Shown one piece after another: positions 1 to 64,000 of a stretch of 64,000 nt of DNA; position 1 is the first letter of the stretch; each line of letters starts with the position of its first letter. Location: contig NZ_BMIK01000011.1 in assembly GCF_014642075.1 (NCBI RefSeq), positions 3,550 to 67,549 of the forward strand, written 5' to 3'. The translations under genes were made by a program, and so were the position numbers. The DNA comes from Parapedobacter defluvii (GTDB lineage Bacteria > Bacteroidota > Bacteroidia > Sphingobacteriales > Sphingobacteriaceae). Below the pieces are notes generated by a model that was given only the letters and a program-made list of their open reading frames with translations, did not search any database and was not told the origin of the DNA.

Positions 1-1
1 G

Positions 2-127
2 CCCCGGCAGGGGGAAGCCAGGGTCATACGGATGAATCCGCTGGGCGGGGGAAGGATACCCGGCGCTGACATACAGCCTGACAGGAGCGACATATCCGAT
101 TACGACGCACTGCTGGGAGGGGGCTGA
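2..127 (+). CDS. istA: IS21 transposase IstA, C-terminal end (partial)
   Basis: Reading frame 2 is open from the window edge to a TGA at 125-127 and ends with the residues DISDYDALLGGG, which resembles the C-terminal tail of Bacteroidota IstA transposases. IstA is the DDE transposase of IS21 elements and acts with IstB, whose gene follows 52 bases downstream. Only about 41 residues are visible and the catalytic core is outside the window, so the assignment leans on its position in front of istB. Confidence 0.6.
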   Translation, partial: PRQGEARVIRMNPLGGGRIPGADIQPDRSDISDYDALLGGG

Positions 128-179
128 ACGCCCGCCCCGACACAAACGGAAAAGGAATCAATAAATCAAGAACAATCAT

Positions 180-941
180 ATGGAATCAGTAAAACAGGAA
201 ATCAGACAGTTATGCGAACAGTTCAGGCTCGGGGGGATATACCCCGGGCTGGATACCGCCCTGCAGGATGCGGAAAAAGAAAACACCGGATATGCGGCCT
301 TTACCCTTAGACTGCTCAGGACAGAGGCGGATCACCGCTCCCGGAGAGATGAAGCAAAACGACTGAAAACAGCCGGGCTGCCAAGGGGAGCCGACCTGGA
401 CGGCTTCGATACCACCGTGGACAACGGGATGTCGGCAAAGAAAATGGGCCAGCTCCGCGAACTCAACTGGATAGACCAGATCTTCAACGTGGTGCTCATG
501 GGACCATCCGGGGTGGGAAAGACAAGGATCGCCTCAGGACTCTGCCTGGACGCCGTGAAGGCCGGTTACAGAGCCTATTTCAGGACCATGCAGGATATCG
601 TGAATACCCTGCGGACAAAGGATGCCGTGCCTTCCCAGAACACCGAATACCGCAGGCTCATGAAAGCAAACCTCATCGTTATCGACGATATCATGCTTTT
701 TCCCCTGCAGAAGGAAATCGCCGTAGCGTTCTTCAACTTCATCAACCAAATCTATGAAAATGCATCCATCGTGATCACCACAAACAAAGCACCGGCGGAA
801 TGGGCGAAAATGCTTGATGACGAAGTGATTGCAACGGCTCTACTGGACAGAATGCTATACCGGTGTGAGATAATCAGGCTATCCGGCGATAGCTACAGAA
901 TGAAAAATCGAAAATCGTTCTTTGAGAATCAAAAAGACTGA
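180..941 (+). CDS. istB: IS21 helper ATPase IstB
   Basis: This 253-residue AAA+ ATPase is the DnaC-like helper that loads the IstA transposase onto target DNA. A Walker A motif GPSGVGKT lies at residues 108-115 and a Walker B motif LIVIDD at about 165-170, followed by the ITTNK sensor-like segment typical of IstB. Length is normal for the family and the frame is intact, so this copy looks functional. The ATG at 180 follows the istA stop by 52 bases, the usual tandem arrangement. An antisense reading frame over the centre is a shadow. Confidence 0.95.
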   Translation: MESVKQEIRQLCEQFRLGGIYPGLDTALQDAEKENTGYAAFTLRLLRTEADHRSRRDEAKRLKTAGLPRGADLDGFDTTVDNGMSAKKMGQLRELNWIDQIFNVVLMGPSGVGKTRIASGLCLDAVKAGYRAYFRTMQDIVNTLRTKDAVPSQNTEYRRLMKANLIVIDDIMLFPLQKEIAVAFFNFINQIYENASIVITTNKAPAEWAKMLDDEVIATALLDRMLYRCEIIRLSGDSYRMKNRKSFFENQKD

Positions 942-960
942 TATACATTTGCACACGTTC

Positions 961-1047
961 TGCACTTATTGTTGCCATTGTTATGCACTATTTGTTGCCG
1001 AAAACTATGTATTCCTGATTGCCAAAAACGCTGCACTTTTAATTACC
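961..1047 (+). repeat. IS21 right-end transposase-binding repeats
   Basis: Three imperfect direct copies of a 16-base site are visible: TGCACTTATTGTTGCC at 961-976, TGCACTATTTGTTGCC at 984-999 and TGCACTTTTAATTACC at 1032-1047. Repeated sites inside the ends are characteristic of IS21 elements and are taken here as IstA-binding sites. The third copy is the most diverged. Confidence 0.6.
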
Positions 1048-1066
1048 GCTTACAATCAGCCTTATT

Positions 1067-2263
1067 ATGAACGTAAAATATCTAAAGCAATACCTGATAG
1101 CATATAAAGAGAAATTCGCCTATATAAATAGAGAGGAACTTTATAAATGGAGAGCAGTTAAACACTTCCACGACCATTGGGACATCAATGCGTCTGATTT
1201 CTCGGAGATGCTCTCCCGGGCGATTGAAGAAACATTCAATCTATTGAAATCCGGGCAGTACTTTCCCTTGCGTATGATAGTTGCCTTTGCTGAACGGGAG
1301 CCTGAAACTATTCGGAGGCTTTTCACTGATCTTTACGATGAACAACAGGATATGGAAAGACGCATGTACCGATTTCAGCAAGTTGCAAGGGAGCTGAATC
1401 TCAAATATTTCCCCAATCGGAGAAATACATATCAGGATTTTCGAGCAATTATTGTTTACCTCTCGCTTCGATATCCGGAGATTCACTACCTGTACAAGTA
1501 TAAGATGTACGAAAAGTTTTCTGAAAAACTTTACCTTACCAAGCCGAAAGCTGGCAGTTTTGAAACAATTATCCACTACTACAAGGTCTGCAATATCGTC
1601 AGGCATCACATTTCCGAGGACCAGCAATTACTTAAGCTTCATAAAGATCGCATTGGAAAGGATTGCTATTACGATGAAAACCTACACATCCTGACTCAGG
1701 ATTTCATCTATGCGGTTGTCAGACACCTGGACGCCATTCAAGTTACGGATACACCTTCGCATCCCTCTATCAACTACCACGCGATCGAATCTCCTCGGGT
1801 TGCGACTGATGTCAGGGAAAATCCAAATTTTGAGGGTAGATTCGTTAATTTTCTTGAGAACAGTATAGAAGCGAAACGAATCGGTGATTTAGGTGAGCTT
1901 TGGGTCTTTGAGCAGGAAAAATTGAAGTTAGAAGCCGCGGGATTAAGCAAGCTGGCCAGGAAGGTACGTATGGTTTCAAATGAAGACGGAGACGGAACGG
2001 GATACGATATTCACTCCTATGGTTTGGACGGCAAGGATATTTTTATTGAAGTAAAAACCACAAAAGGAGCTTTGGGAAATACATTCCATGTCACCAGAAA
2101 CGAACTCGAACGCAGCCGTAAAGAGGGTGATCGTTATTACCTCTATCGGGTGTATAACTTGGAAGAAAAGACTAACCGTGCGGACTGCCGAATCTTTCGT
2201 GGCGATATGAGCGATATCTGTCTAACACCTTCAACTTATCGGGTTAGGTTTAAAAACAACTAA
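1067..2263 (+). CDS. DUF3883 nuclease-like protein with MrcB-like N-terminal domain
   Basis: This 398-residue protein has two parts. The N-terminal 150 or so residues (WRAVKHFHDHWDINASDF, then a helical stretch) resemble the N-terminal domain found in McrB-like restriction proteins. The C-terminal 130 residues match DUF3883, a fold related to PD-(D/E)xK nucleases: GEL near residue 280, GYDI with Asp314, and FIEVKTT with Glu328 and Lys330, which would be the D-(x)n-ExK active site. Such proteins occur in restriction and phage-defence loci. The ATG at 1067 lies about 12 bases beyond the probable end of the IS21 element, so the native promoter may have been displaced; the N-terminal domain itself looks complete. 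DNA or RNA cleavage is inference; no substrate can be named. Confidence 0.75.
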   Translation: MNVKYLKQYLIAYKEKFAYINREELYKWRAVKHFHDHWDINASDFSEMLSRAIEETFNLLKSGQYFPLRMIVAFAEREPETIRRLFTDLYDEQQDMERRMYRFQQVARELNLKYFPNRRNTYQDFRAIIVYLSLRYPEIHYLYKYKMYEKFSEKLYLTKPKAGSFETIIHYYKVCNIVRHHISEDQQLLKLHKDRIGKDCYYDENLHILTQDFIYAVVRHLDAIQVTDTPSHPSINYHAIESPRVATDVRENPNFEGRFVNFLENSIEAKRIGDLGELWVFEQEKLKLEAAGLSKLARKVRMVSNEDGDGTGYDIHSYGLDGKDIFIEVKTTKGALGNTFHVTRNELERSRKEGDRYYLYRVYNLEEKTNRADCRIFRGDMSDICLTPSTYRVRFKNN

Positions 2264-2362
2264 GAGCAAGTTAGACGGAGATTGGAGGCTATGGCCGAGT
2301 TCTAATGACGAGGGCCGTTACAAGTAGAATGTAAAAGTGATTTCTTTTACCTTTATAACCAC

Positions 2363-5300
2363 ATGCAACTAGTAAACTTAAACACATACAGCAATGCACC
2401 GGAGCGGGCATTTGAAACACTCTGTTCCCAATTATTTGAAAATTGGGTGAAACGCCAATATGATGACATTTCATACTTCAGCGTAGTGAACGGAGCAGGT
2501 GGTGATGGGGGGGTTGAAGCATATGCACGACGCGGGAATGGACAAATTGTAGGTCTCCAAGCAAAGTGGTTTTTAAAATCGATAGGTAAGGGTCAAATTA
2601 GCCAGATTGAAAACTCCATAAAAAATGCTTTGGCAATAAGGCCCGACATACGTCATTATATTATCTGTATACCCCGCGACAACCAATCGATGCGAAGAGG
2701 CCAAAGGGGGAAGGTGCTAACTGAAACAGAAGAATCGAAGTTAAATGATTTACAAATTACAATAGAGTCCAGTTACGACGGCCTGAAGATCGAATATTGG
2801 TTTGAAACGCGCATAATTACGGAGATGGGACATCCCGCTAACGAAGGACTGATTCGATTTTGGTTTGAGAAAGAGGCAATTTCGTTTGATACATTGACGG
2901 CGCGATTCGAGGAGGCAAAGGCAGGCTGGTTATCCGATCGGTATTTTCCCGAGCTCCATAATAAGGACACAATTTCCAAAATCGTCAATGAGGTAACCAT
3001 ATCCGATCAATATTTAAAGAAAGAATTAGAATCAGTTCAAGAGGTGTTTCATAAATTGGAAACATCGGTTAATCTACTAAGCAGCTTCTTAGACGTACCT
3101 CTTGACGACGATCTGAAAGGGAAGCTGATCGCACTGGTAGATAATTTAAAGCTCACGCTTGTTCACTATCGACAACTATCACAGGAAATTGAACGCAATT
3201 GCGTCAATTCCGTGTTTGAGTACGATGAATTCAGCATATATCCAATCACGAGAAAGTTGTCGGAAGCCCGCGTTCCCAACAGATTGAGAGAGGATAAAAT
3301 CAAGTTATGCAGGCTGTTGGACGAACTACATCGAATCCATCTTCCACAGTATCTGAATAGTTTTCACGAAAGATTCCAAGCCCACAATTACATTATACTC
3401 GGTCCGGCTGGCACGGGGAAAACCCATGCGTTGGCGTTTGAAGTTGAAGAAAGATTGAGATTCCGATTGCCTTCTCTTCTGATACGCGCAAAAGATTGTA
3501 AGAATTTAAACTGGAAAATGATTCTGTCAGATTCGCTCCAAGCCTGTTCGGACTGGAGCGTGGATCAATTGTTTTCCGCATTAAGTTCGATGGCCAGGGG
3601 CGCCTCGGTATCCCGTGCGGCTGGTGAAAAGGACAAATGGCTAAATCATCAACTGAAATTTCTGATATGCGTGGATGGCATTGATGAATGTGACGACCCG
3701 GCGAAGTGGGGAGAACTGATCCATGAGACCAAAGTTTGGATCGAACGATTCCCTAATATAGCCTTCCTGTTCAGCTGCCGAAACTACCCGCCAACGAATC
3801 AAGACCCTTTTTCTTTACATCGTAACGACGAACGAATAAAAAGGCAAGATGTGTACTCAGCTGACCTGCACGTATATTACAACTACCTGGAACATTTCAA
3901 TATTAAATACGACAAAACGCCATGGATAATTTATTCATTTGAGAATGCCTTGTCTGCGAGGCTTTTTTGTGAGGAATACAAAGGGAAAGATTTAACTGAT
4001 TTGTTTCCCAACCCGGTGTTCAATACTACCTGGGTACTGCTGGGAAAGAAGATTGAGAGGATGGAACGCGAGTATTTGAATTCCGTCAAAGACAGGTTTT
4101 CAATCAACGACCATCTGGTAGGAAGCACTCTGCAATTGATCAGCCGGTATTTTACGGAAGAAAAATCGATCGATAGAACTAGACTGAGGAAACTTTTATA
4201 CAACGACCTCGAGCAGGTTTTGCCGTTAAGCGATATTGGTCATCTCCTGGATAAACTTATCGATAATGGCTTTTTATTGTCTCATTCGACCCCTTCCAAT
4301 GACGGGTTGACATATAGGCAGGAATACGAACCGGGTATCCAGTCTTTTTTCGATTACCTGCTGGCGGCCCGCTATACGGAAACCATTGTGCAAGGGAAAT
4401 TAAAGAATGTTCCTGAGCTGATTTTAGAGGAGCGCTTCGCGTATGTACGTGAATTAATCGCATTGGGTTTGCTAACGGATCACAATCAGCTCGTAGGGCA
4501 GGACGGGCTTTGGACGAATGATCTCAATGAATCGGAGTTGCTTCAGCTTCAATTCAAGGTACTATCAAAGGTTTCAAAAAAATTGTATCAGCAATTCGAA
4601 CCATTTTTACAACAGTTGTTTATAATCGACCGTGACCGATTTGTTGAATACTTTGTTCTTCCGAATGCCAACCGTGAAGATCTAAACATCGTTGAAAACA
4701 TTATTCATAAGACACTATTGGCGTTTCCAAGTCTTTACGAGCGTGACCAGTTTTGGTCAGGCCCTGATGACCATGATATTGAAGGACATTCTCATTTATC
4801 GCTTGTTTTTGAATACCGGACACTATTTATCTTATCCAAACCAAAACAGGAACCGCTATTATTCTCATGGGTATTGAGTACAACGTCCAATATAATACGA
4901 GACAAAATCAAAGCCGATTTAACTTCTTGGGCGTTAAATGAAATCGAGGGCTTCGTGGCTTTGTTAGACGTGATTTTTTTTCCGTGTCAAGACGCTCAAA
5001 TCCAGGAAGAACTAGCCGGCGTGATGTACGGGCTTGCAACGTTAATTGATGGGGAGACCGAGAACGTCGATCGGCTGGTGGTTTGGATTCAAGATAATAT
5101 TTTTCATCCTGAACAGATTGTAAAGATCAGAAATTCGGTCATAAGGCATGCTTGTCGCTGCTTTATGGAGAAAGCCTATCATCTCGGCATCTGTGAGGAA
5201 AAGGATTATAAGGATTGCGTTCCACCGTATAGCAAAGGTAATGATCTTCTTAAGTATCATCCAGACGGGTTTATCAGCCGCGATGGCATTTACCCAATAG

Positions 5301-6562
5301 AACGTGACCTTTACTGGAACAGCATTGAAGATGCTTTTAGAAATTTTGTTGAATATCAGCGTGGTGGGATACCCAATACAGAAATGAAGAATCTGTTGAT
5401 AGAACATAAGTCGACGGATTCGCCTAAGGATTTTTTTACCCGTGTCGCCCTGCAGTATATAAAAGATATCGGTTGGAATAAAGCGGACGGCTTCGCTGAT
5501 ATTGGTCATCGTCAATTTCGTACGTTCGAGCAAAAATATTTGATTTCGGCGGTTCATGAGATACAAGGGTATTTGGCAGATCGTCTTCCTTTCTATGAAG
5601 GAAGCAACAAGAGCTTTCTGGATGATTACGGTAGAATACTTCACATCAATAACCCGGCCCACAAAGAATTGGTGAAACTTGAATATTTAAGTTCTGATAA
5701 GATTGGATGGTTTGTGCCAGAAGACTTTTCTCCTGAACTAAACTATACGACTTCAACAATCAAACAAGATATCAAGCAATGGACTACGGCCAATTTTGTT
5801 TACGATTTCGAAAAGTGGCTTCATCCTAATAAGCTGAATCTCTTTCATGAGAAGGATAAGGTCATCGATGATTGGCTGACACTGGATTCCCATCTTGCTA
5901 TGCCCGAACCGAACGGAATCGGCCGTACATGGTTGAAAATTTCTTGTTTGTTGATTGATGCGGCAGACCAGCGACACCTGACATCGCTTTTAAATGAAAT
6001 CGATGGAGAAAAAATCCGGTTTGCGACAGACCATCTCAACGCTGGAATAAGAGGACATGTTTATAATTCCTTATTGGACGTTATCTGGCGTAAACAAATA
6101 GAAGAACATGATACTGAAATCATGCTTGCAGAAAAAAATGGTATCGTCATCGAAGCGTATCCTACAACAACCGAATTAGTCGAACAAACGGCAACCCAAA
6201 GCGATATACATTTTAAGTTTCCATCCAAGTTTTTGCGTGAGCTCCTAGCGATCAACCAGTCCGACAAGGTTTCCTATTTTGATAGGAATCGTCGAGTAAA
6301 AGCCATTTCCCATTCTACTTATGAAAATCCGGACCTGCAGCAGAAATTGCTAATAGCTGATAGAAACGGTATGGAGTCGGCCCTAAAAGAGCACGGTCTA
6401 GTTCCTGTTTGGGTTTGCAAGGAGTTTAGGAGTACAATGACTTCCAATTCAATAGTAGACAAAAATCAAGCGCATTGGCAGAATTGTAGAATTTGGTTTG
6501 TGTTAATGGAGCAATCTAATTGCAAGGCTTATTTGATACATAGCAATTATTATGATCTTTAG
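2363..6562 (+). CDS. STAND NTPase with N-terminal Mrr-like nuclease domain (Avs-like)
   Basis: This is a 1399-residue protein with the layout of antiviral STAND (Avs) ATPases. Residues 1-110 hold a restriction-endonuclease-like domain: GGDGGVEAY with Asp48 and Glu52, then LQAKWF with Gln66 and Lys68, the D-(x)n-QxK pattern of Mrr-type nucleases. A central NACHT/STAND module has Walker A GPAGTGKT at 347-354 and a Walker B-like DGIDE at 438-442, followed by the SCRN sensor segment. The remaining 800 or so residues have no motif I recognise and would be the target-sensing helical-repeat part. In Avs proteins, binding of a phage protein activates the nuclease to kill or arrest the cell; that role is inferred here from architecture only. 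An exact Avs type cannot be assigned. The frame is intact, and two small genes follow on the same strand. Confidence 0.8.
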   Translation: MQLVNLNTYSNAPERAFETLCSQLFENWVKRQYDDISYFSVVNGAGGDGGVEAYARRGNGQIVGLQAKWFLKSIGKGQISQIENSIKNALAIRPDIRHYIICIPRDNQSMRRGQRGKVLTETEESKLNDLQITIESSYDGLKIEYWFETRIITEMGHPANEGLIRFWFEKEAISFDTLTARFEEAKAGWLSDRYFPELHNKDTISKIVNEVTISDQYLKKELESVQEVFHKLETSVNLLSSFLDVPLDDDLKGKLIALVDNLKLTLVHYRQLSQEIERNCVNSVFEYDEFSIYPITRKLSEARVPNRLREDKIKLCRLLDELHRIHLPQYLNSFHERFQAHNYIILGPAGTGKTHALAFEVEERLRFRLPSLLIRAKDCKNLNWKMILSDSLQACSDWSVDQLFSALSSMARGASVSRAAGEKDKWLNHQLKFLICVDGIDECDDPAKWGELIHETKVWIERFPNIAFLFSCRNYPPTNQDPFSLHRNDERIKRQDVYSADLHVYYNYLEHFNIKYDKTPWIIYSFENALSARLFCEEYKGKDLTDLFPNPVFNTTWVLLGKKIERMEREYLNSVKDRFSINDHLVGSTLQLISRYFTEEKSIDRTRLRKLLYNDLEQVLPLSDIGHLLDKLIDNGFLLSHSTPSNDGLTYRQEYEPGIQSFFDYLLAARYTETIVQGKLKNVPELILEERFAYVRELIALGLLTDHNQLVGQDGLWTNDLNESELLQLQFKVLSKVSKKLYQQFEPFLQQLFIIDRDRFVEYFVLPNANREDLNIVENIIHKTLLAFPSLYERDQFWSGPDDHDIEGHSHLSLVFEYRTLFILSKPKQEPLLFSWVLSTTSNIIRDKIKADLTSWALNEIEGFVALLDVIFFPCQDAQIQEELAGVMYGLATLIDGETENVDRLVVWIQDNIFHPEQIVKIRNSVIRHACRCFMEKAYHLGICEEKDYKDCVPPYSKGNDLLKYHPDGFISRDGIYPIERDLYWNSIEDAFRNFVEYQRGGIPNTEMKNLLIEHKSTDSPKDFFTRVALQYIKDIGWNKADGFADIGHRQFRTFEQKYLISAVHEIQGYLADRLPFYEGSNKSFLDDYGRILHINNPAHKELVKLEYLSSDKIGWFVPEDFSPELNYTTSTIKQDIKQWTTANFVYDFEKWLHPNKLNLFHEKDKVIDDWLTLDSHLAMPEPNGIGRTWLKISCLLIDAADQRHLTSLLNEIDGEKIRFATDHLNAGIRGHVYNSLLDVIWRKQIEEHDTEIMLAEKNGIVIEAYPTTTELVEQTATQSDIHFKFPSKFLRELLAINQSDKVSYFDRNRRVKAISHSTYENPDLQQKLLIADRNGMESALKEHGLVPVWVCKEFRSTMTSNSIVDKNQAHWQNCRIWFVLMEQSNCKAYLIHSNYYDL

Positions 6563-6640
6563 TGCAGCTTTGTTAACAAATCTATTCACTTCAAATGATG
6601 AGCATAAACTTTGTAAACCATCACTTTTCTAGACAACCAC

Positions 6641-6919
6641 ATGGAAAAGCACCATCAAAAATATAGCCGGAATTACTTAAAAGCCGCCCATCGGAAGAGC
6701 TCATCTCATAAAGAAGAACTGTTAAGAGGAGGCCTGTGCGGTTGTTTTTACTGTAAGCAGCTATTTTCACCGGAGGAGATTACGGAATGGATAGAAGAGC
6801 CTAGTGGCGGACAAACCGCTATCTGTCCAAAATGTGGTATTGATTCCGTTTTAGGTGAGGAATTGCCCATTAAGGACAAATCGTTCCTGGATGAAATGAA
6901 CATCCTTTGGTTCGGATAA
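6641..6919 (+). CDS. Small zinc-ribbon protein
   Basis: This 92-residue protein has two CxxC knuckles, Cys35/Cys38 (CFYC) and Cys62/Cys65 (CPKC), spaced as in a treble-clef or zinc-ribbon fold. The segment CPKCGIDSV and the acidic FLDEMN C-terminus recall a widespread family of small cytoplasmic bacterial proteins of unknown function. It begins 78 bases after the STAND gene on the same strand and ends 5 bases before the next gene, so all three may be co-transcribed. It could be an accessory of the nuclease-ATPase or an independent passenger. The zinc site is inferred from the cysteine pairs. Confidence 0.7.
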   Translation: MEKHHQKYSRNYLKAAHRKSSSHKEELLRGGLCGCFYCKQLFSPEEITEWIEEPSGGQTAICPKCGIDSVLGEELPIKDKSFLDEMNILWFG

Positions 6920-6924
6920 AACAA

Positions 6925-7362
6925 ATGGAAACGGATATGACGTTAGCTGACCTGCACACCCGCTTAGAAGAAAAAGGCATTCCGGCTGATCGATATTACC
7001 TTCATGGGCTTTACGGTTCGACAGACGATAATGACAAAATCGCGCTAACCATATATGCAGGGCGATACACCGTCCAATACGAGACATACTTTAGGGAGCA
7101 TGGCGAAAAGCATTCGGTGCGTATATTTGCGACTGAAAATGAGGCCTGTGAATATGTATACGACAAGCTGATGGAGGAACAGACTTTTTTCCGTATCCGG
7201 CAAATCGAAGGTCTCTCAGGAATGACCGTTAACGAACGGCTTTGGGCGAGCGGACTAATGGACGAATTCGACGAGGCGATAAAAACGGACAAATCCATCG
7301 CAAAGAAAATATTAAGATGGTTGAAAGTGGACGAGGCCTCAATTGAAAAGATTGTAAAATAG
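6925..7362 (+). CDS. Small acidic protein, immunity-like, function unknown
   Basis: An ATG at 6925, five bases after the upstream stop, gives a 145-residue protein; this start is preferred over a TTG at 6907 that lies inside the upstream gene. The N-terminal half (LADLHTRLEEKGIPADRYYL, then short beta-rich segments) and the C-terminal helix ending near KILRWLKVDEASIEKIVK resemble families of small soluble proteins that include predicted immunity proteins of polymorphic toxin systems, but I do not recognise a specific family. It is tightly coupled to the zinc-ribbon gene. It has no signal peptide or membrane segment. Confidence 0.6.
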   Translation: METDMTLADLHTRLEEKGIPADRYYLHGLYGSTDDNDKIALTIYAGRYTVQYETYFREHGEKHSVRIFATENEACEYVYDKLMEEQTFFRIRQIEGLSGMTVNERLWASGLMDEFDEAIKTDKSIAKKILRWLKVDEASIEKIVK

Positions 7363-7714
7363 CAAATAAAGACCCCAATATTTGGATAACAAAGTCACTC
7401 ACTCCGCAGCCTCTCTCTGATAAGTTAGGTCACCGATCATGCGAGATGTTTGGTGACTGGGCGGTTTTTCATTGTTGAGTTTAATACGAAGATGAGTTAA
7501 TAGTTCAGTTTCCACAAATTTGAAAAGCCAGGCAATTATTTTTAGTGATTTTTAAAAAACTTCTTCGTTTGATTTATCAGTGGACTCCTGATTCCCATAG
7601 CCATTACCTGGAAAACAAAGAAAACCGGATAGTCTAACACAAAAGACCTGTTTTATGACGGAAACCCTCTCTGAGCCGTTGTCCACTTTAATTTGACGAC
7701 GTACGGTCCTTGAA
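7363..7714. other. Intergenic stretch, no intact gene
   Basis: About 350 AT-rich bases separate the STAND operon from the minus-strand genes. I see a weak inverted repeat (GTCACC/GGTGAC near 7430-7460) and, on the minus strand, a short peptide pattern that may be a transposase fossil (listed separately). No promoter, terminator with a T tract or RNA gene is evident. Confidence 0.4.
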
Positions 7715-7740
7715 CTACGGCAGTTGCATAAAACTTGCAC
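7552..7740 (-). pseudogene. Possible IS3-type transposase fossil
   Basis: The minus strand here reads QIKVDNGSE, which resembles the second catalytic-aspartate block (VDNGxEF) of IS3-family OrfB integrases. The flanking residues lose all similarity and the frame ends soon after. It may be a decayed fragment or a coincidence, since only about nine residues match. Confidence 0.25.
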
Positions 7741-8095
7741 CGATAACTTTCAATCCATCGTCAAAGCGTTTCCAAACTCTGAAATAACGGAATTTTCCCT
7801 CTAATGGCGCCCCCATCACTTTTCCTTTCGCGGTCATGGTCACGATTGAGAGGGCTGTGTTGCCCGTGATTTTAATCTCGTCAATTTCTGTTGACGCGTG
7901 CTCAATAACCATTGTTTTCGCTTTATGCGAGTCTAGATCCATTTCTTTGGTTAAAACCTGCCCAGTAGGAGTAACTGCGATCAGGTCATCGTGCAACAGT
8001 TTATCGAGCATGTCGACATCACTTACAAGCTGAGCCGAAAAAAGCCTGTTTTCCACTTCCATTACATCTTCTCTGCTAATTTTTGTTTCGTCCAT
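7715..8095 (-). CDS. NTF2-like (DUF4440/SnoaL-type) protein
   Basis: The minus-strand frame encodes a protein of the nuclear-transport-factor-2 fold: an N-terminal helix (EDVMEVENRLFSAQLVSDVDML), LLHDDLIAVTPTGQVLTK, and the closing beta strands with RYFRVWKRFDDGLKVIGASF. Family members are small cytosolic proteins with a conical pocket that may bind or convert small molecules, and many are fused to or neighbour stress genes. The preferred start is the ATG at 8095 (126 residues, normal length); an upstream ATG at 8158 would add a basic 21-residue extension with no domain. No partner gene is evident. Confidence 0.75.
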   Translation of the reverse strand: MDETKISREDVMEVENRLFSAQLVSDVDMLDKLLHDDLIAVTPTGQVLTKEMDLDSHKAKTMVIEHASTEIDEIKITGNTALSIVTMTAKGKVMGAPLEGKFRYFRVWKRFDDGLKVIGASFMQLP

Positions 8096-8240
8096 ATTGC
8101 AATGTTTTCCGCTTTTTGATCTTGCAAGTTTTAGGTTTCTATCGTGTCTAGTTACCACTAAGACTCAAATATACACAATAACGTGTTATATAAGAGGGCT
8201 ATAATCTTAGGATTTGTTTGCTTAAATGCTTGTTTTAAAT

Positions 8241-8531
8241 CTATTTCGCATCAAACCGATAATTCTTGCCCTTGTAATGTACATGAATATAAGAGTCAGT
8301 GAAGTAATCATATAGCCGGGTGAAGTCACACAGCCCTTTAAAAGAATAAGGCAATTGCCTTTCTTGAAAATCCAAGTCCACCAAATGATGGCATACTTCA
8401 TCCAGAACACCATCTATTTGCAGGTTCTTTTTGATGGTTGGGTGAATTTTCTCCAAATGTTTGGTATATAACTCTTGTCTCAGTACTTGCGGATTGACGA
8501 CTTCTGTTTTTCGTTTTCTTCCTTGTTTCAT
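8241..8531 (-). CDS. Small basic hypothetical protein
   Basis: This 96-residue protein is unrecognised. It starts with a basic segment (MKQGRKRKTEVV), is rich in charged and aromatic residues, and has no signal peptide or transmembrane segment. It is transcribed away from the MNT-HEPN gene, and its ATG lies only five bases after a good -7 promoter box. Its position between an NTF2-like gene and an MNT-HEPN gene does not reveal its function. Confidence 0.5.
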   Translation of the reverse strand: MKQGRKRKTEVVNPQVLRQELYTKHLEKIHPTIKKNLQIDGVLDEVCHHLVDLDFQERQLPYSFKGLCDFTRLYDYFTDSYIHVHYKGKNYRFDAK

Positions 8532-8536
8532 GGATG

Positions 8537-8544
8537 CAAATTTA
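8537..8544 (-). promoter_or_regulatory. Bacteroidota -7 box TAAATTTG
   Basis: On the minus strand TAAATTTG matches the TAnnTTTG consensus exactly and ends five bases before the ATG at 8531. The transcript would therefore be leaderless or nearly so. No clear -33 TTTG is present, so confidence is limited. Confidence 0.35.
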
Positions 8545-8603
8545 CTATAAATATTAGTATTGTTGTTTCGGCTTATGCGAAAATTTTTTCTAACTTTACT
8601 GGC

Positions 8604-9476
8604 ATGAACCGTAATCTTTCACATTTGCCGGAAGGGAAACAAAGCGAACTTGCCGAAATCGTTAAAATAATACGGGAGATTGCCGATCCCGCAAAAATCA
8701 TTTTGTTTGGGAGTCATACATCCGACAAATGGGTGGAAGATGAGTATGTCGAGAAAGGCGCCACGTATTCATACATCAGCGACTATGATATCTTAGTTGT
8801 ATTGTCAAATGGAGATAAGGAAAAAGAGCACGATGTCGCAAGCAAAATCGAAAATCGAACTTTGAAGTATAAAAATGATGTAAGTCCAATTGTTCATTCA
8901 ATTGATTACGTCAACAAGGGCCTCGAAATGGGTCAGTATTTTTTTAGGGATATTGTCAGTGAGGGTGTTGTGTTGTTTGATAATGGTAAGTTTGAATTCG
9001 TTGAATCCAAACCATTAGCTAAAGACCAAGAGAAGGAATTAGCCGCTCGTCATTTTAATAAATGGATTACGAGCGGTTCCAGATTCCTTAATATAACAAG
9101 AAACTCACTAGTTGAAGCACTTAAAATTAATGATCCATTAAATGAAGTAATCTTCAACCTTAACCAAGCTGCTGAAAAATTCTATGGTGGTATTCTTTTG
9201 GTTTATACGGGTTATAAGCCGAAGACTCACAAGCTAAAGGTATATAGGAAATACTCCAAGCATATCAGTGAGGAATTAAACCAACTTTTTAAGCATCCAT
9301 CTGGGGACGCAGAGGAGTATCGGTTGTTTGACATATTAAATAATAGTTATCTGGATGCGCGGTATCAAGATGACTATTTTATAGATGCCGAAGACTTAAA
9401 GAAGCTCATTGGAAAAGTGGAAAATTTGGAAAAAATGGCGTTGCAACTATGTGAGAGTAAGATAGCTGCATTATGA
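8604..9476 (+). CDS. MNT-HEPN single-chain protein
   Basis: An ATG at 8604 gives a 290-residue protein; a longer open frame from 8475 only adds low-complexity residues that overlap the divergent gene. The N-terminal half is a minimal nucleotidyltransferase: FGS at residues 35-37 and DYD at 60-62, the GS-(x)n-DxD metal site. The C-terminal half, from about residue 150, is a HEPN domain (FNLNQAAEKFYGGILL) with a possible Rx4H motif at Arg215 to His220. MNT and HEPN proteins usually form two-gene toxin-antitoxin pairs in which MNT modifies the HEPN RNase; here both are on one chain, as in several Bacteroidota proteins. Whether this copy is a toxin is unknown. It converges with the XRE gene, five bases separating the stops. 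Confidence 0.8.
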   Translation: MNRNLSHLPEGKQSELAEIVKIIREIADPAKIILFGSHTSDKWVEDEYVEKGATYSYISDYDILVVLSNGDKEKEHDVASKIENRTLKYKNDVSPIVHSIDYVNKGLEMGQYFFRDIVSEGVVLFDNGKFEFVESKPLAKDQEKELAARHFNKWITSGSRFLNITRNSLVEALKINDPLNEVIFNLNQAAEKFYGGILLVYTGYKPKTHKLKVYRKYSKHISEELNQLFKHPSGDAEEYRLFDILNNSYLDARYQDDYFIDAEDLKKLIGKVENLEKMALQLCESKIAAL

Positions 9477-9481
9477 GCCTC

Positions 9482-9763
9482 CTATAATTTTCTATCTTTT
9501 CGAGTAGGGAGGTGCTTTGGTATTTTGACTTTGAATTCAAATACCTCGGAAGGTTGAATTTCCAAGGCTTTACAAACGGCCACCAAACCACTTACAGAAA
9601 TATTATTCGTCCCTCGAACAATTCTGTATACTTGACTATAGCTAAAACCAGTTCGATCTTGGATATCTTCTAGCGTGATACTTTTGGCGTTCGAAACAGC
9701 CCACAATTTCTCCCTGACTTTTTTCAAGGTCTCTTTGTCTATATACTGTTCGGCCATAGACAA
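9482..9763 (-). CDS. XRE-family helix-turn-helix regulator
   Basis: This 93-residue protein contains an HTH_3 domain: an ITLEDIQDRTGFSYSQVYRI first helix pair, then GTNNISVSGLVAVCKALEI, the standard Cro/C1 pattern, with a short basic tail. It probably binds DNA as a dimer and regulates itself and perhaps the divergent cassette. A palindrome lies in the intergenic region upstream (9783-9811). The start at 9763 (MSMAEQ) is taken; an ATG two codons later is equally possible. Confidence 0.85.
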   Translation of the reverse strand: MSMAEQYIDKETLKKVREKLWAVSNAKSITLEDIQDRTGFSYSQVYRIVRGTNNISVSGLVAVCKALEIQPSEVFEFKVKIPKHLPTRKDRKL

Positions 9764-9782
9764 AGAGACATGTAAACATAAA

Positions 9783-9811
9783 GAAATATTATACCAAATT
9801 TGGAATATTTC
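9783..9811. promoter_or_regulatory. Nested palindrome, candidate XRE operator
   Basis: The palindrome CCAAATTTGG at 9794-9803 is flanked by GAAATATT at 9783-9790 and its reverse complement AATATTTC at 9804-9811. It lies between the XRE gene and the rightward cassette and overlaps the -33 element (9799-9802) of the rightward promoter. Binding here by the neighbouring XRE protein would block that promoter; this is inference from position. Confidence 0.5.
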
Positions 9812-9830
9812 AAATTACTAAGTATATTTG
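9799..9830 (+). promoter_or_regulatory. Bacteroidota promoter of the TlpA-SusCD cassette
   Basis: TTTG at 9799-9802, a 20-base spacer and TATATTTG at 9823-9830 match the Bacteroidota housekeeping promoter fully. Transcription would start near 9837 and run rightward into the long leader ahead of the TlpA, SusC and SusD genes. It is the only good promoter I see ahead of these genes. Confidence 0.65.
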
Positions 9831-9878
9831 CTTCATTATCCATGTGGTTAGGCGTGAGAAACCAAAACTAAACATGGA

Positions 9879-10061
9879 ATGGAACCTAAGAATACAAGCA
9901 ACAGCATAACGAGCACGGCCTCCTTTATTTACTGGTCGCGTAGTTTCTCACGCTCAACCACAGTCGAGCAGGGGAGGTCTGTGCCCTGTGCTGCTCCGCA
10001 TAAATACCAACTATTCCCATTACAAAACCCCATTATTAATATCATTTCCGCACCGGAGTAA
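9879..10061 (+). CDS. Possible 60-residue leader peptide
   Basis: This short open frame starts about 42 bases after the predicted transcription start and overlaps an 11-codon frame beginning at 9874. The peptide is Ser/Thr-rich (MEPKNTSNSITSTASF) with no recognised domain. It contains the right arm of the 11-base inverted repeat. It may be a translated leader or chance; there is no independent support. Confidence 0.2.
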   Translation: MEPKNTSNSITSTASFIYWSRSFSRSTTVEQGRSVPCAAPHKYQLFPLQNPIINIISAPE

Positions 10062-10718
10062 TAAGTGTTTCATGTTCAATCTGATCTGCCTTGGCATTAA
10101 AGCAGCAGTTCTACTTTTGATTTTCCATTCATCAAACCTACAGAATATGAAGCAAAATTTACGCTTAGGGGACTCGTATTGCCTTAAACGAATACCACCG
10201 TTTCCCCATATACATCTGCAATATGCACTTAAGAAGCGGAATAGTTACGCAGAAAACTCGCGAACAAGTCCAGCCTGTCTCCGTACTTTCTTCCCACTTT
10301 CTCCTGCCATTTACTATGAATCGACCGTGACGTATTTAGCCCGTACCAATCAAAATCTTAGTCAAAACTCGGATACCGGTTACTCGTGGCCTAGTAGACG
10401 GCAGGACAAGGGCAGGAGAAAGTCAGGCGTTGGTTTGCCTGGCCTACGGAAAGCAGGGGCAATCCCGTGCGTCATCCCACCTTCCCTTACCCTCCCTTCG
10501 GGTCCCATCCCCATATGTCCCGCATATACTTCGGTAAAAAGCCCAAAAAGCGGCACTTTAGCGAAGGGTAAGCGGCTACATAGCGGGAGAAAGGCATATA
10601 CGGATAGGAGTGGGATAGCGGACGGAGCGGACAGGGATGCTACTGGAGTCTGCTTCGGGTCGGCTTCGGAGCTCAATGCCAACTCAGAGCCACCTCGGTT
10701 TGCACTTGATCTGTTCCA

Positions 10719-10773
10719 ACCAAACCAAGGTACGACCAAGTCCAAACCAAGACCAAACCAAGGTACGACGAAG
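10719..10773 (+). repeat. 11-bp phased array A, core AC(C/G)AAG
   Basis: The hexamer ACCAAG or ACGAAG begins at 10724, 10735, 10746, 10757 and 10768, exactly 11 bases apart five times. The bases between cores vary. The array precedes the larger 11-bp array by about 125 bases and may have the same purpose. Confidence 0.6.
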
Positions 10774-10898
10774 CTCCGAAGCCATCTCCAAGAATGCCCC
10801 GAAAGGGGGTGGAGTGTGGCGCGCCCGTCAACCACCTGGGATTGGTTCGAATATGGCATGGCAATCGTCCGGCTGTTGCTCGGCTGTGCTTCGGCATT

Positions 10899-11019
10899 TT
10901 CCCGAAGCGTTGTCGAAGGTTTCCCGAAGCCCAGTCGAACAATTGTCGAAGCGCTATCGAAGGATTGTCGAACAAGTCTCGAACAACAGTCGAACACCGG
11001 TCGAAGAAATTTCGAAGAA
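10899..11019 (+). repeat. 11-bp phased array B, eleven units with core CGAA(G/C)
   Basis: Eleven consecutive units of exactly 11 bases run from 10899 to 11019. Every unit has CGAA at positions 5-8 and G or C at position 9; position 4 is T or C and the other positions vary. Examples are TTGTCGAAGGT, CAGTCGAACAA and ATTTCGAAGAA. Because 11 is close to one DNA helical turn, all cores fall roughly on one face of the helix. The period also leaves all three forward frames open, which explains the long spurious frames over this stretch. Confidence 0.85.
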
Positions 11020-11046
11020 TCATGTGTTTGGACCCATGCGAAGGCT

Positions 11047-11065
11047 CCAGCCCGTAGCGGGCTGG
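11047..11065 (+). promoter_or_regulatory. GC-rich hairpin before the thioredoxin gene
   Basis: CCAGCCCG at 11047-11054 and CGGGCTGG at 11058-11065 can form a perfect 8-bp stem with a three-base loop. No T tract follows, so it is not a standard terminator. It lies 8 bases before the likely thioredoxin start and could affect translation. Confidence 0.4.
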
Positions 11066-11073
11066 GCCTCGCT

Positions 11074-11670
11074 TTGGGATTGACACTGTTTCTCCTATTG
11101 GGGATGAGCAAAGGAGCGCACGCCCAGACGAACGTACAGCAAGGAACGCTCGTGGATAGCATGAGACCTTTACAGATCGGGGATTCCATTCCTGAAGCGC
11201 TATGGCACTTGCCGCTACAGGTAGCGAATCACCCGCCAACCGGCGGGAAGGATACCATCACGCTCAACGATTACCGGGATAAAAAGCTGATCGTGCTTGA
11301 TTTTTGGGCCACTTGGTGCAAACCCTGCCTGCTTTCACTCGCCAAACTGGATACCATACAAGCCACCCTTGATAAAGGCGACCTTGCGGTATTGCCCGTA
11401 TTGGTATACGACTACCCGAAGAATCTTCCCTCATTTGCTGAAAGGCGAGGCGGATGGCCCTGGGAATGGCCCACGGTGGTAAACGATACACTGCTCAATA
11501 AAGTGGTACTTGCCCGGTACCTCACCGGCTTCGGCACTGCATGGATTGCCGAAGGCAGGCTGCTGGCCGTACCGCATCCGAAAGCCATGACCCGCGAAAA
11601 TATCCTAAGGGCAATGCGCCGGGAACCGCTTTCCATCCAGAACCGAACCGAATTACCATTAACCAACTAA
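11074..11670 (+). CDS. TlpA-like periplasmic thioredoxin
   Basis: The last 200 or so residues of a longer frame form a clear TlpA/ResA-type thioredoxin: a hydrophobic signal segment (LTLFLLLGMSKGAHAQ), a beta strand (KLIVLDFWATWCKPC) with the CxxC pair of the WATWCKPC active site, and the later thioredoxin-fold residues. These proteins reduce or exchange disulfides in the periplasm. The start is uncertain: TTG at 11074 gives a plausible signal peptide without a strong basic end, ATG at 11104 is too close to the cleavage site, and upstream starts would translate the 11-bp repeats. SusC follows after 17 bases in an operon, and a MauE-like partner lies further right on the other strand. Confidence 0.75.
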   Translation: MGLTLFLLLGMSKGAHAQTNVQQGTLVDSMRPLQIGDSIPEALWHLPLQVANHPPTGGKDTITLNDYRDKKLIVLDFWATWCKPCLLSLAKLDTIQATLDKGDLAVLPVLVYDYPKNLPSFAERRGGWPWEWPTVVNDTLLNKVVLARYLTGFGTAWIAEGRLLAVPHPKAMTRENILRAMRREPLSIQNRTELPLTN

Positions 11671-11687
11671 TTCCTTAAACCGTAAAA

Positions 11688-14600
11688 ATGAAATTAATCC
11701 TTATCACTTTATTCGCAATTTCCATCGCGGCAAGTGGCGCGATGGGCCAACAGACACTTCGGGGTACCGTAGTCTCGGCTGCCGACGGATCGCCATTGGT
11801 GGGAGCAAGCGTGCGCTCAACGGTACGCGGTGCTTCCACCATATCGGATCATTCAGGGCGCTTCACGATAGCGGTAGCCGTGCCCATCGATACACTCCGC
11901 GTTACCTACGTGGGCTACGTATCCAAAGACACGGTATACATTGCAAGTCAATCCGCCGGTGAGATGGATATCAGGCTTATCCACGACGCATCCACGCTTG
12001 AAGAGGTGGTCATCAACACCGGATATTACGAAGTGCCTAGGGAACGGGCTACGGGTTCCTTCACCCACGTGGATAACGAACTGCTCAACCGGAGCGTAGG
12101 GCCGGATATCCTGCAGCGGCTGGAAGGTATCGCGCCGGGCGTGCAGTTTGTCAACGCGGGCGGTACTTCGCCGTCGGACATCCGCATACGCGGGGTAGCC
12201 ACCATTGAATCGGACGAGACGCCGCTGATTGTGGTGGACAATTTTCCATATGAGCTTGACATTTCAACGATAAACCCTAACGACGTGGAAAGCATCACCG
12301 TACTGCGGGATGCGGCGGCTGCAAGTATCTGGGGAGCACGTGCGGGTAACGGCGTGATCGTGATCACCACCAAACAGGGGCGGTATAACCAAAAGGCCCG
12401 CATTTCGGTCAACAGCAACTTCACGATGGGAGAAAAGCCGGACCTCTACTATAACCCGAACCGGCTGCCCGGTGCTACTGTAATGGAAATTGAAAGGGAA
12501 CTATTTGAACGCGGTAACTATGCCGAGCAGCCGCAGACGGTCATTCCCGCCTACGCGGAGTTGCTCATCAAACAACGCGACGGACTGATCAGCCAGGCGG
12601 ATTTTGCAAAAGAGGAAGCCCAGATGAGGCAAACGGATATCCGAGACGAGGCGCTCCGCTATCTGTACCGGGGTGAGCGCCACCAGCAATATGCACTCAA
12701 CATCAGTGGTGGCGGCGATAATTACCGCTATTACCTCGCTGCAGGCTATGACAGAAACAACGGCATCCTCGTGGGCAACAGCGCCGAACGACTCAACATC
12801 AACCTGCAGAATACCTTCCGGCCGCTGAAAGGGCTGGAGGTAACCACCGGGGTTTGGTACACCCAGCGGCAGACGGCAAATAACGGCATCGGCCTCTCTG
12901 ATCTTGCTCCGGGCTCGGGACAGACCGTGAGCACCTATGCGCGGTTGGCCGACGATCAGGGCAATGCGTTACCAATCCCTTACGAAAGGCGGCTGGCCTA
13001 TTACGACGAAGCGGCGGAACTCGGTTTGCTTGACTGGCATTTCCGCCCGCTCGACGAGCTGGCCCATACCGACCGCGGTAGCCACGATACGGAATACCGC
13101 CTCAACGCCAGCGTGCGGTACAGCTTTCTGAACAGCTTTAGCGTACAGGCTACCTATCAGTACGTGCGGCCAACGGGTACAAGTGAGACGTACTACGGGC
13201 CGGAGACCTACTACGTGCGTAACCTGGTGAACCGCTTCACGCAGGTGGACGGCGCACAGATTGTGCCTTACGGCGGCATGCTGGAGGGTGGGCTTAACGG
13301 GCTGACCAACATCCACTCGGGCCGTTTGCAGCTCAACTACAACCGTGAATTCGGCTTGCACCGCATCACAGCGTTGGCAGGCGGGGAAATCCGGCAGAGT
13401 GTCGGACAGACAAGCCCCGGGTTCCGGATATACAACTATGACCGCGACCTGCTCACCGGTACGGCCAACTTCAATTACTCGCAGTCGTATCCCACGAACC
13501 CCACCGGCAGTGCACAGCTCAGTGCGCCTTCGGTATCCATGGGCCATGTAACCGATCGGTTCCTCTCGTATTTCGGCAATGCGTCGTATACGTATTGCGA
13601 TCGCTATACCCTTTCCGGTAGCCTGCGCTGGGATGGAAGTAATCTCTTTGGGGTAAAGACCAACCAGAAAGGGGTACCGCTGTGGTCCATCGGCGGAAGC
13701 TGGGAGGCAAGTAAGGAGGCATTCTACAGCGTTGGCGACTGGCTGCCGTATCTGCGGCTTCGGGCTACCTACGGCAGTGCGGGGAATGTGAATAAGCAGG
13801 TGAGTGTACTCCCCACGATAAATTATGCCTCTGATGGTACCACCGGGCTACCCTTTGCACGGGTGCGCAATATAGGTAACCCGTCGCTGCGGTGGGAGCA
13901 GGTAAACACGGTAAATGCGGCGGTGGATTTCGGGTTGTTCAACCGCCGGATACAGGGCAGTGTGGAGTATTACAACAAATATGCGAGCGACCTGATTGGG
14001 GAGGATTACCTGCCCCCATCAACGGGTGTCAGTCTATGGGCAACCAACCTGTCTAACGATATAAATTACGCTAATCTACGGACGCAGGGATGGGATGTGC
14101 AACTGACGGGCCGGAATTTTACAGGCGCATTCAGTTGGGAAACAACGGCGCTGTTCAGCCAGGTGAGGAATCGGATAACGAATTTCAATACACCGGAGGT
14201 ATCGACAATAAGCCTGTATTTTTCGAGTCCGCCGCCAAGCGCGGGACAATCCAGGGACGTCGTGTATACGTATCCTTGGATTGGGCTTGACCACGAAACG
14301 GGAATGCCGCTTGTGGAAGTAGATGGCGAAATCGGCATGGAGTATACCGACTACATCCGCAATTTCCGCAAGGAAGACCTCCTCATCGCAGGCGTGCGGA
14401 TACCACCGTACTATGGTTCGCTGATGAACACATTTTCATGGAATGACCTGCAATTGAGCTTCAATATCAACTGGAAAGCGGGCTATGTGTTCCGGCGCAG
14501 TTCGATCACGCCGGGCGAGGAATACTTTAATGTTTATCACATGGATTATTTCAGGCGCTGGGAAAAGCCGGGCGATGAGGCACACACGGATGTGCCTGCC

Positions 14601-14882
14601 CGGGCAGAAACGGTGCAGGCATACCGGAGCCAGTCGTACATGTATTCGGCGGCGTTGATAACGAAGGGGGATCACATCCGCTTGCAGGACATCCGCCTGT
14701 CCTACACGTTTGCCCGGAACCGGTTCAAGACGCTTCCCGTGGAATACATCCGCGTCTATGCCTACACGCATAACCTCGGTATCCTGTGGCGGGCAAACGG
14801 CAACGGCATTGATCCGGATTATCAGCTGGCGGAGTACACCGCACCCCGGACATTTGCGATGGGGATGCAACTTGATTTTTAA
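11688..14882 (+). CDS. SusC-family TonB-dependent outer-membrane transporter
   Basis: This 1064-residue protein has a signal peptide (MKLILITLFAISIAASGAMG), a CarboxypepD_reg-like domain (about 22-110, LRGTVVSAADGSPLVGASV), a plug domain with the SusC signatures (about 110-230, IRIRGVATI and LRDAAAASIWGARAGNGVIVITTK), and a long beta barrel ending in an aromatic residue (MGMQLDF). There is no STN domain between signal and plug, so it is not an obvious sigma-factor transducer. SusC proteins import glycans, peptides or other large nutrients with a SusD lid; the substrate cannot be read from sequence. It lies 17 bases after the thioredoxin gene and 17 bases before SusD. Confidence 0.95.
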   Translation: MKLILITLFAISIAASGAMGQQTLRGTVVSAADGSPLVGASVRSTVRGASTISDHSGRFTIAVAVPIDTLRVTYVGYVSKDTVYIASQSAGEMDIRLIHDASTLEEVVINTGYYEVPRERATGSFTHVDNELLNRSVGPDILQRLEGIAPGVQFVNAGGTSPSDIRIRGVATIESDETPLIVVDNFPYELDISTINPNDVESITVLRDAAAASIWGARAGNGVIVITTKQGRYNQKARISVNSNFTMGEKPDLYYNPNRLPGATVMEIERELFERGNYAEQPQTVIPAYAELLIKQRDGLISQADFAKEEAQMRQTDIRDEALRYLYRGERHQQYALNISGGGDNYRYYLAAGYDRNNGILVGNSAERLNINLQNTFRPLKGLEVTTGVWYTQRQTANNGIGLSDLAPGSGQTVSTYARLADDQGNALPIPYERRLAYYDEAAELGLLDWHFRPLDELAHTDRGSHDTEYRLNASVRYSFLNSFSVQATYQYVRPTGTSETYYGPETYYVRNLVNRFTQVDGAQIVPYGGMLEGGLNGLTNIHSGRLQLNYNREFGLHRITALAGGEIRQSVGQTSPGFRIYNYDRDLLTGTANFNYSQSYPTNPTGSAQLSAPSVSMGHVTDRFLSYFGNASYTYCDRYTLSGSLRWDGSNLFGVKTNQKGVPLWSIGGSWEASKEAFYSVGDWLPYLRLRATYGSAGNVNKQVSVLPTINYASDGTTGLPFARVRNIGNPSLRWEQVNTVNAAVDFGLFNRRIQGSVEYYNKYASDLIGEDYLPPSTGVSLWATNLSNDINYANLRTQGWDVQLTGRNFTGAFSWETTALFSQVRNRITNFNTPEVSTISLYFSSPPPSAGQSRDVVYTYPWIGLDHETGMPLVEVDGEIGMEYTDYIRNFRKEDLLIAGVRIPPYYGSLMNTFSWNDLQLSFNINWKAGYVFRRSSITPGEEYFNVYHMDYFRRWEKPGDEAHTDVPARAETVQAYRSQSYMYSAALITKGDHIRLQDIRLSYTFARNRFKTLPVEYIRVYAYTHNLGILWRANGNGIDPDYQLAEYTAPRTFAMGMQLDF

Positions 14883-14899
14883 CCTAAATACCAAATGAC

Positions 14900-16276
14900 A
14901 TGAACGATATAAAAACGTTAATCGCATTAATCGCATGCCTTGCACTGGGCGCATGCGGTAAGGAATTCCTCGAGGTAAAGCGCAGCAAAAGCCAGGCAGT
15001 GCCTGCGGAGATATCCGATTTCCAGGGCATACTGGACAACTGGCGGGAAATGAATAGCAGTTCTTCCCACAGGTTGGGTATAGTCGGTGCGGATGAATAT
15101 TACGTTGCCGACAACCATTGGCGGGCACTTTCAGATCCCTATGAGAAAAACGGTTACATATGGGCGGACGACGTATATGAGGGAAAGGAAGTGGACGACT
15201 GGAACGCGGCGTATTACCGGATACTGTTAGCCAATATGGTGCTGGAGGGTACGGATAACATTCAGCCCTCACCCGCCGAACAGGAAGCGTGGGATAAGGT
15301 GAGGGGCAGCGCGCTTTTCTTCCGGGCGTGGAATCACTACCAGCTGGCTCAATTATTTTGTAAACCCTATGATCCCGCGACGGCATCCGAAGACATGGGG
15401 ATTCCGCTGCGGCTGCAAACGGACGTGACACGTAGTGTGGGCCGCGGTACGGTCGAAGCAACCTATAGTCAGATTGTTCAGGACCTTAAAGAAGCGGCGG
15501 AGCTGCTGCCCGTGGAGTCTTTAAACAAGATGCAGCCCTCCCGCCCGGCGGCCTGCGCATTGCTTGCACGTGCCCTGCTCAATATGGGAGATTACGCGCA
15601 GGCGGGCGAATATGCAGGGATGTGCCTGTCGCTGAGGGACGAATTGGTCGACTTTAATAGACTGGATTTGACGACAAACCAGTTGTTCGTGTCCGACTAC
15701 GGCGCGTCGAATCCCGAAGTGCTGTTCTTTTGTTTTGCGGCAAGCGGTACAATTACGAGCAACAGCCGGTTTCATGCGGATTCAGTGCTACTGGATATGT
15801 ATGCGCCGGGAGACCATCGATTGTCCGGATATTTCCGGGACATTGGAGGCGGGAGGCAGGTGTTCAAGGGCTCCTATCAGGGGGGTACCTCATTTTTTAC
15901 CGGATTGGCTACGGACGAAATGTATCTGATAGCGGCGGAATGCCAGGTTCGCAATGGGAACATACCGGATGCCCGGAACTATCTGAATACCTTGCTGGAA
16001 CATCGCTACGATGCGTCGTTGTTCAGTCCGGTATCCACCGGGGACAGGGGCCAGTTGTTACGGATAATCCTGGATGAAAGACACAGGGAGTTGGTATTGC
16101 GCGGCCTGCGGTGGGAAGACCTCCGGCGGTTGAACAAGGAACCTGAATATGCAACTTCGGTGGTGAGGGAGGTGATGGCCACGCGCTATGAGCTGCCACC
16201 CGGTTCTCCACGGTGGGTCTGGCCGATACCGGACAATGAGGTGGATTTGGCCGATATCCCGCAGAACGACCGATAA
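14900..16276 (+). CDS. SusD/RagB-family surface lipoprotein
   Basis: This 458-residue protein has a lipoprotein signal (LALGACGKEF, lipidated Cys at about residue 19) and SusD features: a helical TPR-like core (GSALFFRAWNHYQLAQLFCKPYDP), PLRLQTDVTR, and the C-terminal RHRELVLRGLRWEDLRR block. It forms the hinged lid on the SusC pore and binds the incoming ligand. It is the last gene of the TlpA-SusC-SusD operon; a strong hairpin follows its stop. It is slightly shorter than many glycan-binding SusD proteins. Confidence 0.95.
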   Translation: MNDIKTLIALIACLALGACGKEFLEVKRSKSQAVPAEISDFQGILDNWREMNSSSSHRLGIVGADEYYVADNHWRALSDPYEKNGYIWADDVYEGKEVDDWNAAYYRILLANMVLEGTDNIQPSPAEQEAWDKVRGSALFFRAWNHYQLAQLFCKPYDPATASEDMGIPLRLQTDVTRSVGRGTVEATYSQIVQDLKEAAELLPVESLNKMQPSRPAACALLARALLNMGDYAQAGEYAGMCLSLRDELVDFNRLDLTTNQLFVSDYGASNPEVLFFCFAASGTITSNSRFHADSVLLDMYAPGDHRLSGYFRDIGGGRQVFKGSYQGGTSFFTGLATDEMYLIAAECQVRNGNIPDARNYLNTLLEHRYDASLFSPVSTGDRGQLLRIILDERHRELVLRGLRWEDLRRLNKEPEYATSVVREVMATRYELPPGSPRWVWPIPDNEVDLADIPQNDR

Positions 16277-16280
16277 CGGA

Positions 16281-16320
16281 AGCGGGAGGAAAACATATGC
16301 TTTCCTCCCGCTCCTCTTTG
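16281..16320 (+). terminator. Terminator of the TlpA-SusC-SusD operon
   Basis: A perfect 12-bp stem (AGCGGGAGGAAA at 16281-16292 and its complement at 16301-16312) with an 8-base loop lies directly after the SusD stop and is followed by a short T-rich run (CCTCTTTGTTT). It lies between converging operons and may serve both. Confidence 0.75.
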
Positions 16321-16338
16321 TTTGGCCGAATTCGGGAA

Positions 16339-16722
16339 CTAATTCTCCTCTTCCGGTTGCCTAGCCTCGCCTAATATGCTGACCAGCATATCACTCTCGG
16401 CTTCCTGTACCGTAGCCGGTTTTTCCGGCTGATTGTTTGGATCGCTCCTGTCGAATGACAATTCGATAGCGCAATTATGACCTTCGTTATCAAATTGCGC
16501 ACAAGACGTGGAATCCTCGGCAGGGGGAGCAGGAATGAGGTTTCCGATACTCTGCAAGGCAGGATTTTCGGGATCCGTAGGAGAAGGGGTTACCTCGTAC
16601 CATCCATCATCCGGAGCAGCAAACCGCTCGGCAAACTTAAACGCCGAAAACCCGATAAACGTAGCTACTAAAGCCAACATGAAAAAGTACTGTTTAATAA
16701 AATTTGTTGTTTCTGTAATCAT
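16339..16722 (-). CDS. Small membrane-anchored protein with two cysteines
   Basis: From an ATG at 16722 (MITETTNF) the protein has 127 residues: a hydrophobic N-terminal segment (FFMLALVATFIGFSAF) serving as signal or anchor, then an acidic, proline-rich exported part that contains the pair CAQFDNEGHNC. An in-frame ATG at 16764 would add 14 residues with two more cysteines before the membrane segment and is less likely. I recognise no family with confidence. It is convergent with the SusCD operon and its gene is the next one after the MauE-like gene on the same strand. The two exported cysteines would suit a disulfide-relay substrate, which is inference. Confidence 0.65.
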   Translation of the reverse strand: MITETTNFIKQYFFMLALVATFIGFSAFKFAERFAAPDDGWYEVTPSPTDPENPALQSIGNLIPAPPAEDSTSCAQFDNEGHNCAIELSFDRSDPNNQPEKPATVQEAESDMLVSILGEARQPEEEN

Positions 16723-16888
16723 ACAATGGACTTTTCTTTCGCATTTGGAAAAAAAGCACCCCAAAAAAAGGTTTTGTTTAACTTGTGGCTTTTCAAAGCC
16801 ATTACACTTGTCCGGTCACTGACGTGGAGATTCCGGTCACGTGCCTCCGCATATACCTTCGGCATATGCCAACAGACAGGATGAGTTT

Positions 16889-17473
16889 TTACAAGGCCCT
16901 GCGCCTGAACAGGGCGAACTTGCGAGGGAAACGCTTAGCGAAAGCAAGCAGACATCGTTTGACAATAAAGTGCCCGGCAATATCGTTCGCTGTGTCCGCT
17001 TGCCGGAATATTTGCACTGCCTTCTGATATTTCCGCCGACGGCTGCCAGGGAGTGCCGGACAAGTAAGCCATATGCCAAGGACCGCCAATAAGAAGAAAA
17101 TCGCATTGAACCACAAGTGATCGTCCCAGGATAGGCCGCTGATGACCGATCCGCACCCGCAGGGGCGCTTTTCATACCAGCCGAGCACACCGAAACCGAT
17201 GAACAGGGTGAAGGACAGCATCAAGATGGCAGATAACCACATGCCCTGATGTGTGCGTTTCCTGCTACGGGGCCAGGCAATCAGCGCGGCGGCACCCAGC
17301 TCGGCCAATGGCAGCAACCAGAATAGGATATCCGTACTCCACTCCGGAATCGGCTGACGCCGCAGGGTGCTGTGGAACCCCGAAAGATCCCACAGCTTCT
17401 CTACGGCTACCGGAGACCACAACGCCAGGAGAGTCAACCTGATTATACCTGCTATGATGGATTTCGTTTTCAT
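16889..17473 (-). CDS. MauE/DoxX-like membrane protein
   Basis: This 194-residue protein has four predicted membrane helices (around LTLLALWSPVAVEKLW, ILFWLLPLAELGAAALIAW, LSAILMLSFTLFIGFGVLGW and LWFNAIFFLLAVLGIWL) and the segment RPCGCGSVISGLSWDDHLWFN typical of MauE-related proteins in Bacteroidota. MauE works with the thioredoxin-like MauD in forming the disulfides of methylamine dehydrogenase; a TlpA-like protein is encoded in this same cassette. The CGC pair sits in a loop near the membrane and may be redox active. A basic C-terminal tail (about 35 residues) is unusual. The role with SusCD is inference. Confidence 0.75.
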   Translation of the reverse strand: MKTKSIIAGIIRLTLLALWSPVAVEKLWDLSGFHSTLRRQPIPEWSTDILFWLLPLAELGAAALIAWPRSRKRTHQGMWLSAILMLSFTLFIGFGVLGWYEKRPCGCGSVISGLSWDDHLWFNAIFFLLAVLGIWLTCPALPGSRRRKYQKAVQIFRQADTANDIAGHFIVKRCLLAFAKRFPRKFALFRRRAL

Positions 17474-17652
17474 CTTTTGTCTTCCTTTTTGAACTGCCTT
17501 TGTGCTATTTTCTTTCGAAGATAGGATAGGGAAGACCCCGCTTGGGGGGCGGGCCAGCAGCCTTAACAGGGCGCGGAAATAGGCTAGGGGGCGGTAGGAA
17601 TTTAGGGGTGTGGGCTCGGCGACGCATGAAGGGCCAGTTTTGGGCGAACTAA

Positions 17653-17674
17653 GGGGGCGGATTCACCGCCCCCC
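17653..17674 (-). terminator. GC-rich hairpin downstream of the 376-residue gene
   Basis: GGGGGCGG and CCGCCCCC form an 8-bp stem with a five-base loop in the 226-base gap between the 376-residue gene and the MauE-like gene. Read on the minus strand it is followed only by TTAGTT, so it is a weak terminator candidate. The rest of the gap is G-rich with no gene. Confidence 0.4.
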
Positions 17675-17700
17675 AAAAAGTTGAAGATTTCGAAAAAACG

Positions 17701-18831
17701 TTACTTTCCGCGACAACTGGAAAGCAACAGCCTGAACAACTTGACAAGCGCTTCCCTTTTGTCACTGAGTCTTTCTTCGACACGGTCGGCTGCGCTGTAA
17801 TACTTAGCATTGTCTGACTTTCGGAGCGAATGTGCCGAAAGCTTTACACCTTCCGGGCCACGGATAACTGCGGTATACGCTTCAGATGCTTCCTTTTTAC
17901 TACCATAGGCGGCATACACGCCCGCTTCAAAATCCAGATTGAAATGCACATTTTGTTCATCCGGGGGAATATTGACGATCAATGTGCTAGCTTCTTGTAC
18001 CTCTTCAAGCAGCTTTCTGTCTGTAAGCAGTTCCTTCCGTCGCTCCAAATAAGCCAATAGCTGCGCTTTCAGCGGCTTGCGCCACGTCTGGTATCCCAAC
18101 TCGGTTTGCTGGTCGATGTGTTCGATATCGTTGATGAACTGGTAGATCAGTTCGAGGGCATCGATGGAGCCTCTACCATGCAAAGCTTGCACCGTTGTGC
18201 GCTCCCACCAATTGTACACGCCCATGTGGTTGTAATTGTACTGGATGAAGAACCGGAAGAGGCGCAGGTTCCAATCTTTCGGGAGCGTACTTTGGCTCAG
18301 CTCAGTAAGGACGGGCAGAAATTGCTGTAAGTATCGATAAGTGGCATAATTCAGGGTGCCAGTAGGCTGGCTCCGGATCAGGTGAAAGCCGTGTGTGATT
18401 TTATCGATGAGCACAGGGTTGACCTGCTTTTCGACCAACGCGGGTACGATGATGCGTTCCTGCCTGAGAAGTTCGTCGTTGAGTTGCCGTTCGTACACCA
18501 GTGGCACGGATGTCTTCAGGTTTATGGGGACCTGGAATTTCTGCTCGCAGAATTGCAGGGTTTCAAGAAGCCGCACGAGCATCGGTATAAGCGGCTCATC
18601 GGGGCTTGGTGGCGTATGTTGATCAATGAGCTGCACCAGATCGGCATGGAAGTTTTGGGCATCCCATACGGCTACGCGATCGGGATTGTTTTTGAATACC
18701 GTGTACACCTCGGTTTCAATACGGGTTAGTTGCTGGTCGAAGTGTTGCCATTTCGTTTCAGAGTCCGTGGGATCCGAATCGTTCAAAAGTATATCAATTT
18801 GCTGTTTAATGGAAAGTAACTGTCTAATCAT
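17701..18831 (-). CDS. Unrecognised 376-residue soluble protein
   Basis: I do not recognise this protein. It is predicted cytosolic (no signal peptide or membrane helix), largely alpha-helical, rich in Leu, Glu, Gln and Arg, with many heptad-like stretches (LLSIKQQIDILLND, LLEEVQEASTLIVNI). It contains no nucleotide-binding or metal motif that I can see. It is transcribed in the same direction as the MauE-like gene and divergently from the sigma factor. The frame is long and intact and its codon use matches its neighbours, so it is a real gene. Confidence 0.75.
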   Translation of the reverse strand: MIRQLLSIKQQIDILLNDSDPTDSETKWQHFDQQLTRIETEVYTVFKNNPDRVAVWDAQNFHADLVQLIDQHTPPSPDEPLIPMLVRLLETLQFCEQKFQVPINLKTSVPLVYERQLNDELLRQERIIVPALVEKQVNPVLIDKITHGFHLIRSQPTGTLNYATYRYLQQFLPVLTELSQSTLPKDWNLRLFRFFIQYNYNHMGVYNWWERTTVQALHGRGSIDALELIYQFINDIEHIDQQTELGYQTWRKPLKAQLLAYLERRKELLTDRKLLEEVQEASTLIVNIPPDEQNVHFNLDFEAGVYAAYGSKKEASEAYTAVIRGPEGVKLSAHSLRKSDNAKYYSAADRVEERLSDKREALVKLFRLLLSSCRGK

Positions 18832-19055
18832 AATGGTCTGCTTTAGTATCTGGGGCAGGGCAATACGGATTACTCAGTGTGATGTTATCACAACTTGCTT
18901 TTAATCAGGTATTTATTTTAATTTTTTCTTGGTTTGTTTATTTCATATCGTTACCTTAGCCTAACTAACTAATGGCCGCTCAGCCCTATTATACATAAGT
19001 ATAGTCGCCGCGGGCAGGCAAAAAGTACCAATAAGCGTATGATTTTTTTTCCGGC

Positions 19056-19655
19056 ATGGATCCATATGACACCTATACCGATAAGCAATTGTTCGAGTTT
19101 CTTGCCGAAACCCGGAAACAAAGGGATATGGAACGATTGCTCAAAGAAATCATCAGACGTTACGAAAAGCCGTTGGCAACGAAACTAAGATTGACAATTC
19201 CCTATGACGAGGACTTAATTGGCCGTATAGTGAACGACGTATTCATCGATGTGTGGAGAAAACGGCGGAAGCTGGCATCTGTGGAAAGCCCGCGGGCATG
19301 GCTGTTGAAGGTACTGAGCTTCAAGATGAGCGATGCCATCCAAAAGATGAAAGGAAGGGAGGTATATGTGGATTTCACAAACAGTGATTACCAGGAGATC
19401 CCGGAAAACCATCCTGATTTTGATGAGGAGCGTTATGAGCGGATGGTACAAAAAATCCAGGGGGCCATTGCAAATCTGCCCGTCAAACGAAGAGTCGCCT
19501 TTACGATGAGGATATTCGATGAGCTGAGCATCGCGGGAATTGCGCGGATACGGAAGCTGAGCGAGCAGACCGTTAAAAACCATGTAGGCCTCGCCAAGCA
19601 GCAATTGAAAAAGATGCTTGGAAGTGGAAAAAGCAGGAAGGAGGGTTGCAAATAA
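19056..19655 (+). CDS. ECF-type RNA polymerase sigma factor
   Basis: This 199-residue protein has sigma-70 region 2 (LIGRIVNDVFIDVWRKRRKL, then PRAWLLKVLSFKMSDAIQ) and region 4 (IANLPVKRRVAFTMRIFDELSIAGIARI, then the helix-turn-helix SEQTVKNHVGLAKQQLKKML). It would direct RNA polymerase to a small regulon and be held by the FecR-type anti-sigma factor encoded next. The stop codon overlaps the next start by one base (TAATG), so the two are translationally coupled. Confidence 0.95.
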   Translation: MDPYDTYTDKQLFEFLAETRKQRDMERLLKEIIRRYEKPLATKLRLTIPYDEDLIGRIVNDVFIDVWRKRRKLASVESPRAWLLKVLSFKMSDAIQKMKGREVYVDFTNSDYQEIPENHPDFDEERYERMVQKIQGAIANLPVKRRVAFTMRIFDELSIAGIARIRKLSEQTVKNHVGLAKQQLKKMLGSGKSRKEGCK

Positions 19656-21016
19656 TGTACAATCCGACAAATATCAAGAAGATCATCCGGCGGGGGCTGG
19701 AAAGGAAGTTGAGTGCACAGGATGCCGCCATACTCAAATCTGCCCGGATGATCTACGAAGAAAATGAACTGCTGGAGATGGAGATGGATGTGTTGGAGGA
19801 AATGGCGGCAGAAGGCCCGATGGGTGTATTGGGGCAGCAAAACATCGATGCACGCGCTATTATCCGGGAAGAGCGGAAGCAGTATATCCGTCAGTTACTT
19901 ACCGGAGGTATGCGGGTATGTGCGGGTATTGCGGTGGTGTGGTTGATCGCTTGGGCTGCATGGGCCGTCAACGATTGGTGGAGTGAGCGGACGGTGCCAT
20001 CTGCCTACGAAAAATTGGTGGTGGCCGGCAGCCGGATTCCCTCATCCGAATTTGCCTGTACGGTTTACTGGGACAATTCCATCACGGCAGTGGGCAAGGA
20101 GAGCAGCGGGCGCTTGGGCCGTTTTGGAGACAAAGAGTTGCACCGCCGCGACAATGGCGAACTCGAGTTGGTTCAGTTGCCATCGCAATTCGCTATTTCG
20201 GCAGGTCACCAGCCAGACATCCGGGTGGTCACCGGTGCGCAGCAGCAGTGTGCGGTGTGGCTTCCGGATGGGAGTTTGATACGGTTGGATGCCGGATCCA
20301 GCTTGTCGTTTCCGATGGAAAAACGGGGTGCTCCGAATACGGAAATCAGCGTGACGGGCCGGGCATTAATCCGGGTACGCGAACATGCGGATCAACATCC
20401 GCGGACGGTGTTGCTCCATACCCCCAATGGATCGCTGGCTACGCAGGAGGGCGAATTTACCGTGCTGGCCAGCCGGACGGATACCCGGGTGGTGCTGCTG
20501 GATGGGAGGGTAGAGGGGCAATTCCCGATCGATGACGGACACCGTATCCTCACTAATATGGGCGATCAGGTTACATACGACCGCTGTTGCACGGATGCCC
20601 AGGGAAACATCAACATGACACTCTCTGAAGTTACACGTACGGACCCGTGGCAGGCAGTGGCATGGACCACCCGGGAGAGGAATTACCGGAATGTCCCGCT
20701 CAGGGCTTTTGTCCAGGAGATGAACCGGACATATAACCTGGGGGTGAAGAGCGTAAACTGCATCCCCGAAGAAAAGACCATTACGGCTTCGATACATTTC
20801 AAGGATCCGGTAGATAAAATCTATGGCTACATCCGGAAGGCTGGGTTAATCATGTACGAGAGTAATGGCATGATCAGTTTCTGCGGTCCGGAGTTTGACC
20901 CCGGCCGGATTCGATATCCGGTTGGGATCGATGATTCGCTGGACTTGATGGACGTGTTGCATGGCCGTGATTTGCTGGCGGCGGTGCTAAGTAACCAAGA
21001 TGAAAAGCGGCATTGA
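19655..21016 (+). CDS. FecR-family anti-sigma factor
   Basis: From the ATG at 19655 the protein has 453 residues. The N-terminal cytosolic part would bind the sigma factor; a membrane helix lies at about 84-106 (VCAGIAVVWLIAWAAWAV); the periplasmic FecR domain shows QQCAVWLPDGSLIRLDAGSS and VLLDGRVEGQF; the C-terminal DUF4974 domain contains VNCIPEEKTITASIHF. In the usual Bacteroidota cassette a TonB-dependent transducer with an STN domain follows; here two decayed genes follow instead, so the signal source may be the SusC at 11.7 kb (which lacks STN) or a receptor elsewhere. Confidence 0.92.
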   Translation: MYNPTNIKKIIRRGLERKLSAQDAAILKSARMIYEENELLEMEMDVLEEMAAEGPMGVLGQQNIDARAIIREERKQYIRQLLTGGMRVCAGIAVVWLIAWAAWAVNDWWSERTVPSAYEKLVVAGSRIPSSEFACTVYWDNSITAVGKESSGRLGRFGDKELHRRDNGELELVQLPSQFAISAGHQPDIRVVTGAQQQCAVWLPDGSLIRLDAGSSLSFPMEKRGAPNTEISVTGRALIRVREHADQHPRTVLLHTPNGSLATQEGEFTVLASRTDTRVVLLDGRVEGQFPIDDGHRILTNMGDQVTYDRCCTDAQGNINMTLSEVTRTDPWQAVAWTTRERNYRNVPLRAFVQEMNRTYNLGVKSVNCIPEEKTITASIHFKDPVDKIYGYIRKAGLIMYESNGMISFCGPEFDPGRIRYPVGIDDSLDLMDVLHGRDLLAAVLSNQDEKRH

Positions 21017-21272
21017 ACCAAGCACTGAACACTCCGAAAATCCCCGATTTCAGCCATTGTTTACCCCGTCTGTCGTGCGGTATTTTGTGCCATGATACGC
21101 TTTCTGCGGTGATCGCCGGGTTACACCTGGGATTAACAAGAAGAGCCAAAAGCCGAGGCCTAATACGATAAATGGATCCGCTGTCATGTGGGAAGCGTAC
21201 CCTACAATGGGTTGCTGACATACACAACTAACTTTTGCGCCTTACTTTTGCAACACACAATCTTACTGACAG

Positions 21273-21784
21273 ATGAAGACATTGATCATGGTTATCCATC
21301 CCGACATGGCGAATTCGGTCATCAATAAAAGATAGGTTGACGAGTTGGGTAAACATCCTGAAAAATACAAAGTCCGCCTCTTGCATCAGCTTTACCCCGA
21401 TGGGAAAATCGATGTGGCGGCAGAACAAAAGCTGATTGAACAATACGACAAAGTTGTGTTTCAGTTTCCGTTTTACTGGTTCAATTGTCCGCCGCTCTTC
21501 AAACAATGGCTGGATGAGGTGCTTACCTATGGATGGGCTTACAGTAGCAATAGTGGGTACAAGGTTGCGGGGAAAAAAATTGTATTAGCCCTTTCCGTTG
21601 GGATCGATGAACACGAGTGCCGCTCGGAAGCCAAGTACAAATACACGTTGGCTGAATTAACCCGACCCTTCGAACTGACTTTTGAATATGTAAAAGCCGA
21701 TTATAGGCCGTTTTTGCTTATTATGGCATTGAACTGAATAGCGAAAAGGATTGGATAGAACGAAGTGTACCCATCTCGGCTTAG
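21273..21784 (+). pseudogene. Decayed NAD(P)H-dependent quinone oxidoreductase
   Basis: The sequence encodes a flavodoxin-like NAD(P)H oxidoreductase (FQFPFYWFNCPPLFKQWLDEV, LTYGWAYSSNSGYKVAGKK) but is broken twice. A TAG at 21333-21335 interrupts the start after NSVINKR, at the place where relatives usually have Trp, and a one-base loss in a T run near 21711 throws the frame off before the C-terminal residues FAYYGIELN, which resume in another frame to a stop at 21782-21784. A promoter-like TACTTTTG lies at 21243-21250. The remaining sequence is still very close to functional relatives, so inactivation looks recent. Confidence 0.85.
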
Positions 21785-21786
21785 CA

Positions 21787-22149
21787 ACAGAGGGTATTAT
21801 CGGTACCGAGTACGAAAATGGTGCTGTAGCGTTCTTTCGGTTGCAGGATGGCTTGCAATTGGCCTTATGGCCTTGGACTAGCATAGCCGCGGACACCGGT
21901 CTGCCTGTAGGCGGCGGCACGCCCGGTGCGTTTACCATTGGCCATAACGTGAAGAGTAAGACGGAAGTGGATCAAGTGATGGACTAGGCGGCAAAAGCCG
22001 GAGCTGCCATCGTCAAACCGCCGCAACAGACGTTTTATGGCGGTTATGCAGGTTACTTCCGGGATGTTGACGGCCATTTGTGGGAGGTGCGATGCCCGCC
22101 CTGTGGGTCAATCGCGGACGATCAGGGAGCATCACCGTTGTGTAATTGA
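21787..22149 (+). pseudogene. Decayed VOC (glyoxalase-like) gene, copy 1
   Basis: This is the C-terminal two thirds of a vicinal-oxygen-chelate family protein: AVAFFRLQDGLQLALWPW, LPVGGGTPGAFTIGHNV, then an in-frame TAG after VDQVMD, then AAKAGAAIVKPPQQ and FYGGYAGYFRDVDGHLWEV. The N-terminal domain start is missing and the C-terminal residues after HLWEV are foreign. A second, shorter copy lies at 29028-29205. Confidence 0.8.
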
Positions 22150-22207
22150 TCGACGGCATGGCCATGTTGGTCCATCGCCTTGATAAATCACGGTTCAGTC
22201 GGTTATA

Positions 22208-23719
22208 TCACGGTATATCCATTCCCTGTAAATAAAACTCGCCCGTAAGTGTATGTGACGGTGCAGGTCCGCAGGGAACGTCTTCTGGGTCGTAATAAAA
22301 TACGTCTACTGAAAAGCTGCCCTGAACATCATATAATGTGCCGGCACCGGGAACGGCCATGGTTTCAGTTCGGCTGATGGCCAAGGTTACAGGAACAAAT
22401 GTCTCGCTATCGGCGTCGGGAATGCAATTTCCCAAATAGGGAATCCCAGTATATTTTATATTGTAATGGTTCATGCTCATTCCGTTTGTTACGAGTTCCA
22501 CAGTATAGGGAAGGGAAGAAGATTCATCTCCTTTTATGTAGGTCCTGGGATGCCTACTAAAATCAAGAGCCTCACCCATAATTTTAAGGGATAACATGAA
22601 GTCTATGCCGCCGACAGCCTGCAACAACAATTTTTCATCGTCACCTGGAGTAAAGGCCACTGTAGCATTGGTCTGGTCAAACATGTACGCATTGCCGTCA
22701 AACGTTATTTTCATAAAATAGCCGTCCACAATTGTTATGTTGGAAAAGAGAATGGCGTTGGTGCTTCCGCCGCCGGGTCTTTCGGCTTCTATGGTGGCGG
22801 CTACTTGCACGGGGTTATTAGGACTGGGTACTTGTGCAGGAGCGGTATAGGTGGCTCCCAGATTCTGCGATTGCAGGCTGCCCTTATTGCCCTGCGTGGG
22901 CGCGGTGGCACCATCCAGCGACCAGCGGGTTACACGCATGGCACTGTACCGGTCTATTTGCAGCAGCTGCTCCATAGAAGGTATGGGGGCGAGTTCCTCC
23001 TCCTCTTTCGGGTGTATGGGGGTGAGCGGCACCAGTTCATCGTCATCGCCGCCGGCGGCAGGCTTCAAAAAACCGGTAACGGCTATTTGCCGCGTTTGTT
23101 TCACGCCCACCACGGCACTTTCAGGAGCCATCCGCAAATCCATCACCCTGCCGTTTGCCCAATCACTGAAATGGATAGTTTCCACGGTGACGGTTCCCGC
23201 CGCTTCGTCGGCAACGGCACGCGTATCGCCCAACCACGTGCCGTCGGCTTGCTGCGTTACAATCCATGCGAACATTGCGGGGATGTTGTCGTATTTTGTC
23301 GTAATCTTCACGGGCTTCGCAAAGGTGATGCCTTCGGGCGTTAGCCGAAAACTCTTGCCGGCACCGAGCGGCGCGGTGTTGGTGATTTCCTGAATACCGA
23401 TGGTCTGCGTGCCGGTCAATGCACCTGCGGGAATTTCAACCTTGATCTCTCCGCCGGGCGACTGCACCGTACCGCCGCCTGTGCCTACGGACTGGCTTAT
23501 GCTAATGCCACCCGCAATGACTTCGCCCTTGGGCGTAACGGCGGGTGTGAGGTTGGAGAAATCCGGCGGTGCAGGATGGTCGGCGTCTTTGTTGCATGAG
23601 ATGAGTAACAGTCCCAGCGATGCAACGAATACTATGATCATTCCTAAGTTGCGCTGTTCGAAGCAGTGGTTAGCGCAGCCAGCCCCTAAATTGCTTTTGA
23701 TTGTTTTGAAAGTTGTCAT
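22208..23719 (-). CDS. Exported lipoprotein with ZU5-like domain
   Basis: This 503-residue protein has a hydrophobic segment ending in LLISCNKD, a lipoprotein signal, so it is probably anchored in the outer or inner membrane. The segment GGTVQSPGGEIKVEIPAGAL resembles ZU5-type beta domains of surface proteins (an autoproteolysis-inducing or adhesion module); SFRLTPEGITFAKPVKIT supports this. The rest is beta-rich and unrecognised. The start at 23719 places 30 residues before the hydrophobic core; an ATG at 23641 would give a short signal without basic residues. It is the last gene of a three-gene minus-strand set. Confidence 0.75.
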   Translation of the reverse strand: MTTFKTIKSNLGAGCANHCFEQRNLGMIIVFVASLGLLLISCNKDADHPAPPDFSNLTPAVTPKGEVIAGGISISQSVGTGGGTVQSPGGEIKVEIPAGALTGTQTIGIQEITNTAPLGAGKSFRLTPEGITFAKPVKITTKYDNIPAMFAWIVTQQADGTWLGDTRAVADEAAGTVTVETIHFSDWANGRVMDLRMAPESAVVGVKQTRQIAVTGFLKPAAGGDDDELVPLTPIHPKEEEELAPIPSMEQLLQIDRYSAMRVTRWSLDGATAPTQGNKGSLQSQNLGATYTAPAQVPSPNNPVQVAATIEAERPGGGSTNAILFSNITIVDGYFMKITFDGNAYMFDQTNATVAFTPGDDEKLLLQAVGGIDFMLSLKIMGEALDFSRHPRTYIKGDESSSLPYTVELVTNGMSMNHYNIKYTGIPYLGNCIPDADSETFVPVTLAISRTETMAVPGAGTLYDVQGSFSVDVFYYDPEDVPCGPAPSHTLTGEFYLQGMDIP

Positions 23720-23745
23720 CGTTATGAAATTCTATGCCGTTGATA

Positions 23746-25254
23746 TCAATATGCCCAGGTCCGTACCGTGCCGTCGGTGTCCAAGCGGCGCACCTGATGC
23801 TCGTCCAGAACGAACAGGGTGCCGTCCGGAGCGTAACAGATGTTTTTCGCCTTGCGGAAATTGGCGTATGCGGCGGTTCCGTCGTGGGGTGCTTCCTCGT
23901 GACCGGCGCGGTAAGGGGTGCCCCACTTGCCGAAGGACTGTCCAGTCAGCACTGTGAGTTTTGCGGCCTTCTCGTCCAAACGGGTGATTTGCCTCGTTGC
24001 CTGGTCGTCCATTATGATGGTGGTCGCCACAATCCTGCCCTTTGCGTCCACTGTGAGCGACCAGATGGCATCCGTATTCTGCCCTACGGGGCTGCGTCCT
24101 CCCTTCACATTATAATAAATGCGACGGGCTTGCCCGTCGGGACGAATGCGCCATACACTGCTATGCAAGTCGTGCGGCTTGGCGGTAATGAACCCTCCGC
24201 CGGCTACCAGTTCGTTGTGTACCGGATCCCACGCAATATGTTCGAGCGTAATACGCTCCTTTGGGTCTAATGCCTTGTTGCTCCAGCTACGCTCAGCGCT
24301 GATGACAGTGAAAATGGCGCCGTCTGGCGAAATGCGGAGTAGTTCTTCGAATTTCTTGTTGCTTACCCAAATGTTGCCAGAGGGGTCTTGCACCGGCATA
24401 CCGGGATGCTCCAAGCCTTCGGCAACCGTCTGCATGCGCCCGTCTGGAAAGATGCGAACTACTTTCGTCCCTACTCTGTTGGTATTGATTTCTTCTGTAA
24501 AAATGGTGAGCAGCGAGCCGTCCGGAGCTATGCTGAATTCGTCGCTTGGATGCACACCGGGATTTGGGCTGCCAATAGGGCGTGACACCAGCGAGGTAAT
24601 CGCGCCATCGGGCGAAATCTTCCACCAGCCTATACCCTTAACACCACCCTCCGCATCCAGTCCGGCAGAGCCTGCAAGCACCAGGCTGCCGTCCGGCGCA
24701 GATTGCAAATGGTACATCTCGCTAAACATCGGACGTTCGGGAGAGAGATAAGGATTCATCGCAACGACTTGCTTGATCGTGCTGTCTTCTGCTGGTTTGA
24801 ATTTCTTGCCTACCCCAGGGTCGAGCCACCGTACCTGCGGTGGCTGGCTGACTTTCGCGGTGGCTTGCGGTGCGTCATAGGACACGGCTACCGAGGCTAA
24901 AACCTTACCGGACATTCCGGAAGAAGAGACCCCGACCGACTTCCCCGAAGAAGCTGAACTTTGCTCTTTTTCAGAAGAACTGCCTTTCTGGTAGGTCTTC
25001 GGATCGGTGGCTTTGTCCGCCGCTTGGTCGACCGCTTCTTGGGTTTTCTGCTCCACTTTGCGCTCCACAGCCCTTTCTGCGGACTTCACCACTTTGTCCC
25101 CCAGTTTTTTGAGGAACTGCGCCTGCGTAGCGCTGCTACACATCAGGAAAAGCAAAATTATAAAAGCAGCAGGGAACGTTTGCAGGGGCAGAAAATGCCC
25201 CATTCCCGTGGTATTACCCCCTCTGGGGTGTTGTTGCTTTCTGGAATTCGCCAT
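23746..25254 (-). CDS. Exported NHL/SMP-30-like beta-propeller protein
   Basis: From the ATG at 25254 (MANSRK) the protein has 502 residues. A signal segment (AAFIILLFLMCSSATQAQ) is followed by a helical charged region (VKSAERAVERKVEQK) and a propeller made of repeats containing SPDGAI, APDGSLL and DPSGNIWVSN, typical of NHL or SMP-30/gluconolactonase folds. Such proteins bind ligands or act as esterases in the periplasm or at the surface; no catalytic residues can be assigned. A longer TTG start is rejected. The next gene begins 26 bases after the stop. Confidence 0.75.
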   Translation of the reverse strand: MANSRKQQHPRGGNTTGMGHFLPLQTFPAAFIILLFLMCSSATQAQFLKKLGDKVVKSAERAVERKVEQKTQEAVDQAADKATDPKTYQKGSSSEKEQSSASSGKSVGVSSSGMSGKVLASVAVSYDAPQATAKVSQPPQVRWLDPGVGKKFKPAEDSTIKQVVAMNPYLSPERPMFSEMYHLQSAPDGSLVLAGSAGLDAEGGVKGIGWWKISPDGAITSLVSRPIGSPNPGVHPSDEFSIAPDGSLLTIFTEEINTNRVGTKVVRIFPDGRMQTVAEGLEHPGMPVQDPSGNIWVSNKKFEELLRISPDGAIFTVISAERSWSNKALDPKERITLEHIAWDPVHNELVAGGGFITAKPHDLHSSVWRIRPDGQARRIYYNVKGGRSPVGQNTDAIWSLTVDAKGRIVATTIIMDDQATRQITRLDEKAAKLTVLTGQSFGKWGTPYRAGHEEAPHDGTAAYANFRKAKNICYAPDGTLFVLDEHQVRRLDTDGTVRTWAY

Positions 25255-25307
25255 TATTTTAAAAATTTTAAATCGTGATGCGTTTTTATGAAACCTTTTA
25301 TTGATTA

Positions 25308-26279
25308 TCAATGCTTCGCCAGTGTGGTCACGGTATTATTTCTGTCTACGAGAACGAGCAGCAAGCCGCTTGCTATGGCTTCAAAATAGCTGTCAAATAC
25401 TTCTGTGTCGCCCTGAAAGCGGTTGGTAAACTGTATTTTCCAACTGTTCTGAATGGTGTAGCTGCCTTGGTATTCTACGTGTGAAAACTGCATATCACCA
25501 ATCATACCGGAAGCTCCCGAGTGGTCGCTTTCGTATTGGTTGCCGGAAAAAAACCGAAATTTATCGGCCACCGCAACGCCCGTAGCGCCTGCATAGCCGC
25601 CGTTGGCATAGTAGTAGCTCAATGTGGAGGTATTGCCGGATGACCATGTGCCCGTGAGCAAATCCGATGACAGGGCAAACCGATTGCGCCATTGCATATT
25701 GGCCAGTTTGTTCCAGCTGTTGATCTGATCCATATAATCCCAGCTTGAGGAATTGATGTAATTATTTCCAAATTCATTTTCAAAAGCGGATTTGCTGTCT
25801 GCAACCACGAGCATATACCGCCCGTTGCCCGTGCCGTAATGCTTTTTAAAGAAAACAAGATGAACCGGCTTGCCCGTTTCATTATCCATAGCGTCTGCGG
25901 TTAAGAAAGTGATACTTTCAAAACTCTGGATGCCTCTATCCTGGACGGAGGTAATGTTGGAAAAATGGGGAACCACCAAAATGCTGGCAGCATGATCATT
26001 TCCTTCCGCCAAATTGGAATGATACGCATCCGCTTGTTGGTTCGGGTGAAAAATGTAGATTTTCAACTGCCCTTTTGCCACTTCCGTCCAGTTATCTTTT
26101 ATGTGGCTTACCCAGCCGTCGTCCCATTGGGTAGCCAGCAAGCTGAGGTCAGCATGCTCAAAGCCGTTGGCATCGTCGTCCGGATTAGGGTTATCGTCAT
26201 CCGCTTTGGAGCACGATGTGGCAAAGAGCATCACAGCTGTGCAAAGCGCCATTGCTGGTTTTAAAACTGCTTGTTTCAT
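25308..26279 (-). CDS. Exported lipoprotein of unknown function
   Basis: This 323-residue protein has a lipoprotein signal ending in LFATSCSKADDDNPNPDDD, followed by an acidic linker. The mature part is beta-rich with many aromatic residues (YFANGGYAG-like segments, YQGSYTIQNSWKIQFTNRF) and resembles no family I can name. It is the first gene of the minus-strand set with the propeller and ZU5-like proteins and faces away from the sensor kinase gene, 139 bases upstream. Confidence 0.7.
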   Translation of the reverse strand: MKQAVLKPAMALCTAVMLFATSCSKADDDNPNPDDDANGFEHADLSLLATQWDDGWVSHIKDNWTEVAKGQLKIYIFHPNQQADAYHSNLAEGNDHAASILVVPHFSNITSVQDRGIQSFESITFLTADAMDNETGKPVHLVFFKKHYGTGNGRYMLVVADSKSAFENEFGNNYINSSSWDYMDQINSWNKLANMQWRNRFALSSDLLTGTWSSGNTSTLSYYYANGGYAGATGVAVADKFRFFSGNQYESDHSGASGMIGDMQFSHVEYQGSYTIQNSWKIQFTNRFQGDTEVFDSYFEAIASGLLLVLVDRNNTVTTLAKH

Positions 26280-26418
26280 TTTTTAATCAATTTTTCCATT
26301 ACAAAGTTGAGACGTGGATACACACGAAACAATCCCGCGAAAAGTGGAAATTTGAAAGGATAAAATTCCCCCGAAAAGGGGATTGGCGGCAGCGGAGGGT
26401 TATCACTATCTTTACAGC

Positions 26419-28407
26419 ATGAAGATATTTATATCTGTCCTTTTTTATATGGCGTTTTATGTTGGCAACTCACAAGATATTGTAAGTGAGAACATTACCG
26501 AACGGATAGGACAGATGCGTCTGTTGCCGTTGGATACCGCACAGGTGAACCAAATGCGCAGATTAGGTTTTTCTTTAATGGAAAAAGACAAAAATCTTTC
26601 CCGTCGGTTACTCGAAGAGGCATTGGATAAAAGCCTGAAAGTAAAAGAACCGGAAAGCATCATAGACTGCTACCGGCTTTTGGGAATCTGGTATGCAAAC
26701 TACGGTGATAATGGACGGGCAATGTTGCATTATCAATTATCTTACAAGGTCGCTGAAAAAAATAAAAAGCTGAACCTGATGGCAGGTGTCCTCTATAATA
26801 TGGGCAACGTGCAATATTGGCGCAGCCGGTACGACAGTTGTATTTATTACTATCAGCAGGCGCAACGCCTCTATGAGACCCCAGGATTTATAAAAAATGC
26901 CGGCATAACGCAAAATCAATACGACCGCAGGACTTCGGAGCTGTACCAGAACATCGCAACCGTTTTCGGCACCCTGAGCAATTTTAGGAAAGCCCACGAA
27001 TATATGGACAAGGCGATTGCCATTGCTCAAAAATATGACAGCCGGGCCGCCCGGGAAAACCTCGCCTTTTTTCAGCAGGAAAAAGCAGGGCTGTATGACG
27101 ACAGCGGCGAAACAGAGAAAGCCCTGAGGCTGCGGTTGTCCTATCTGCCGGGCATAGAAAGTGCCCAGTTCGACAGACCTTTGGAAAATGCCTACGTTAA
27201 TATCGCAACCGAGTATTTAGAGCTGAAAAAAACCGACTCGGCCGTGTTTTACGCCGATAAGCATGCCGCGCTCGCCCAAAAGCTTAACGAACCGGAATAC
27301 ACCGCATCCGCTGATTTTTTGCAGGCTAAAATTGCGTACCAAAACAAAAATTATCGGAAAGCGGAAATATATATCGAAAAAGCGAAATCCTATTATGAAA
27401 ACGTTGAAGATTTATTTGGAAAAAATAAATTCTACGGGCTTATCAAGGATATAGCATTTGCCAACGGGCATTACAGGGATGCCTTTTTGTATGCACAAAA
27501 ATACGATGAAACAAAAGATAGTCTACAAACCGGCAAACAGGCTATCGAATTCATGGAAAGGGAAATGCGTTACGAAACCGAAAAGAAAGAAACACAGATT
27601 AAACTCCAGGAAGCAGAAATCAAACAAAAAAAACTGTTCAATTACATTTTTACCGGCTGCACGTTGGGATTAATACTCATCCTTGTGTTACTGTACCGCA
27701 ACCACCGCCACCGACAAAAAATACAAAAAGCCAAGATAGAAGAATTAGAATTAGGAAAACAATTAGCCGCTACAGAAGCCATCCTCAAAGGTGAAGAGCA
27801 GGAACGAAGCCGCCTGGCAAAAGACCTGCACGACGGACTGGGGGGTATGCTCAGCGGAATAAAATTACAATTAGGAGCGATGAAAGGAAACCTGATACTT
27901 ACGGAAGAAAACGGTGCACTATTTAACAATGCCCTGAACAAACTGGACCAGTCTATTTCCGAAATGCGCCGTGTGGCGCACAATATGATGCCCGAAGCCC
28001 TGATACAACTGGGACTGGAGCAGGCGCTGCAGGACTATTGCAGCAGCATCAGTGCATCCGGTACTTTTACCGTCAACACCGAATTTTACGGCCTTGGACA
28101 ACGGTTGAGTGCTGCTACCGAAGTAACGGTTTACCGGATTATACAGGAGCTGGTCAATAATGCGGTGAAACATTCAAGCGCCAAAAGCATACTGGTACAG
28201 GTGCTGCGCCGCGATCAGTGGCTCAGTATTACGGTAGAAGATAATGGTAGGGGCTTTGATGTCGCGCACTGGCAGGAAAAGCCAACGGCCGGATTGCAGA
28301 ATATTGAATCGAGAGTGCATTATCTCGGCGGAAACATGGATATTAAATCTGCACCGGGAAAAGGTACGTCGGTATATATAGAATGTAAAATCGAGCACAA
28401 TGGGTAG
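26419..28407 (+). CDS. Sensor histidine kinase with TPR sensor region
   Basis: From the ATG at 26419 the protein has 662 residues: a signal or N-terminal membrane segment, several TPR repeats (about 40-400) exposed outside the cytosol, a membrane helix (LFNYIFTGCTLGLILILVLLYR is its region, about residue 415), a HisKA_3 domain with the phospho-acceptor His471 in DLHDGLGG, and an HATPase domain with NNAVKHS and EDNGRGFD. It belongs to the NarX/DesK-like kinases common in Bacteroidota. It overlaps the response-regulator gene by eight bases, so the pair is co-expressed. The stimulus is unknown; it stands divergent to three exported-protein genes it may control. Confidence 0.9.
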   Translation: MKIFISVLFYMAFYVGNSQDIVSENITERIGQMRLLPLDTAQVNQMRRLGFSLMEKDKNLSRRLLEEALDKSLKVKEPESIIDCYRLLGIWYANYGDNGRAMLHYQLSYKVAEKNKKLNLMAGVLYNMGNVQYWRSRYDSCIYYYQQAQRLYETPGFIKNAGITQNQYDRRTSELYQNIATVFGTLSNFRKAHEYMDKAIAIAQKYDSRAARENLAFFQQEKAGLYDDSGETEKALRLRLSYLPGIESAQFDRPLENAYVNIATEYLELKKTDSAVFYADKHAALAQKLNEPEYTASADFLQAKIAYQNKNYRKAEIYIEKAKSYYENVEDLFGKNKFYGLIKDIAFANGHYRDAFLYAQKYDETKDSLQTGKQAIEFMEREMRYETEKKETQIKLQEAEIKQKKLFNYIFTGCTLGLILILVLLYRNHRHRQKIQKAKIEELELGKQLAATEAILKGEEQERSRLAKDLHDGLGGMLSGIKLQLGAMKGNLILTEENGALFNNALNKLDQSISEMRRVAHNMMPEALIQLGLEQALQDYCSSISASGTFTVNTEFYGLGQRLSAATEVTVYRIIQELVNNAVKHSSAKSILVQVLRRDQWLSITVEDNGRGFDVAHWQEKPTAGLQNIESRVHYLGGNMDIKSAPGKGTSVYIECKIEHNG

Positions 28408-29023
28408 GATAAACGTGTTGGTGGCAGACGATCACCCTATGGTACTGGAGGGGATGCGCAGTATGCTTGCTGAAATAGATTTTGTAGCAGTGGCGGGTCT
28501 AGCGCAAAATGCCTCTCAGGCATTGGAGCTGATTAAGGCCAATAAGCCTGATATTGTCATTACCGATATCAATATGCCTGAAATAAGTGGCATAGAACTT
28601 ACGGCAGAAATCGGAAAAGAATATCCGGGGATAAAGGTCATTGCGATGAGTACTTTCAACGAACGCAGCTATATTTCCCAGATGGTGCAGCAGGGTGCAT
28701 CTGGTTACCTGCTCAAAAGCGCATCGAAAGAGGAAATAGAAACGGCGATCCTTACCGTCAACGCGGGCAGGCTGTATATGAGCTTAGATCTGGATATGAG
28801 CAAACAGGAGCAACAGGAAATAAAAAAAATTCCGGTGCTGACCAGCCGCGAAAAAGAAGTACTCTTGTTGATAGCGGAGGGGCTTACTAACCCGCAAATA
28901 GCGGAAAGGTTATTTGTAAGCCCCTATACCGTTGATAGTCATAGGAAAAACCTGCTTACAAAATTTGAAGTAAACAACACGGCAGGATTGATTAAGCTTG
29001 CTGTAAGGATTGGATTGGTTTAA
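28400..29023 (+). CDS. NarL/LuxR-type response regulator
   Basis: This 207-residue protein has a receiver domain with the phosphorylation site Asp56 (ITDINMP), the switch residues MSTF and the conserved LLKSAS lysine, and a C-terminal LuxR helix-turn-helix (LTSREKEVLLLIAEGLTNPQIAERLF, TVDSHRKNLLTKF). It is the partner of the upstream kinase and probably activates nearby promoters. The ATG lies inside the kinase's last codons. Confidence 0.93.
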   Translation: MGRINVLVADDHPMVLEGMRSMLAEIDFVAVAGLAQNASQALELIKANKPDIVITDINMPEISGIELTAEIGKEYPGIKVIAMSTFNERSYISQMVQQGASGYLLKSASKEEIETAILTVNAGRLYMSLDLDMSKQEQQEIKKIPVLTSREKEVLLLIAEGLTNPQIAERLFVSPYTVDSHRKNLLTKFEVNNTAGLIKLAVRIGLV

Positions 29024-29027
29024 ATAA

Positions 29028-29205
29028 CCGGCCTACCTGCAGGCAGGGTATGCCCGGTGCGTTTACCATTGGCCATAACGTGAACAGTAATACGGAAGTG
29101 GATCAAGTGATGACGTTTTATGGCGGTTATGCGGGTTACTTCCGGGATATTGATGGCCATCTATGGGAAATGGTTTGGAACCCTTCTTTATTCGTGGAGG
29201 AATAA
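29028..29205 (+). pseudogene. VOC gene fragment, copy 2
   Basis: This segment is nearly identical to part of the decayed VOC gene at 21.9 kb (PGAFTIGHNVNSNTEVDQVM, then FYGGYAGYFRDIDGHLWEM), but lacks 48 bases (16 codons) between these parts. It retains the proper family C-terminus (VWNPSLFVEE), which copy 1 has lost. Only about 50 residues remain, so it cannot fold as a VOC domain. Confidence 0.8.
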
Positions 29206-29222
29206 GATGCCTTGATCGCCGG

Positions 29223-29284
29223 ATTTCAAAGTTTAGCTTCAGATATTTCAAAGTTTTACTTCAGATATTTCAAAGTTTAGATTC
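29223..29284. repeat. 22-bp tandem repeat, about three copies
   Basis: Copies begin at 29223, 29245 and 29267 with the common start ATTTCAAAGTTT and the common end CTTCAGAT (the third diverges at its end). They lie between two gene fossils. Confidence 0.75.
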
Positions 29285-29332
29285 GTCACCGGCCCCCGCC
29301 AGTCTGGCAAAACCACCTTATTGAAATCATAG
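29261..29332 (+). pseudogene. P-loop ATPase fossil
   Basis: The frame reads RFVTGPRQSGKTTLLKS and then a stop. GPRQSGKT is the Walker A motif in the form typical of the DUF4143-linked AAA ATPases that are frequent in Bacteroidota genomes. No start codon, Walker B or C-terminal part remains. Confidence 0.55.
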
Positions 29333-29355
29333 AGATTTGGCGTTTTGGGCTGGAT

Positions 29356-30378
29356 TCAGCCCCCCGCCGGATCGTAATAGCTTAGGTACCAATCGATAAA
29401 TTTCTTTACCCCGGCATCCACGGAGGTTTGAACCTCGTAGCCGAAATCTGCTTTCAATTTGTCGACATTGGCCCACGTCTTTTCCACATCGCCCGCCTGC
29501 ATGGGCAGGTATTCCCGGATGGCTTTTTTGCCGGTGTGCTTTTCGATGGATTCGATGAAATCCAGCAGCCTGACCGGTTTACTGTTGCCTACATTGTAAA
29601 GGGTATACGCCGGTAGTTGCCAATCCGATGTGGCAGCAACGATACGGTTGATGCTATGGGCAACGTCGTCTACGTACGTGAAATCACGGTATAGGTTTCC
29701 ATGGTTGAAAACCCGGACGGGCTTACCCTTTAGGATGGCGTCCACAAACAGGAACATGGCCATATAGGGCCTGCCCCAGGGGCCGTAAACCGTAAAGAAA
29801 CGCAAACCGGTTGTTTTCAGTCCATACAGATGGCTGTAGGTATGCGCCATCAATTCGTTGCTGCGCTTGGTGGCTGCATAGAGGCTCACCGGATGGTCCA
29901 CACGGTCGTCTTCCGAAAAGGGAATCTTATCATTTGCTCCGTAGATGGAAGAGCTGGATGCGTAGATCAGGTGGCCGATGTGATGCTGACGGCAGCACTC
30001 CAGCACATTGGCAAAACCAACCAGGTTGGAATGCACGTAGGCCTGCGGATTTTCCAGGGAATACCGAACGCCGACCTGTGCGGCTAAGTGCACCACCAGC
30101 TCGAATTTTTCGTGCCGGAAAAGTGCATCCAATTTATCTAAATGGGTGATGTCCAGCAGCTGAAAACGATAGTTCGGGTGGGTTTTGCTGGGTACTAGTT
30201 CACCTTCCCATACTTGCTGCCGGTCGATGCCACAAACTGCCAATCGCGCGTATTTCAGGTCGACATCGTAGTAGTTGTCGAGGTTATCCAGTCCAACAAC
30301 CGTATGGCCTTCGGCCAGCAGCATCTGCACCGCATGAAAACCAATGAAACCCGCTGCCCCGGTTACCAAAATCTTCAT
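29356..30378 (-). CDS. NAD-dependent UDP-sugar epimerase (UDP-glucuronate 4-epimerase-like)
   Basis: This 340-residue short-chain dehydrogenase of the extended type has GAAGFIG at residues 7-13, the DNLDNYYDVDLK segment typical of the CapI/UDP-glucuronate 4-epimerase subgroup, SSSSIYG, and the catalytic YAATK (Tyr-x3-Lys). It would interconvert nucleotide sugars for capsule, exopolysaccharide or O-antigen. It lies 11 bases after the arginine decarboxylase stop on the same strand. Substrate is inferred from the subgroup signature. Confidence 0.88.
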   Translation of the reverse strand: MKILVTGAAGFIGFHAVQMLLAEGHTVVGLDNLDNYYDVDLKYARLAVCGIDRQQVWEGELVPSKTHPNYRFQLLDITHLDKLDALFRHEKFELVVHLAAQVGVRYSLENPQAYVHSNLVGFANVLECCRQHHIGHLIYASSSSIYGANDKIPFSEDDRVDHPVSLYAATKRSNELMAHTYSHLYGLKTTGLRFFTVYGPWGRPYMAMFLFVDAILKGKPVRVFNHGNLYRDFTYVDDVAHSINRIVAATSDWQLPAYTLYNVGNSKPVRLLDFIESIEKHTGKKAIREYLPMQAGDVEKTWANVDKLKADFGYEVQTSVDAGVKKFIDWYLSYYDPAGG

Positions 30379-30389
30379 CCGGGTGGTTA

Positions 30390-31781
30390 TTATTGGTACC
30401 CCAATAGCCGGAGTACCTGTTTGCTGTTCTGTTCTTCGCCGAATACTTCAAAGTTGAACGTCTCATCTCGGTTCCGCCGGATGAGCACATGCTTGGGTGA
30501 GGGGAGCAGGCAGTGGTGAATGCCGCCGTATCCACTCAGCACCTCCTGGTAGGCACCGGTGTGGAAGAAACCGAGGTACTGTATTTTGCGGGTTTTGGGC
30601 ATGAACACGTTGTTCATGTGGGCTTCCTGGTTGTAATAGTCCTGCCCGTCGCACGTAATACCCCCAAGGTTTACGCGTTCATATTCCGAATCCCAGTTGT
30701 TGATGGGCAGCAGGATGTATTTTTGATTGAGCGCCCACACATCCGGAAGGTTGGTAATGAAAGAGCCGTCCAGCATCAGCCACTTTTCCCGGTCGTTCTG
30801 CTGCTTGCGCCCAAGTACTTTGTACAGGATTCCCGAGGCTTCCGCCACGGTGTATTTACCGAATTCGGTAATGATGTCGGGTTCCATCACCTCATGCTGG
30901 GCGCAGATCTGCTTAATCCGGTTGACGATTTCATTGACCATATATTCATAGTCGAAATCATGCACCAGCGAATCTTTGAAGGGCATGCCCCCGCCGATGT
31001 CCAGCGTATCGAGGTCAGGGTTTATTTTCTTGAACTTACAGTAAAGCGTGACGTATTTTTCAAGCTCATTCCAATAATAGGGCGTATCGGAAATACCCGA
31101 ATTGATGAAAAAATGCAGCAGTTTAACCCGAAAGTTGGGGTTGGGTACCACTTTGTTGTTGTAGAAATCCAGAATGTCTTCCAGCCGGATGCCCAGCCGG
31201 GAGGTATAGAACTGCGAATCCGGCTGTTCTTCCGCCGCAATCCGGATGCCCAGGTTGCAGGGTTCTTCCAGCTCGACTTCATCGTCGTAGATATTGAATT
31301 CCTCCTTGTTGTCAAGTACGGGTATGATGTTCTTATACCCGTCGTGGAGCATGTCCACGATGTATTGTTTGTATTGATAGGTCTTGAACCCGTTACAGAT
31401 CACGGTAATGTCCTTATTGACAATCCCCTTTTTTTCCAGGGCGTCAATCATGGGCATGTCAAAGGCCGACGAAGTCTCCAGGTGGATGTCGTTTTTCAGG
31501 GCTTCCTCTACCACATGGCGGAAATGGGAACTTTTCGTACAGTAACAGTATTTATAGGTACCCCGGTAGTTATGCTTCAAGATGGCGGTCTGGAACAATA
31601 TCTTTGCCTGCTGGATCTTTTTACTGATGATGGGCAGGTAGGTAAACCGCAGCGGGGTTCCGTAAGTCTCGATCATTTCCATGAGGTTGAGGTCATGGAA
31701 ATACAGCTCGTCGTCGATGATATCAAATCCATCCTGGGGAAACCCCACGCTTAGGTCAAGAAATTCCTGGTAGCTTTGCAT
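30390..31781 (-). CDS. speA: Biosynthetic arginine decarboxylase, short Bacteroidota form
   Basis: This 463-residue PLP enzyme of the alanine-racemase-fold decarboxylase class has YKYCYCTKSSHFRHV (the PLP lysine region), HLETSSAFDMPMIDAL, LDIGGGMPFKDSL, the FGKYTVAEASG block and the C-terminal LNPKG-like part FMPKTRKIQYLGFFHTGAYQEVL. It decarboxylates arginine to agmatine for spermidine synthesis. It is much shorter than E. coli SpeA but normal for Bacteroidota. It is divergent from argS, which also uses arginine. A large open frame on the opposite strand is an antisense shadow. Confidence 0.88.
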   Translation of the reverse strand: MQSYQEFLDLSVGFPQDGFDIIDDELYFHDLNLMEMIETYGTPLRFTYLPIISKKIQQAKILFQTAILKHNYRGTYKYCYCTKSSHFRHVVEEALKNDIHLETSSAFDMPMIDALEKKGIVNKDITVICNGFKTYQYKQYIVDMLHDGYKNIIPVLDNKEEFNIYDDEVELEEPCNLGIRIAAEEQPDSQFYTSRLGIRLEDILDFYNNKVVPNPNFRVKLLHFFINSGISDTPYYWNELEKYVTLYCKFKKINPDLDTLDIGGGMPFKDSLVHDFDYEYMVNEIVNRIKQICAQHEVMEPDIITEFGKYTVAEASGILYKVLGRKQQNDREKWLMLDGSFITNLPDVWALNQKYILLPINNWDSEYERVNLGGITCDGQDYYNQEAHMNNVFMPKTRKIQYLGFFHTGAYQEVLSGYGGIHHCLLPSPKHVLIRRNRDETFNFEVFGEEQNSKQVLRLLGYQ

Positions 31782-31829
31782 TTTTATTTTCTTCTAAATA
31801 ACCCCCTGCTTTTCAATGGCAGAAGCGAA

Positions 31830-31876
31830 TTAGACAAACATCCATTTGCATATAAAGGCCTGTTTGTCTAAGTTTG
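31830..31876 (+). promoter_or_regulatory. argS promoter within an 11-bp inverted repeat
   Basis: TTTG at 31845-31848, a 20-base spacer and TAAGTTTG at 31869-31876 form a perfect Bacteroidota promoter for argS, with a start near 31883. The arms TTAGACAAACA (31830-31840) and TGTTTGTCTAA (31861-31871) are exact reverse complements 20 bases apart; the right arm overlaps the -7 box and the -33 lies in the loop. It could be an operator shared by argS and the divergent speA. Confidence 0.65.
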
Positions 31877-31970
31877 GCAAAGATATGTTTTCGGTGTGAA
31901 ATCAAACAGTTATCTAAATGTAATTTTATGATTTCGGTACCGGCGAAGGAATTAATGCTTAAATACTTAC

Positions 31971-33755
31971 ATGATCAACGCCATACAGCAACAACTTATA
32001 GAATATACCAAACAGGCAGTCAGGGAATTATATCAATCAGACGTACCCGATCATCAGATTACATTGCAGGAAACCCGGAAGGAATTTGAAGGGCAGTGGA
32101 CCATCGTTACCTTTCCATTCACCCGGTTTTCCAAAAAAACACCCGAGTTGACCGGTCAGGAAATCGGAGCTTATCTCGTGCCCCGTATTTCGGCCATTGA
32201 GTCGTTCAACGTAATCAAAGGATTCCTCAATATCAGCCTTTCCGATGCCTATTGGGCGGATTTATTTAAAACAGCCATCACGGGGAAAAGTTTTGGCACG
32301 TTTGGCCCCAACGGCAGGAAGCTCATGGTGGAATACTCGTCGCCGAATACCAATAAGCCCCTGCACCTCGGCCACATCCGCAATAACTTATTGGGCTATT
32401 CGGTAGCCGAAATCCTGAAACGATACGGTTACGAGGTTATAAAAGCCAATTTGGTAAATGACCGCGGTATCCACATCTGTAAGTCTATGCTGGCCTGGCA
32501 ACGGTGGGGAAACGGAGAAACCCCCGAAAGCAGCAGCCTCAAGGGCGATCACCTGGTGGGCAAATACTACGTGTTGTTCGATAGGGCGTATAAACAAGAG
32601 ATCGATGCCTTGCGGGCACAGGGCCTGAGCGAGGAAGACGCCAAAAAGCAGGCGCCGATTATCCGCGAAGCCCAGCAGATGCTCCAGCAGTGGGAAGCAG
32701 GTGACGAAGCGGTGATCGGATTGTGGAAAATGATGAATGGGTGGGTGTACGCAGGTTTTGAACGAACCTACAACCGGCTTGGTGTGGATTTTGACAAATA
32801 CTATTACGAGTCCGATACGTACCTGCTCGGCAAGGATATCATTCAGGAAGGGCTGGACAAGGGGGTGTTTTTCCGGAAAGCAGACAACTCGGTCTGGATT
32901 GACCTGACGGAAGACGGCCTGGATGAAAAGCTGGTGTTGCGCGGCGATGGAACCTCGGTTTACATCACGCAGGATCTGGGCACAGCTCAGCTGAAGTTTG
33001 ACGAGTTCGGAATGGAGGAATCCATTTATGTGGTGGGCAACGAGCAGGACTATCATTTCAAAGTGCTCTTTCTGATTTTAAAGAAGCTGGGCAGGTCCTG
33101 GGCGGATGGGCTGTTCCACTTATCGTATGGGATGGTCGATTTACCATCGGGCAAGATGAAATCCCGGGAGGGAACCGTGGTGGATGCCGACGACCTGATG
33201 GATGAGATGAGGGAAACCGCCAAAAAGCGGACCGAAGAATTAGGCAAAACAGAAGGATTGTCAGATCCGGAAAAGGAGCACCTGTATCACATCATCGGTA
33301 TGGGCGCCCTGAAGTATTTCCTGCTGAAAGTAGAACCCAAAAAACGGCTGCTGTTTGATCCCAATGAGTCCATCGACTTCCAGGGTCATACCGGCCCGTT
33401 TATCCAATATACCCATGCACGTATCAAGTCTGTGCTGGCGAAGGGAAGTTTTTCAGCACATACCCCGCTGCCCGTGCGGGATGAGTTAACGGACAGCGAG
33501 CGTGACCTGATCCGGTTACTGGGCGACTATCCGGCCGTGATTGAAGTATCGGCCAAAGAATTCAGCCCGGCACAACTGGCTAATTATTGCTTTGAAGTGG
33601 CCAAGCAGTATAATAAATTTTATCACGAGGAATCCATCCTCAAAGCGGAAGTGGAGTCCTTAAAGAATTTCAGGTTGCACCTTTCCGAGGCTACTGCCCG
33701 GATCATCGCCGATGGGATGAGTCTGCTGGGTATCGAGGTGCCGGAGCGGATGTAA
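31971..33755 (+). CDS. argS: Arginyl-tRNA synthetase
   Basis: This 594-residue class I aminoacyl-tRNA synthetase charges tRNA-Arg. An N-terminal Arg_tRNA_synt additional domain (about 1-100) is followed by the HIGH-type motif HLGH at 132-135 in SSPNTNKPLHLGH, the KMSK-type motif KMKS at 395-398, and a DALR anticodon-binding domain at the C-terminus ending TARIIADGMSLLGIEVPERM. Length and motifs are normal. Translation starts at the ATG at 31971, about 90 bases after the predicted transcription start. Confidence 0.97.
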   Translation: MINAIQQQLIEYTKQAVRELYQSDVPDHQITLQETRKEFEGQWTIVTFPFTRFSKKTPELTGQEIGAYLVPRISAIESFNVIKGFLNISLSDAYWADLFKTAITGKSFGTFGPNGRKLMVEYSSPNTNKPLHLGHIRNNLLGYSVAEILKRYGYEVIKANLVNDRGIHICKSMLAWQRWGNGETPESSSLKGDHLVGKYYVLFDRAYKQEIDALRAQGLSEEDAKKQAPIIREAQQMLQQWEAGDEAVIGLWKMMNGWVYAGFERTYNRLGVDFDKYYYESDTYLLGKDIIQEGLDKGVFFRKADNSVWIDLTEDGLDEKLVLRGDGTSVYITQDLGTAQLKFDEFGMEESIYVVGNEQDYHFKVLFLILKKLGRSWADGLFHLSYGMVDLPSGKMKSREGTVVDADDLMDEMRETAKKRTEELGKTEGLSDPEKEHLYHIIGMGALKYFLLKVEPKKRLLFDPNESIDFQGHTGPFIQYTHARIKSVLAKGSFSAHTPLPVRDELTDSERDLIRLLGDYPAVIEVSAKEFSPAQLANYCFEVAKQYNKFYHEESILKAEVESLKNFRLHLSEATARIIADGMSLLGIEVPERM

Positions 33756-33822
33756 CCTTCTTCGCGTGCTCTGCGGGTAAGCGTGAGCGTCTTTGCAGCT
33801 TGGCGTGAAAAACAATCAGCAA

Positions 33823-34893
33823 ATGAACAAATCTAGTATAAATGTTGGCCTTATTGGCTTCGGCATAGGTGGACAGGTGTTCCATGCGCCGATTATTACT
33901 TCCGTGGATGGGTTGCGCCTGCATAAGGTCAGTGCCCGGCGTCCGGAGCAGTTGGAAATCCTTCAGCGCCGGTATTCGGATACCCGGATCGTCGACAATG
34001 CGGATGCCATCATTCATGCCGACGATATCGACCTGGTGGTGGTGGCTACCTCCAACGACATGCATTATCCTTTTGCGAAAGCGGCTCTTCTGGCGGGAAA
34101 GCATGTCGTGGTGGAGAAACCTTTTACCAACACCACCGCGGAGGCGGATGAACTTATTGCATTGGCAAGACAGCAAAACCTCCGGTTGAGTGTGCATCAC
34201 AATTCCCGGTGGCACAGCGATTACCTGACCGTACAGAAGGTGGCAGCGAGCGGAAGGCTCGGCAGGCTGGTTTCTTTTGAAGCCCGCTTTGACCGTTTCC
34301 GTAACGCACTCCGCCCCAATGCCTGGCGTGAGGCCGACCTGCCGGGATCGGGAATTTGGTATGACCTCGGGGCACACCTGGTTGATCAAACCATGCAGCT
34401 TTTCGGCCTGCCGCTTGCGGTAAATGCGGATTTGCGGATTCAGCGGCCCGGCGCTGGCGCGGTGGATGATTTTGACGTGATCCTGCATTATCCAAACCAG
34501 CTTAAAGCATCGCTGAAAGGATCCATGCTCGTCAAGGAGCCCACGCCGCGCTATGCTCTGTATGGGATGGATGGCGCCTTTGTAAAACCGGGAGTGGATC
34601 CGCAGGAAGCGGCATTGAGGGCGGGCCTGTCGCCCAAAGGGGATCCCGATTGGGGCAAAGAACCCCGTGAAATCTGGGGAAAGCTTAATGTATTGGAAAA
34701 TGGGGAAGATCGCATCGAGTATGTCGAAAGCGAGCGGGGAGACTATCCGGCTTTTTACCGCAATATCTATGACGCGATTGCGAATGGCAAGGAATTAGCC
34801 GTTTTGCCCGAACATGCCCGGAATGTCATCTACGTGATTGAGATGGCTGAGAAGAGCTGGGCAGAGCGGCGAACGGTGGATTTACAGTTTTAA
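33823..34893 (+). CDS. Gfo/Idh/MocA-family NAD(P)-dependent oxidoreductase
   Basis: From the ATG at 33823 the protein has 356 residues: a Rossmann fold (VGLIGFGIGGQVFHAPII), the EKPFTNTTAEAD motif with the catalytic-type Glu-Lys-Pro, and the C-terminal beta-sheet domain (FEARFDRFRNALRPNAWRE, GIWYDLGAHLVDQTMQLF). Family members oxidise or reduce sugars, inositol or bile pigment-like compounds; the substrate is unknown. It is followed two bases after its stop by the flavoprotein gene. Confidence 0.9.
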   Translation: MNKSSINVGLIGFGIGGQVFHAPIITSVDGLRLHKVSARRPEQLEILQRRYSDTRIVDNADAIIHADDIDLVVVATSNDMHYPFAKAALLAGKHVVVEKPFTNTTAEADELIALARQQNLRLSVHHNSRWHSDYLTVQKVAASGRLGRLVSFEARFDRFRNALRPNAWREADLPGSGIWYDLGAHLVDQTMQLFGLPLAVNADLRIQRPGAGAVDDFDVILHYPNQLKASLKGSMLVKEPTPRYALYGMDGAFVKPGVDPQEAALRAGLSPKGDPDWGKEPREIWGKLNVLENGEDRIEYVESERGDYPAFYRNIYDAIANGKELAVLPEHARNVIYVIEMAEKSWAERRTVDLQF

Positions 34894-34894
34894 G

Positions 34895-36103
34895 TTGGCG
34901 ACGGAGGAGAACCCATATGACGCGGTGATCATCGGCGGCGGAGCCTGTGGGCTTATGTGTGCCGTACAGGCGGGATTGCGCGGAAAACGAACCCTAGTAT
35001 TGGAACGGAATGGGCACCCGGGAGAGAAGATCCGGATTTCCGGTGGCGGACGCTGTAACTATACCAATCTGTATACCGATGTCGGTAATTTTGTTTCGGC
35101 CGACCCTTCCTTTGCCGGTCCTGTGTTCGCCGGTTGGACCGTGAATGATACCATACAGTTTTTCGAGCAGCAAGGCATTACAGGAAAAGAAAAAACACTA
35201 GGCCAATTATTCCCCGTGAGTAACAACGCAAAGGATGTTGTTGCTGCATTTACGCGTTTGATGCATCGGTATGGCCAGCAACTGCAGACCCATAGCAACG
35301 CATTGTCTGTCGACAAACTGGAAACCGGAGAATTTGAGGTAACCTACGAACACAGGGGAGCGACGCATGGGGTGATTACCCCTAAGGTGGTGCTTGCGAG
35401 CGGTGGCTTGCCGGTAGCGAAACTGGGTGCCAGCGATTTTGCGCTCCGGATAGCCCGGCAGTTCGGGTTGGATATTGTGCCTACTGCCCCCGCACTGGTT
35501 CCGCTGACCATAACAGGCAAAGATGCGGAGTGGTTTGCTGCGCTGTCAGGCAATAGCGTGTACTGCCGGGTGTCCAATGAACGCATCAGCTTTGAAGAAA
35601 ACATGTTGTTTACCCATTGGGGGCTGAGTGGGCCCGCCATACTGCAAATTTCTTCGTACTGGAGACCGGGAGAAACCTTAGTCCTTGACCTGCTCCCGGC
35701 ACATTCGCTGGAACAGCTGATCAAGACCGAACGCGCGGCAGGAGGAAAACGGTTGGTGGGGCAGCTTTTAGGTGATTTTTATTCAAAAAGGCTGGTGGAA
35801 TCGCTGGGCCGTTTTCTTCCCATTCAAACCAAAATTGCCTCGTTGGGTAAGGCAGATGCCAAACGGATTGCAGAAACAATTCATCGGTTTGCGGTTAAGC
35901 CAGCGGGGGATAAGGGGTATGACAAAGCAGAGGTGATGCGGGGAGGTATTGCCACGCGGGAATTGGAGCAGACAACGTTGGAAGCGAAGAAAATACCGGG
36001 ATTATATTTCGGGGGCGAATGCGTAGACATGACCGGATGGCTGGGCGGGTATAATTTCCAATGGGCATGGGCCAGCGGCCACGCCATTGCACAAGCAATT
36101 TAA
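34895..36103 (+). CDS. HI0933/BaiN-family flavoprotein
   Basis: A TTG at 34895, one base after the upstream stop, gives a 402-residue protein beginning with the FAD-binding fold (YDAVIIGGGACGLMCAVQAG); an earlier TTG inside the preceding gene is rejected. RISGGGRCNYTN and the closing GLYFGGECVDMTGWLGGYNFQWAWASG are the hallmarks of the HI0933 family of FAD- and NAD(P)-dependent oxidoreductases. Some members reduce dienoyl side chains (BaiN); this one's substrate is unknown. Use of TTG is somewhat unusual, but no in-frame ATG precedes the FAD motif. Confidence 0.88.
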   Translation: MATEENPYDAVIIGGGACGLMCAVQAGLRGKRTLVLERNGHPGEKIRISGGGRCNYTNLYTDVGNFVSADPSFAGPVFAGWTVNDTIQFFEQQGITGKEKTLGQLFPVSNNAKDVVAAFTRLMHRYGQQLQTHSNALSVDKLETGEFEVTYEHRGATHGVITPKVVLASGGLPVAKLGASDFALRIARQFGLDIVPTAPALVPLTITGKDAEWFAALSGNSVYCRVSNERISFEENMLFTHWGLSGPAILQISSYWRPGETLVLDLLPAHSLEQLIKTERAAGGKRLVGQLLGDFYSKRLVESLGRFLPIQTKIASLGKADAKRIAETIHRFAVKPAGDKGYDKAEVMRGGIATRELEQTTLEAKKIPGLYFGGECVDMTGWLGGYNFQWAWASGHAIAQAI

Positions 36104-36113
36104 TGATATTTTT

Positions 36114-36144
36114 TTTGGAAGGCTAAAACGGTTTACTATATTTG
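36114..36144 (+). promoter_or_regulatory. Bacteroidota promoter of the sugar transporter gene
   Basis: TTTG at 36114-36117, a 19-base spacer and TATATTTG at 36137-36144 match the consensus fully. The start would lie near 36151, 18 bases before the ATG. Confidence 0.7.
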
Positions 36145-36168
36145 GGCCGCTGATTAAAAACCTTGCTA

Positions 36169-37395
36169 ATGAAAACTACTGCAAAACTTACTGAGCATAA
36201 ATATCTATGGGTATTCGGCTTTGTTACGCTGTTATTTCTGTTATGGGGCGTGGCCATTACCATGGGTGACGTATTGAACAAGCATTTCCAGAAAGTGCTG
36301 GGGATCTCGAAAGCTGAGTCAGGCTTGGTGCAGTTTTCCATTTTCGGGGCTTATGCCGTAATGGGTATTCCCGCGGGGCTTTTCATGAAGCGGTTTGGTT
36401 ACAAAAGCGGCGTATTGCTGGGCTTAACGCTCTATGCAATTGGGGCGTTTCTTTTTGTACCCGCGGCAGACGCCGAATCGTTTGGCTTCTTCCGGATTGC
36501 ACTCTTTGTGCTGGCCTGTGGCCTGGCTACGCTGGAAACCGTCGCACATCCCTTTATTGCGGTACTGGGCGATCAGGCCTCCAGCGACAGGCGGATTAAT
36601 TTTGCACAATCCTTCAATGGCTTGGGAACGATTATCGGACCTACCTTGGGTAGTTATTTTATCCTGAGCGGGAATATCGGGGCGACTGGCAGCCTTACTT
36701 CCGTGAAATTGCTTTACATCGGTATCGGGATTGCCATAACCGTGGTAGCGGTAGCATTCAGCCTGCTGCGTGTGCCGGCCTTGCCTACCGAGCATGTCCA
36801 TACTTCTGCGGATCAGGTCGTAACGGCAGCACCTAAAAAATCTCTTTTCCAGCATCGTCATTTTATTTGGGCGTTTGTTGCTCAGTTTTTTAATACCGCA
36901 GCCCAAGGCGGTACCTGGGCCTTCTTTATTAATTATGGGCACGAAAAGATGGGGCTCAGCGATGAGGTAGCTGGATACTATTTTGCGGTGAGTATGGTGA
37001 TGATGACAGTCGGAAGGTTCGTCGGCACGTTCCTGATGAAATACATTGCCCCGAACAAATTATTGGCTGTGTTTGCCCTGTGCAACGTGCTGATGTGTCT
37101 GATTATTGCCCAAAGTTGGGGGTGGCCGTCGTTTGTGGCGCTGCTGATGCTTAATTTCTTCTTCAGCATTATGTTCCCGACCATTTTCAGCCTTGGCCTC
37201 AAGGATTTGGGGCCTCATACGCAGCGTGCATCTTCTTTCATCGTGATGGGGGTAGTCGGAGCGGCTCTCTTCCCATTTGTGATGGGTAAGCTGGCCGATC
37301 ACGACGTAGCTATGGCTTATTACCTGCCCATCATTTGCTATTTGGTGATTTTTCTGTTCGGCGCGAAGCTGTATAAAACCGGCCCCCGCTTCTGA
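36169..37395 (+). CDS. FucP-like MFS sugar:proton symporter
   Basis: This 408-residue major-facilitator protein has 12 predicted helices. The segments FLLWGVAITMGDVLNKHFQK, QFSIFGAYAVMGIPAGLFMKRFGYK and, later, MMTVGRFVGTFLMKYI and FSIMFPTIFSLGLKDLGPHT are characteristic of the L-fucose/glucose/galactose permease (FucP/GluP) family. It imports a hexose or deoxyhexose with protons across the inner membrane; substrate not defined. The start is the ATG at 36169, two codons after another ATG. Confidence 0.9.
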   Translation: MKTTAKLTEHKYLWVFGFVTLLFLLWGVAITMGDVLNKHFQKVLGISKAESGLVQFSIFGAYAVMGIPAGLFMKRFGYKSGVLLGLTLYAIGAFLFVPAADAESFGFFRIALFVLACGLATLETVAHPFIAVLGDQASSDRRINFAQSFNGLGTIIGPTLGSYFILSGNIGATGSLTSVKLLYIGIGIAITVVAVAFSLLRVPALPTEHVHTSADQVVTAAPKKSLFQHRHFIWAFVAQFFNTAAQGGTWAFFINYGHEKMGLSDEVAGYYFAVSMVMMTVGRFVGTFLMKYIAPNKLLAVFALCNVLMCLIIAQSWGWPSFVALLMLNFFFSIMFPTIFSLGLKDLGPHTQRASSFIVMGVVGAALFPFVMGKLADHDVAMAYYLPIICYLVIFLFGAKLYKTGPRF

Positions 37396-37412
37396 ATTCG
37401 TGACTTATTGTT

Positions 37413-37420
37413 TACCTTTG
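37413..37420 (+). promoter_or_regulatory. -7 box of the rnpB promoter
   Basis: TACCTTTG matches TAnnTTTG and ends seven bases before the 5' strand of the RNase P RNA P1 helix. The -33 region is weak (TCTG about 18 bases upstream). Confidence 0.55.
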
Positions 37421-37426
37421 CAACAA

Positions 37427-37816
37427 AAAGCAGGCCCGTTCTATCGCCGCGGCAATGGCCGGGGAGGAAAGTCCGGACAACATAGAGCGCCTCGCTTCCT
37501 AACGGGAAGGGTCCTGATGCAGATCGGGGTACGGAAAGTGCCACAGAAAACAAACCGCTCCGATTCGTCGGAGCAAGGGTGAAAACGTGGGGTAAGAGCC
37601 CACGGCTTTGCATGGTGACATGCATCGCGGTAAACCCCGGGGGTTGAAAGGCCAAATAGGTTGCGGATTGCAGGAAGTTGCTCGCTTCCGTCCCGTCATC
37701 AGGCGGGAACCGCAACGGGTAGGCCGATGGAGCCTGACAGCAATGGCAGGCCTAGATAAATGATAGAAGTCCGCCAGCTGGCGGAACACAGAATCCGGCT
37801 TATAGGGTTTGCTTTT
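37427..37816 (+). ncRNA. rnpB: RNase P RNA
   Basis: The catalytic RNA subunit of RNase P, which trims tRNA 5' ends. The conserved 5' block GAGGAAAGTCCGGAC and the 3' blocks AGATAAATGAT and CAGAATCCGGCTTAT are present in the right order and spacing. The P1 helix pairs AAAGCAGGCCC (from 37427) with GGGTTTGCTTT (to 37815) with G-U pairs. A T run at 37813-37819 forms a natural terminator. About 390 nucleotides, type A architecture. Confidence 0.95.
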
Positions 37817-37860
37817 TTTGTTCTCAATACGCATATCGCAATAGGCTATACGATATAAAT

Positions 37861-39276
37861 ATGACCAAAATATTAATCATTGACGACGAACGGGCTATCC
37901 GGAGTACACTCCGGGAAATTCTTGAATACGAAGACTATAAAGTGATTGATACCGACAACGGTATTGACGGACTGGCTATTATCAAGAAAGAGGAGATAGA
38001 CCTTGTTCTCTGCGATATCAAAATGAGTAAGATGGACGGTATGGAGGTGCTTACCGAAGCGTTGGCCTTCAAACCGGATTTGCCTTTTATCATGATATCG
38101 GGACACGGTACCATTGAAACGGCTGTCGAAGCCAGTAAAAAGGGTGCCTACGATTTCATTTCGAAACCGCCTGATCTCAATCGATTGCTCATCACTGTGC
38201 GCAATGCGCTGGAACGCGGTACATTGGTTACCGAAACCAAAGTGCTGAAACGGAAAGTCAGTAAGACACGTGATATTTTGGGCGATTCCGCTGCCATCCA
38301 ACGCATTAAGGAAACCATTGAGCGGGTTGCGCCAACAGACGCAAGGGTGTTGGTAACGGGAGCCAATGGTAGCGGTAAGGAACTGGTGGCCCGTTGGCTG
38401 CATGAAAAATCGCCCCGGGCAGGTGCTCCGCTGATTGAGGTTAACTGTGCTGCCATTCCGTCCGAGTTGATCGAAAGTGAACTTTTCGGACACGAGAAAG
38501 GTTCGTTTACCTCGGCTGTGAAACAGCGCATCGGAAAGTTCGAGCAGGCGCATAACGGAACACTGTTTTTGGATGAGATCGGCGATATGAGCCTTTCTGC
38601 CCAGGCGAAGGTGCTGAGGGCGTTGCAGGAAAATAAAATTACCCGGGTAGGCGGGGAGAAAGAAATTACCGTAAATGTACGGGTGATTGCGGCCACCAAC
38701 AAAGACCTGCTCAAGGAGATTGATGCGGGTAATTTCCGCATGGACCTGTATCATCGGTTGAGCGTGATTATTATCCATGTGCCACCGCTGACGGAACGGA
38801 AAGAGGATATCCCTACATTGGCTGAACATTTTTGCGAGGAAGTGTGTAACGAATACAACATGCCGGTAAAGAAAATTACGGCTGAAGCAATGGAGGCCCT
38901 GAAAGAATTGCCCTGGACGGGTAATATACGGGAGCTGCGCAACATGGTGGAACGTTTGATTATCCTGAGTGATAAATCAATTACCGACCGCGATGTACGT
39001 ACATTTGCGAATCCGGGGTTATCCGCTGTAAGGCACGAGGAACCCGTAAAAATGGAAGCGACAGGCACCGCGCCGCACTCCGTCGTAAATAACCAGCCCG
39101 ACTACGATAATTTTTCCTCTTTTCAGGACTTTAAGGATTATACCGAGAAGGAATATATCAAATACAAATTGGAGAAGAATGGATGGAATGTGTCCAAGAC
39201 TGCGGATGAGATTGACATCCAGCGGAGCCATTTGTATAGCAAGATAGAAAAATACGGTTTAAAAAGAGAAGCATAG
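37861..39276 (+). CDS. NtrC-type sigma-54-dependent response regulator
   Basis: This 471-residue regulator has a receiver domain (phospho-acceptor Asp52 in LCDIKMSKMDG), an AAA+ sigma-54 activation domain with Walker A GANGSGKE at 167-174, GTLFLDEIGDMS (Walker B) and a Fis-type helix-turn-helix at the C-terminus (WNVSKTADEIDIQRSHLY). The sigma-54-contacting loop, usually GAFTGA, reads GSFTSA at 214-219. No partner kinase is adjacent. It is a common Bacteroidota orphan regulator that follows rnpB here by chance or conserved order. Confidence 0.92.
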   Translation: MTKILIIDDERAIRSTLREILEYEDYKVIDTDNGIDGLAIIKKEEIDLVLCDIKMSKMDGMEVLTEALAFKPDLPFIMISGHGTIETAVEASKKGAYDFISKPPDLNRLLITVRNALERGTLVTETKVLKRKVSKTRDILGDSAAIQRIKETIERVAPTDARVLVTGANGSGKELVARWLHEKSPRAGAPLIEVNCAAIPSELIESELFGHEKGSFTSAVKQRIGKFEQAHNGTLFLDEIGDMSLSAQAKVLRALQENKITRVGGEKEITVNVRVIAATNKDLLKEIDAGNFRMDLYHRLSVIIIHVPPLTERKEDIPTLAEHFCEEVCNEYNMPVKKITAEAMEALKELPWTGNIRELRNMVERLIILSDKSITDRDVRTFANPGLSAVRHEEPVKMEATGTAPHSVVNNQPDYDNFSSFQDFKDYTEKEYIKYKLEKNGWNVSKTADEIDIQRSHLYSKIEKYGLKREA

Positions 39277-39316
39277 CCCACGATCCGGTCTTATTTGCCA
39301 TTTTTAGATCGTGGGC
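39276..39316. terminator. Inverted repeat between convergent genes
   Basis: GCCCACGATC (39276-39285) and GATCGTGGGC (39307-39316) are exact reverse complements with a 21-base AT-rich loop. It lies directly after the NtrC gene and before a convergent small gene, so a bidirectional terminator is likely, though there is no T tract after the stem. Confidence 0.5.
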
Positions 39317-39326
39317 CAGCGCAGGA

Positions 39327-39509
39327 TCATTCGTTGAATTTCCTGTGTTGTTTCCGGACAAGTACCACCACGGCTATAATCAGTACGATTCCCCCCAAGA
39401 CGATATAACCGTACGTCTTCCAGGCGCTTGATGCGGTTTCCGGTTCGCCCTGCTGAACAAGGGTGATGATGTTAAAAAATGCAACTAATAAAGCAACGGT
39501 GCTGTGCAT
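39327..39509 (-). CDS. Small single-pass membrane protein
   Basis: From the ATG at 39509 this 60-residue protein has two hydrophobic stretches: an N-terminal signal-like part (MHSTVALLVAFFNIITLV) and a membrane helix (IVLGGIVLIIAVVVLVRKQ), with a polar linker between and a basic tail. A longer start at 39560 adds hydrophobic residues before it. Family unknown; probably a small inner-membrane protein. Confidence 0.5.
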   Translation of the reverse strand: MHSTVALLVAFFNIITLVQQGEPETASSAWKTYGYIVLGGIVLIIAVVVLVRKQHRKFNE

Positions 39510-39605
39510 GATGGCATATAATTTTCCGTACAATATACAAAAATATAAATGCACAAACAATCGTTATGTTTTTATTATTTTGCTTTTTGACAAAGTATAT
39601 ATCCG

Positions 39606-40787
39606 TTAGGCGATTTCTGCCATAAATACACCATCGCGGTTGATGGCTTCCCGGTTTTTGAGAATGTTACCCAGATTTATCCGGCCGATTACATACTTGA
39701 AATTGTTGGCATAATAACGCTCGCTGATGGACGAAAAACCCAGCGTCTCGATCAGTTGCTCATCGGCATACCGAAGGTAAACCGTGAGGTCCCAATCGGT
39801 GCTATAGGTAAGCCCCCCGGCGCCCAGGTGTTTCTTGTATTCGTATCGGTAGCCATAGCGCAAAGCGGCGATATCAGACAAGACCGCCGATCCAGTGGGG
39901 TGTCCCCCAGCACCTTTGCCGTAGAAAAACTGTTCGTCAGCAAAGGCTGCTTTCACCTGTACTCCGTTATATTCGTTTTCTACGCCATACAGAATGTTAT
40001 CAGGCAGCACCAGTTTGGGCAGTACATAGAGGATAACTGCCTTATCGTTAATTTCCCGCGCGGTGGGAATTAGCTTGATCTTGAAATTTTTCTCGCGCGC
40101 AAATTGGATATCCTGCGCACCGAGTTTATCGATTCCGATGTTCAGAATGGCATCGGGAGCAATGTATAGGCCATATGCGTGGGAAGCCACAATGGCCAGC
40201 TTAAACTTGGCATCGTATCCGCCGACATCCAGTGTGGGGTCGGTTTCGGCAAAACCGAGATCCTGCGCCTGTTTCAGCGCGGTTGAATATGCCAGGTTTT
40301 CATTGAATATTTTTGACAGAATGTAGTTGGATGAGCCGTTGAAGATACCGGTTACCGAATGCAGCAGTTCGTTGTCGTAGTACTCTTCGAGGTTCCGGAT
40401 AATGGGAATGCTGCCGCATACGGCACCTTCGTACAGCAGGCTCGTGCCGTGTTGGTGCTGGATGTCTACCAGTTCCTCCAGGTGGTTGGCAATCATTTTT
40501 TTATTGGCCGAAACTACATTTTTCCCCGAGCGGAGCGCAGTAGATACAATTTCGAAGGCTGCCGTGGCGTCGTCTATCAGTTCAACCACGGTATTGACTT
40601 CGGGATCATCCAAGATCGATGAAGCATCCGTCGTGAACAATGCTGCGGAGAGTGTCCGTTCTTTTTCGGGATGTTTGATGACAAACCGTTTGATGGCAAG
40701 ATTGAGATTTTTGGTCTTGATGATATCATGCAGTCCTTGCCCTACTACACCGAATCCGAATATTCCTAAGGTAAGTTTGTTGTTCAT
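39606..40787 (-). CDS. hom: Homoserine dehydrogenase
   Basis: This 393-residue protein lacks an aspartokinase domain. The NAD(P)-binding motif IFGFGVVGQG opens the chain, followed by VVSANKKMIANH and the substrate-binding region SVTGIFNGSSNYILSK and FAETDPTLDVGGYDAKFK, which contain the catalytic Lys and Asp. It reduces aspartate semialdehyde to homoserine for methionine and threonine. It is the second gene of the transcript that begins with metY, about 80 bases downstream. Confidence 0.93.
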   Translation of the reverse strand: MNNKLTLGIFGFGVVGQGLHDIIKTKNLNLAIKRFVIKHPEKERTLSAALFTTDASSILDDPEVNTVVELIDDATAAFEIVSTALRSGKNVVSANKKMIANHLEELVDIQHQHGTSLLYEGAVCGSIPIIRNLEEYYDNELLHSVTGIFNGSSNYILSKIFNENLAYSTALKQAQDLGFAETDPTLDVGGYDAKFKLAIVASHAYGLYIAPDAILNIGIDKLGAQDIQFAREKNFKIKLIPTAREINDKAVILYVLPKLVLPDNILYGVENEYNGVQVKAAFADEQFFYGKGAGGHPTGSAVLSDIAALRYGYRYEYKKHLGAGGLTYSTDWDLTVYLRYADEQLIETLGFSSISERYYANNFKYVIGRINLGNILKNREAINRDGVFMAEIA

Positions 40788-40868
40788 GTTTGTTGTTTAT
40801 ACGAAAGGTGGCCCAGGGGAGAATGGGCAGCATTTGTTGTGCCTGCTGCCCACTCAACACCCCGGGTA

Positions 40869-42423
<1,555 letters not shown>

Positions 42424-42532
42424 ATGCTCCCAACCTGCACGGGCCGGGACAGGAATTGGCACCTTTTCTGCCGTTTGCGGATGGTTGCCAGTGGGTCGCT
42501 GAGCCAGTCTCTCGCCACTTCTTTATAAACCA
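42424..42532 (-). promoter_or_regulatory. SAM-I (S-box) riboswitch aptamer
   Basis: On the minus strand the conserved S-box blocks occur in order: AAGAAGTGGCGAGAGACTGG, CACTGGCAACC, AAAGGTGCCAATTCC and a 3' closing strand with GGGAGCATATAA. P1 can pair TTTATA with TATAAA. S-adenosylmethionine binding stabilises P1 and lowers expression of the methionine genes metY and hom. Confidence 0.93.
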
Positions 42533-42581
42533 AGACCTGTAAGAGGAATTGATTTTGCGTGCTTGAAACACACAACGCGTG

Positions 42582-42613
42582 CAAATATAGTGGGTGTGGT
42601 TTGGTTGTGCAAA
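42582..42613 (-). promoter_or_regulatory. Bacteroidota promoter of the metY-hom operon
   Basis: On the minus strand TTTG (42613-42610), a 20-base spacer and TATATTTG (42589-42582) match the consensus fully. Transcription would start near 42575, about 45 bases before the riboswitch. Confidence 0.7.
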
Positions 42614-42629
42614 GTTTTTTTGATTTTTT

Positions 42630-42660
42630 TAAAAAAAAGCGGCCTCCAATGGAGGCCGCG
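42630..42660 (-). terminator. Rho-independent terminator of glnN
   Basis: GCGGCCTCCA and TGGAGGCCGC form a stem at 42639-42659 that, on the minus strand, is followed by eight T residues (42638-42631). It lies 25 bases after the glnN stop. Confidence 0.85.
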
Positions 42661-42684
42661 GAATTTAAGTTTAGAGGGTGTTAG

Positions 42685-44871
42685 TTATCGTACGAATAGA
42701 AGCTCACGCAATTTCGGCAATGGCCATTGGCCGTCATCTACAATTTGCTCCAGCTTATTGATGTGGTAGCGGATTTTGTCGAAGTAAGGCTTAACATTTT
42801 CATCGTAAGCGATTGCCTTTTCACGGATATCCTCCAGTACATTGGCTTTTTTGCGCTCCTGGCGCATGGCCTCGGCATCGATGAGGATGGTATTGATGTG
42901 ATTGGAAATACGCTCAATCAGGTTGGATTGTGAGCTGTAGGCATCTGCCTTAAGCCCGAGTTCCTTCAATCCCTTTACATTGGTAATCAAATCGTTTTGA
43001 TACTTGAACGCTGCGGGAGCGATGATGCTGTTCACAATTTCACCGATGACGCGGGCCTCGATCTGGATTTTCTTGTAATAGTTCTCCAGCAGGATTTCGT
43101 GGCGGGCTTCACTTTCACGCCTGGTCAGAACAGAAAGCCTTTCAAACAAGTCAAGGGATTTTTCGCTGACATATACATCCAGTGCTTTCGGTGTCGTCTT
43201 GATGTTGGATAGACCGCGTTTGTGCGCTTCTTCTTCCCACTCCTTGCTGTATCCATTTCCTTCGAAGCGGATGGCTTTGGATTCTTTGATGTATTTACGC
43301 ACCACATTCAGCAATGCGAGGTCCTTTTTCGTGCCCTTTTTTATTTGTTTGTCGACTTCCGACTTAAATTCGATCAGTTGGTTGGCGACGATGGCGCTGA
43401 GTACGGTCATCGGACTGGCACTGTTGGCAGACGAACCTACCGCACGGAATTCGAATTTATTTCCGGTGAATGCGAACGGGGAAGTCCGGTTACGATCCGT
43501 ATTGTCTAACTGTAATTCCGGTATTTTCGGAATACCATGCCATAACAATGCTTCGTTTTTCACTTTCTTGGCTACCCTTGCTGTTTCCACTTCATCGAGC
43601 ACGGCATTCAGCTGGCTTCCCAGGAAAATGGAAATGATGGCAGGAGGCGCTTCGTTGGCTCCCAACCGGTGGTCGTTGGCTGCACTGGCAATGGAAGCCC
43701 GCAGCAGGTCTGCGTTGTCGTGTACGGCTTTGATGACGTTGACGAAGAACGTCAGGAACATCAGGTTGGTCTTCGGTGTTTTTCCCGGAGAAAGCAGGTT
43801 AACGCCCGTGTTGGTGATCATTGACCAGTTGTTGTGCTTGCCGGAACCGTTTATATCTGCATACGGTTTCTCATGAATAAGCACCTTGAATTTGTGGCGC
43901 AGTGCTACCTGCTCCATCAGGTTGAGCAGCAACTGATTGTGGTCGATAGCGAGGTTGATTTCCTCAAACATCGGCGCGCATTCAAACTGCGAGGGGGCTA
44001 CTTCGTTGTGACGGGTTTTCAGGGGAATACCTAATTTAAGTGCTTCCTGCTCCAGATCAACCATAAAGGCTAGAACGCGCTCCGGAATGGCACCGAAATA
44101 GTGGTCTTCCAACTGTTGTCCTTTGGCCGACATATGTCCGAATAAGGTCCGTCCGGTCAGCTGCAAATCCGGCCTGGCGTTAAACAGTGCCAAATCGACA
44201 AGAAAGTATTCTTGCTCAATACCCAGTGAAGCAAAGACTTTCGTAACGGATTTATCAAAGAAATTAGCAACGTCTACTGCTGCCTTATCCAATGCGTTAA
44301 GTGCTTTTAACAAGGGGGCTTTATAATCGAGTGCTTCGCCTGTATAGGAAACGAAGATCGTAGGGATACAGAGTGTCTTGCTGCCGCCCGTTTCATAGAT
44401 GAAAGCAGGAGAGGAGGGATCCCAACCGGTGTATCCCCGTGCTTCAAACGTGTTGCGGATCCCGCCGCTGGGAAAGCTGGAAGCATCCGGTTCTTGCTGC
44501 ACCAATGCGCTCGCCGTGAATTTGTCAATGGCAGACCCGTCGGCCAGCGGTTCAAAAAAAGCATCGTGCTTCTCGGCCGTTGCACCTGTAAGCGGCTGGA
44601 ACCAGTGGGTGTAATGCGTTACGCCATTGCTGATCGCCCAGCTTTTCATGGCCTGCGAAATGTGTTCAGCAAGGTCTAAACTGATTGCTTTTCCTTCATC
44701 GATTGTTACGGCCAATTCTTCATAAGCGTTCTTTGGAAGGTATTCCTTCATTTTGGCGGTTGTGAATACATTTTTGCAATAATAGGATGAAGGCTTAATT
44801 GTTTCGGAGGTTTGGTGGCGATTTAACCTGGATATAGCGGCCTCTACCGCCTTGAATCTTAATGCTGACAT
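42685..44871 (-). CDS. glnN: Glutamine synthetase type III
   Basis: This 728-residue enzyme makes glutamine from glutamate and ammonia. The length and order of blocks fit the GSIII class: THWFQPLTG and GGIRNTFEARGYT near the start, FASLGIEQEYFLVD, KTRHNEVAPSQFECAPMFEE, HEKPYADINGSGKHNNWS and a long C-terminal helical part (REKAIAYDENVKPYFDKIRYHINKL is its region). It stands alone, between a terminator and an AT-rich upstream region of 178 bases without a clear promoter match. Confidence 0.96.
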   Translation of the reverse strand: MSALRFKAVEAAISRLNRHQTSETIKPSSYYCKNVFTTAKMKEYLPKNAYEELAVTIDEGKAISLDLAEHISQAMKSWAISNGVTHYTHWFQPLTGATAEKHDAFFEPLADGSAIDKFTASALVQQEPDASSFPSGGIRNTFEARGYTGWDPSSPAFIYETGGSKTLCIPTIFVSYTGEALDYKAPLLKALNALDKAAVDVANFFDKSVTKVFASLGIEQEYFLVDLALFNARPDLQLTGRTLFGHMSAKGQQLEDHYFGAIPERVLAFMVDLEQEALKLGIPLKTRHNEVAPSQFECAPMFEEINLAIDHNQLLLNLMEQVALRHKFKVLIHEKPYADINGSGKHNNWSMITNTGVNLLSPGKTPKTNLMFLTFFVNVIKAVHDNADLLRASIASAANDHRLGANEAPPAIISIFLGSQLNAVLDEVETARVAKKVKNEALLWHGIPKIPELQLDNTDRNRTSPFAFTGNKFEFRAVGSSANSASPMTVLSAIVANQLIEFKSEVDKQIKKGTKKDLALLNVVRKYIKESKAIRFEGNGYSKEWEEEAHKRGLSNIKTTPKALDVYVSEKSLDLFERLSVLTRRESEARHEILLENYYKKIQIEARVIGEIVNSIIAPAAFKYQNDLITNVKGLKELGLKADAYSSQSNLIERISNHINTILIDAEAMRQERKKANVLEDIREKAIAYDENVKPYFDKIRYHINKLEQIVDDGQWPLPKLRELLFVR

Positions 44872-45049
44872 TTAATTTGTTTGTTTATTTGACGTGTTGT
44901 TGTGCTTTTTTTAAATTCTGCATCAATATTCGAAAAAAAAAATGACATATCCTTATTTTTTTTGATAAAAATGAAAGTATTTGTTGTTTTTTATGAAAAA
45001 TAGATTCCTTTTTAATCTTTTTGTTGTGTTTTTTGTAATAAATAAGCTG

Positions 45050-47893
45050 TCAAAAACCCCAGTCAATGCCTTTTAATACGGCTGGAACTCCTTTGTCTAT
45101 CCACGGTGCTGCGGGTTGTCCTTTTAAAAAGTGATCAAAAAATTCCAATTCCCGGCGCTGGATGTCTTTGCGGTTTTGGCGTTGCACCAAATTGTGCGCC
45201 TCGCCATTGTAATTTAACAGCCAGACCGGTTTCTGTAGGCGCCGGAGTGCGGTAAACATTTCGATGCCCTGATACCAGGGCACGGCACCGTCTGCATCGT
45301 TGCTCATGATGGCGACCGGTGTGGTTACATTCGACAGGTGAAACAGGGGTGAGTTTTCGATGTATAGATCCGGGTTTTCCCATAAGGTGGCCCCGATGCG
45401 GCTTTGGGTGCGTTCATACTGGAACTGTCGGTTCATGCCGCTTCCCCAGCGGATGCCCCCGTATGCCGATGTCATATTCACAACGGGTGCACCGGCCCAG
45501 GCCGCGGCATACATGTGGGTGCGGGTTATCAGGTGTGCCACTTGGTAACCGCCCCAGCTTTGGCCCTGGATACCGAGTTTTTCGCCGTCTACCCAAGGTT
45601 GCTTTTTCAATTCTTCCATGCCTGAATTGACGTATTCTTCCGCCGACCGGCCGGGATAACCGATTTCATACCGGATGTCGGGGGCGAAAACCAGGTATCC
45701 GTTGCTCACAAAGAAACTGATGTTGAGGCGGGAAGGGGTCGGCGTAGGTGGAATATAGGTGTGAAGCCCATCGGAAAGCCGTTCGTAGAAATAGGCAATG
45801 ACCGGATATTTTTTCGTGGGATCGAAATCCTCCGGTTTATACAGTATGCCTTCAGCCGCATAACCTCGTGGGGTGGTCCATTTTATCAATTCTGCGGTTC
45901 CCCAATTATAGGTCGCTTGCTGGGGGTTAATATGACTCAGTTGTGTTTCGTGTGAAAAATCCGGTGTTGTGTACAGGTCGGGTGCACATACATAGTTTTC
46001 TTTGGTGTATAGGTAGTTTTCGGCTTCAGTGGCTTTTTGTACAGCATGATAGCGGAAAGGCCCCATCACAATCTCCCGGGGGTCTCGACGGTTGCGCCCA
46101 TTGCCTGTATACCATCCGCTTTCTTTATTGGTATGGTTAAAGGCGGATAAGATCAGTGGTTTTTTTAAGTCAATGATGATGGGTTTCCGCTGTCCGTGGT
46201 AAGAACCGGCATCTTCGGGAAAATGAGTGTACCGGAAGGTAATCTGATTGCTTCTGCCCGCGCCGTTGGTCAGGATCCGGCGTTGGGTGCCGTCTGGACT
46301 GAATCCCCAGATATCGTATTTGTCGTTAATGAATACTTCTTCGTCATCTGCACTCCAGCCTGCAATTCCATATCCGTTGGGTTCATCGGGTACGTCGTTG
46401 TCTTCATCGGCAAAGCTGACCGGCAGATCACTGTTTAACCGCACGGTGCTGCCCGATGAGAGGGTGTGGCTATACCAACTGCTGTCCGATCGGTTGAACC
46501 AGGTGATGTACCTGCCGGTCGGCGAAAGCGCAATGGAACCCCGGATGTTTTCCGCCACTTTTTTACGGCTTCCGTCCGTTGTAGAAACGGCATAGATATC
46601 CTGAAACGAACCTCCCACCCATTGGGTTTCAATGCGCCGTCCTACATCGGTGGTTCCCAGGGCAAACTCATTATCGGCATCGTATGTTAAGCGTACCTCC
46701 GGTAGTTGCTCGTCGGCCAAAGGGATAACCCTTCTGCCCTGTTGGGGGTAGGTCACCGCCAGGTAACTCCGGTTTTGTTCCCGGCGGAGGTTAACCAGCT
46801 GCTGCGTTTGCAGGTAGTCGTCTTTCCAATGCCAGATGTCTACATTCGCATGTTCAAATTCAACAAGCGTGGTATCTTTTATCCGGGGTACAGGGGCTAT
46901 GCCGAAAAAAAGTTTTTCCCCGTTTTTGCTGAACCGGACATTACCCTCACCGCTTATATACCAATTTGGCGGTATGCCGTTGGTTCGGGCGTCGGCAATG
47001 ACGATCGCCGTATCCTGGGTATGCTGCCTGGGTACGTAATAGTAAAGTTTGAATGCTTTCCGGAGGGACTTCTCAGGGCTTTTATCGGCGGTAAACGCCA
47101 GTTGTAAGGCAGGTTCGTCAAAGGCAATGTTTTTATAAACGCCTTTTCCACGACTGATGTGATGGGATTCGTGGGTCGCCAGATCGTAATAATAGAGTCC
47201 GGCATCTGCACCGATGCTGTCTTTTTCCGCCGCATTGCGTACAAATACCAGTGCAGTTCCTGCTTTATTGAAATAATAGGTATCTACCCGCTCAAATGTC
47301 ATCTCCTCGCCGCTGGGCAAATGCTGTATATGTAAGATGGGCACCGGCTTTTTGTGCGGTGGTTCATCCGTACGGGTCGTATCCGTTTTTGTGGTATCCG
47401 CGGCCGCTGACGGGGATTCACTTATATAGGCAATGTATTCGCTCGTTTCCTCGGGAACTTTGTAGGACGTTACCCTGGCCACTTTGGCAAGCGCGGCTGT
47501 TTCCAAGTTAACGATTGCCAGTGAATCCTTCGGCATCTCATCGGGTTTCTTCTTCTTTATCCGCGCTTCCCGGGTTTCACTGAAAAAGGGCCTGATGAGT
47601 GCAACCAAGAATCGTTTATCTGCGGAAAAACTTGCTTGAGTTCCCCTGTCGATTTTTTGTACGTGCTGCTGATCGGGTGTAGTGATAATTAATTGCGCAT
47701 CACCTTCCTGCGGTGTTATGGTGTAATAGATAAAATGCCCATCGGGAGAAATTCCCGACGCGCCAATGCTTTGCCAGCCGTCATATACACTGTGGTCAAG
47801 CGGCTTTTTCTGGGCATGGGTTGCATAGGGTGTCAATAACACAATGCATAAAAAAAAGATAGTTTGCTTACGAGTGGGAAATTGGATTTTCAT
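45050..47893 (-). CDS. Secreted prolyl oligopeptidase-family (S9) peptidase
   Basis: This 947-residue protein has a signal peptide (IFFLCIVLLTPYATHAQ), a large N-terminal beta-propeller region with PDAMK-like repeats, and a C-terminal alpha/beta-hydrolase domain with the nucleophile Ser779 in GQSWGGYQ. The Asp (DADGAVPW) and His (GEAHNL) follow at the expected places. It probably cleaves oligopeptides in the periplasm. It is divergent from the ABC transporter pair and shares about 180 bases of intergenic DNA with it. Confidence 0.92.
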   Translation of the reverse strand: MKIQFPTRKQTIFFLCIVLLTPYATHAQKKPLDHSVYDGWQSIGASGISPDGHFIYYTITPQEGDAQLIITTPDQQHVQKIDRGTQASFSADKRFLVALIRPFFSETREARIKKKKPDEMPKDSLAIVNLETAALAKVARVTSYKVPEETSEYIAYISESPSAAADTTKTDTTRTDEPPHKKPVPILHIQHLPSGEEMTFERVDTYYFNKAGTALVFVRNAAEKDSIGADAGLYYYDLATHESHHISRGKGVYKNIAFDEPALQLAFTADKSPEKSLRKAFKLYYYVPRQHTQDTAIVIADARTNGIPPNWYISGEGNVRFSKNGEKLFFGIAPVPRIKDTTLVEFEHANVDIWHWKDDYLQTQQLVNLRREQNRSYLAVTYPQQGRRVIPLADEQLPEVRLTYDADNEFALGTTDVGRRIETQWVGGSFQDIYAVSTTDGSRKKVAENIRGSIALSPTGRYITWFNRSDSSWYSHTLSSGSTVRLNSDLPVSFADEDNDVPDEPNGYGIAGWSADDEEVFINDKYDIWGFSPDGTQRRILTNGAGRSNQITFRYTHFPEDAGSYHGQRKPIIIDLKKPLILSAFNHTNKESGWYTGNGRNRRDPREIVMGPFRYHAVQKATEAENYLYTKENYVCAPDLYTTPDFSHETQLSHINPQQATYNWGTAELIKWTTPRGYAAEGILYKPEDFDPTKKYPVIAYFYERLSDGLHTYIPPTPTPSRLNISFFVSNGYLVFAPDIRYEIGYPGRSAEEYVNSGMEELKKQPWVDGEKLGIQGQSWGGYQVAHLITRTHMYAAAWAGAPVVNMTSAYGGIRWGSGMNRQFQYERTQSRIGATLWENPDLYIENSPLFHLSNVTTPVAIMSNDADGAVPWYQGIEMFTALRRLQKPVWLLNYNGEAHNLVQRQNRKDIQRRELEFFDHFLKGQPAAPWIDKGVPAVLKGIDWGF

Positions 47894-48070
47894 AGTGCAA
47901 TATTGGCATAATTAGCTGTAAGTGCATGCTGGTGTATTATTTTTTTTACACGTTTGCATCGATAGGGGGGGGCAATACGCGGTTTTTTACCGTAACAAAC
48001 CTGTTTGCGGGGTGTCAAAATCAGGCAAATAGTTTATTTTTACGGGAATCTTGGATTAAATGAATCTTAC

Positions 48071-48766
48071 GTGTCGACGATATTAAGTGTAAAAGATGTG
48101 GGTAAAACCTACGAAAGCGCGGGTAACTCCTTAACGGTTTTGCACCGGATCAATTTTGACGTTGAAGCGGCATCAGCCGTGTCGATTGTGGGGCCTTCGG
48201 GGAGTGGAAAAACTACGTTACTGGGATTATGTGCCGGATTGGATCGGGCCAGTACGGGAAGTATCGTGTTAAACGGGATTTGCCTGGATACGCTGGGCGA
48301 GGACGACCGCGCGGGTGTACGGAATCAGTACGTGGGTTTTATTTTCCAGAATTTCCAGTTATTGCCTACGTTGACAGCGCTGGAAAATGTTAGGGTACCC
48401 CTCGAACTGCGCGGTGAGCGCAACAGCAGGAATCGGGCGTTGGAATTGCTGGATAAGGTGGGATTGGCCGACCGGAGCCATCATTACCCCTTGCAGCTGT
48501 CGGGAGGTGAGCAGCAGCGGGTTTCGATTGCGCGGGCATTTTCCAATTCCCCCCGGATTTTGTTTGCCGATGAGCCGACTGGAAACCTGGATGCTGAAAC
48601 CAGCGATACGATTGAACGCCTGTTGTTTGATCTCAATAAGGACATGGGAACTACGCTGGTACTGGTAACGCACGATATGGATCTGGCATTTAAGACCCAG
48701 CGCATTATCCGCATGAAAGGGGGAGCCGTGGTTTCGGATGAGGTTACACAGCCGAAGGAATTGTAA
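48071..48766 (+). CDS. ABC transporter ATPase, LolD/YbbA type
   Basis: From the GTG at 48071 (VSTILSVKDVGKTYE) the protein has 231 residues; the ATG at 48060 is out of frame and longer frames start without domain support. Walker A GPSGSGKT, the signature LSGGEQQRVSIARAF and Walker B ILFADEPTGNLD are all present and typical of the LolD/MacB/YbbA group. It pairs with the FtsX-like permease that starts one base after its stop. Confidence 0.93.
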   Translation: MSTILSVKDVGKTYESAGNSLTVLHRINFDVEAASAVSIVGPSGSGKTTLLGLCAGLDRASTGSIVLNGICLDTLGEDDRAGVRNQYVGFIFQNFQLLPTLTALENVRVPLELRGERNSRNRALELLDKVGLADRSHHYPLQLSGGEQQRVSIARAFSNSPRILFADEPTGNLDAETSDTIERLLFDLNKDMGTTLVLVTHDMDLAFKTQRIIRMKGGAVVSDEVTQPKEL

Positions 48767-48767
48767 G

Positions 48768-51329
48768 ATGGAAGTCCCTTATACACGACCGAAGCTGGCA
48801 GCGGGCTGGATAGTCCGGATGGCGTGGCGGGACAGCCGGCGGAGCCGTTCCCGGCTGTTTTTGTTTGTTTCCTCCATTATCATCGGAATTGCCGCGCTGG
48901 TTGCAATCTACGCTTTGGGTGATAACTTTGAAAAGGATATCGACAATCAGGCAGCGACGCTCGTAGGCGCCGATTTGGTGATCAGTAGCAACCATTCACT
49001 TGAAGAGGGGGAGCAAGGAATCATTGATTCGGTCAGGGGGCTGAGCAGGGCGCATGCTGAGGAGCAGAGTTTCGCATCGATGGTGTTGTTTCCCAAGAGC
49101 GGGGGGACGCGGTTGGTGCAGATACGGGCTTTGGGAGGAGACTTTCCCTATTATGGCAAACTAGAAACAGTGCCAGAGGCCGCGGGAAGGGAATTCCGGA
49201 ACCACCGGCAGGCATTGGTTGATAAAACGCTCCTGTTGCAGTTTGGAGCAGAAGTGGGCGATTCCATTAAGGTAGGTGAAGTGCTATTTGAGATTGCCGG
49301 GCGCCTGAACCAGGCACCCGGCCAAAGCGGAATCTCTACCACCATTGCGCCGGCTGTGTTCATTCCCATGGCGTACCTGGATGCAACCGGACTTAACCAA
49401 AAGGGAAGTCGGATCAACTATAGCTATTATTTCCATTTACCGGGTGGAAGGGATGCGGATGTACTCGCCAAAGGTCTGGATTCATTGCTGGAGGTACACC
49501 GGATGGGGTACGATACGATTGCGTCACGGAAGGAGGAAACCGGAAGGTCGTTTTCCGACTTAAGCAAGTTTTTATCATTGGTGGGGTTTGTTGCCCTGTT
49601 GCTGGGATGTATCGGTGTTTCAAGTGCCATTCATATCTACATTAAGGAAAAGCTGAACAGCATTGCCATTTTACGCTGCCTGGGAGCCAGTTCAAAACAG
49701 GCATTTTTGATTTTTCTCGTACAGGTTATGGGTGTGGGCTTCATCGGCTCGCTTATCGGTGCGATACTGGGTACTGGTGTCCAACAACTCTTACCGTTGG
49801 TGTTTAAAGATTTTGTTCCCGTTGCCATCAGCACGGATGTATCGTGGAGCGCCATTCTGCAGGGCATCGGCTTAGGCGTTTGGATATCCGTCCTGTTTGC
49901 CTTACTACCCCTGATCGGTATCCGGAATATCGCGCCACTGAATACCCTGCGGCTATCGCTGGATACCCCCAGTCCGATCAGAGACAGACTGAGTTGGCTG
50001 GTCTACGGCTTAATTGCCTTGTTTATCTTCGGTTATGCCTATCTGCAATTGAGCGGCTTCTTGCAGACGCTCGCATTTACCGCAGGTGTTGCGGTATCCT
50101 TTATGGTGCTATTTGCCACGGCGAGCTTGCTGATCTGGTTGGTCCGGCGCTTTTTTCCCGCCTCATGGAGTTATTTGTGGAGACAGGGGCTTTCCAACTT
50201 ATTCCGTCCCAACAACCAAACGGTTATCCTGGTGATTTCAATCGGACTCGGAACGGCCTTCATTGCCACCCTGTTGCTGGTCCAGGAAATGCTCATTTCG
50301 CGTGTATCGTTATCGTCAAGCGGAAACCAGCCCAATATGGTGCTTTTTGACATACAGACTTCCCAAAAGCAGCGGGTGGCTGAATTGGTTAAAGAGCAGG
50401 GACTGCCCGTAATCGATCAGGTGCCGATTGTAACCGTGCAGTTGGAAGCCATCAACGGAATTACGGCTGACCAGGCCCGGGCCGATAGTACCCTTCAGGT
50501 ATCACGGCGCGCGCTGGGAGGCGAGTTGCGGGCAACGTACCGGGACAGCCTGATCGATTCGGAAAAAATCACTGCAGGAACGTGGATGGGGGAAGCTGCA
50601 CGGGGAGAGATGCCACGCGTATCGTTGGAAGAGGGGTATGCAAACCGGATCCACGTATCGGTGGGTGATACGCTTTTGTTTAATGTGCAGGGCGTGCGCA
50701 TACCGACCCTGGTGGGCAGTTTGCGGGAAGTAGACTGGAACCGCGTGCAAACCAATTTCAGGTTGATTTTTCCGATGGGTGTGATTGACAACGCGCCACA
50801 ATTCCACGTACTGATGACCCGTGTGCCCGACGAGTCGGTGTCTGCCCGGATGCAGCAAGCGGTGGTTACGCAATTTCCCAATGTATCCATTATTGATCTG
50901 GGATTGATTTTGTCCGTATTGGATGAGATTTTAGATAAAATCGGGTTTGTTGTCCGTTTCATGGGTGGATTTAGCATGCTCACGGGTTTTGTGGTATTGG
51001 TTGCCTCGGTGATGATCAGCAAATACCAGCGGATCAAAGAGAGTGTGCTGTTGCGCACCATGGGTGCCTCAAGAAAGCAGATTTTGGTCATTACCGCATT
51101 GGAATATTTATTTTTGGGCTTGCTGGCTGCATTTGCAGGAGTTGTACTTGCCTTGGCAGGAAGCTGGGCATTGGCTGCATTCAGTTTTGAGGTGCCGTTT
51201 GCCCCCAATTTACTTGCAATGGGGCTGCTGATCATCGGGGTTACGGCAATTACGGTGTTGGTTGGCCTTTTCAACAGCAGGGGGATTACCCTGCGGCCGC
51301 CGCTTGAAATCCTGCGTAAGGATATATGA
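48768..51329 (+). CDS. FtsX-like ABC permease, YbbP type
   Basis: From the ATG at 48768 the protein has 853 residues: an N-terminal membrane helix, a MacB-like periplasmic domain, three helices (LVGFVALLLGCIGVSSAIHI, VMGVGFIGSLIGAILGTGV), a second half with the same layout, and the terminal FtsX block ISKYQRIKESVLLRTMGAS. This duplicated layout of about 800 residues is that of E. coli YbbP, which works with YbbA. The transported substrate is unknown; lipids or lipoproteins are plausible. It converges with the beta-lactamase-family gene, seven bases apart. Confidence 0.9.
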   Translation: MEVPYTRPKLAAGWIVRMAWRDSRRSRSRLFLFVSSIIIGIAALVAIYALGDNFEKDIDNQAATLVGADLVISSNHSLEEGEQGIIDSVRGLSRAHAEEQSFASMVLFPKSGGTRLVQIRALGGDFPYYGKLETVPEAAGREFRNHRQALVDKTLLLQFGAEVGDSIKVGEVLFEIAGRLNQAPGQSGISTTIAPAVFIPMAYLDATGLNQKGSRINYSYYFHLPGGRDADVLAKGLDSLLEVHRMGYDTIASRKEETGRSFSDLSKFLSLVGFVALLLGCIGVSSAIHIYIKEKLNSIAILRCLGASSKQAFLIFLVQVMGVGFIGSLIGAILGTGVQQLLPLVFKDFVPVAISTDVSWSAILQGIGLGVWISVLFALLPLIGIRNIAPLNTLRLSLDTPSPIRDRLSWLVYGLIALFIFGYAYLQLSGFLQTLAFTAGVAVSFMVLFATASLLIWLVRRFFPASWSYLWRQGLSNLFRPNNQTVILVISIGLGTAFIATLLLVQEMLISRVSLSSSGNQPNMVLFDIQTSQKQRVAELVKEQGLPVIDQVPIVTVQLEAINGITADQARADSTLQVSRRALGGELRATYRDSLIDSEKITAGTWMGEAARGEMPRVSLEEGYANRIHVSVGDTLLFNVQGVRIPTLVGSLREVDWNRVQTNFRLIFPMGVIDNAPQFHVLMTRVPDESVSARMQQAVVTQFPNVSIIDLGLILSVLDEILDKIGFVVRFMGGFSMLTGFVVLVASVMISKYQRIKESVLLRTMGASRKQILVITALEYLFLGLLAAFAGVVLALAGSWALAAFSFEVPFAPNLLAMGLLIIGVTAITVLVGLFNSRGITLRPPLEILRKDI

Positions 51330-51336
51330 CAGGAAA

Positions 51337-52770
51337 TTAATTCAGCATATATTTTAAGATCGCCAGGGCAACGGAGTCCACCGGTTCCGCCGTGTTGGAC
51401 AATACAACGATGGCCATTTTCCGGTCGGGTGTCAATGCGAGGTAGCTGCTGCTGCCGAATGTACCACCGTTGTGCCAATAAATAAGTTCATCGCCCACGA
51501 CGTTCATATGCCAGGCCAAGCCGATGTCGGTATCGGGGGGATTGAAATAGGTGAATTGGCGGGTCAGTGCCAAGGCATGCTCCAAATCGGTTTCCGGCAT
51601 TTTAAAATGAGCCTTTGCATACAAAAGCAAATCGGATACCGTAGATTTAAGTGAGCCGTGTGCCGTAAATGCATCAAATGTCCATAACGGGGTTTCCTGG
51701 CCTTTTTCGTTATATCCCTTTGCCACGTATTGGCTGTCGGGATCGGGATGTTCGGTCGTGTTTTTCATCCCCAAAGGCTGGCAGATGATTTCCTTCACCA
51801 TCTCATTGTATGGTTTTCCATAGACGGTGGAAAGAATGTCGCCCAGTATTCCGAATCCGAGGTTGCTGTACTGGTACATGGAATCCGGCGGAACAGTTGC
51901 TTTGTAGGCTTTCAGATAGCTGTACAGGTGTTCTTTGGTATAACTTTTATAGGGATCCAAGGGATGGCCGGCAGCCGTTGCGTCGAGGTTGCCGGGCATA
52001 CGGGGCAGACCCGACGTATGGTTGGCCAGGTGCATCAGGGTAATGCGTTGCAGGTCGGGGTTTTCTGCTACCGAGTCAGGCAGGTATTTGGTGATGGAAT
52101 CTTCCAGATTTACCTGCTGGGTTTGAACCAGATAGGCTAGCAGTGTTGCGGTAAAGGTTTTGCTGATTGAACCGATCTCAAACAGCGTGTTTTCATCCGG
52201 AAGCTGCTTGTTGTTTTTTTCGGTTTCCCCGTAATAAAAACCGCTGGTCTTTCCGGCATTGATGATGCCGATGGCTAACGCATGCGTATGGCCCTTGCGG
52301 CTATAGCTTAGCGCAACGGAATCTACATACCGATCAAACTTGGAGGCTGCCGCATTACTCGATTCGACGGCTGCATTTTTCTCCGGTACCGGATCGCCCG
52401 CATACGGCTGAAAAAGAAAAACATCAATTTTATTCAGGCTGTCAAGCCCCAAGACCAATTGCAGCGGAGTACTGATAAAGTTTAACTTATAGGTACCGGT
52501 ACCCTTTTCGAAGGTTTTTAATTCGGCTGACTGAATTTGCCCCAGTGGATAAAGTTGCTGGGACATGACGGTTTGGAATGCCTGCAACGAAAGAGATTGC
52601 TTGAATTTTGAGCTACCCAAGGCATAGATCGAATCCGTCTCCTGTTGATTGAAATGATACTCTATCTTATTGAATACTGCCTGGTTGATTCTCCGGGGTG
52701 TATCTTCTTCTTGGGCAAAGGCCGAATATAGAGGCAGTAAAGCGAGTAAAAAACAGAGGGTTCTGATCAT
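51337..52770 (-). CDS. Beta-lactamase-family serine hydrolase
   Basis: From the ATG at 52770 (MIRTLCFLLALLPLYSAFAQ, a signal peptide) the protein has 477 residues. An N-terminal part resembling DUF3887 (about 25-130) is followed by a class C beta-lactamase/DD-peptidase fold with SISK (Ser-x-x-Lys), YSN (Tyr-x-Asn) and HNGG (the KTG-like box). Such Bacteroidota proteins are usually peptidases or esterases and not resistance enzymes. Activity is unknown. Confidence 0.88.
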   Translation of the reverse strand: MIRTLCFLLALLPLYSAFAQEEDTPRRINQAVFNKIEYHFNQQETDSIYALGSSKFKQSLSLQAFQTVMSQQLYPLGQIQSAELKTFEKGTGTYKLNFISTPLQLVLGLDSLNKIDVFLFQPYAGDPVPEKNAAVESSNAAASKFDRYVDSVALSYSRKGHTHALAIGIINAGKTSGFYYGETEKNNKQLPDENTLFEIGSISKTFTATLLAYLVQTQQVNLEDSITKYLPDSVAENPDLQRITLMHLANHTSGLPRMPGNLDATAAGHPLDPYKSYTKEHLYSYLKAYKATVPPDSMYQYSNLGFGILGDILSTVYGKPYNEMVKEIICQPLGMKNTTEHPDPDSQYVAKGYNEKGQETPLWTFDAFTAHGSLKSTVSDLLLYAKAHFKMPETDLEHALALTRQFTYFNPPDTDIGLAWHMNVVGDELIYWHNGGTFGSSSYLALTPDRKMAIVVLSNTAEPVDSVALAILKYMLN

Positions 52771-52806
52771 GATTCCAAACATCCGGCAAAATTACGTGAA
52801 ACGTAG

Positions 52807-53550
52807 TTACATTCCTAATAATTGTTTCAGACGCGCGTAGCCGTTTTTACTGACGCTTACTTTTTTTCCATCCGAAAGTACAGCGATATGGCTGTCTTTT
52901 TCGTGGGGTTCCAAACGGATTATGTGATCGATTTTAACAAGGAATGAACGGTGCACGCGGACGAATTGAAGCGGATCCAGCTGCTCTTCAAAGGAAGCCA
53001 TGGTTTTGTTTTTCATAAATGTGCCTTCATCCGTGTGGATTTTTACATAGTCGTCATCTGCTTCCAGGTAAATAATACTGGCTGTGGGAATGATTTTGAT
53101 CTTGGTACCGGTCTTTACGACCACACGTTCGAGTTTGCCCCCTGTATGGCTGACGTCATCAATCAGCTTCCGTGTGTTTTCCCGGTCGGCTGCCAGCCCG
53201 CGCGTATCGAGAAACTTCGTCACAGCCTGATCAAAGCGGGTTTTGGAGATCGGCTTCAGCAAATAATCAACCGCATGCTGTTCAAATGCCCGGATCGCAT
53301 GGTCATCAAAGGCGGTCGTAAAAATAACAGCCGGTTGCCTGTCAATGATTTCCAGCATTTCAAACCCATTGATTTTCGGCATTTGTATGTCGAGGAATAT
53401 GAGATCCGGTTGGTATTGCATGATCGCCTTGGCACCTTCAAAACCGTCGTTGCACTCGGCTACGACGGTTATTTGAGGGTAGCTTTCCAGGTATTCAGCC
53501 ACCATGCTCCTAGCCAAAGGTTCATCATCTATCAATACCGTTTTAATCAT
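52807..53550 (-). CDS. LytTR-type response regulator
   Basis: This 247-residue regulator has a receiver domain (IFLDIQMPKINGF with the phospho-acceptor Asp; KPISKTRF) and a LytTR DNA-binding domain (IIYLEADDDYVKIHTDEG, FVRVHRSFLVKIDHI). It is the last gene of the LiaF-like/LytS-like/LytR-like set and overlaps the kinase stop by four bases. Confidence 0.94.
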   Translation of the reverse strand: MIKTVLIDDEPLARSMVAEYLESYPQITVVAECNDGFEGAKAIMQYQPDLIFLDIQMPKINGFEMLEIIDRQPAVIFTTAFDDHAIRAFEQHAVDYLLKPISKTRFDQAVTKFLDTRGLAADRENTRKLIDDVSHTGGKLERVVVKTGTKIKIIPTASIIYLEADDDYVKIHTDEGTFMKNKTMASFEEQLDPLQFVRVHRSFLVKIDHIIRLEPHEKDSHIAVLSDGKKVSVSKNGYARLKQLLGM

Positions 53551-54590
53551 AGTTGGGGGATCTTGATTATGCTGGTAAAGATATGTGTTGTTGCGTGAGT
53601 TTCCAACAAATCTGTCCGTCCAAACAATAAAAACAGGCGACGTTGCACACCGCGGAGTCCAAATCCTGTACCTCTGCGCGGTTTGTTACTTTGGCTATCG
53701 TACGGGTTCTCGATTTGTATTTCCAGCATGTGATTATTGCAGGTACAGGCTACCCCGATGGTTACTTTTTCCGTGGTGTCATACAATCCGTATTTTATGG
53801 CGTTTTCCACCAATGGCTGCATGATCATGGCAGGCAGTGTTTTGGTCAGGCACGCTTCGTCATAGGTTACCTGGGTTTCCAGCCGATGCCCGAAGCGTAC
53901 TTTTTCGATAGACAAATACAGTTGCAGGTGTTCCAGTTCATCTTTCAGGGCAATCAATTGCTGGTCATCCTTACGCAGGGTGCCCCGTAAAAAATCCGAC
54001 AACTGAAAGGTCATATTGCGGGCTTCTTCGGGCTTGCGTCCAATCAGCGCAATGATGGAGTTGAGACTGTTAAATAGAAAGTGGGGTTGAAGTTGCTGCC
54101 GGAGGTTGTAAAGCTCCGCTTCCCGTGCAAGCCGTTCCGCATCGGCTTTCCGCTGCTCATTTTCCTTGTGCTCCTGCTGAATGTTCCAAAGAATATTGAT
54201 CATGGCAATCCAGGCAATGAGCAGTGCATTGACGAAAAAACGCAGGGGTAACGACAGATCAATCTGGCTGAGGTAATTTTGGTCGTGAATGATGTATTGC
54301 AGGATCCAGCGATCCAGTGAGACACTGATAGCGGCCAGCACGAGACCCCAGATGACAATGTAGAAATAACCCTTTCGCCGGGGAAGGTAATGATTTAATG
54401 CATTGGCAATGACATAACAGCAAAGGGAGGTCAGTGTGGCGCTTATCAGGCTGTCGTTTAAAGCTAAATTGATATCGACCCCGAACCACCAAAGCAGCGC
54501 TGTCTGAATAAATGCACAAATGACCCAGATTATAAAACAGCTGATGTTTATCAATCGCTGTCTGGAAGATGTATAGGGGATACTGCTCAC
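53547..54590 (-). CDS. LytS/YehU-type sensor histidine kinase
   Basis: This 347-residue protein has four membrane helices in the first 140 residues (ISCFIIWVICAFIQTALLWW and following), a short coiled linker and a His_kinase domain with NLRQQLQPHFLFNSLNSI (phospho-acceptor His) and MQPLVENAIKYGLYD with a C-terminal GTGFGLRGVQRRL block. It lacks a large external sensor domain, so it probably senses membrane stress. It overlaps the regulator gene by four bases and follows the LiaF-like gene. Confidence 0.92.
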   Translation of the reverse strand: MSSIPYTSSRQRLINISCFIIWVICAFIQTALLWWFGVDINLALNDSLISATLTSLCCYVIANALNHYLPRRKGYFYIVIWGLVLAAISVSLDRWILQYIIHDQNYLSQIDLSLPLRFFVNALLIAWIAMINILWNIQQEHKENEQRKADAERLAREAELYNLRQQLQPHFLFNSLNSIIALIGRKPEEARNMTFQLSDFLRGTLRKDDQQLIALKDELEHLQLYLSIEKVRFGHRLETQVTYDEACLTKTLPAMIMQPLVENAIKYGLYDTTEKVTIGVACTCNNHMLEIQIENPYDSQSNKPRRGTGFGLRGVQRRLFLLFGRTDLLETHATTHIFTSIIKIPQL

Positions 54591-54598
54591 TGGGTCAA

Positions 54599-55483
54599 TT
54601 AAATGCTTTTAATGGTAATCCCTCCGAATATGGAGGTCCCCTTGATGTAGACCACTTTTTGCTCGTCGTGGGGGATGCCGTGTGTAAACCGCTTGTCGTC
54701 CACTTCGCCGAATACCGACACCACGTCAGAATGAATTTTCCAATGGGAAGGTACGATGATTTTTATTCCCGCGAAAATCTGAAATACATCAATGACGATA
54801 GGCTCTTGAATATCGGCCTGAATCAGATTGATATCCGTGCCTCCGAAAATGTTAATCACTTCACCGCCTTGGAAGTGTTTGGAAATGATTGTCTTTTTCA
54901 CATCACTGAAAACGGAGGTGGACTTCAGGTAATCGTCGGTTGAAAAGTTCGTATATCCTTCGGGTTCTTCCGTTTCGCTGAATGCAGTAGGTTCGTTAAA
55001 TGCGGCAGCCCCGCCGGGTGCAGGGCTGTCGGGTTGTTCGTTTACCACACGTTTGTCCCATTCATAGTCTCCGCCGGAATCGAACCGGTCGCGGAACCTG
55101 TGACGTCGGTCACGCCTTGGCGGACGGGGGCCGGGCCTTCCCTTACCCAATAACAGCCATAAACCTATACCGATGATAATGGCGGGCCATAAAAACGGGC
55201 CGATGTCAAAATACGCGATGTTCCGGAGCAGAAAAAACAACCCTAATCCCAGTAATATATACGATGCGGGATTTCTGAAATTCGAGTTTCCTCCGATCAT
55301 AAGGCCGACAGCAATGAGGATGACCGGCCATAGGTTTCCCCAATTGAATATCCAGGGGGGGAAAAGCCAGCCGAGCCCCAATTTTCCTGCAAGTAATACG
55401 GTACCAATGCCCACAATAATGATCCCTGCCCACATTCTACCTGCGTTGGAACTGCTATGCGTCGGATGATGTTGTCTATTCAT
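54599..55483 (-). CDS. LiaF-like membrane protein
   Basis: This 294-residue protein has four helices in the N-terminal 110 residues (IIIVGIGTVLLAGKLGLGWL, WPVILIAVGLMIGG, ILLGLGLFFLLRNIAYF, ALIIGIGLWLLLGK region), a charged linker and a C-terminal beta-helix domain (IISKHFQGGEVINIFGGTDI, VFQIFAGIKIIVPSHWKI) as in LiaF/YvqF. In Firmicutes LiaF inhibits the LiaRS envelope-stress system. Here its gene is first in an operon with a LytS-like kinase and a LytTR regulator, so a similar negative-control role is inferred. Confidence 0.9.
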   Translation of the reverse strand: MNRQHHPTHSSSNAGRMWAGIIIVGIGTVLLAGKLGLGWLFPPWIFNWGNLWPVILIAVGLMIGGNSNFRNPASYILLGLGLFFLLRNIAYFDIGPFLWPAIIIGIGLWLLLGKGRPGPRPPRRDRRHRFRDRFDSGGDYEWDKRVVNEQPDSPAPGGAAAFNEPTAFSETEEPEGYTNFSTDDYLKSTSVFSDVKKTIISKHFQGGEVINIFGGTDINLIQADIQEPIVIDVFQIFAGIKIIVPSHWKIHSDVVSVFGEVDDKRFTHGIPHDEQKVVYIKGTSIFGGITIKSI

Positions 55484-55525
55484 GATCTATTGTTAAACCC
55501 TTTACGTTCAAAAAAATTACTTATC

Positions 55526-55557
55526 CAAAGGTATATGGATTCCACACGTTCTGCAAG
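55526..55557 (-). promoter_or_regulatory. Promoter of the LiaF-like operon
   Basis: On the minus strand CTTG (3 of 4 match to TTTG), a 20-base spacer and TACCTTTG (55533-55526) match the Bacteroidota consensus. The start would lie near 55519, about 36 bases before the ATG. Confidence 0.5.
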
Positions 55558-55653
55558 CCCGATTAGGTAACAGGTTACTTTTTCTCGGTGAATTGCGGAT
55601 TTATTTCGGTAAACATTCCAAGTGAAAAATATTTTTACAATTTAAGGGAAAGA

Positions 55654-55686
55654 TTTGCATTAATAAACTAAATTCTTTTATATTTA
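55654..55686 (+). promoter_or_regulatory. Promoter of the DUF3276 gene
   Basis: TTTG at 55654-55657, a 21-base spacer and TATATTTA at 55679-55686 match with one change at the end of the -7 box. The start would lie about 30 bases before the ATG. Confidence 0.5.
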
Positions 55687-55722
55687 TCCCGATTCTGACA
55701 ATAAGAAATAAAAAGCTTAACA

Positions 55723-56061
55723 ATGGGAGATTTTGACAACAAAGAGCGTGAGGAGGTTTTTTCAAAAAAGGTAAGGGCGGGCAAGCGCACTTATTTTTTC
55801 GATGTAAAGGCAACGCGATCCAATGATTATTACATCACGGTCACGGAGAGTAAGAAGCGATTTGAAGACGGTGTATTCATCAAGCATAAGATATTCCTGT
55901 ATAAAGAGGATTTTGAAAAGTTCGCGGAAGGATTGAATGAAGTGGTTGATTACATCAAGGCGCACCAGGAAGTTGTGGAAAAGCGTTATGAACCCGGTTT
56001 TGAAAATAACGGTGTGGGGGTAGCGGAGGATGTCGATTCCAAAGATGACTTTTCTTTTTAG
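55723..56061 (+). CDS. DUF3276 (PUR-like) nucleic-acid-binding protein
   Basis: This 112-residue protein is strongly similar in pattern to the DUF3276/PUR-alpha-like proteins of Bacteroidota: EVFSKKVRAGKRTYFFDVKATRS, DYYITVTESKKRFEDG, and FIKHKIFLYKEDFEKFAEGL. PUR domains bind single-stranded DNA or RNA. It stands alone with its own promoter and a strong terminator and is a typical core gene. Confidence 0.93.
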   Translation: MGDFDNKEREEVFSKKVRAGKRTYFFDVKATRSNDYYITVTESKKRFEDGVFIKHKIFLYKEDFEKFAEGLNEVVDYIKAHQEVVEKRYEPGFENNGVGVAEDVDSKDDFSF

Positions 56062-56087
56062 CCTATAAATAATAATCTGATCATAGG

Positions 56088-56116
56088 AAAGCCTTGCATT
56101 GATGTAAGGCTTTTTT
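56088..56116 (+). terminator. Rho-independent terminator of the DUF3276 gene
   Basis: AAAGCCTTGCAT and ATGTAAGGCTTT form a 12-position stem with a two-base centre (opened into a small loop in RNA), followed by TTTTT. It lies about 27 bases after the stop. Confidence 0.85.
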
Positions 56117-56139
56117 AGTATCCAAATAATTTCAAGATC

Positions 56140-57000
56140 ATGCGTTGGAAAGGTGGCAGACAAAGTGATAATTTTGAGGATCGCCGGGGGATGTCCTCTG
56201 GCGGGAAACTGGCACTGGGCGGTGTCGGCGGCATTATCGTGCTGATTGTAGGGCTGTTGTTGGGCGGAGATCCACAGCAGATGCTGGAGCAACTGCAAAG
56301 CACCGGCACACAGACCACGGAAGGACCTGTTGAAATCAGTGCCGAAGAACAGGAACTGACGGAACTGGTCAAGGTGGTCCATGCGAGCACCGAAGATGTG
56401 TGGCAGACAGTTCTCCGTTCTGAAGGATTGCAATTCCGCCCGAATACGTTGGTGCTTTACCGGGATCAGACACCTACGGATGGCTGCGGGATGGGCGCTT
56501 CTGCATACGGCCCTTTTTATTGCCCGGCGGATGAAAAAGTATACATTGACCTCAGTTTCAACGACGAATTACACAACCGATTCGGTGCAACAGGCGAATT
56601 TGCGATGGCCTATGTGTTGGCGCACGAAGTGGGGCACCACATCCAAAAGCTAACCGGCGCTATGGACAAAGTGAATGCAGCCAGGCAGCAGCTCAGCGAG
56701 GTTCAATACAACAAGGTGCAGGTAATGCTGGAGTTGCAGGCTGATTTTTATGCCGGTGTGTGGGCACACCACGCCAACAAAAATTCGGACGTTTCGCTGG
56801 AGTATAACGACATCCGCCAGGGGATGGAAGCCGCCGCAGCCGTTGGCGACGACCGGCTGCAGATGCAATCACAGGGACATGTGGTGCCGGAAGCGTTCAC
56901 CCACGGCACTTCCGAACAGCGGGCATACTGGTTCAAAAAGGGGTTTGATACAGGCGATATGCAGCAAGGGGATACGTTCAATGATCCAAGTTTGCAGTAG
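56140..57000 (+). CDS. Neutral zinc metallopeptidase, YpfJ/KPN_02809 family
   Basis: This 286-residue protein has a polar N-terminus (RWKGGRQSDNFEDRRG), one membrane helix (VGGIIVLIVGLLLGG), and a metallopeptidase domain with HEVGH at 162-166 (zinc ligands and catalytic Glu163), CGMGASAYGPFYCPADEKVYID before it and ELQADFYAGVWAHH after it (third ligand region). It is anchored in the inner membrane with the catalytic part in the periplasm. Its peptidase substrate is unknown. Confidence 0.93.
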   Translation: MRWKGGRQSDNFEDRRGMSSGGKLALGGVGGIIVLIVGLLLGGDPQQMLEQLQSTGTQTTEGPVEISAEEQELTELVKVVHASTEDVWQTVLRSEGLQFRPNTLVLYRDQTPTDGCGMGASAYGPFYCPADEKVYIDLSFNDELHNRFGATGEFAMAYVLAHEVGHHIQKLTGAMDKVNAARQQLSEVQYNKVQVMLELQADFYAGVWAHHANKNSDVSLEYNDIRQGMEAAAAVGDDRLQMQSQGHVVPEAFTHGTSEQRAYWFKKGFDTGDMQQGDTFNDPSLQ

Positions 57001-57039
57001 GAATTCATACTGGCCCGTCTGAAATCTAAAAACATTTTG

Positions 57040-57047
57040 TACCTTTG
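57040..57047 (+). promoter_or_regulatory. -7 box TACCTTTG before the small 49-residue gene
   Basis: TACCTTTG matches TAnnTTTG and ends eight bases before the ATG at 57056, implying an almost leaderless mRNA. The -33 is weak (TCTG about 18 bases upstream). Confidence 0.5.
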
Positions 57048-57055
57048 TGTCAGAT

Positions 57056-57205
57056 ATGGAAAAACAAACTGTGAAAAAAGAAGCAATTGTGAAGTTAGTA
57101 GCCAAAATGGTTGCTGACAAGGAAGCGGTGTGCTCATACATCAAAGGAAAAATCTCGAAGGAAACGCTAAAGCAAAAAGGGATAAAACTAGTCAATCCAC
57201 TATAA
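57056..57205 (+). CDS. Small basic protein of 49 residues
   Basis: The frame from ATG 57056 to TAA at 57203-57205 encodes a helical, Lys-rich peptide that starts MEKQTVKKEAIVKLVAKMVA and ends GIKLVNPL. It is amphipathic, has one cysteine and no signal peptide. Similar small proteins appear to me to be common in Bacteroidota genomes, but no function is known to me. The well-placed promoter box supports it as a real gene. Confidence 0.55.
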   Translation: MEKQTVKKEAIVKLVAKMVADKEAVCSYIKGKISKETLKQKGIKLVNPL

Positions 57206-57371
57206 TTATGCTTACGATAGACTGACAGATGCGTTCGTCTTACGACCAAAAACAACATCCTGTATCGTGTATTCTTTATTTTAGACGAAACCTTTTCTGT
57301 CGTTTCGGGTGGGGAAGTTCCAAATTGTAATCTTACCCTAACTAGCTACATCCAAAACTAAAAAATTCCAA
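57206..57371. other. Short gap with broken frames
   Basis: Between the small gene and the IS3 remnant one forward frame reads ILDETFSVVSGGEVPNCNL before a stop, without any start codon in reach. It is probably a gene fragment. No RNA or promoter is seen. Confidence 0.3.
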
Positions 57372-57524
57372 TCAGCTGTGCATGCCTGCGTACTTCTTCT
57401 TCCAGTTATAAAAAGTGGCTTGGTGCACACCCAGTTCACGGCAGATATCCGCCGTGGATTTACCTGACTCGTGTTGTTTGATAGCCGAAACGATCTGGCT
57501 CTCTCTGATTCTTGTCTTTTTCAT
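57372..57524 (-). pseudogene. IS3-family OrfA remnant
   Basis: From the ATG at 57524 the minus strand encodes about 50 residues: MKKTRIRESQIVSAIKQHES, KSTADICRELGVHQATFYNW, KKKYAGM, then HS and a stop. This is the helix-turn-helix start of an IS3-family (IS407-like) OrfA, which is normally near 90 residues; the leucine-zipper half and OrfB are missing. It marks an old insertion at the downstream border of the LanC/glycosyltransferase operon. Confidence 0.85.
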
Positions 57525-57605
57525 CGTTCTGTGGTTAAAGTTACGAATTCTCGCATTCCAACCAGTCCGATTTTTTGGAAGGGTTACAGTTGGATTGTTG
57601 TGCAA

Positions 57606-58277
57606 TTAGTAATTCCGCTGTCCTTGCAAGTTTATTTTGCATTGATGGATATTGATGTATGACTCAATCATCAAAGAATACCACTCTTTATCTAATAAAG
57701 ATAAGAAATCCGACTTCGATATATCTGTTTGGTGAAACCCAAATTGACCATCCCACGGTCGGGATTCAATACTAAATTTTAGAGCTGTTTCATCGTCAGC
57801 GAATAAGAAGCCTTGTTTTTCTAAATGCTGTCTGTGGACTCTGCAGATTATGAAGTCTTCCGGATGAAATTGTGAGATCGTATTGTCTTCTGAAAGAGCT
57901 TTCAATAGAGAACGACTTCTAAGACTAAACCCACCATTGCCAACACATTTATCGTTCCAAGGAGCCCCTATATAATCATAGCTTAGGAACTGATTTCTCC
58001 ACCCTTTGGGATTAAGAACGAAACCGTCCCACTGAATTACAAGCGCAAAAGGCGTATCAATATATTGGTATAATTTCTTAATCATAAATTCGCTATACTG
58101 TTCAACGGTCTTCAATGGCTCAATGGGAATAATATATGGAGAATTGCATCGGATACTGCTCAACAATTTTATTGCGCCAAAATTTATTTCTTTTTGCGAG
58201 ATTTCCGCGGCCAGTATTAATCTTTCGATATTTACACAATCTACACCGACCAAGGTCACATCTTTTAATTGTAACAT
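57606..58277 (-). CDS. DUF5672 glycosyltransferase-like protein
   Basis: This 223-residue protein matches DUF5672: LIQWDGFVLNPKGWRNQFLS, YDYIGAPWNDKCVGNGGFSL, RSRSLLKAL. The family is regarded as glycosyltransferase-like; QWDGF takes the place of the DxD-type region. It would transfer a sugar to an acceptor, here possibly a peptide. It is the last gene of the minus-strand operon, 54 bases after the first LanC-like gene. Its AT-rich codon use differs from the housekeeping genes to the left. Confidence 0.82.
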   Translation of the reverse strand: MLQLKDVTLVGVDCVNIERLILAAEISQKEINFGAIKLLSSIRCNSPYIIPIEPLKTVEQYSEFMIKKLYQYIDTPFALVIQWDGFVLNPKGWRNQFLSYDYIGAPWNDKCVGNGGFSLRSRSLLKALSEDNTISQFHPEDFIICRVHRQHLEKQGFLFADDETALKFSIESRPWDGQFGFHQTDISKSDFLSLLDKEWYSLMIESYINIHQCKINLQGQRNY

Positions 58278-58331
58278 TGCCTTATTTATTAAAGTAGTTT
58301 AATTGCGATAGGAATAAAGCGTCTCCACTTT

Positions 58332-59582
58332 TTAAAGTAATAATATTTTGTCCCAACACTTGTCGCTTGCCTCTCCTGAAGCAATGCCCATCAAACCGAG
58401 CCCTACACCGCTACTTCCGTTCAGTATGCCAAATCTTAGAGTCGATGGAAAGTTGCTCCTGTAACTGTCAAGAGAAGACGTTCTATCACCATAATAGTCA
58501 AGGATCGTCTTTAGCCAATAGTCAATAGCGGTTGATAGATTATTTAATTCAAATTTTTGACGAAGTTTATGAAATAAATATGTATACCCGATGCTACCTT
58601 GACAGAAAAATATATCTTGCGCTGAATTTTTGTCGGTAGTATAGCTAGCGCATTGCTTAACATGCTCAGAGATTTTAGATGCCAAAACGTTTTCCCCTAA
58701 ATATTCCAAAGCATCTAACAAGTTATAACTAATGCTTAACTCTCCTGTAGACCAAGCCAACTTAGAGCTCGGGCGTCTATCATAATTAAAACTGTCATTG
58801 AAAAAATCGGGAAAAAATAAAGAGTCACGTCTAGTGGTAGTTATGATAGTCATTAGCTTACAACACACTTGTTCGATCATAATTCTCACTTTTTCTATAT
58901 TCTTTCCCTTCTTGGACACCTGCCGCAAAACAGCTAAAAAACCTGCTTCACCGTGCGCTAGCGTCAGGTTATCTTTATAAGATAAGGATGTCAACATCTT
59001 CTTTGACCTCCTAATAGGTTTTTGAAGTGCTTTATTTTTCATAATTTCCGCTAAAAGCCCAGTAACATCCCAATCTTCTGAGTTTAAAAAGGCGATGATT
59101 CCTAAAGAACCAAAAAGATAATCGTTGTTTTCTAAAGCGACAGCTCGATACGCTACTGTTTCTAAATAGTTATATGTTTCAATACTAAAGATTTCCATAG
59201 GTGGATCAGCAAGGTATCCACGCTGATAAAGAATATTTAATCCCCATAATATTCCAGTCAGCCCGTTAGCAAGATAGGGATTAATGGTTTTTGAACTCAC
59301 GATGTTTTCTACTGCTTCAGTGACTAGCTTGCCGCCTATTTCAGCGTATTTTTCGTTTTGTGTATATTCATAATAATAATAATAGAAAAGGGCTAGCCCC
59401 ATTCGTCCATTAAGTAGGCCATTATTGTTCAAAAGATCTCCATTCGCCAAATGGCCTTCGGCTATAATGTGAAGCACGTTTTTAATTTTATCACTATATA
59501 GCCCATGATATATAGGATGAGGTTGTGGTTTACAAAGTGATGGCGGTATGGAGTTGTTCATTTCGAAAGGAGGTAATTCCAT
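58332..59582 (-). CDS. LanC-like protein, zinc site incomplete (copy 1)
   Basis: This 416-residue alpha/alpha-barrel protein follows the LanC cyclase layout: LNGRMGLALFYYYYY, YLANGLTGILWGL, LAHGEAGFLAVL (His210 corresponds in place to NisC His212), LAWSTGELSISYNL, FFCQGSIGYTYLF and ILNGSSGVGLGLMG. LanC enzymes close lanthionine rings using a zinc held by Cys, Cys and His in WCYG and CHG. Here the first is WSTG (Ser278) and the second is CQG (Cys327, Gln328), so two of three ligands are replaced. It may have lost cyclase activity or use another mechanism. It starts 31 bases after the other LanC-like gene. Confidence 0.85.
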   Translation of the reverse strand: MELPPFEMNNSIPPSLCKPQPHPIYHGLYSDKIKNVLHIIAEGHLANGDLLNNNGLLNGRMGLALFYYYYYEYTQNEKYAEIGGKLVTEAVENIVSSKTINPYLANGLTGILWGLNILYQRGYLADPPMEIFSIETYNYLETVAYRAVALENNDYLFGSLGIIAFLNSEDWDVTGLLAEIMKNKALQKPIRRSKKMLTSLSYKDNLTLAHGEAGFLAVLRQVSKKGKNIEKVRIMIEQVCCKLMTIITTTRRDSLFFPDFFNDSFNYDRRPSSKLAWSTGELSISYNLLDALEYLGENVLASKISEHVKQCASYTTDKNSAQDIFFCQGSIGYTYLFHKLRQKFELNNLSTAIDYWLKTILDYYGDRTSSLDSYRSNFPSTLRFGILNGSSGVGLGLMGIASGEASDKCWDKILLL

Positions 59583-59613
59583 GTTCTAGAAAAAGTATTA
59601 ATTTACGCTTTTC

Positions 59614-60825
59614 TCACTGTACTTTATTTACATATTGATATGGTCTGCCTAAGCCAAGTAGGGAATCCCAATTCGACGGGTCTTCAGAAATAATAGACAA
59701 GATTGTAATTGCAGTTCCTGATAAACCATAGCAAAGACTGTGATCTGAATCTTTAATTTTATCGCTGATAATACGTTTCTCCAAATCCGCAAGTATCATG
59801 CGGTAGGCTTGAATAATTGCTTTACGCAAAAATGGTGAATTTTGGAATCGATGGAGTTTGTGGCAAATATACATGATTCCAGCCAACCCATTTCCAAAAG
59901 ATAGATTGCTGGTATAGTTGTCAAAATTAGATTGGACAGCGCTTTCTGCAAAATGAACGGCCCATTGCGCTAATCTTTTATCGTTCAAATATGTAGAAGC
60001 TATATAGAGTGAATTAGCAAGTAATAATGTATCGTATTCACTCCACAACGCACCGATGTTTTTTTTTCGTTGAAGGAATAAAAGCTTATACGAAGCATTT
60101 CTTAGCTTTTCTAAAAACTCGGCTTTGTCTTGAAATACAAAATGCGCATCACATAATAATGGTATAAAGGAGTGTTCGATTTTGTCGATATATAAGTCAC
60201 TAATGTATCTAGTCATATTAAAGTCTGTGCTTATCTTGTTCCCAAATGAAAGCTCTGTATACCGTAATACTTTTTTTAAGAGTTCAAGATTTTCACTTTT
60301 TATTTCTGGGGTGGATATCCTAGTAGACTTTAACTTACCAATTAGATACAAACCAATTCCTACCATACCCGTGGAGACAGAAAAATCTAAAAGATTATCA
60401 ACGAATAGATATTTATTGATTAACGAATCCAGAGAGGAAAATGTGTCCTGATCGACTTCAAAATACCGACTTTCATGGCAGAAAGTTAAACCAATATCCA
60501 CACCTAAAAAGCCGCATTTCATCGAATATATGTTGTTAAATTCATTAAATGTCCAGTCGTTTTTGGGGCTTTTAATAGAAATGAAATTTTTCTCTAGACG
60601 AGAAAAAGCTGTGTTTGTGAGTCGTATGTCATTTGTAAATTTCGAGTATTCCAAAAGAAACACACATAGCCCCATATCCCCTTTAAAAAGTCCATTTGAA
60701 GAGATTGGGGATATCGATAACATTTTTGAGAGATTCGATAGAATTGTTCTGGCATTTTCCTTATCAGAATCTTTAATAGGTAAATGATTGCAATATTTAT
60801 AAGTTTCTTTGCCGGTGCGGTTCAT
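59614..60825 (-). CDS. LanC-like protein, zinc site absent (copy 2)
   Basis: This 403-residue protein is a diverged LanC-like barrel: GLFKGDMGLCVFLLEYSK, VSTGMVGIGLYLIGKL, ALWSEYDTLLLANSLYIA, LSFGNGLAGIMYICHKL and LCYGLSGTAITILS keep the spaced Gly motifs of the barrel. The zinc motifs are gone: WSEY (Trp261, Ser262) stands for WCYG, and SFG (Ser309, Phe310) stands for CHG; the catalytic-type HG motif is also lost. It is therefore unlikely to be a classical cyclase and may bind substrate or be a partner of copy 1. It begins 15 bases after the glycosyltransferase gene. Confidence 0.8.
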   Translation of the reverse strand: MNRTGKETYKYCNHLPIKDSDKENARTILSNLSKMLSISPISSNGLFKGDMGLCVFLLEYSKFTNDIRLTNTAFSRLEKNFISIKSPKNDWTFNEFNNIYSMKCGFLGVDIGLTFCHESRYFEVDQDTFSSLDSLINKYLFVDNLLDFSVSTGMVGIGLYLIGKLKSTRISTPEIKSENLELLKKVLRYTELSFGNKISTDFNMTRYISDLYIDKIEHSFIPLLCDAHFVFQDKAEFLEKLRNASYKLLFLQRKKNIGALWSEYDTLLLANSLYIASTYLNDKRLAQWAVHFAESAVQSNFDNYTSNLSFGNGLAGIMYICHKLHRFQNSPFLRKAIIQAYRMILADLEKRIISDKIKDSDHSLCYGLSGTAITILSIISEDPSNWDSLLGLGRPYQYVNKVQ

Positions 60826-60840
60826 CTCTAAATCTATTTG

Positions 60841-62535
60841 TTATTTTTTCACTATCGAATAGCGTTTTTCATAATTAATATCGATTAATTTATTATATAC
60901 GCCTTTCTCATAAACGTCTTCAACGATTCGAAAATATTTAGAAAGGTGGAGATTGCTAATGATATAAGGGAAGAGTATATCACTCCAATCTTTCGCTGAT
61001 TTTCCCCAGATACTTGAGTCGCTTGCTCTCGTTTGAGATTCATAGTGATATGCTACCAAACTTCCTAATGTTATATTTTTTAGCCCGTGCTTCAGGCACT
61101 CTAGGTTGAACTCAACATCTTGATAAACATCTTTATACGATTCGTTAAATCCCCCAACTTTCTTAAAAGTCTCATATTCAACAAACATGAATGCTCCCGT
61201 ATTCCCAACTGTATATTCGCTCTCTGTACTAAATCCATAACGGTATCCTAGAAAGCGATGTGAAATAAAAATTCTATTGTCTCCTCGGTGGAATATATCT
61301 ATGCCAAGGTGTTGAATTCTATTGTTTTCAAAAAGCAGTTTAATTCCTAGTGTGCCAATATTTACGCCTTCCTTAGATTTTTGCTCGTATTCATATAAGC
61401 AGCCGTCGATACAATGGTTTATAAATTTCACATCGTTGTTGCAGAATAAAAGAAAATCATCCACTACACAATGCCCTTGCTGTGCTAAGAGCGAGACAAT
61501 CAGATTATTTACTTTAGAATAATGGTAAAATCCAATATCTAAGAAATTATAGTGGCTAATTCCTCTTTTAGTTTTGCTAAGCGAGTTTTTTGCGTCCGAT
61601 TTATTATTTAACTCCTCAAGTTTTTGTCTAATCAAAACTTTATTTGGTTCTTCGGATCCAGTATCACCTATCCAAACACAATAATTCGCATAGACAGTGG
61701 TTGTAAAAATGGAATCTAATAAATCAAAAAGCAGCTTAAGTTGATCTTTCGTGAGTATGATTATATGAACAAACCTTTGCATATTTTCAATAGGAAAGGG
61801 GTTATAAGACTCTAGTTCGACATCGTTGATCCTTTCGGCAAGGAAGTTTCCAGGGTATTTGCGAAGAAACAAATTTCGATTTTCCTCCCACTCGGGCGTT
61901 AGGTTTCCAGTCGAATTGTGGTAAAGTTTAATGCTGTGATTCGTTATTACACCTATTTTTACTCCACATTTGAAATTACGGATGCAAAACGAAACATCGT
62001 AGAAATGATAGCCTTTGAAATCTTCGTCAAAATTCTCTTTTATTCTTGATCTATTTACTAACAGAAAGACCCCGTCAACGACTACCGCCGGAGTAATCAG
62101 GCTGGCTTTTCCGCTCCACCATAAATCTATGATGCCATCTTTATGATGTGGATGAAATATCAGCCCTAAAGTATTGTCTTGGCCGCTATCAAACCATGCG
62201 CCTTTGTCTCGCTTTTCATTAAGCTCAGCAGTTCCGGCAATTCCTAAAATGCCGTATTCGCTTTCTGCCAATACTTTAACTAAACTTGGTCCCCAATCAT
62301 TTTCTAAAAACAAAGTATCGTTATGAATGAATAGAATTGTTTCGGAGTCTGAATCAATAAGCGCTTTGTTATATACTTCGCTTAAAGAAAACTGATTGAA
62401 ATTCTCGTATTTCTGAATTGTTATATTTTCGTGTGGAAACCCCGACGTTCGCAAAAGCATACGTTCAAAAATTTCGTTTTGTTCGGCGGTATAGTTGCTC
62501 GAATAAGCTATGGTTAGAAGAGTTTGTCCTGTCAT
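60841..62535 (-). CDS. Double-domain family 2-like glycosyltransferase
   Basis: This 564-residue protein appears to contain two GT-A-type domains. The first (about 1-230) has LLTIAYSSNYT and ILFIHNDTLFLENDWG, with HND as metal-binding motif; the second (about 255-540) has VHIIILTKDQLKLLFDLLDS, LLFCNNDVKFI and FVEYETFKKVGGFNESYKDV, typical of GT2 enzymes. No membrane segment is visible, so it is cytosolic. The likely acceptor is a peptide or protein handled by the same operon, which is inference. The start ATG at 62535 follows a 165-base gap after the HlyD gene. Confidence 0.85.
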   Translation of the reverse strand: MTGQTLLTIAYSSNYTAEQNEIFERMLLRTSGFPHENITIQKYENFNQFSLSEVYNKALIDSDSETILFIHNDTLFLENDWGPSLVKVLAESEYGILGIAGTAELNEKRDKGAWFDSGQDNTLGLIFHPHHKDGIIDLWWSGKASLITPAVVVDGVFLLVNRSRIKENFDEDFKGYHFYDVSFCIRNFKCGVKIGVITNHSIKLYHNSTGNLTPEWEENRNLFLRKYPGNFLAERINDVELESYNPFPIENMQRFVHIIILTKDQLKLLFDLLDSIFTTTVYANYCVWIGDTGSEEPNKVLIRQKLEELNNKSDAKNSLSKTKRGISHYNFLDIGFYHYSKVNNLIVSLLAQQGHCVVDDFLLFCNNDVKFINHCIDGCLYEYEQKSKEGVNIGTLGIKLLFENNRIQHLGIDIFHRGDNRIFISHRFLGYRYGFSTESEYTVGNTGAFMFVEYETFKKVGGFNESYKDVYQDVEFNLECLKHGLKNITLGSLVAYHYESQTRASDSSIWGKSAKDWSDILFPYIISNLHLSKYFRIVEDVYEKGVYNKLIDINYEKRYSIVKK

Positions 62536-62700
62536 CGTTTTTTGATTTATATTCTGTAAGGCAACATTGGTTTCTAAAGGCGTTCTAAAAGATTAAAAAA
62601 GGGAAAGCAGGGTTGTTTTTACCTTTGGGTTGCAAAACAGATCCTTTCTTAATGTCAAATATCGACGTATTCAAAAGTGATAGGGATATACTAAGCAGCG
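62536..62700 (-). other. Gap between HlyD and glycosyltransferase genes
   Basis: This 165-base AT-rich stretch holds no obvious minus-strand precursor gene. On the plus strand TACCTTTG occurs at 62620-62627 and a 34-codon frame begins at 62652 and runs antisense into the end of the HlyD gene. Neither is convincing as a gene. Confidence 0.35.
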
Positions 62701-63990
62701 TCACCTGCGTTCCATCACTAGTCGCATACTCCGCAGTAATCGCTGCATCAGTGTAGCATCCTCGGTGATTATTTCTGCCGTACCGATCATGCCCGTGGTT
62801 AAATAAATCGGGCTGCCAGATTCCATAGGCTTGAAATCCACGCGTGAAAGGAAGATGCTATCCCGGTAGGGTACCTTATTAAGCTTAGCCACTGTTCCCA
62901 ATACGACCCCATATTCCTCGAACGGATAGCTTGCGAGTTTGACTAATACCTGCAGCCCGACTTTTACCTTCCCCATATTGAGCTGCGGGATGACCGCTTC
63001 GCCGAAGAAATCTGTACTACCGGCGTTGACAAGGAATACCTCCCTTCCGCTCTCGATATGCTGGTATGGTTGGATAATCCCAGAGAAGATGACGGAGCCC
63101 GGTGTCGGGGCCGTAAGCACATTTAGCATCTTCCATTGCTGCATCTCGCTGACTAAGCTGTTAAGCGCTTGCTGGAACTTCGCTCGCTCCTCCGCGATTT
63201 TATTGTCCAGATCGGCCAGTTCCCTAGTTTTGCCCATGCGTGCAGCCTCGATGGAAAGCAGGCTTGATGCTGTTTGTTGTAGGGGATGCTGCTTAGCGAG
63301 CAGTGCGGCCCGTTCCTTTTGGTATTCGGCAGGTGAGATTACTTTCTTATCCGCAAGTTGCTCATAGCGCATGAATTCGGTTTCAGCGATATTAAATTCC
63401 CGCTGTTGCAGCTCTTGTTGTTTGACTAATTGGGCCCTTTGCTGGCCAATGTTTACCATGTCGCGGAGAAGATAATCCCGTTGTTTCCGGTAGATGCCGT
63501 CTTCTTTGGCAGCCCGGTAGCTTAGGTATGACTGGTAAAAGGCCTGGTATCCCGGCTGTAACTCCCCCAACCGGATCCTCGAGGGTGAGACAAAATCATC
63601 TGATACTGTCCCTTCGGGCGTATACAAGCTGTCTCGAATGCGTTCCAGTCTTTCCAGCATATCCAATACCTGCTGATGATCGGCCGTGCTTTCCATCCAG
63701 GCCAATTCCTGCCCCTGTTTAACAGCTTGGCCGTCTTCAACCAGAATATTGACGAGATTGCCGGCCACCCTGCTGACAACGGGCTTGGGCGCATTGACCG
63801 CATTGACACGGATTGGGGCAATCACCACATCGGGATACTTGATAAATACAGATAACGCTACGATGACTAGTAGCACCACCAACACCCAGGTAATGCCCCA
63901 CCTCATTAGCGCAGCGGGCGGGGCGCTGATGATATCCTGCACATCTTCAGAATGGATTTGCCGCCCATTGTGTGATGCACTCCTACCCAC
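62701..63990 (-). CDS. HlyD-family secretion adaptor
   Basis: This membrane-fusion protein of at least 429 residues has one N-terminal helix (about 35-55, TWVLVVLLVIVALSVFIKY), a biotinyl-lipoyl half (VAGNLVNILVEDGQAVKQGQ), a long coiled coil (about 130-300) and a C-terminal HlyD_3-like barrel. It links an inner-membrane ABC exporter, often one with a peptidase domain that cuts double-glycine leaders, to an outer-membrane channel. The first codon visible is GTG at 63990; the frame stays open to the window edge, so the true start may lie outside. Its base composition resembles the housekeeping genes more than the AT-rich genes that follow it. Confidence 0.9.
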   Translation of the reverse strand: MGRSASHNGRQIHSEDVQDIISAPPAALMRWGITWVLVVLLVIVALSVFIKYPDVVIAPIRVNAVNAPKPVVSRVAGNLVNILVEDGQAVKQGQELAWMESTADHQQVLDMLERLERIRDSLYTPEGTVSDDFVSPSRIRLGELQPGYQAFYQSYLSYRAAKEDGIYRKQRDYLLRDMVNIGQQRAQLVKQQELQQREFNIAETEFMRYEQLADKKVISPAEYQKERAALLAKQHPLQQTASSLLSIEAARMGKTRELADLDNKIAEERAKFQQALNSLVSEMQQWKMLNVLTAPTPGSVIFSGIIQPYQHIESGREVFLVNAGSTDFFGEAVIPQLNMGKVKVGLQVLVKLASYPFEEYGVVLGTVAKLNKVPYRDSIFLSRVDFKPMESGSPIYLTTGMIGTAEIITEDATLMQRLLRSMRLVMERR

Positions 63991-64000
63991 TGTAATATGG

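Follow-up and report, generated by a model that had tools for sequence, protein, structure and literature searches.

A Parapedobacter defluvii gene cluster with a GT25-like glycosyltransferase pair, two LanC-like proteins lacking zinc ligands and a GG-leader precursor: a candidate locus for a glycosylated exported peptide

Near the end of the window, i.e., the whole stretch of 64,000 nucleotides of Parapedobacter defluvii DNA that was analyzed, we confirmed five minus-strand open reading frames, at positions 57606-58277, 58332-59582, 59614-60825, 60841-62535 and 62701-63990 (223, 416, 403, 564 and 429 aa, respectively), with intergenic gaps of 54, 31, 15 and 165 bases. In this order, they encode a DUF5672 protein (PF18922, E 1.2e-21), LanC-like proteins a and b (LANC_like PF05147, E 6.1e-28 and 7.1e-15), a two-domain glycosyltransferase (Glyco_tranf_2_5 PF13712, E 9.2e-24) and an HlyD-type adaptor (HlyD_3 PF13437, E 7e-7), the gene of which is cut by the window end (62701-64000) and, with an upstream ATG 32 bases past position 64000, encodes 443 aa (positions 6251-7582 of locus L003, which extends beyond the window). 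The matches of all five proteins pass the Pfam cut-offs, except for the second GT2-like stretch of the two-domain glycosyltransferase (PF13632, E 0.024). The open reading frames and domains bear out the five genes and gaps described in an earlier note on this DNA; the five genes do not, however, form a closed unit, as six more genes on the same strand continue past 64,000 and the run, of which the window contains the tail, comprises eleven genes. Beyond the HlyD gene, L003 contains genes for a PCAT exporter with C39 peptidase (PF03412) and ABC domains, GT25-like proteins b and a, a TlpA-like lipoprotein, the precursor and a C39-VKOR-thioredoxin protein. Thus, the peptidase-containing ABC exporter and the short GG-leader gene for which the note had proposed to look past 64,000 are both present, together with two GT25-like genes, and the upstream DNA holds a peptide exporter and a precursor instead of the polysaccharide or unrelated export locus that the note had named as counter-evidence. 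With this content, a glycosylated, exported ribosomal peptide, as the note proposed, is the best reading.

The precursor is 100 aa long and consists of a GG leader of 27 aa and a core of 73 aa with four Cys; GG leaders were identified with a leader profile, the seed set of which included this precursor, and its match to TIGR04149 reached only E 0.05. The core contains SGSG in its middle, not directly after GG; in shuffled versions of this core, GSG arises in 16% of the cases and SGSG in 2%. Loci L187 and L212 encode related precursors that share its WCCDxC end, and in neither did we find a match to the LanC-like proteins of the cluster; thus, these Cys residues do not need LanC.

The two GT25-like proteins match PF01755 with E 4.3e-4 and 6.8e-4, under the Pfam cut-off, and a profile search yielded a match to mimivirus R655 (E 1.1e-4). 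GT25a retains the CEDDH motif, whereas GT25b has CEDGH, and among fused GT25 relatives CEDDH is present in 33/36 first domains versus only 17/36 second domains; these motif patterns suggest that one half of the pair may be inactive. For a relative, the fused GT25 protein of locus L145, a structural model with a pLDDT of 91.8 had human COLGALT1 (collagen galactosyltransferase) as the top PDB match (E 4.3e-15). As a whole, the model matches COLGALT1 loosely (TMq 0.30, rmsd 21), so that the agreement is limited to the domain folds.

GT25-like genes were found at 97 distinct loci (108 examined, 11 of them duplicates), as fused genes in 64, as adjacent pairs in 27 and as neither in six. The relatives scan covered the best 80 of 128 relatives (77 loci); the weak loci L125-L127 and further weak GT25a matches stand outside the 108. 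Neighboring genes at the 97 loci encode PCAT in 69, HlyD in 59, C39-VKOR in 62 and a precursor in 67 (including that of L157, dropped later), and at least one of PCAT, C39-VKOR and a GG precursor is present at 91. It is this set of GT25 pair, exporter and precursor that is conserved, and it is located outside the window. GT25a matches were detected in 34/301 family genomes (E up to 1e-3), some of them weak or fragmentary, and in a phylum-wide sample the GT25 pair is patchy (2/296 genomes, own genome counted, with 1e-15 as the highest E accepted). Conserved co-occurrence of the five families named in the earlier note was not found, the LanC-like and two-domain glycosyltransferase matches in the 301 family genomes being too distant or partial.

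The Gly-Ser-Gly tract of the precursors is statistically linked to the GT25 pair. GSG occurs within the first 12 core residues in 50 of 97 GT25-linked precursors versus 2 of 57 controls (p 9.9e-11) or, counted by locus, at 39/66 GT25 loci versus 2/34 controls, and it ranks first of 1843 tripeptides. Within the first 25 residues, GSG is present in 54/99 cores, whereas shuffling of the cores leaves 6.6 with it on average. Among 62 leader-matched pairs (identity of at least 65%), which draw on 16 distinct controls, 41 have the motif on the GT25 side only and none on the other side only. For pairs without a common branch and GSG anywhere in the core, the comparison is 9 to 0 of 13 on the PCAT tree and 12 to 0 of 21 on the C39-VKOR tree; the trees cover 72 and 80 loci with a precursor and a sufficiently long PCAT or C39-VKOR, respectively. 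The cores of L163 and of L174, a Chitinophaga arvensicola locus, are long Gly-Ser repeats. It should be noted that GSG is also found in 8/57 control cores and is missing from 40/97 GT25-linked cores, including those of four LanB-GT25 clusters. By the measure of Gly-Ser in the first 12 residues, the P. defluvii cluster runs in the opposite direction in both trees, and L213, its partner on the C39-VKOR tree, also carries GSG. Two of 99 precursors from GT25 loci were dropped (core too short or GG unclear), as was one control precursor with a GT25-profile match in its locus. The controls comprise 47 loci (40 hand-picked and seven LanC loci), 34 of them with a usable precursor, and the absence of GT25 from these was judged within the fetched 10-20 kb.

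Homologues of the two-domain glycosyltransferase match residues 6-277 or, separately, 339-522; among the matches listed for the 301 family genomes none covers both domains, and no solved relative was found at E up to 1. The sole solved relative of the DUF5672 protein appeared at E 0.77, and the AlphaFold2 model of the DUF5672 protein, computed without an alignment, was discarded at a pLDDT of 30. This protein contains a GNGGFSLR stretch, which we take to be significant for its glycosyltransferase-like character. No SunS-type model of NCBIfam, a library that presumably includes one, matched the two-domain glycosyltransferase, the DUF5672 protein or the GT25-like proteins. Recurrent accessory genes at GT25 loci, assigned with Pfam from one representative per recurrent gene cluster, match Branch/GT14, capsule/GT32-type, GT2, GT10 and GT11 families; two recurrent clusters gave no Pfam match, and the scan covered all but one cluster (seven distinct loci, representative L099).

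In the alignment, LanC-like protein a has S/C/Q instead of C/C/H at the zinc positions, a loss of two of the three ligands, and protein b has E/G/N, a loss of all three; an alternative local match of protein b places C/Y at the second and third positions, with the His gone either way. The complete triad is present in 28 of 41 aligned LanC rows (35 distinct sequences, the two proteins of the cluster counted). No close relative of LanC-like a was found in the 301 family genomes sampled, where long matches do not exceed 28% identity; outside the own genome, the best-scoring LanC-like matches are 24-28% identical, with short ones reaching 37%. In the own genome, a search for DUF4135 (LanM-type dehydratase) yielded no match, but is uninformative because the controls were equally silent.

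Together with the lack of a LanB gene in the cluster, the ligand loss makes lanthionine formation unlikely, and the lanthipeptide part of the earlier note is not supported. Sugars could be added to a lanthipeptide whose thioether rings are closed by the LanC-like pair after dehydration by an unlinked LanB, and one full-length LanB (Lant_dehydr_N and C) is indeed encoded on contig C13; the dehydratase expected past 64,000 is, however, absent from all eleven cluster proteins (Pfam), and in the 30 kb around the contig C13 gene the profiles labeled neither an exporter nor a precursor nor a LanC-like gene. The related clusters L109/L175, L148, L162 and L172 do combine a fused GT25 gene with a LanC-like gene and a gene of LanB size, the latter confirmed as LanB by Pfam in L148 and L172. 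In these few relatives LanC-like and GT25 genes are linked; the earlier note had counted absence of linkage between LanC-like and glycosyltransferase genes against itself, and this objection applies only in part. Given that, in addition, the presence of VKOR and thioredoxin genes suggests disulfides, and precursors with the same Cys end sit in loci free of LanC matches, we rejected the lanthipeptide as the main reading and consider it improbable.

It is somewhat less improbable, but still unlikely, that the substrate of the glycosyltransferases is not the peptide but a carrier or a glycan of the envelope, with Gly-Ser-Gly serving merely as a flexible spacer. PF01755 bears the name of LPS biosynthesis, and DUF5672 is present in 9/60 relatives (own counted), seven of the other eight having no GT25a match and the eighth lying outside the GT25a search. 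The linkage of 91/97 GT25 loci to a peptide exporter, C39-VKOR or precursor argues against this explanation, as does the fact that Gly-Ser-Gly follows the GT25 pair among leader-similar precursors and over independent tree pairs. Finally, the product could be an unglycosylated, disulfide-bonded, bacteroidetocin-like peptide, with the glycosyltransferase and LanC-like genes as passengers or in decay. Consistent with this, L212, a cluster of the same genus, shares the exporter and the oxidoreductases, encodes a related precursor and showed no match to the glycosyltransferases or LanC-like proteins of the cluster when searched with those proteins; furthermore, the glycosyltransferase and LanC-like genes have a GC content of 34-41%, compared to 45-52% in the remaining cluster genes, and transposase remnants flank the cluster on both sides. 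Nevertheless, every frame is open and the genes are tightly packed, GT25a retains its motif, and the L212 core has no SGSG where the core of the cluster has it, so that we regard an unglycosylated product of this kind as very unlikely.

We therefore favor, with a probability of about 0.7, glycosylation of one GG-leader peptide at a core Ser by the GT25 pair, additions to the glycan by the other glycosyltransferases, and export and oxidation. In the proposed order of steps, the GT25-like pair would place a sugar on Ser of the Gly-Ser-Gly tract (SGSG in this core) in the cytoplasm; the two-domain GT2-like and DUF5672 proteins may extend this sugar or add glycans, and the LanC-like proteins, which are not zinc cyclases, more probably bind the peptide or work on its glycan. 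PCAT would then cleave after GG, the peptide would leave via PCAT with HlyD, and the C39-VKOR-thioredoxin and TlpA-like proteins would form or proofread disulfides of the four Cys. The product is perhaps a bacteriocin. The cluster appears to be one of a larger group of such clusters in Bacteroidota, a variant with extra glycosyltransferases and zinc-less LanC-like proteins. At slightly less than even odds, we further propose that Bacteroidota have a large family of glyco-RiPPs, as yet undescribed, with a double GT25 resembling collagen galactosyltransferase that O-glycosylates Ser of Gly-Ser-Gly, up to serglycin-like (Gly-Ser)n, in Cys-rich GG-leader peptides, and with swappable accessory glycosyltransferases of GT2/GT10/GT11/GT14/GT32 type by which the glycans would differ between clusters. 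If so, the family could provide a home for the zinc-ligand-free LanC-like proteins that, in the accessible text of a Bacteroidales mining study, occur without LanB (PMC10352776). It would also be a bacterial parallel of the Ser-Gly glycosylation of collagen or proteoglycans, and a Gram-negative phylum would gain a family of glycosylated peptides, the acceptor motif of which is predictable, as well as a new type of peptide-glycosylation enzyme.

Glycocins use a C39 exporter and thiol-redox proteins, and the cluster likewise combines a GG-leader precursor with a C39 exporter; it differs in the Gram-negative host, in a GT25 pair instead of a SunS-type match, and in the putative Gly-Ser-Gly acceptor, glycosylation being proposed here from the genes. 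The glycocins of Gram-positives are described, in the accessible text, as ribosomal peptides O- and/or S-glycosylated by a dedicated glycosyltransferase (PMC12457901). Bacteroidetocin loci, according to the main text of their description, in which the stem "glycosyl" does not occur, consist of four genes and share with the cluster the phylum, a thiol oxidoreductase, a peptidase-ABC transporter and a small four-Cys GG peptide (PMC6671954). The cluster has four glycosyltransferase or glycosyltransferase-like genes and two LanC-like proteins, and its leader and core measure 27 and 73 aa, compared to a 15-16 aa leader and a 42-aa peptide (PMC6671954). The Bacteroidales RiPP loci BGC3-5, as presented in the accessible text, share with it LanC-like proteins without zinc motifs, the absence of LanB and, in BGC3, named glycosyltransferases; they hold radical SAM enzymes, unlike the eleven cluster proteins, among which Pfam detected none (PMC10352776). 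COLGALT1 and mimivirus R655 and R699, the PDB matches of the L145 model, have GT25-type domains. COLGALT1 presumably has these domains in tandem and a Gly-rich acceptor protein; identity to it is ~10% and the domain arrangement differs (rmsd 21 over both domains), whereas the acceptor proposed for the cluster is the Ser of Gly-Ser-Gly.

The ORF reading of the window and a Pfam scan bear out the order, strand, gaps and domain assignments that the earlier note had given for the five genes encoding a DUF5672 protein, two LanC-like proteins (LanC-a and LanC-b), a two-domain glycosyltransferase (GT) and an HlyD adaptor, the last of which is truncated by the window end and has a full length of 443 aa. 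These genes belong to a cluster of eleven, separated by -8 to 230 bases, and the most telling of them lie beyond the window, in the fetched stretch L003 (C11:60000-79999, against C11:3550-67549 for the window; L003 position = window position minus 56450) of this 5.8 Mb genome of 66 contigs. The six further genes, all on the minus strand, encode a C39-peptidase ABC exporter (PCAT; 726 aa, L003 7595-9775, PF03412 E 1.5e-37); two GT25-like proteins with PF01755 matches below the cut-off, GT25b (224 aa, L003 9802-10476, E 4.3e-4) and GT25a (226 aa, L003 10469-11149, E 6.8e-4); a TlpA-like thioredoxin protein with, by eye, a lipoprotein-like start (527 aa, L003 11146-12729, PF13905 E 1.6e-8); a GG-leader precursor (100 aa, L003 12960-13262); and a fusion of C39-like, VKOR and thioredoxin domains (C39-VKOR; 552 aa, L003 13403-15061, PF07884 E 2.1e-11, PF13462 E 1.8e-8, PF03412 E 6e-6). 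The cluster probably makes a glycosylated, disulfide-bonded GG-leader peptide, a kind of glycosylated RiPP. The sugar and export parts of the product proposed earlier, an exported glycosylated ribosomal peptide, are retained; the lanthionine part is probably wrong. A proposed acceptor motif, Gly-Ser-Gly (GSG), makes the glycosylated-peptide reading testable.

Matches to GT25a at E up to 1e-3 were found in 34 of 301 genomes sampled from the family. A scan of named genomes with an 18-row alignment gave 77 loci from the best 80 of 128 relatives, all titled Bacteroidota, among them Pedobacter, Mucilaginibacter, Chitinophaga, Niastella, Sphingobacterium, Flavobacterium, Chryseobacterium, Hoylesella and Tannerella. 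The 108 loci examined, minus 11 duplicates, left 97 distinct loci, in which GT25 occurs as a fused pair (64), as adjacent genes (27) or as neither (6), and is linked to PCAT (69), HlyD (59), C39-VKOR (62) and a GG precursor (67). At least one of PCAT, C39-VKOR and precursor is present at 91 of the 97, and none at L115, L124, L137, L155, L199 and L211. Recurrent extra genes were grouped by single-linkage clustering, with one representative from most clusters Pfam-scanned; the numbers of distinct loci, which depend on the clustering, are 9 for Branch/GT14 (a family that includes peptide xylosyltransferase), 10 for capsule/GT32-type, 8 for GT2, 4 for other GT32-type, 3 for GT11, and 8 for a GT10-like cluster whose representative is just above the cut-off. 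Five GT25 loci (L164, L170, L191, L192, L200), four of them MAGs, with one from water-buffalo omasum according to record titles, carry 913-989 aa proteins that form one cluster; its scanned member (L164) is an outer-membrane beta-barrel protein. No description of a GT25 pair with GG-leader peptides was recognised in searches of open-access papers in PMC, several of which were narrow, with subscription papers mostly outside their scope.

The link between GSG and GT25 was assessed in 97 precursor cores (the part after the GG leader) from 66 GT25 loci, and in 57 control cores from 34 of 47 searched loci that share the exporter, C39-VKOR or LanC genes; the controls were hand-picked and are free of a GT25-profile match within the fetched stretch only. 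GSG occurs within the first 12 core residues in 50/97 GT25 cores versus 2/57 control cores (p 9.9e-11), or 39/66 versus 2/34 when counted per locus, and at any core position in 57/97 versus 8/57; the corresponding counts for Gly-Ser within the first 12 residues are 76/97 and 8/57. GSG was the strongest among 1843 tripeptides tested (p 2e-8, uncorrected), and the same core sets were not separated by GTG (10 versus 2) or GG (48 versus 27). Within the first 25 residues, GSG is present in 54 of 99 cores, compared to a mean of 6.6 and a maximum of 16 in 2000 shuffles. Among 62 leader-matched pairs (at least 65% identity, 16 distinct controls), GSG is solely on the GT25 side in 41 and solely on the control side in none. 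Among pairs without a common branch, GSG anywhere in the core favours the GT25 side by 9 to 0 in the PCAT tree (72 loci, 13 pairs) and by 12 to 0 in the C39-VKOR tree (80 loci, 21 pairs); for Gly-Ser in the first 12 residues, the two trees give 11 to 2 and 16 to 2, respectively. Counting against the link, GSG is missing from 40 of the 97 GT25-linked cores, including those of the four LanB-GT25 clusters. The precursor cores at L163 6071-6397 and L174 3423-3686 begin with long Gly-Ser repeats that end in Glu-Glu, and which we take to resemble serglycin-type repeats.

In the cluster's own precursor, MKKLKLDFKNVGEILTREQLKQIVGGG precedes a core of 73 aa that contains four Cys and the sequence DASGSGQSS; GSG lies in the middle, and shuffling of this core produces GSG 16% of the time and SGSG 2% of the time. 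TIGR04149 (NCBIfam) matches this precursor at E 0.05 only; the leader profile built here, with this leader in its seed set, detects it at 4e-14. Both its start, TCxVYLPS, and its end, WCCDSCxSASWY, are shared with L187 (Hoylesella oralis), which has a GT25 pair and VGGSG mid-core, and are partly kept in the L212 precursor, from a locus of the same genus as our cluster, without GT25 and without GSG; neither fetched locus gave a LanC match. We read the four Cys as probable disulfides that the C39-VKOR-thioredoxin and TlpA-like proteins would form, and disulfide formation has likewise been proposed for bacteroidetocins (PMC6671954). In the PCAT tree, the cluster is paired with L212, and GSG lies on the GT25 side, but for Gly-Ser directly after the leader this pair (AGSC in L212) runs in the reverse direction. 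In the C39-VKOR tree, its partner L213 carries GSG too, so this pair shows no difference.

The fold was modelled for a relative, the fused GT25 protein of L145 (Niastella vici), from 36 aligned fused GT25 sequences of named loci (pLDDT 91.8, pTM 0.88). Among the top eight PDB matches, human COLGALT1 accounts for four chains (E down to 4.3e-15), an LH3/ColGalT1 complex for one, and two entries titled simply as glycosyltransferase for three; LH3 and mimivirus R699 and R655 come next. Whole-chain TM-scores of about 0.3 with rmsd of 21-22 indicate that the two domains are placed differently; for R655, the match covers one domain (rmsd 4.5-4.8). The motif CEDDH occurs in 33/36 first and 17/36 second domains of the alignment; in this genome, GT25a has CEDDH and GT25b has CEDGH.

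GC content is lowest in the DUF5672, LanC-like and two-domain GT genes (34-37%), reaches 37-41% for the GT25 pair and rises to 45-52% for the HlyD, PCAT, TlpA, precursor and C39-VKOR genes (48.7% in the window up to 57,000). Transposase remnants that share a 50-base perfect inverted match flank the cluster at window 57326-57605, including an HTH_Tnp_1 piece (57372-57605, Pfam), and at L003 15774-16225, by eye an integrase-like piece, beyond which lies a DDE transposase gene (L003 16644-17849). Because of this GC mosaic and the remnants on both flanks, we infer that a sugar module may have joined an exporter cluster, which the composition and flanks would fit.

Thioether ring closure by the LanC-like pair is a less likely alternative. 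Across 41 aligned LanC-like rows (35 distinct sequences), Cys fills the first zinc-ligand column in 35 rows and the second in 30, and His fills the third in 29; 28 rows have all three. LanC-a has S, C and Q at these positions, and LanC-b has E, G and N; judged by a local LicM2 match, the last two of LanC-b would instead be C and Y, with no His under either alignment. These two are the only PF05147 matches across the genome, and its single LanB copy is unlinked, on contig C13. This full-length LanB-like orphan (L253 11490-14675, 1061 aa) adjoins regulator-like genes, and in the 30 kb read around it our own profiles flagged neither a precursor nor an exporter nor a LanC-like gene. In three distinct related clusters with a LanB-sized gene and fused GT25 (L109, L148, L162), the LanC-like protein keeps one zinc Cys and has lost the other two ligands, as is also the case in L020 and L029; that of the LanB and fused GT25 cluster L172 has all three. 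The L109/L175, L148, L162 and L172 clusters combine LanB (Pfam-confirmed in L148 and L172 only), a LanC-like gene, fused GT25, PCAT and HlyD, and their products are possibly glycosylated lanthipeptides. Because the zinc ligands are lost, the sole LanB is unlinked and relatives show partial ligand loss, ring closure by the pair in our cluster is not likely. Zinc-less LanC-like genes without LanB are known from Bacteroidales loci with radical SAM genes, as PMC10352776 describes.
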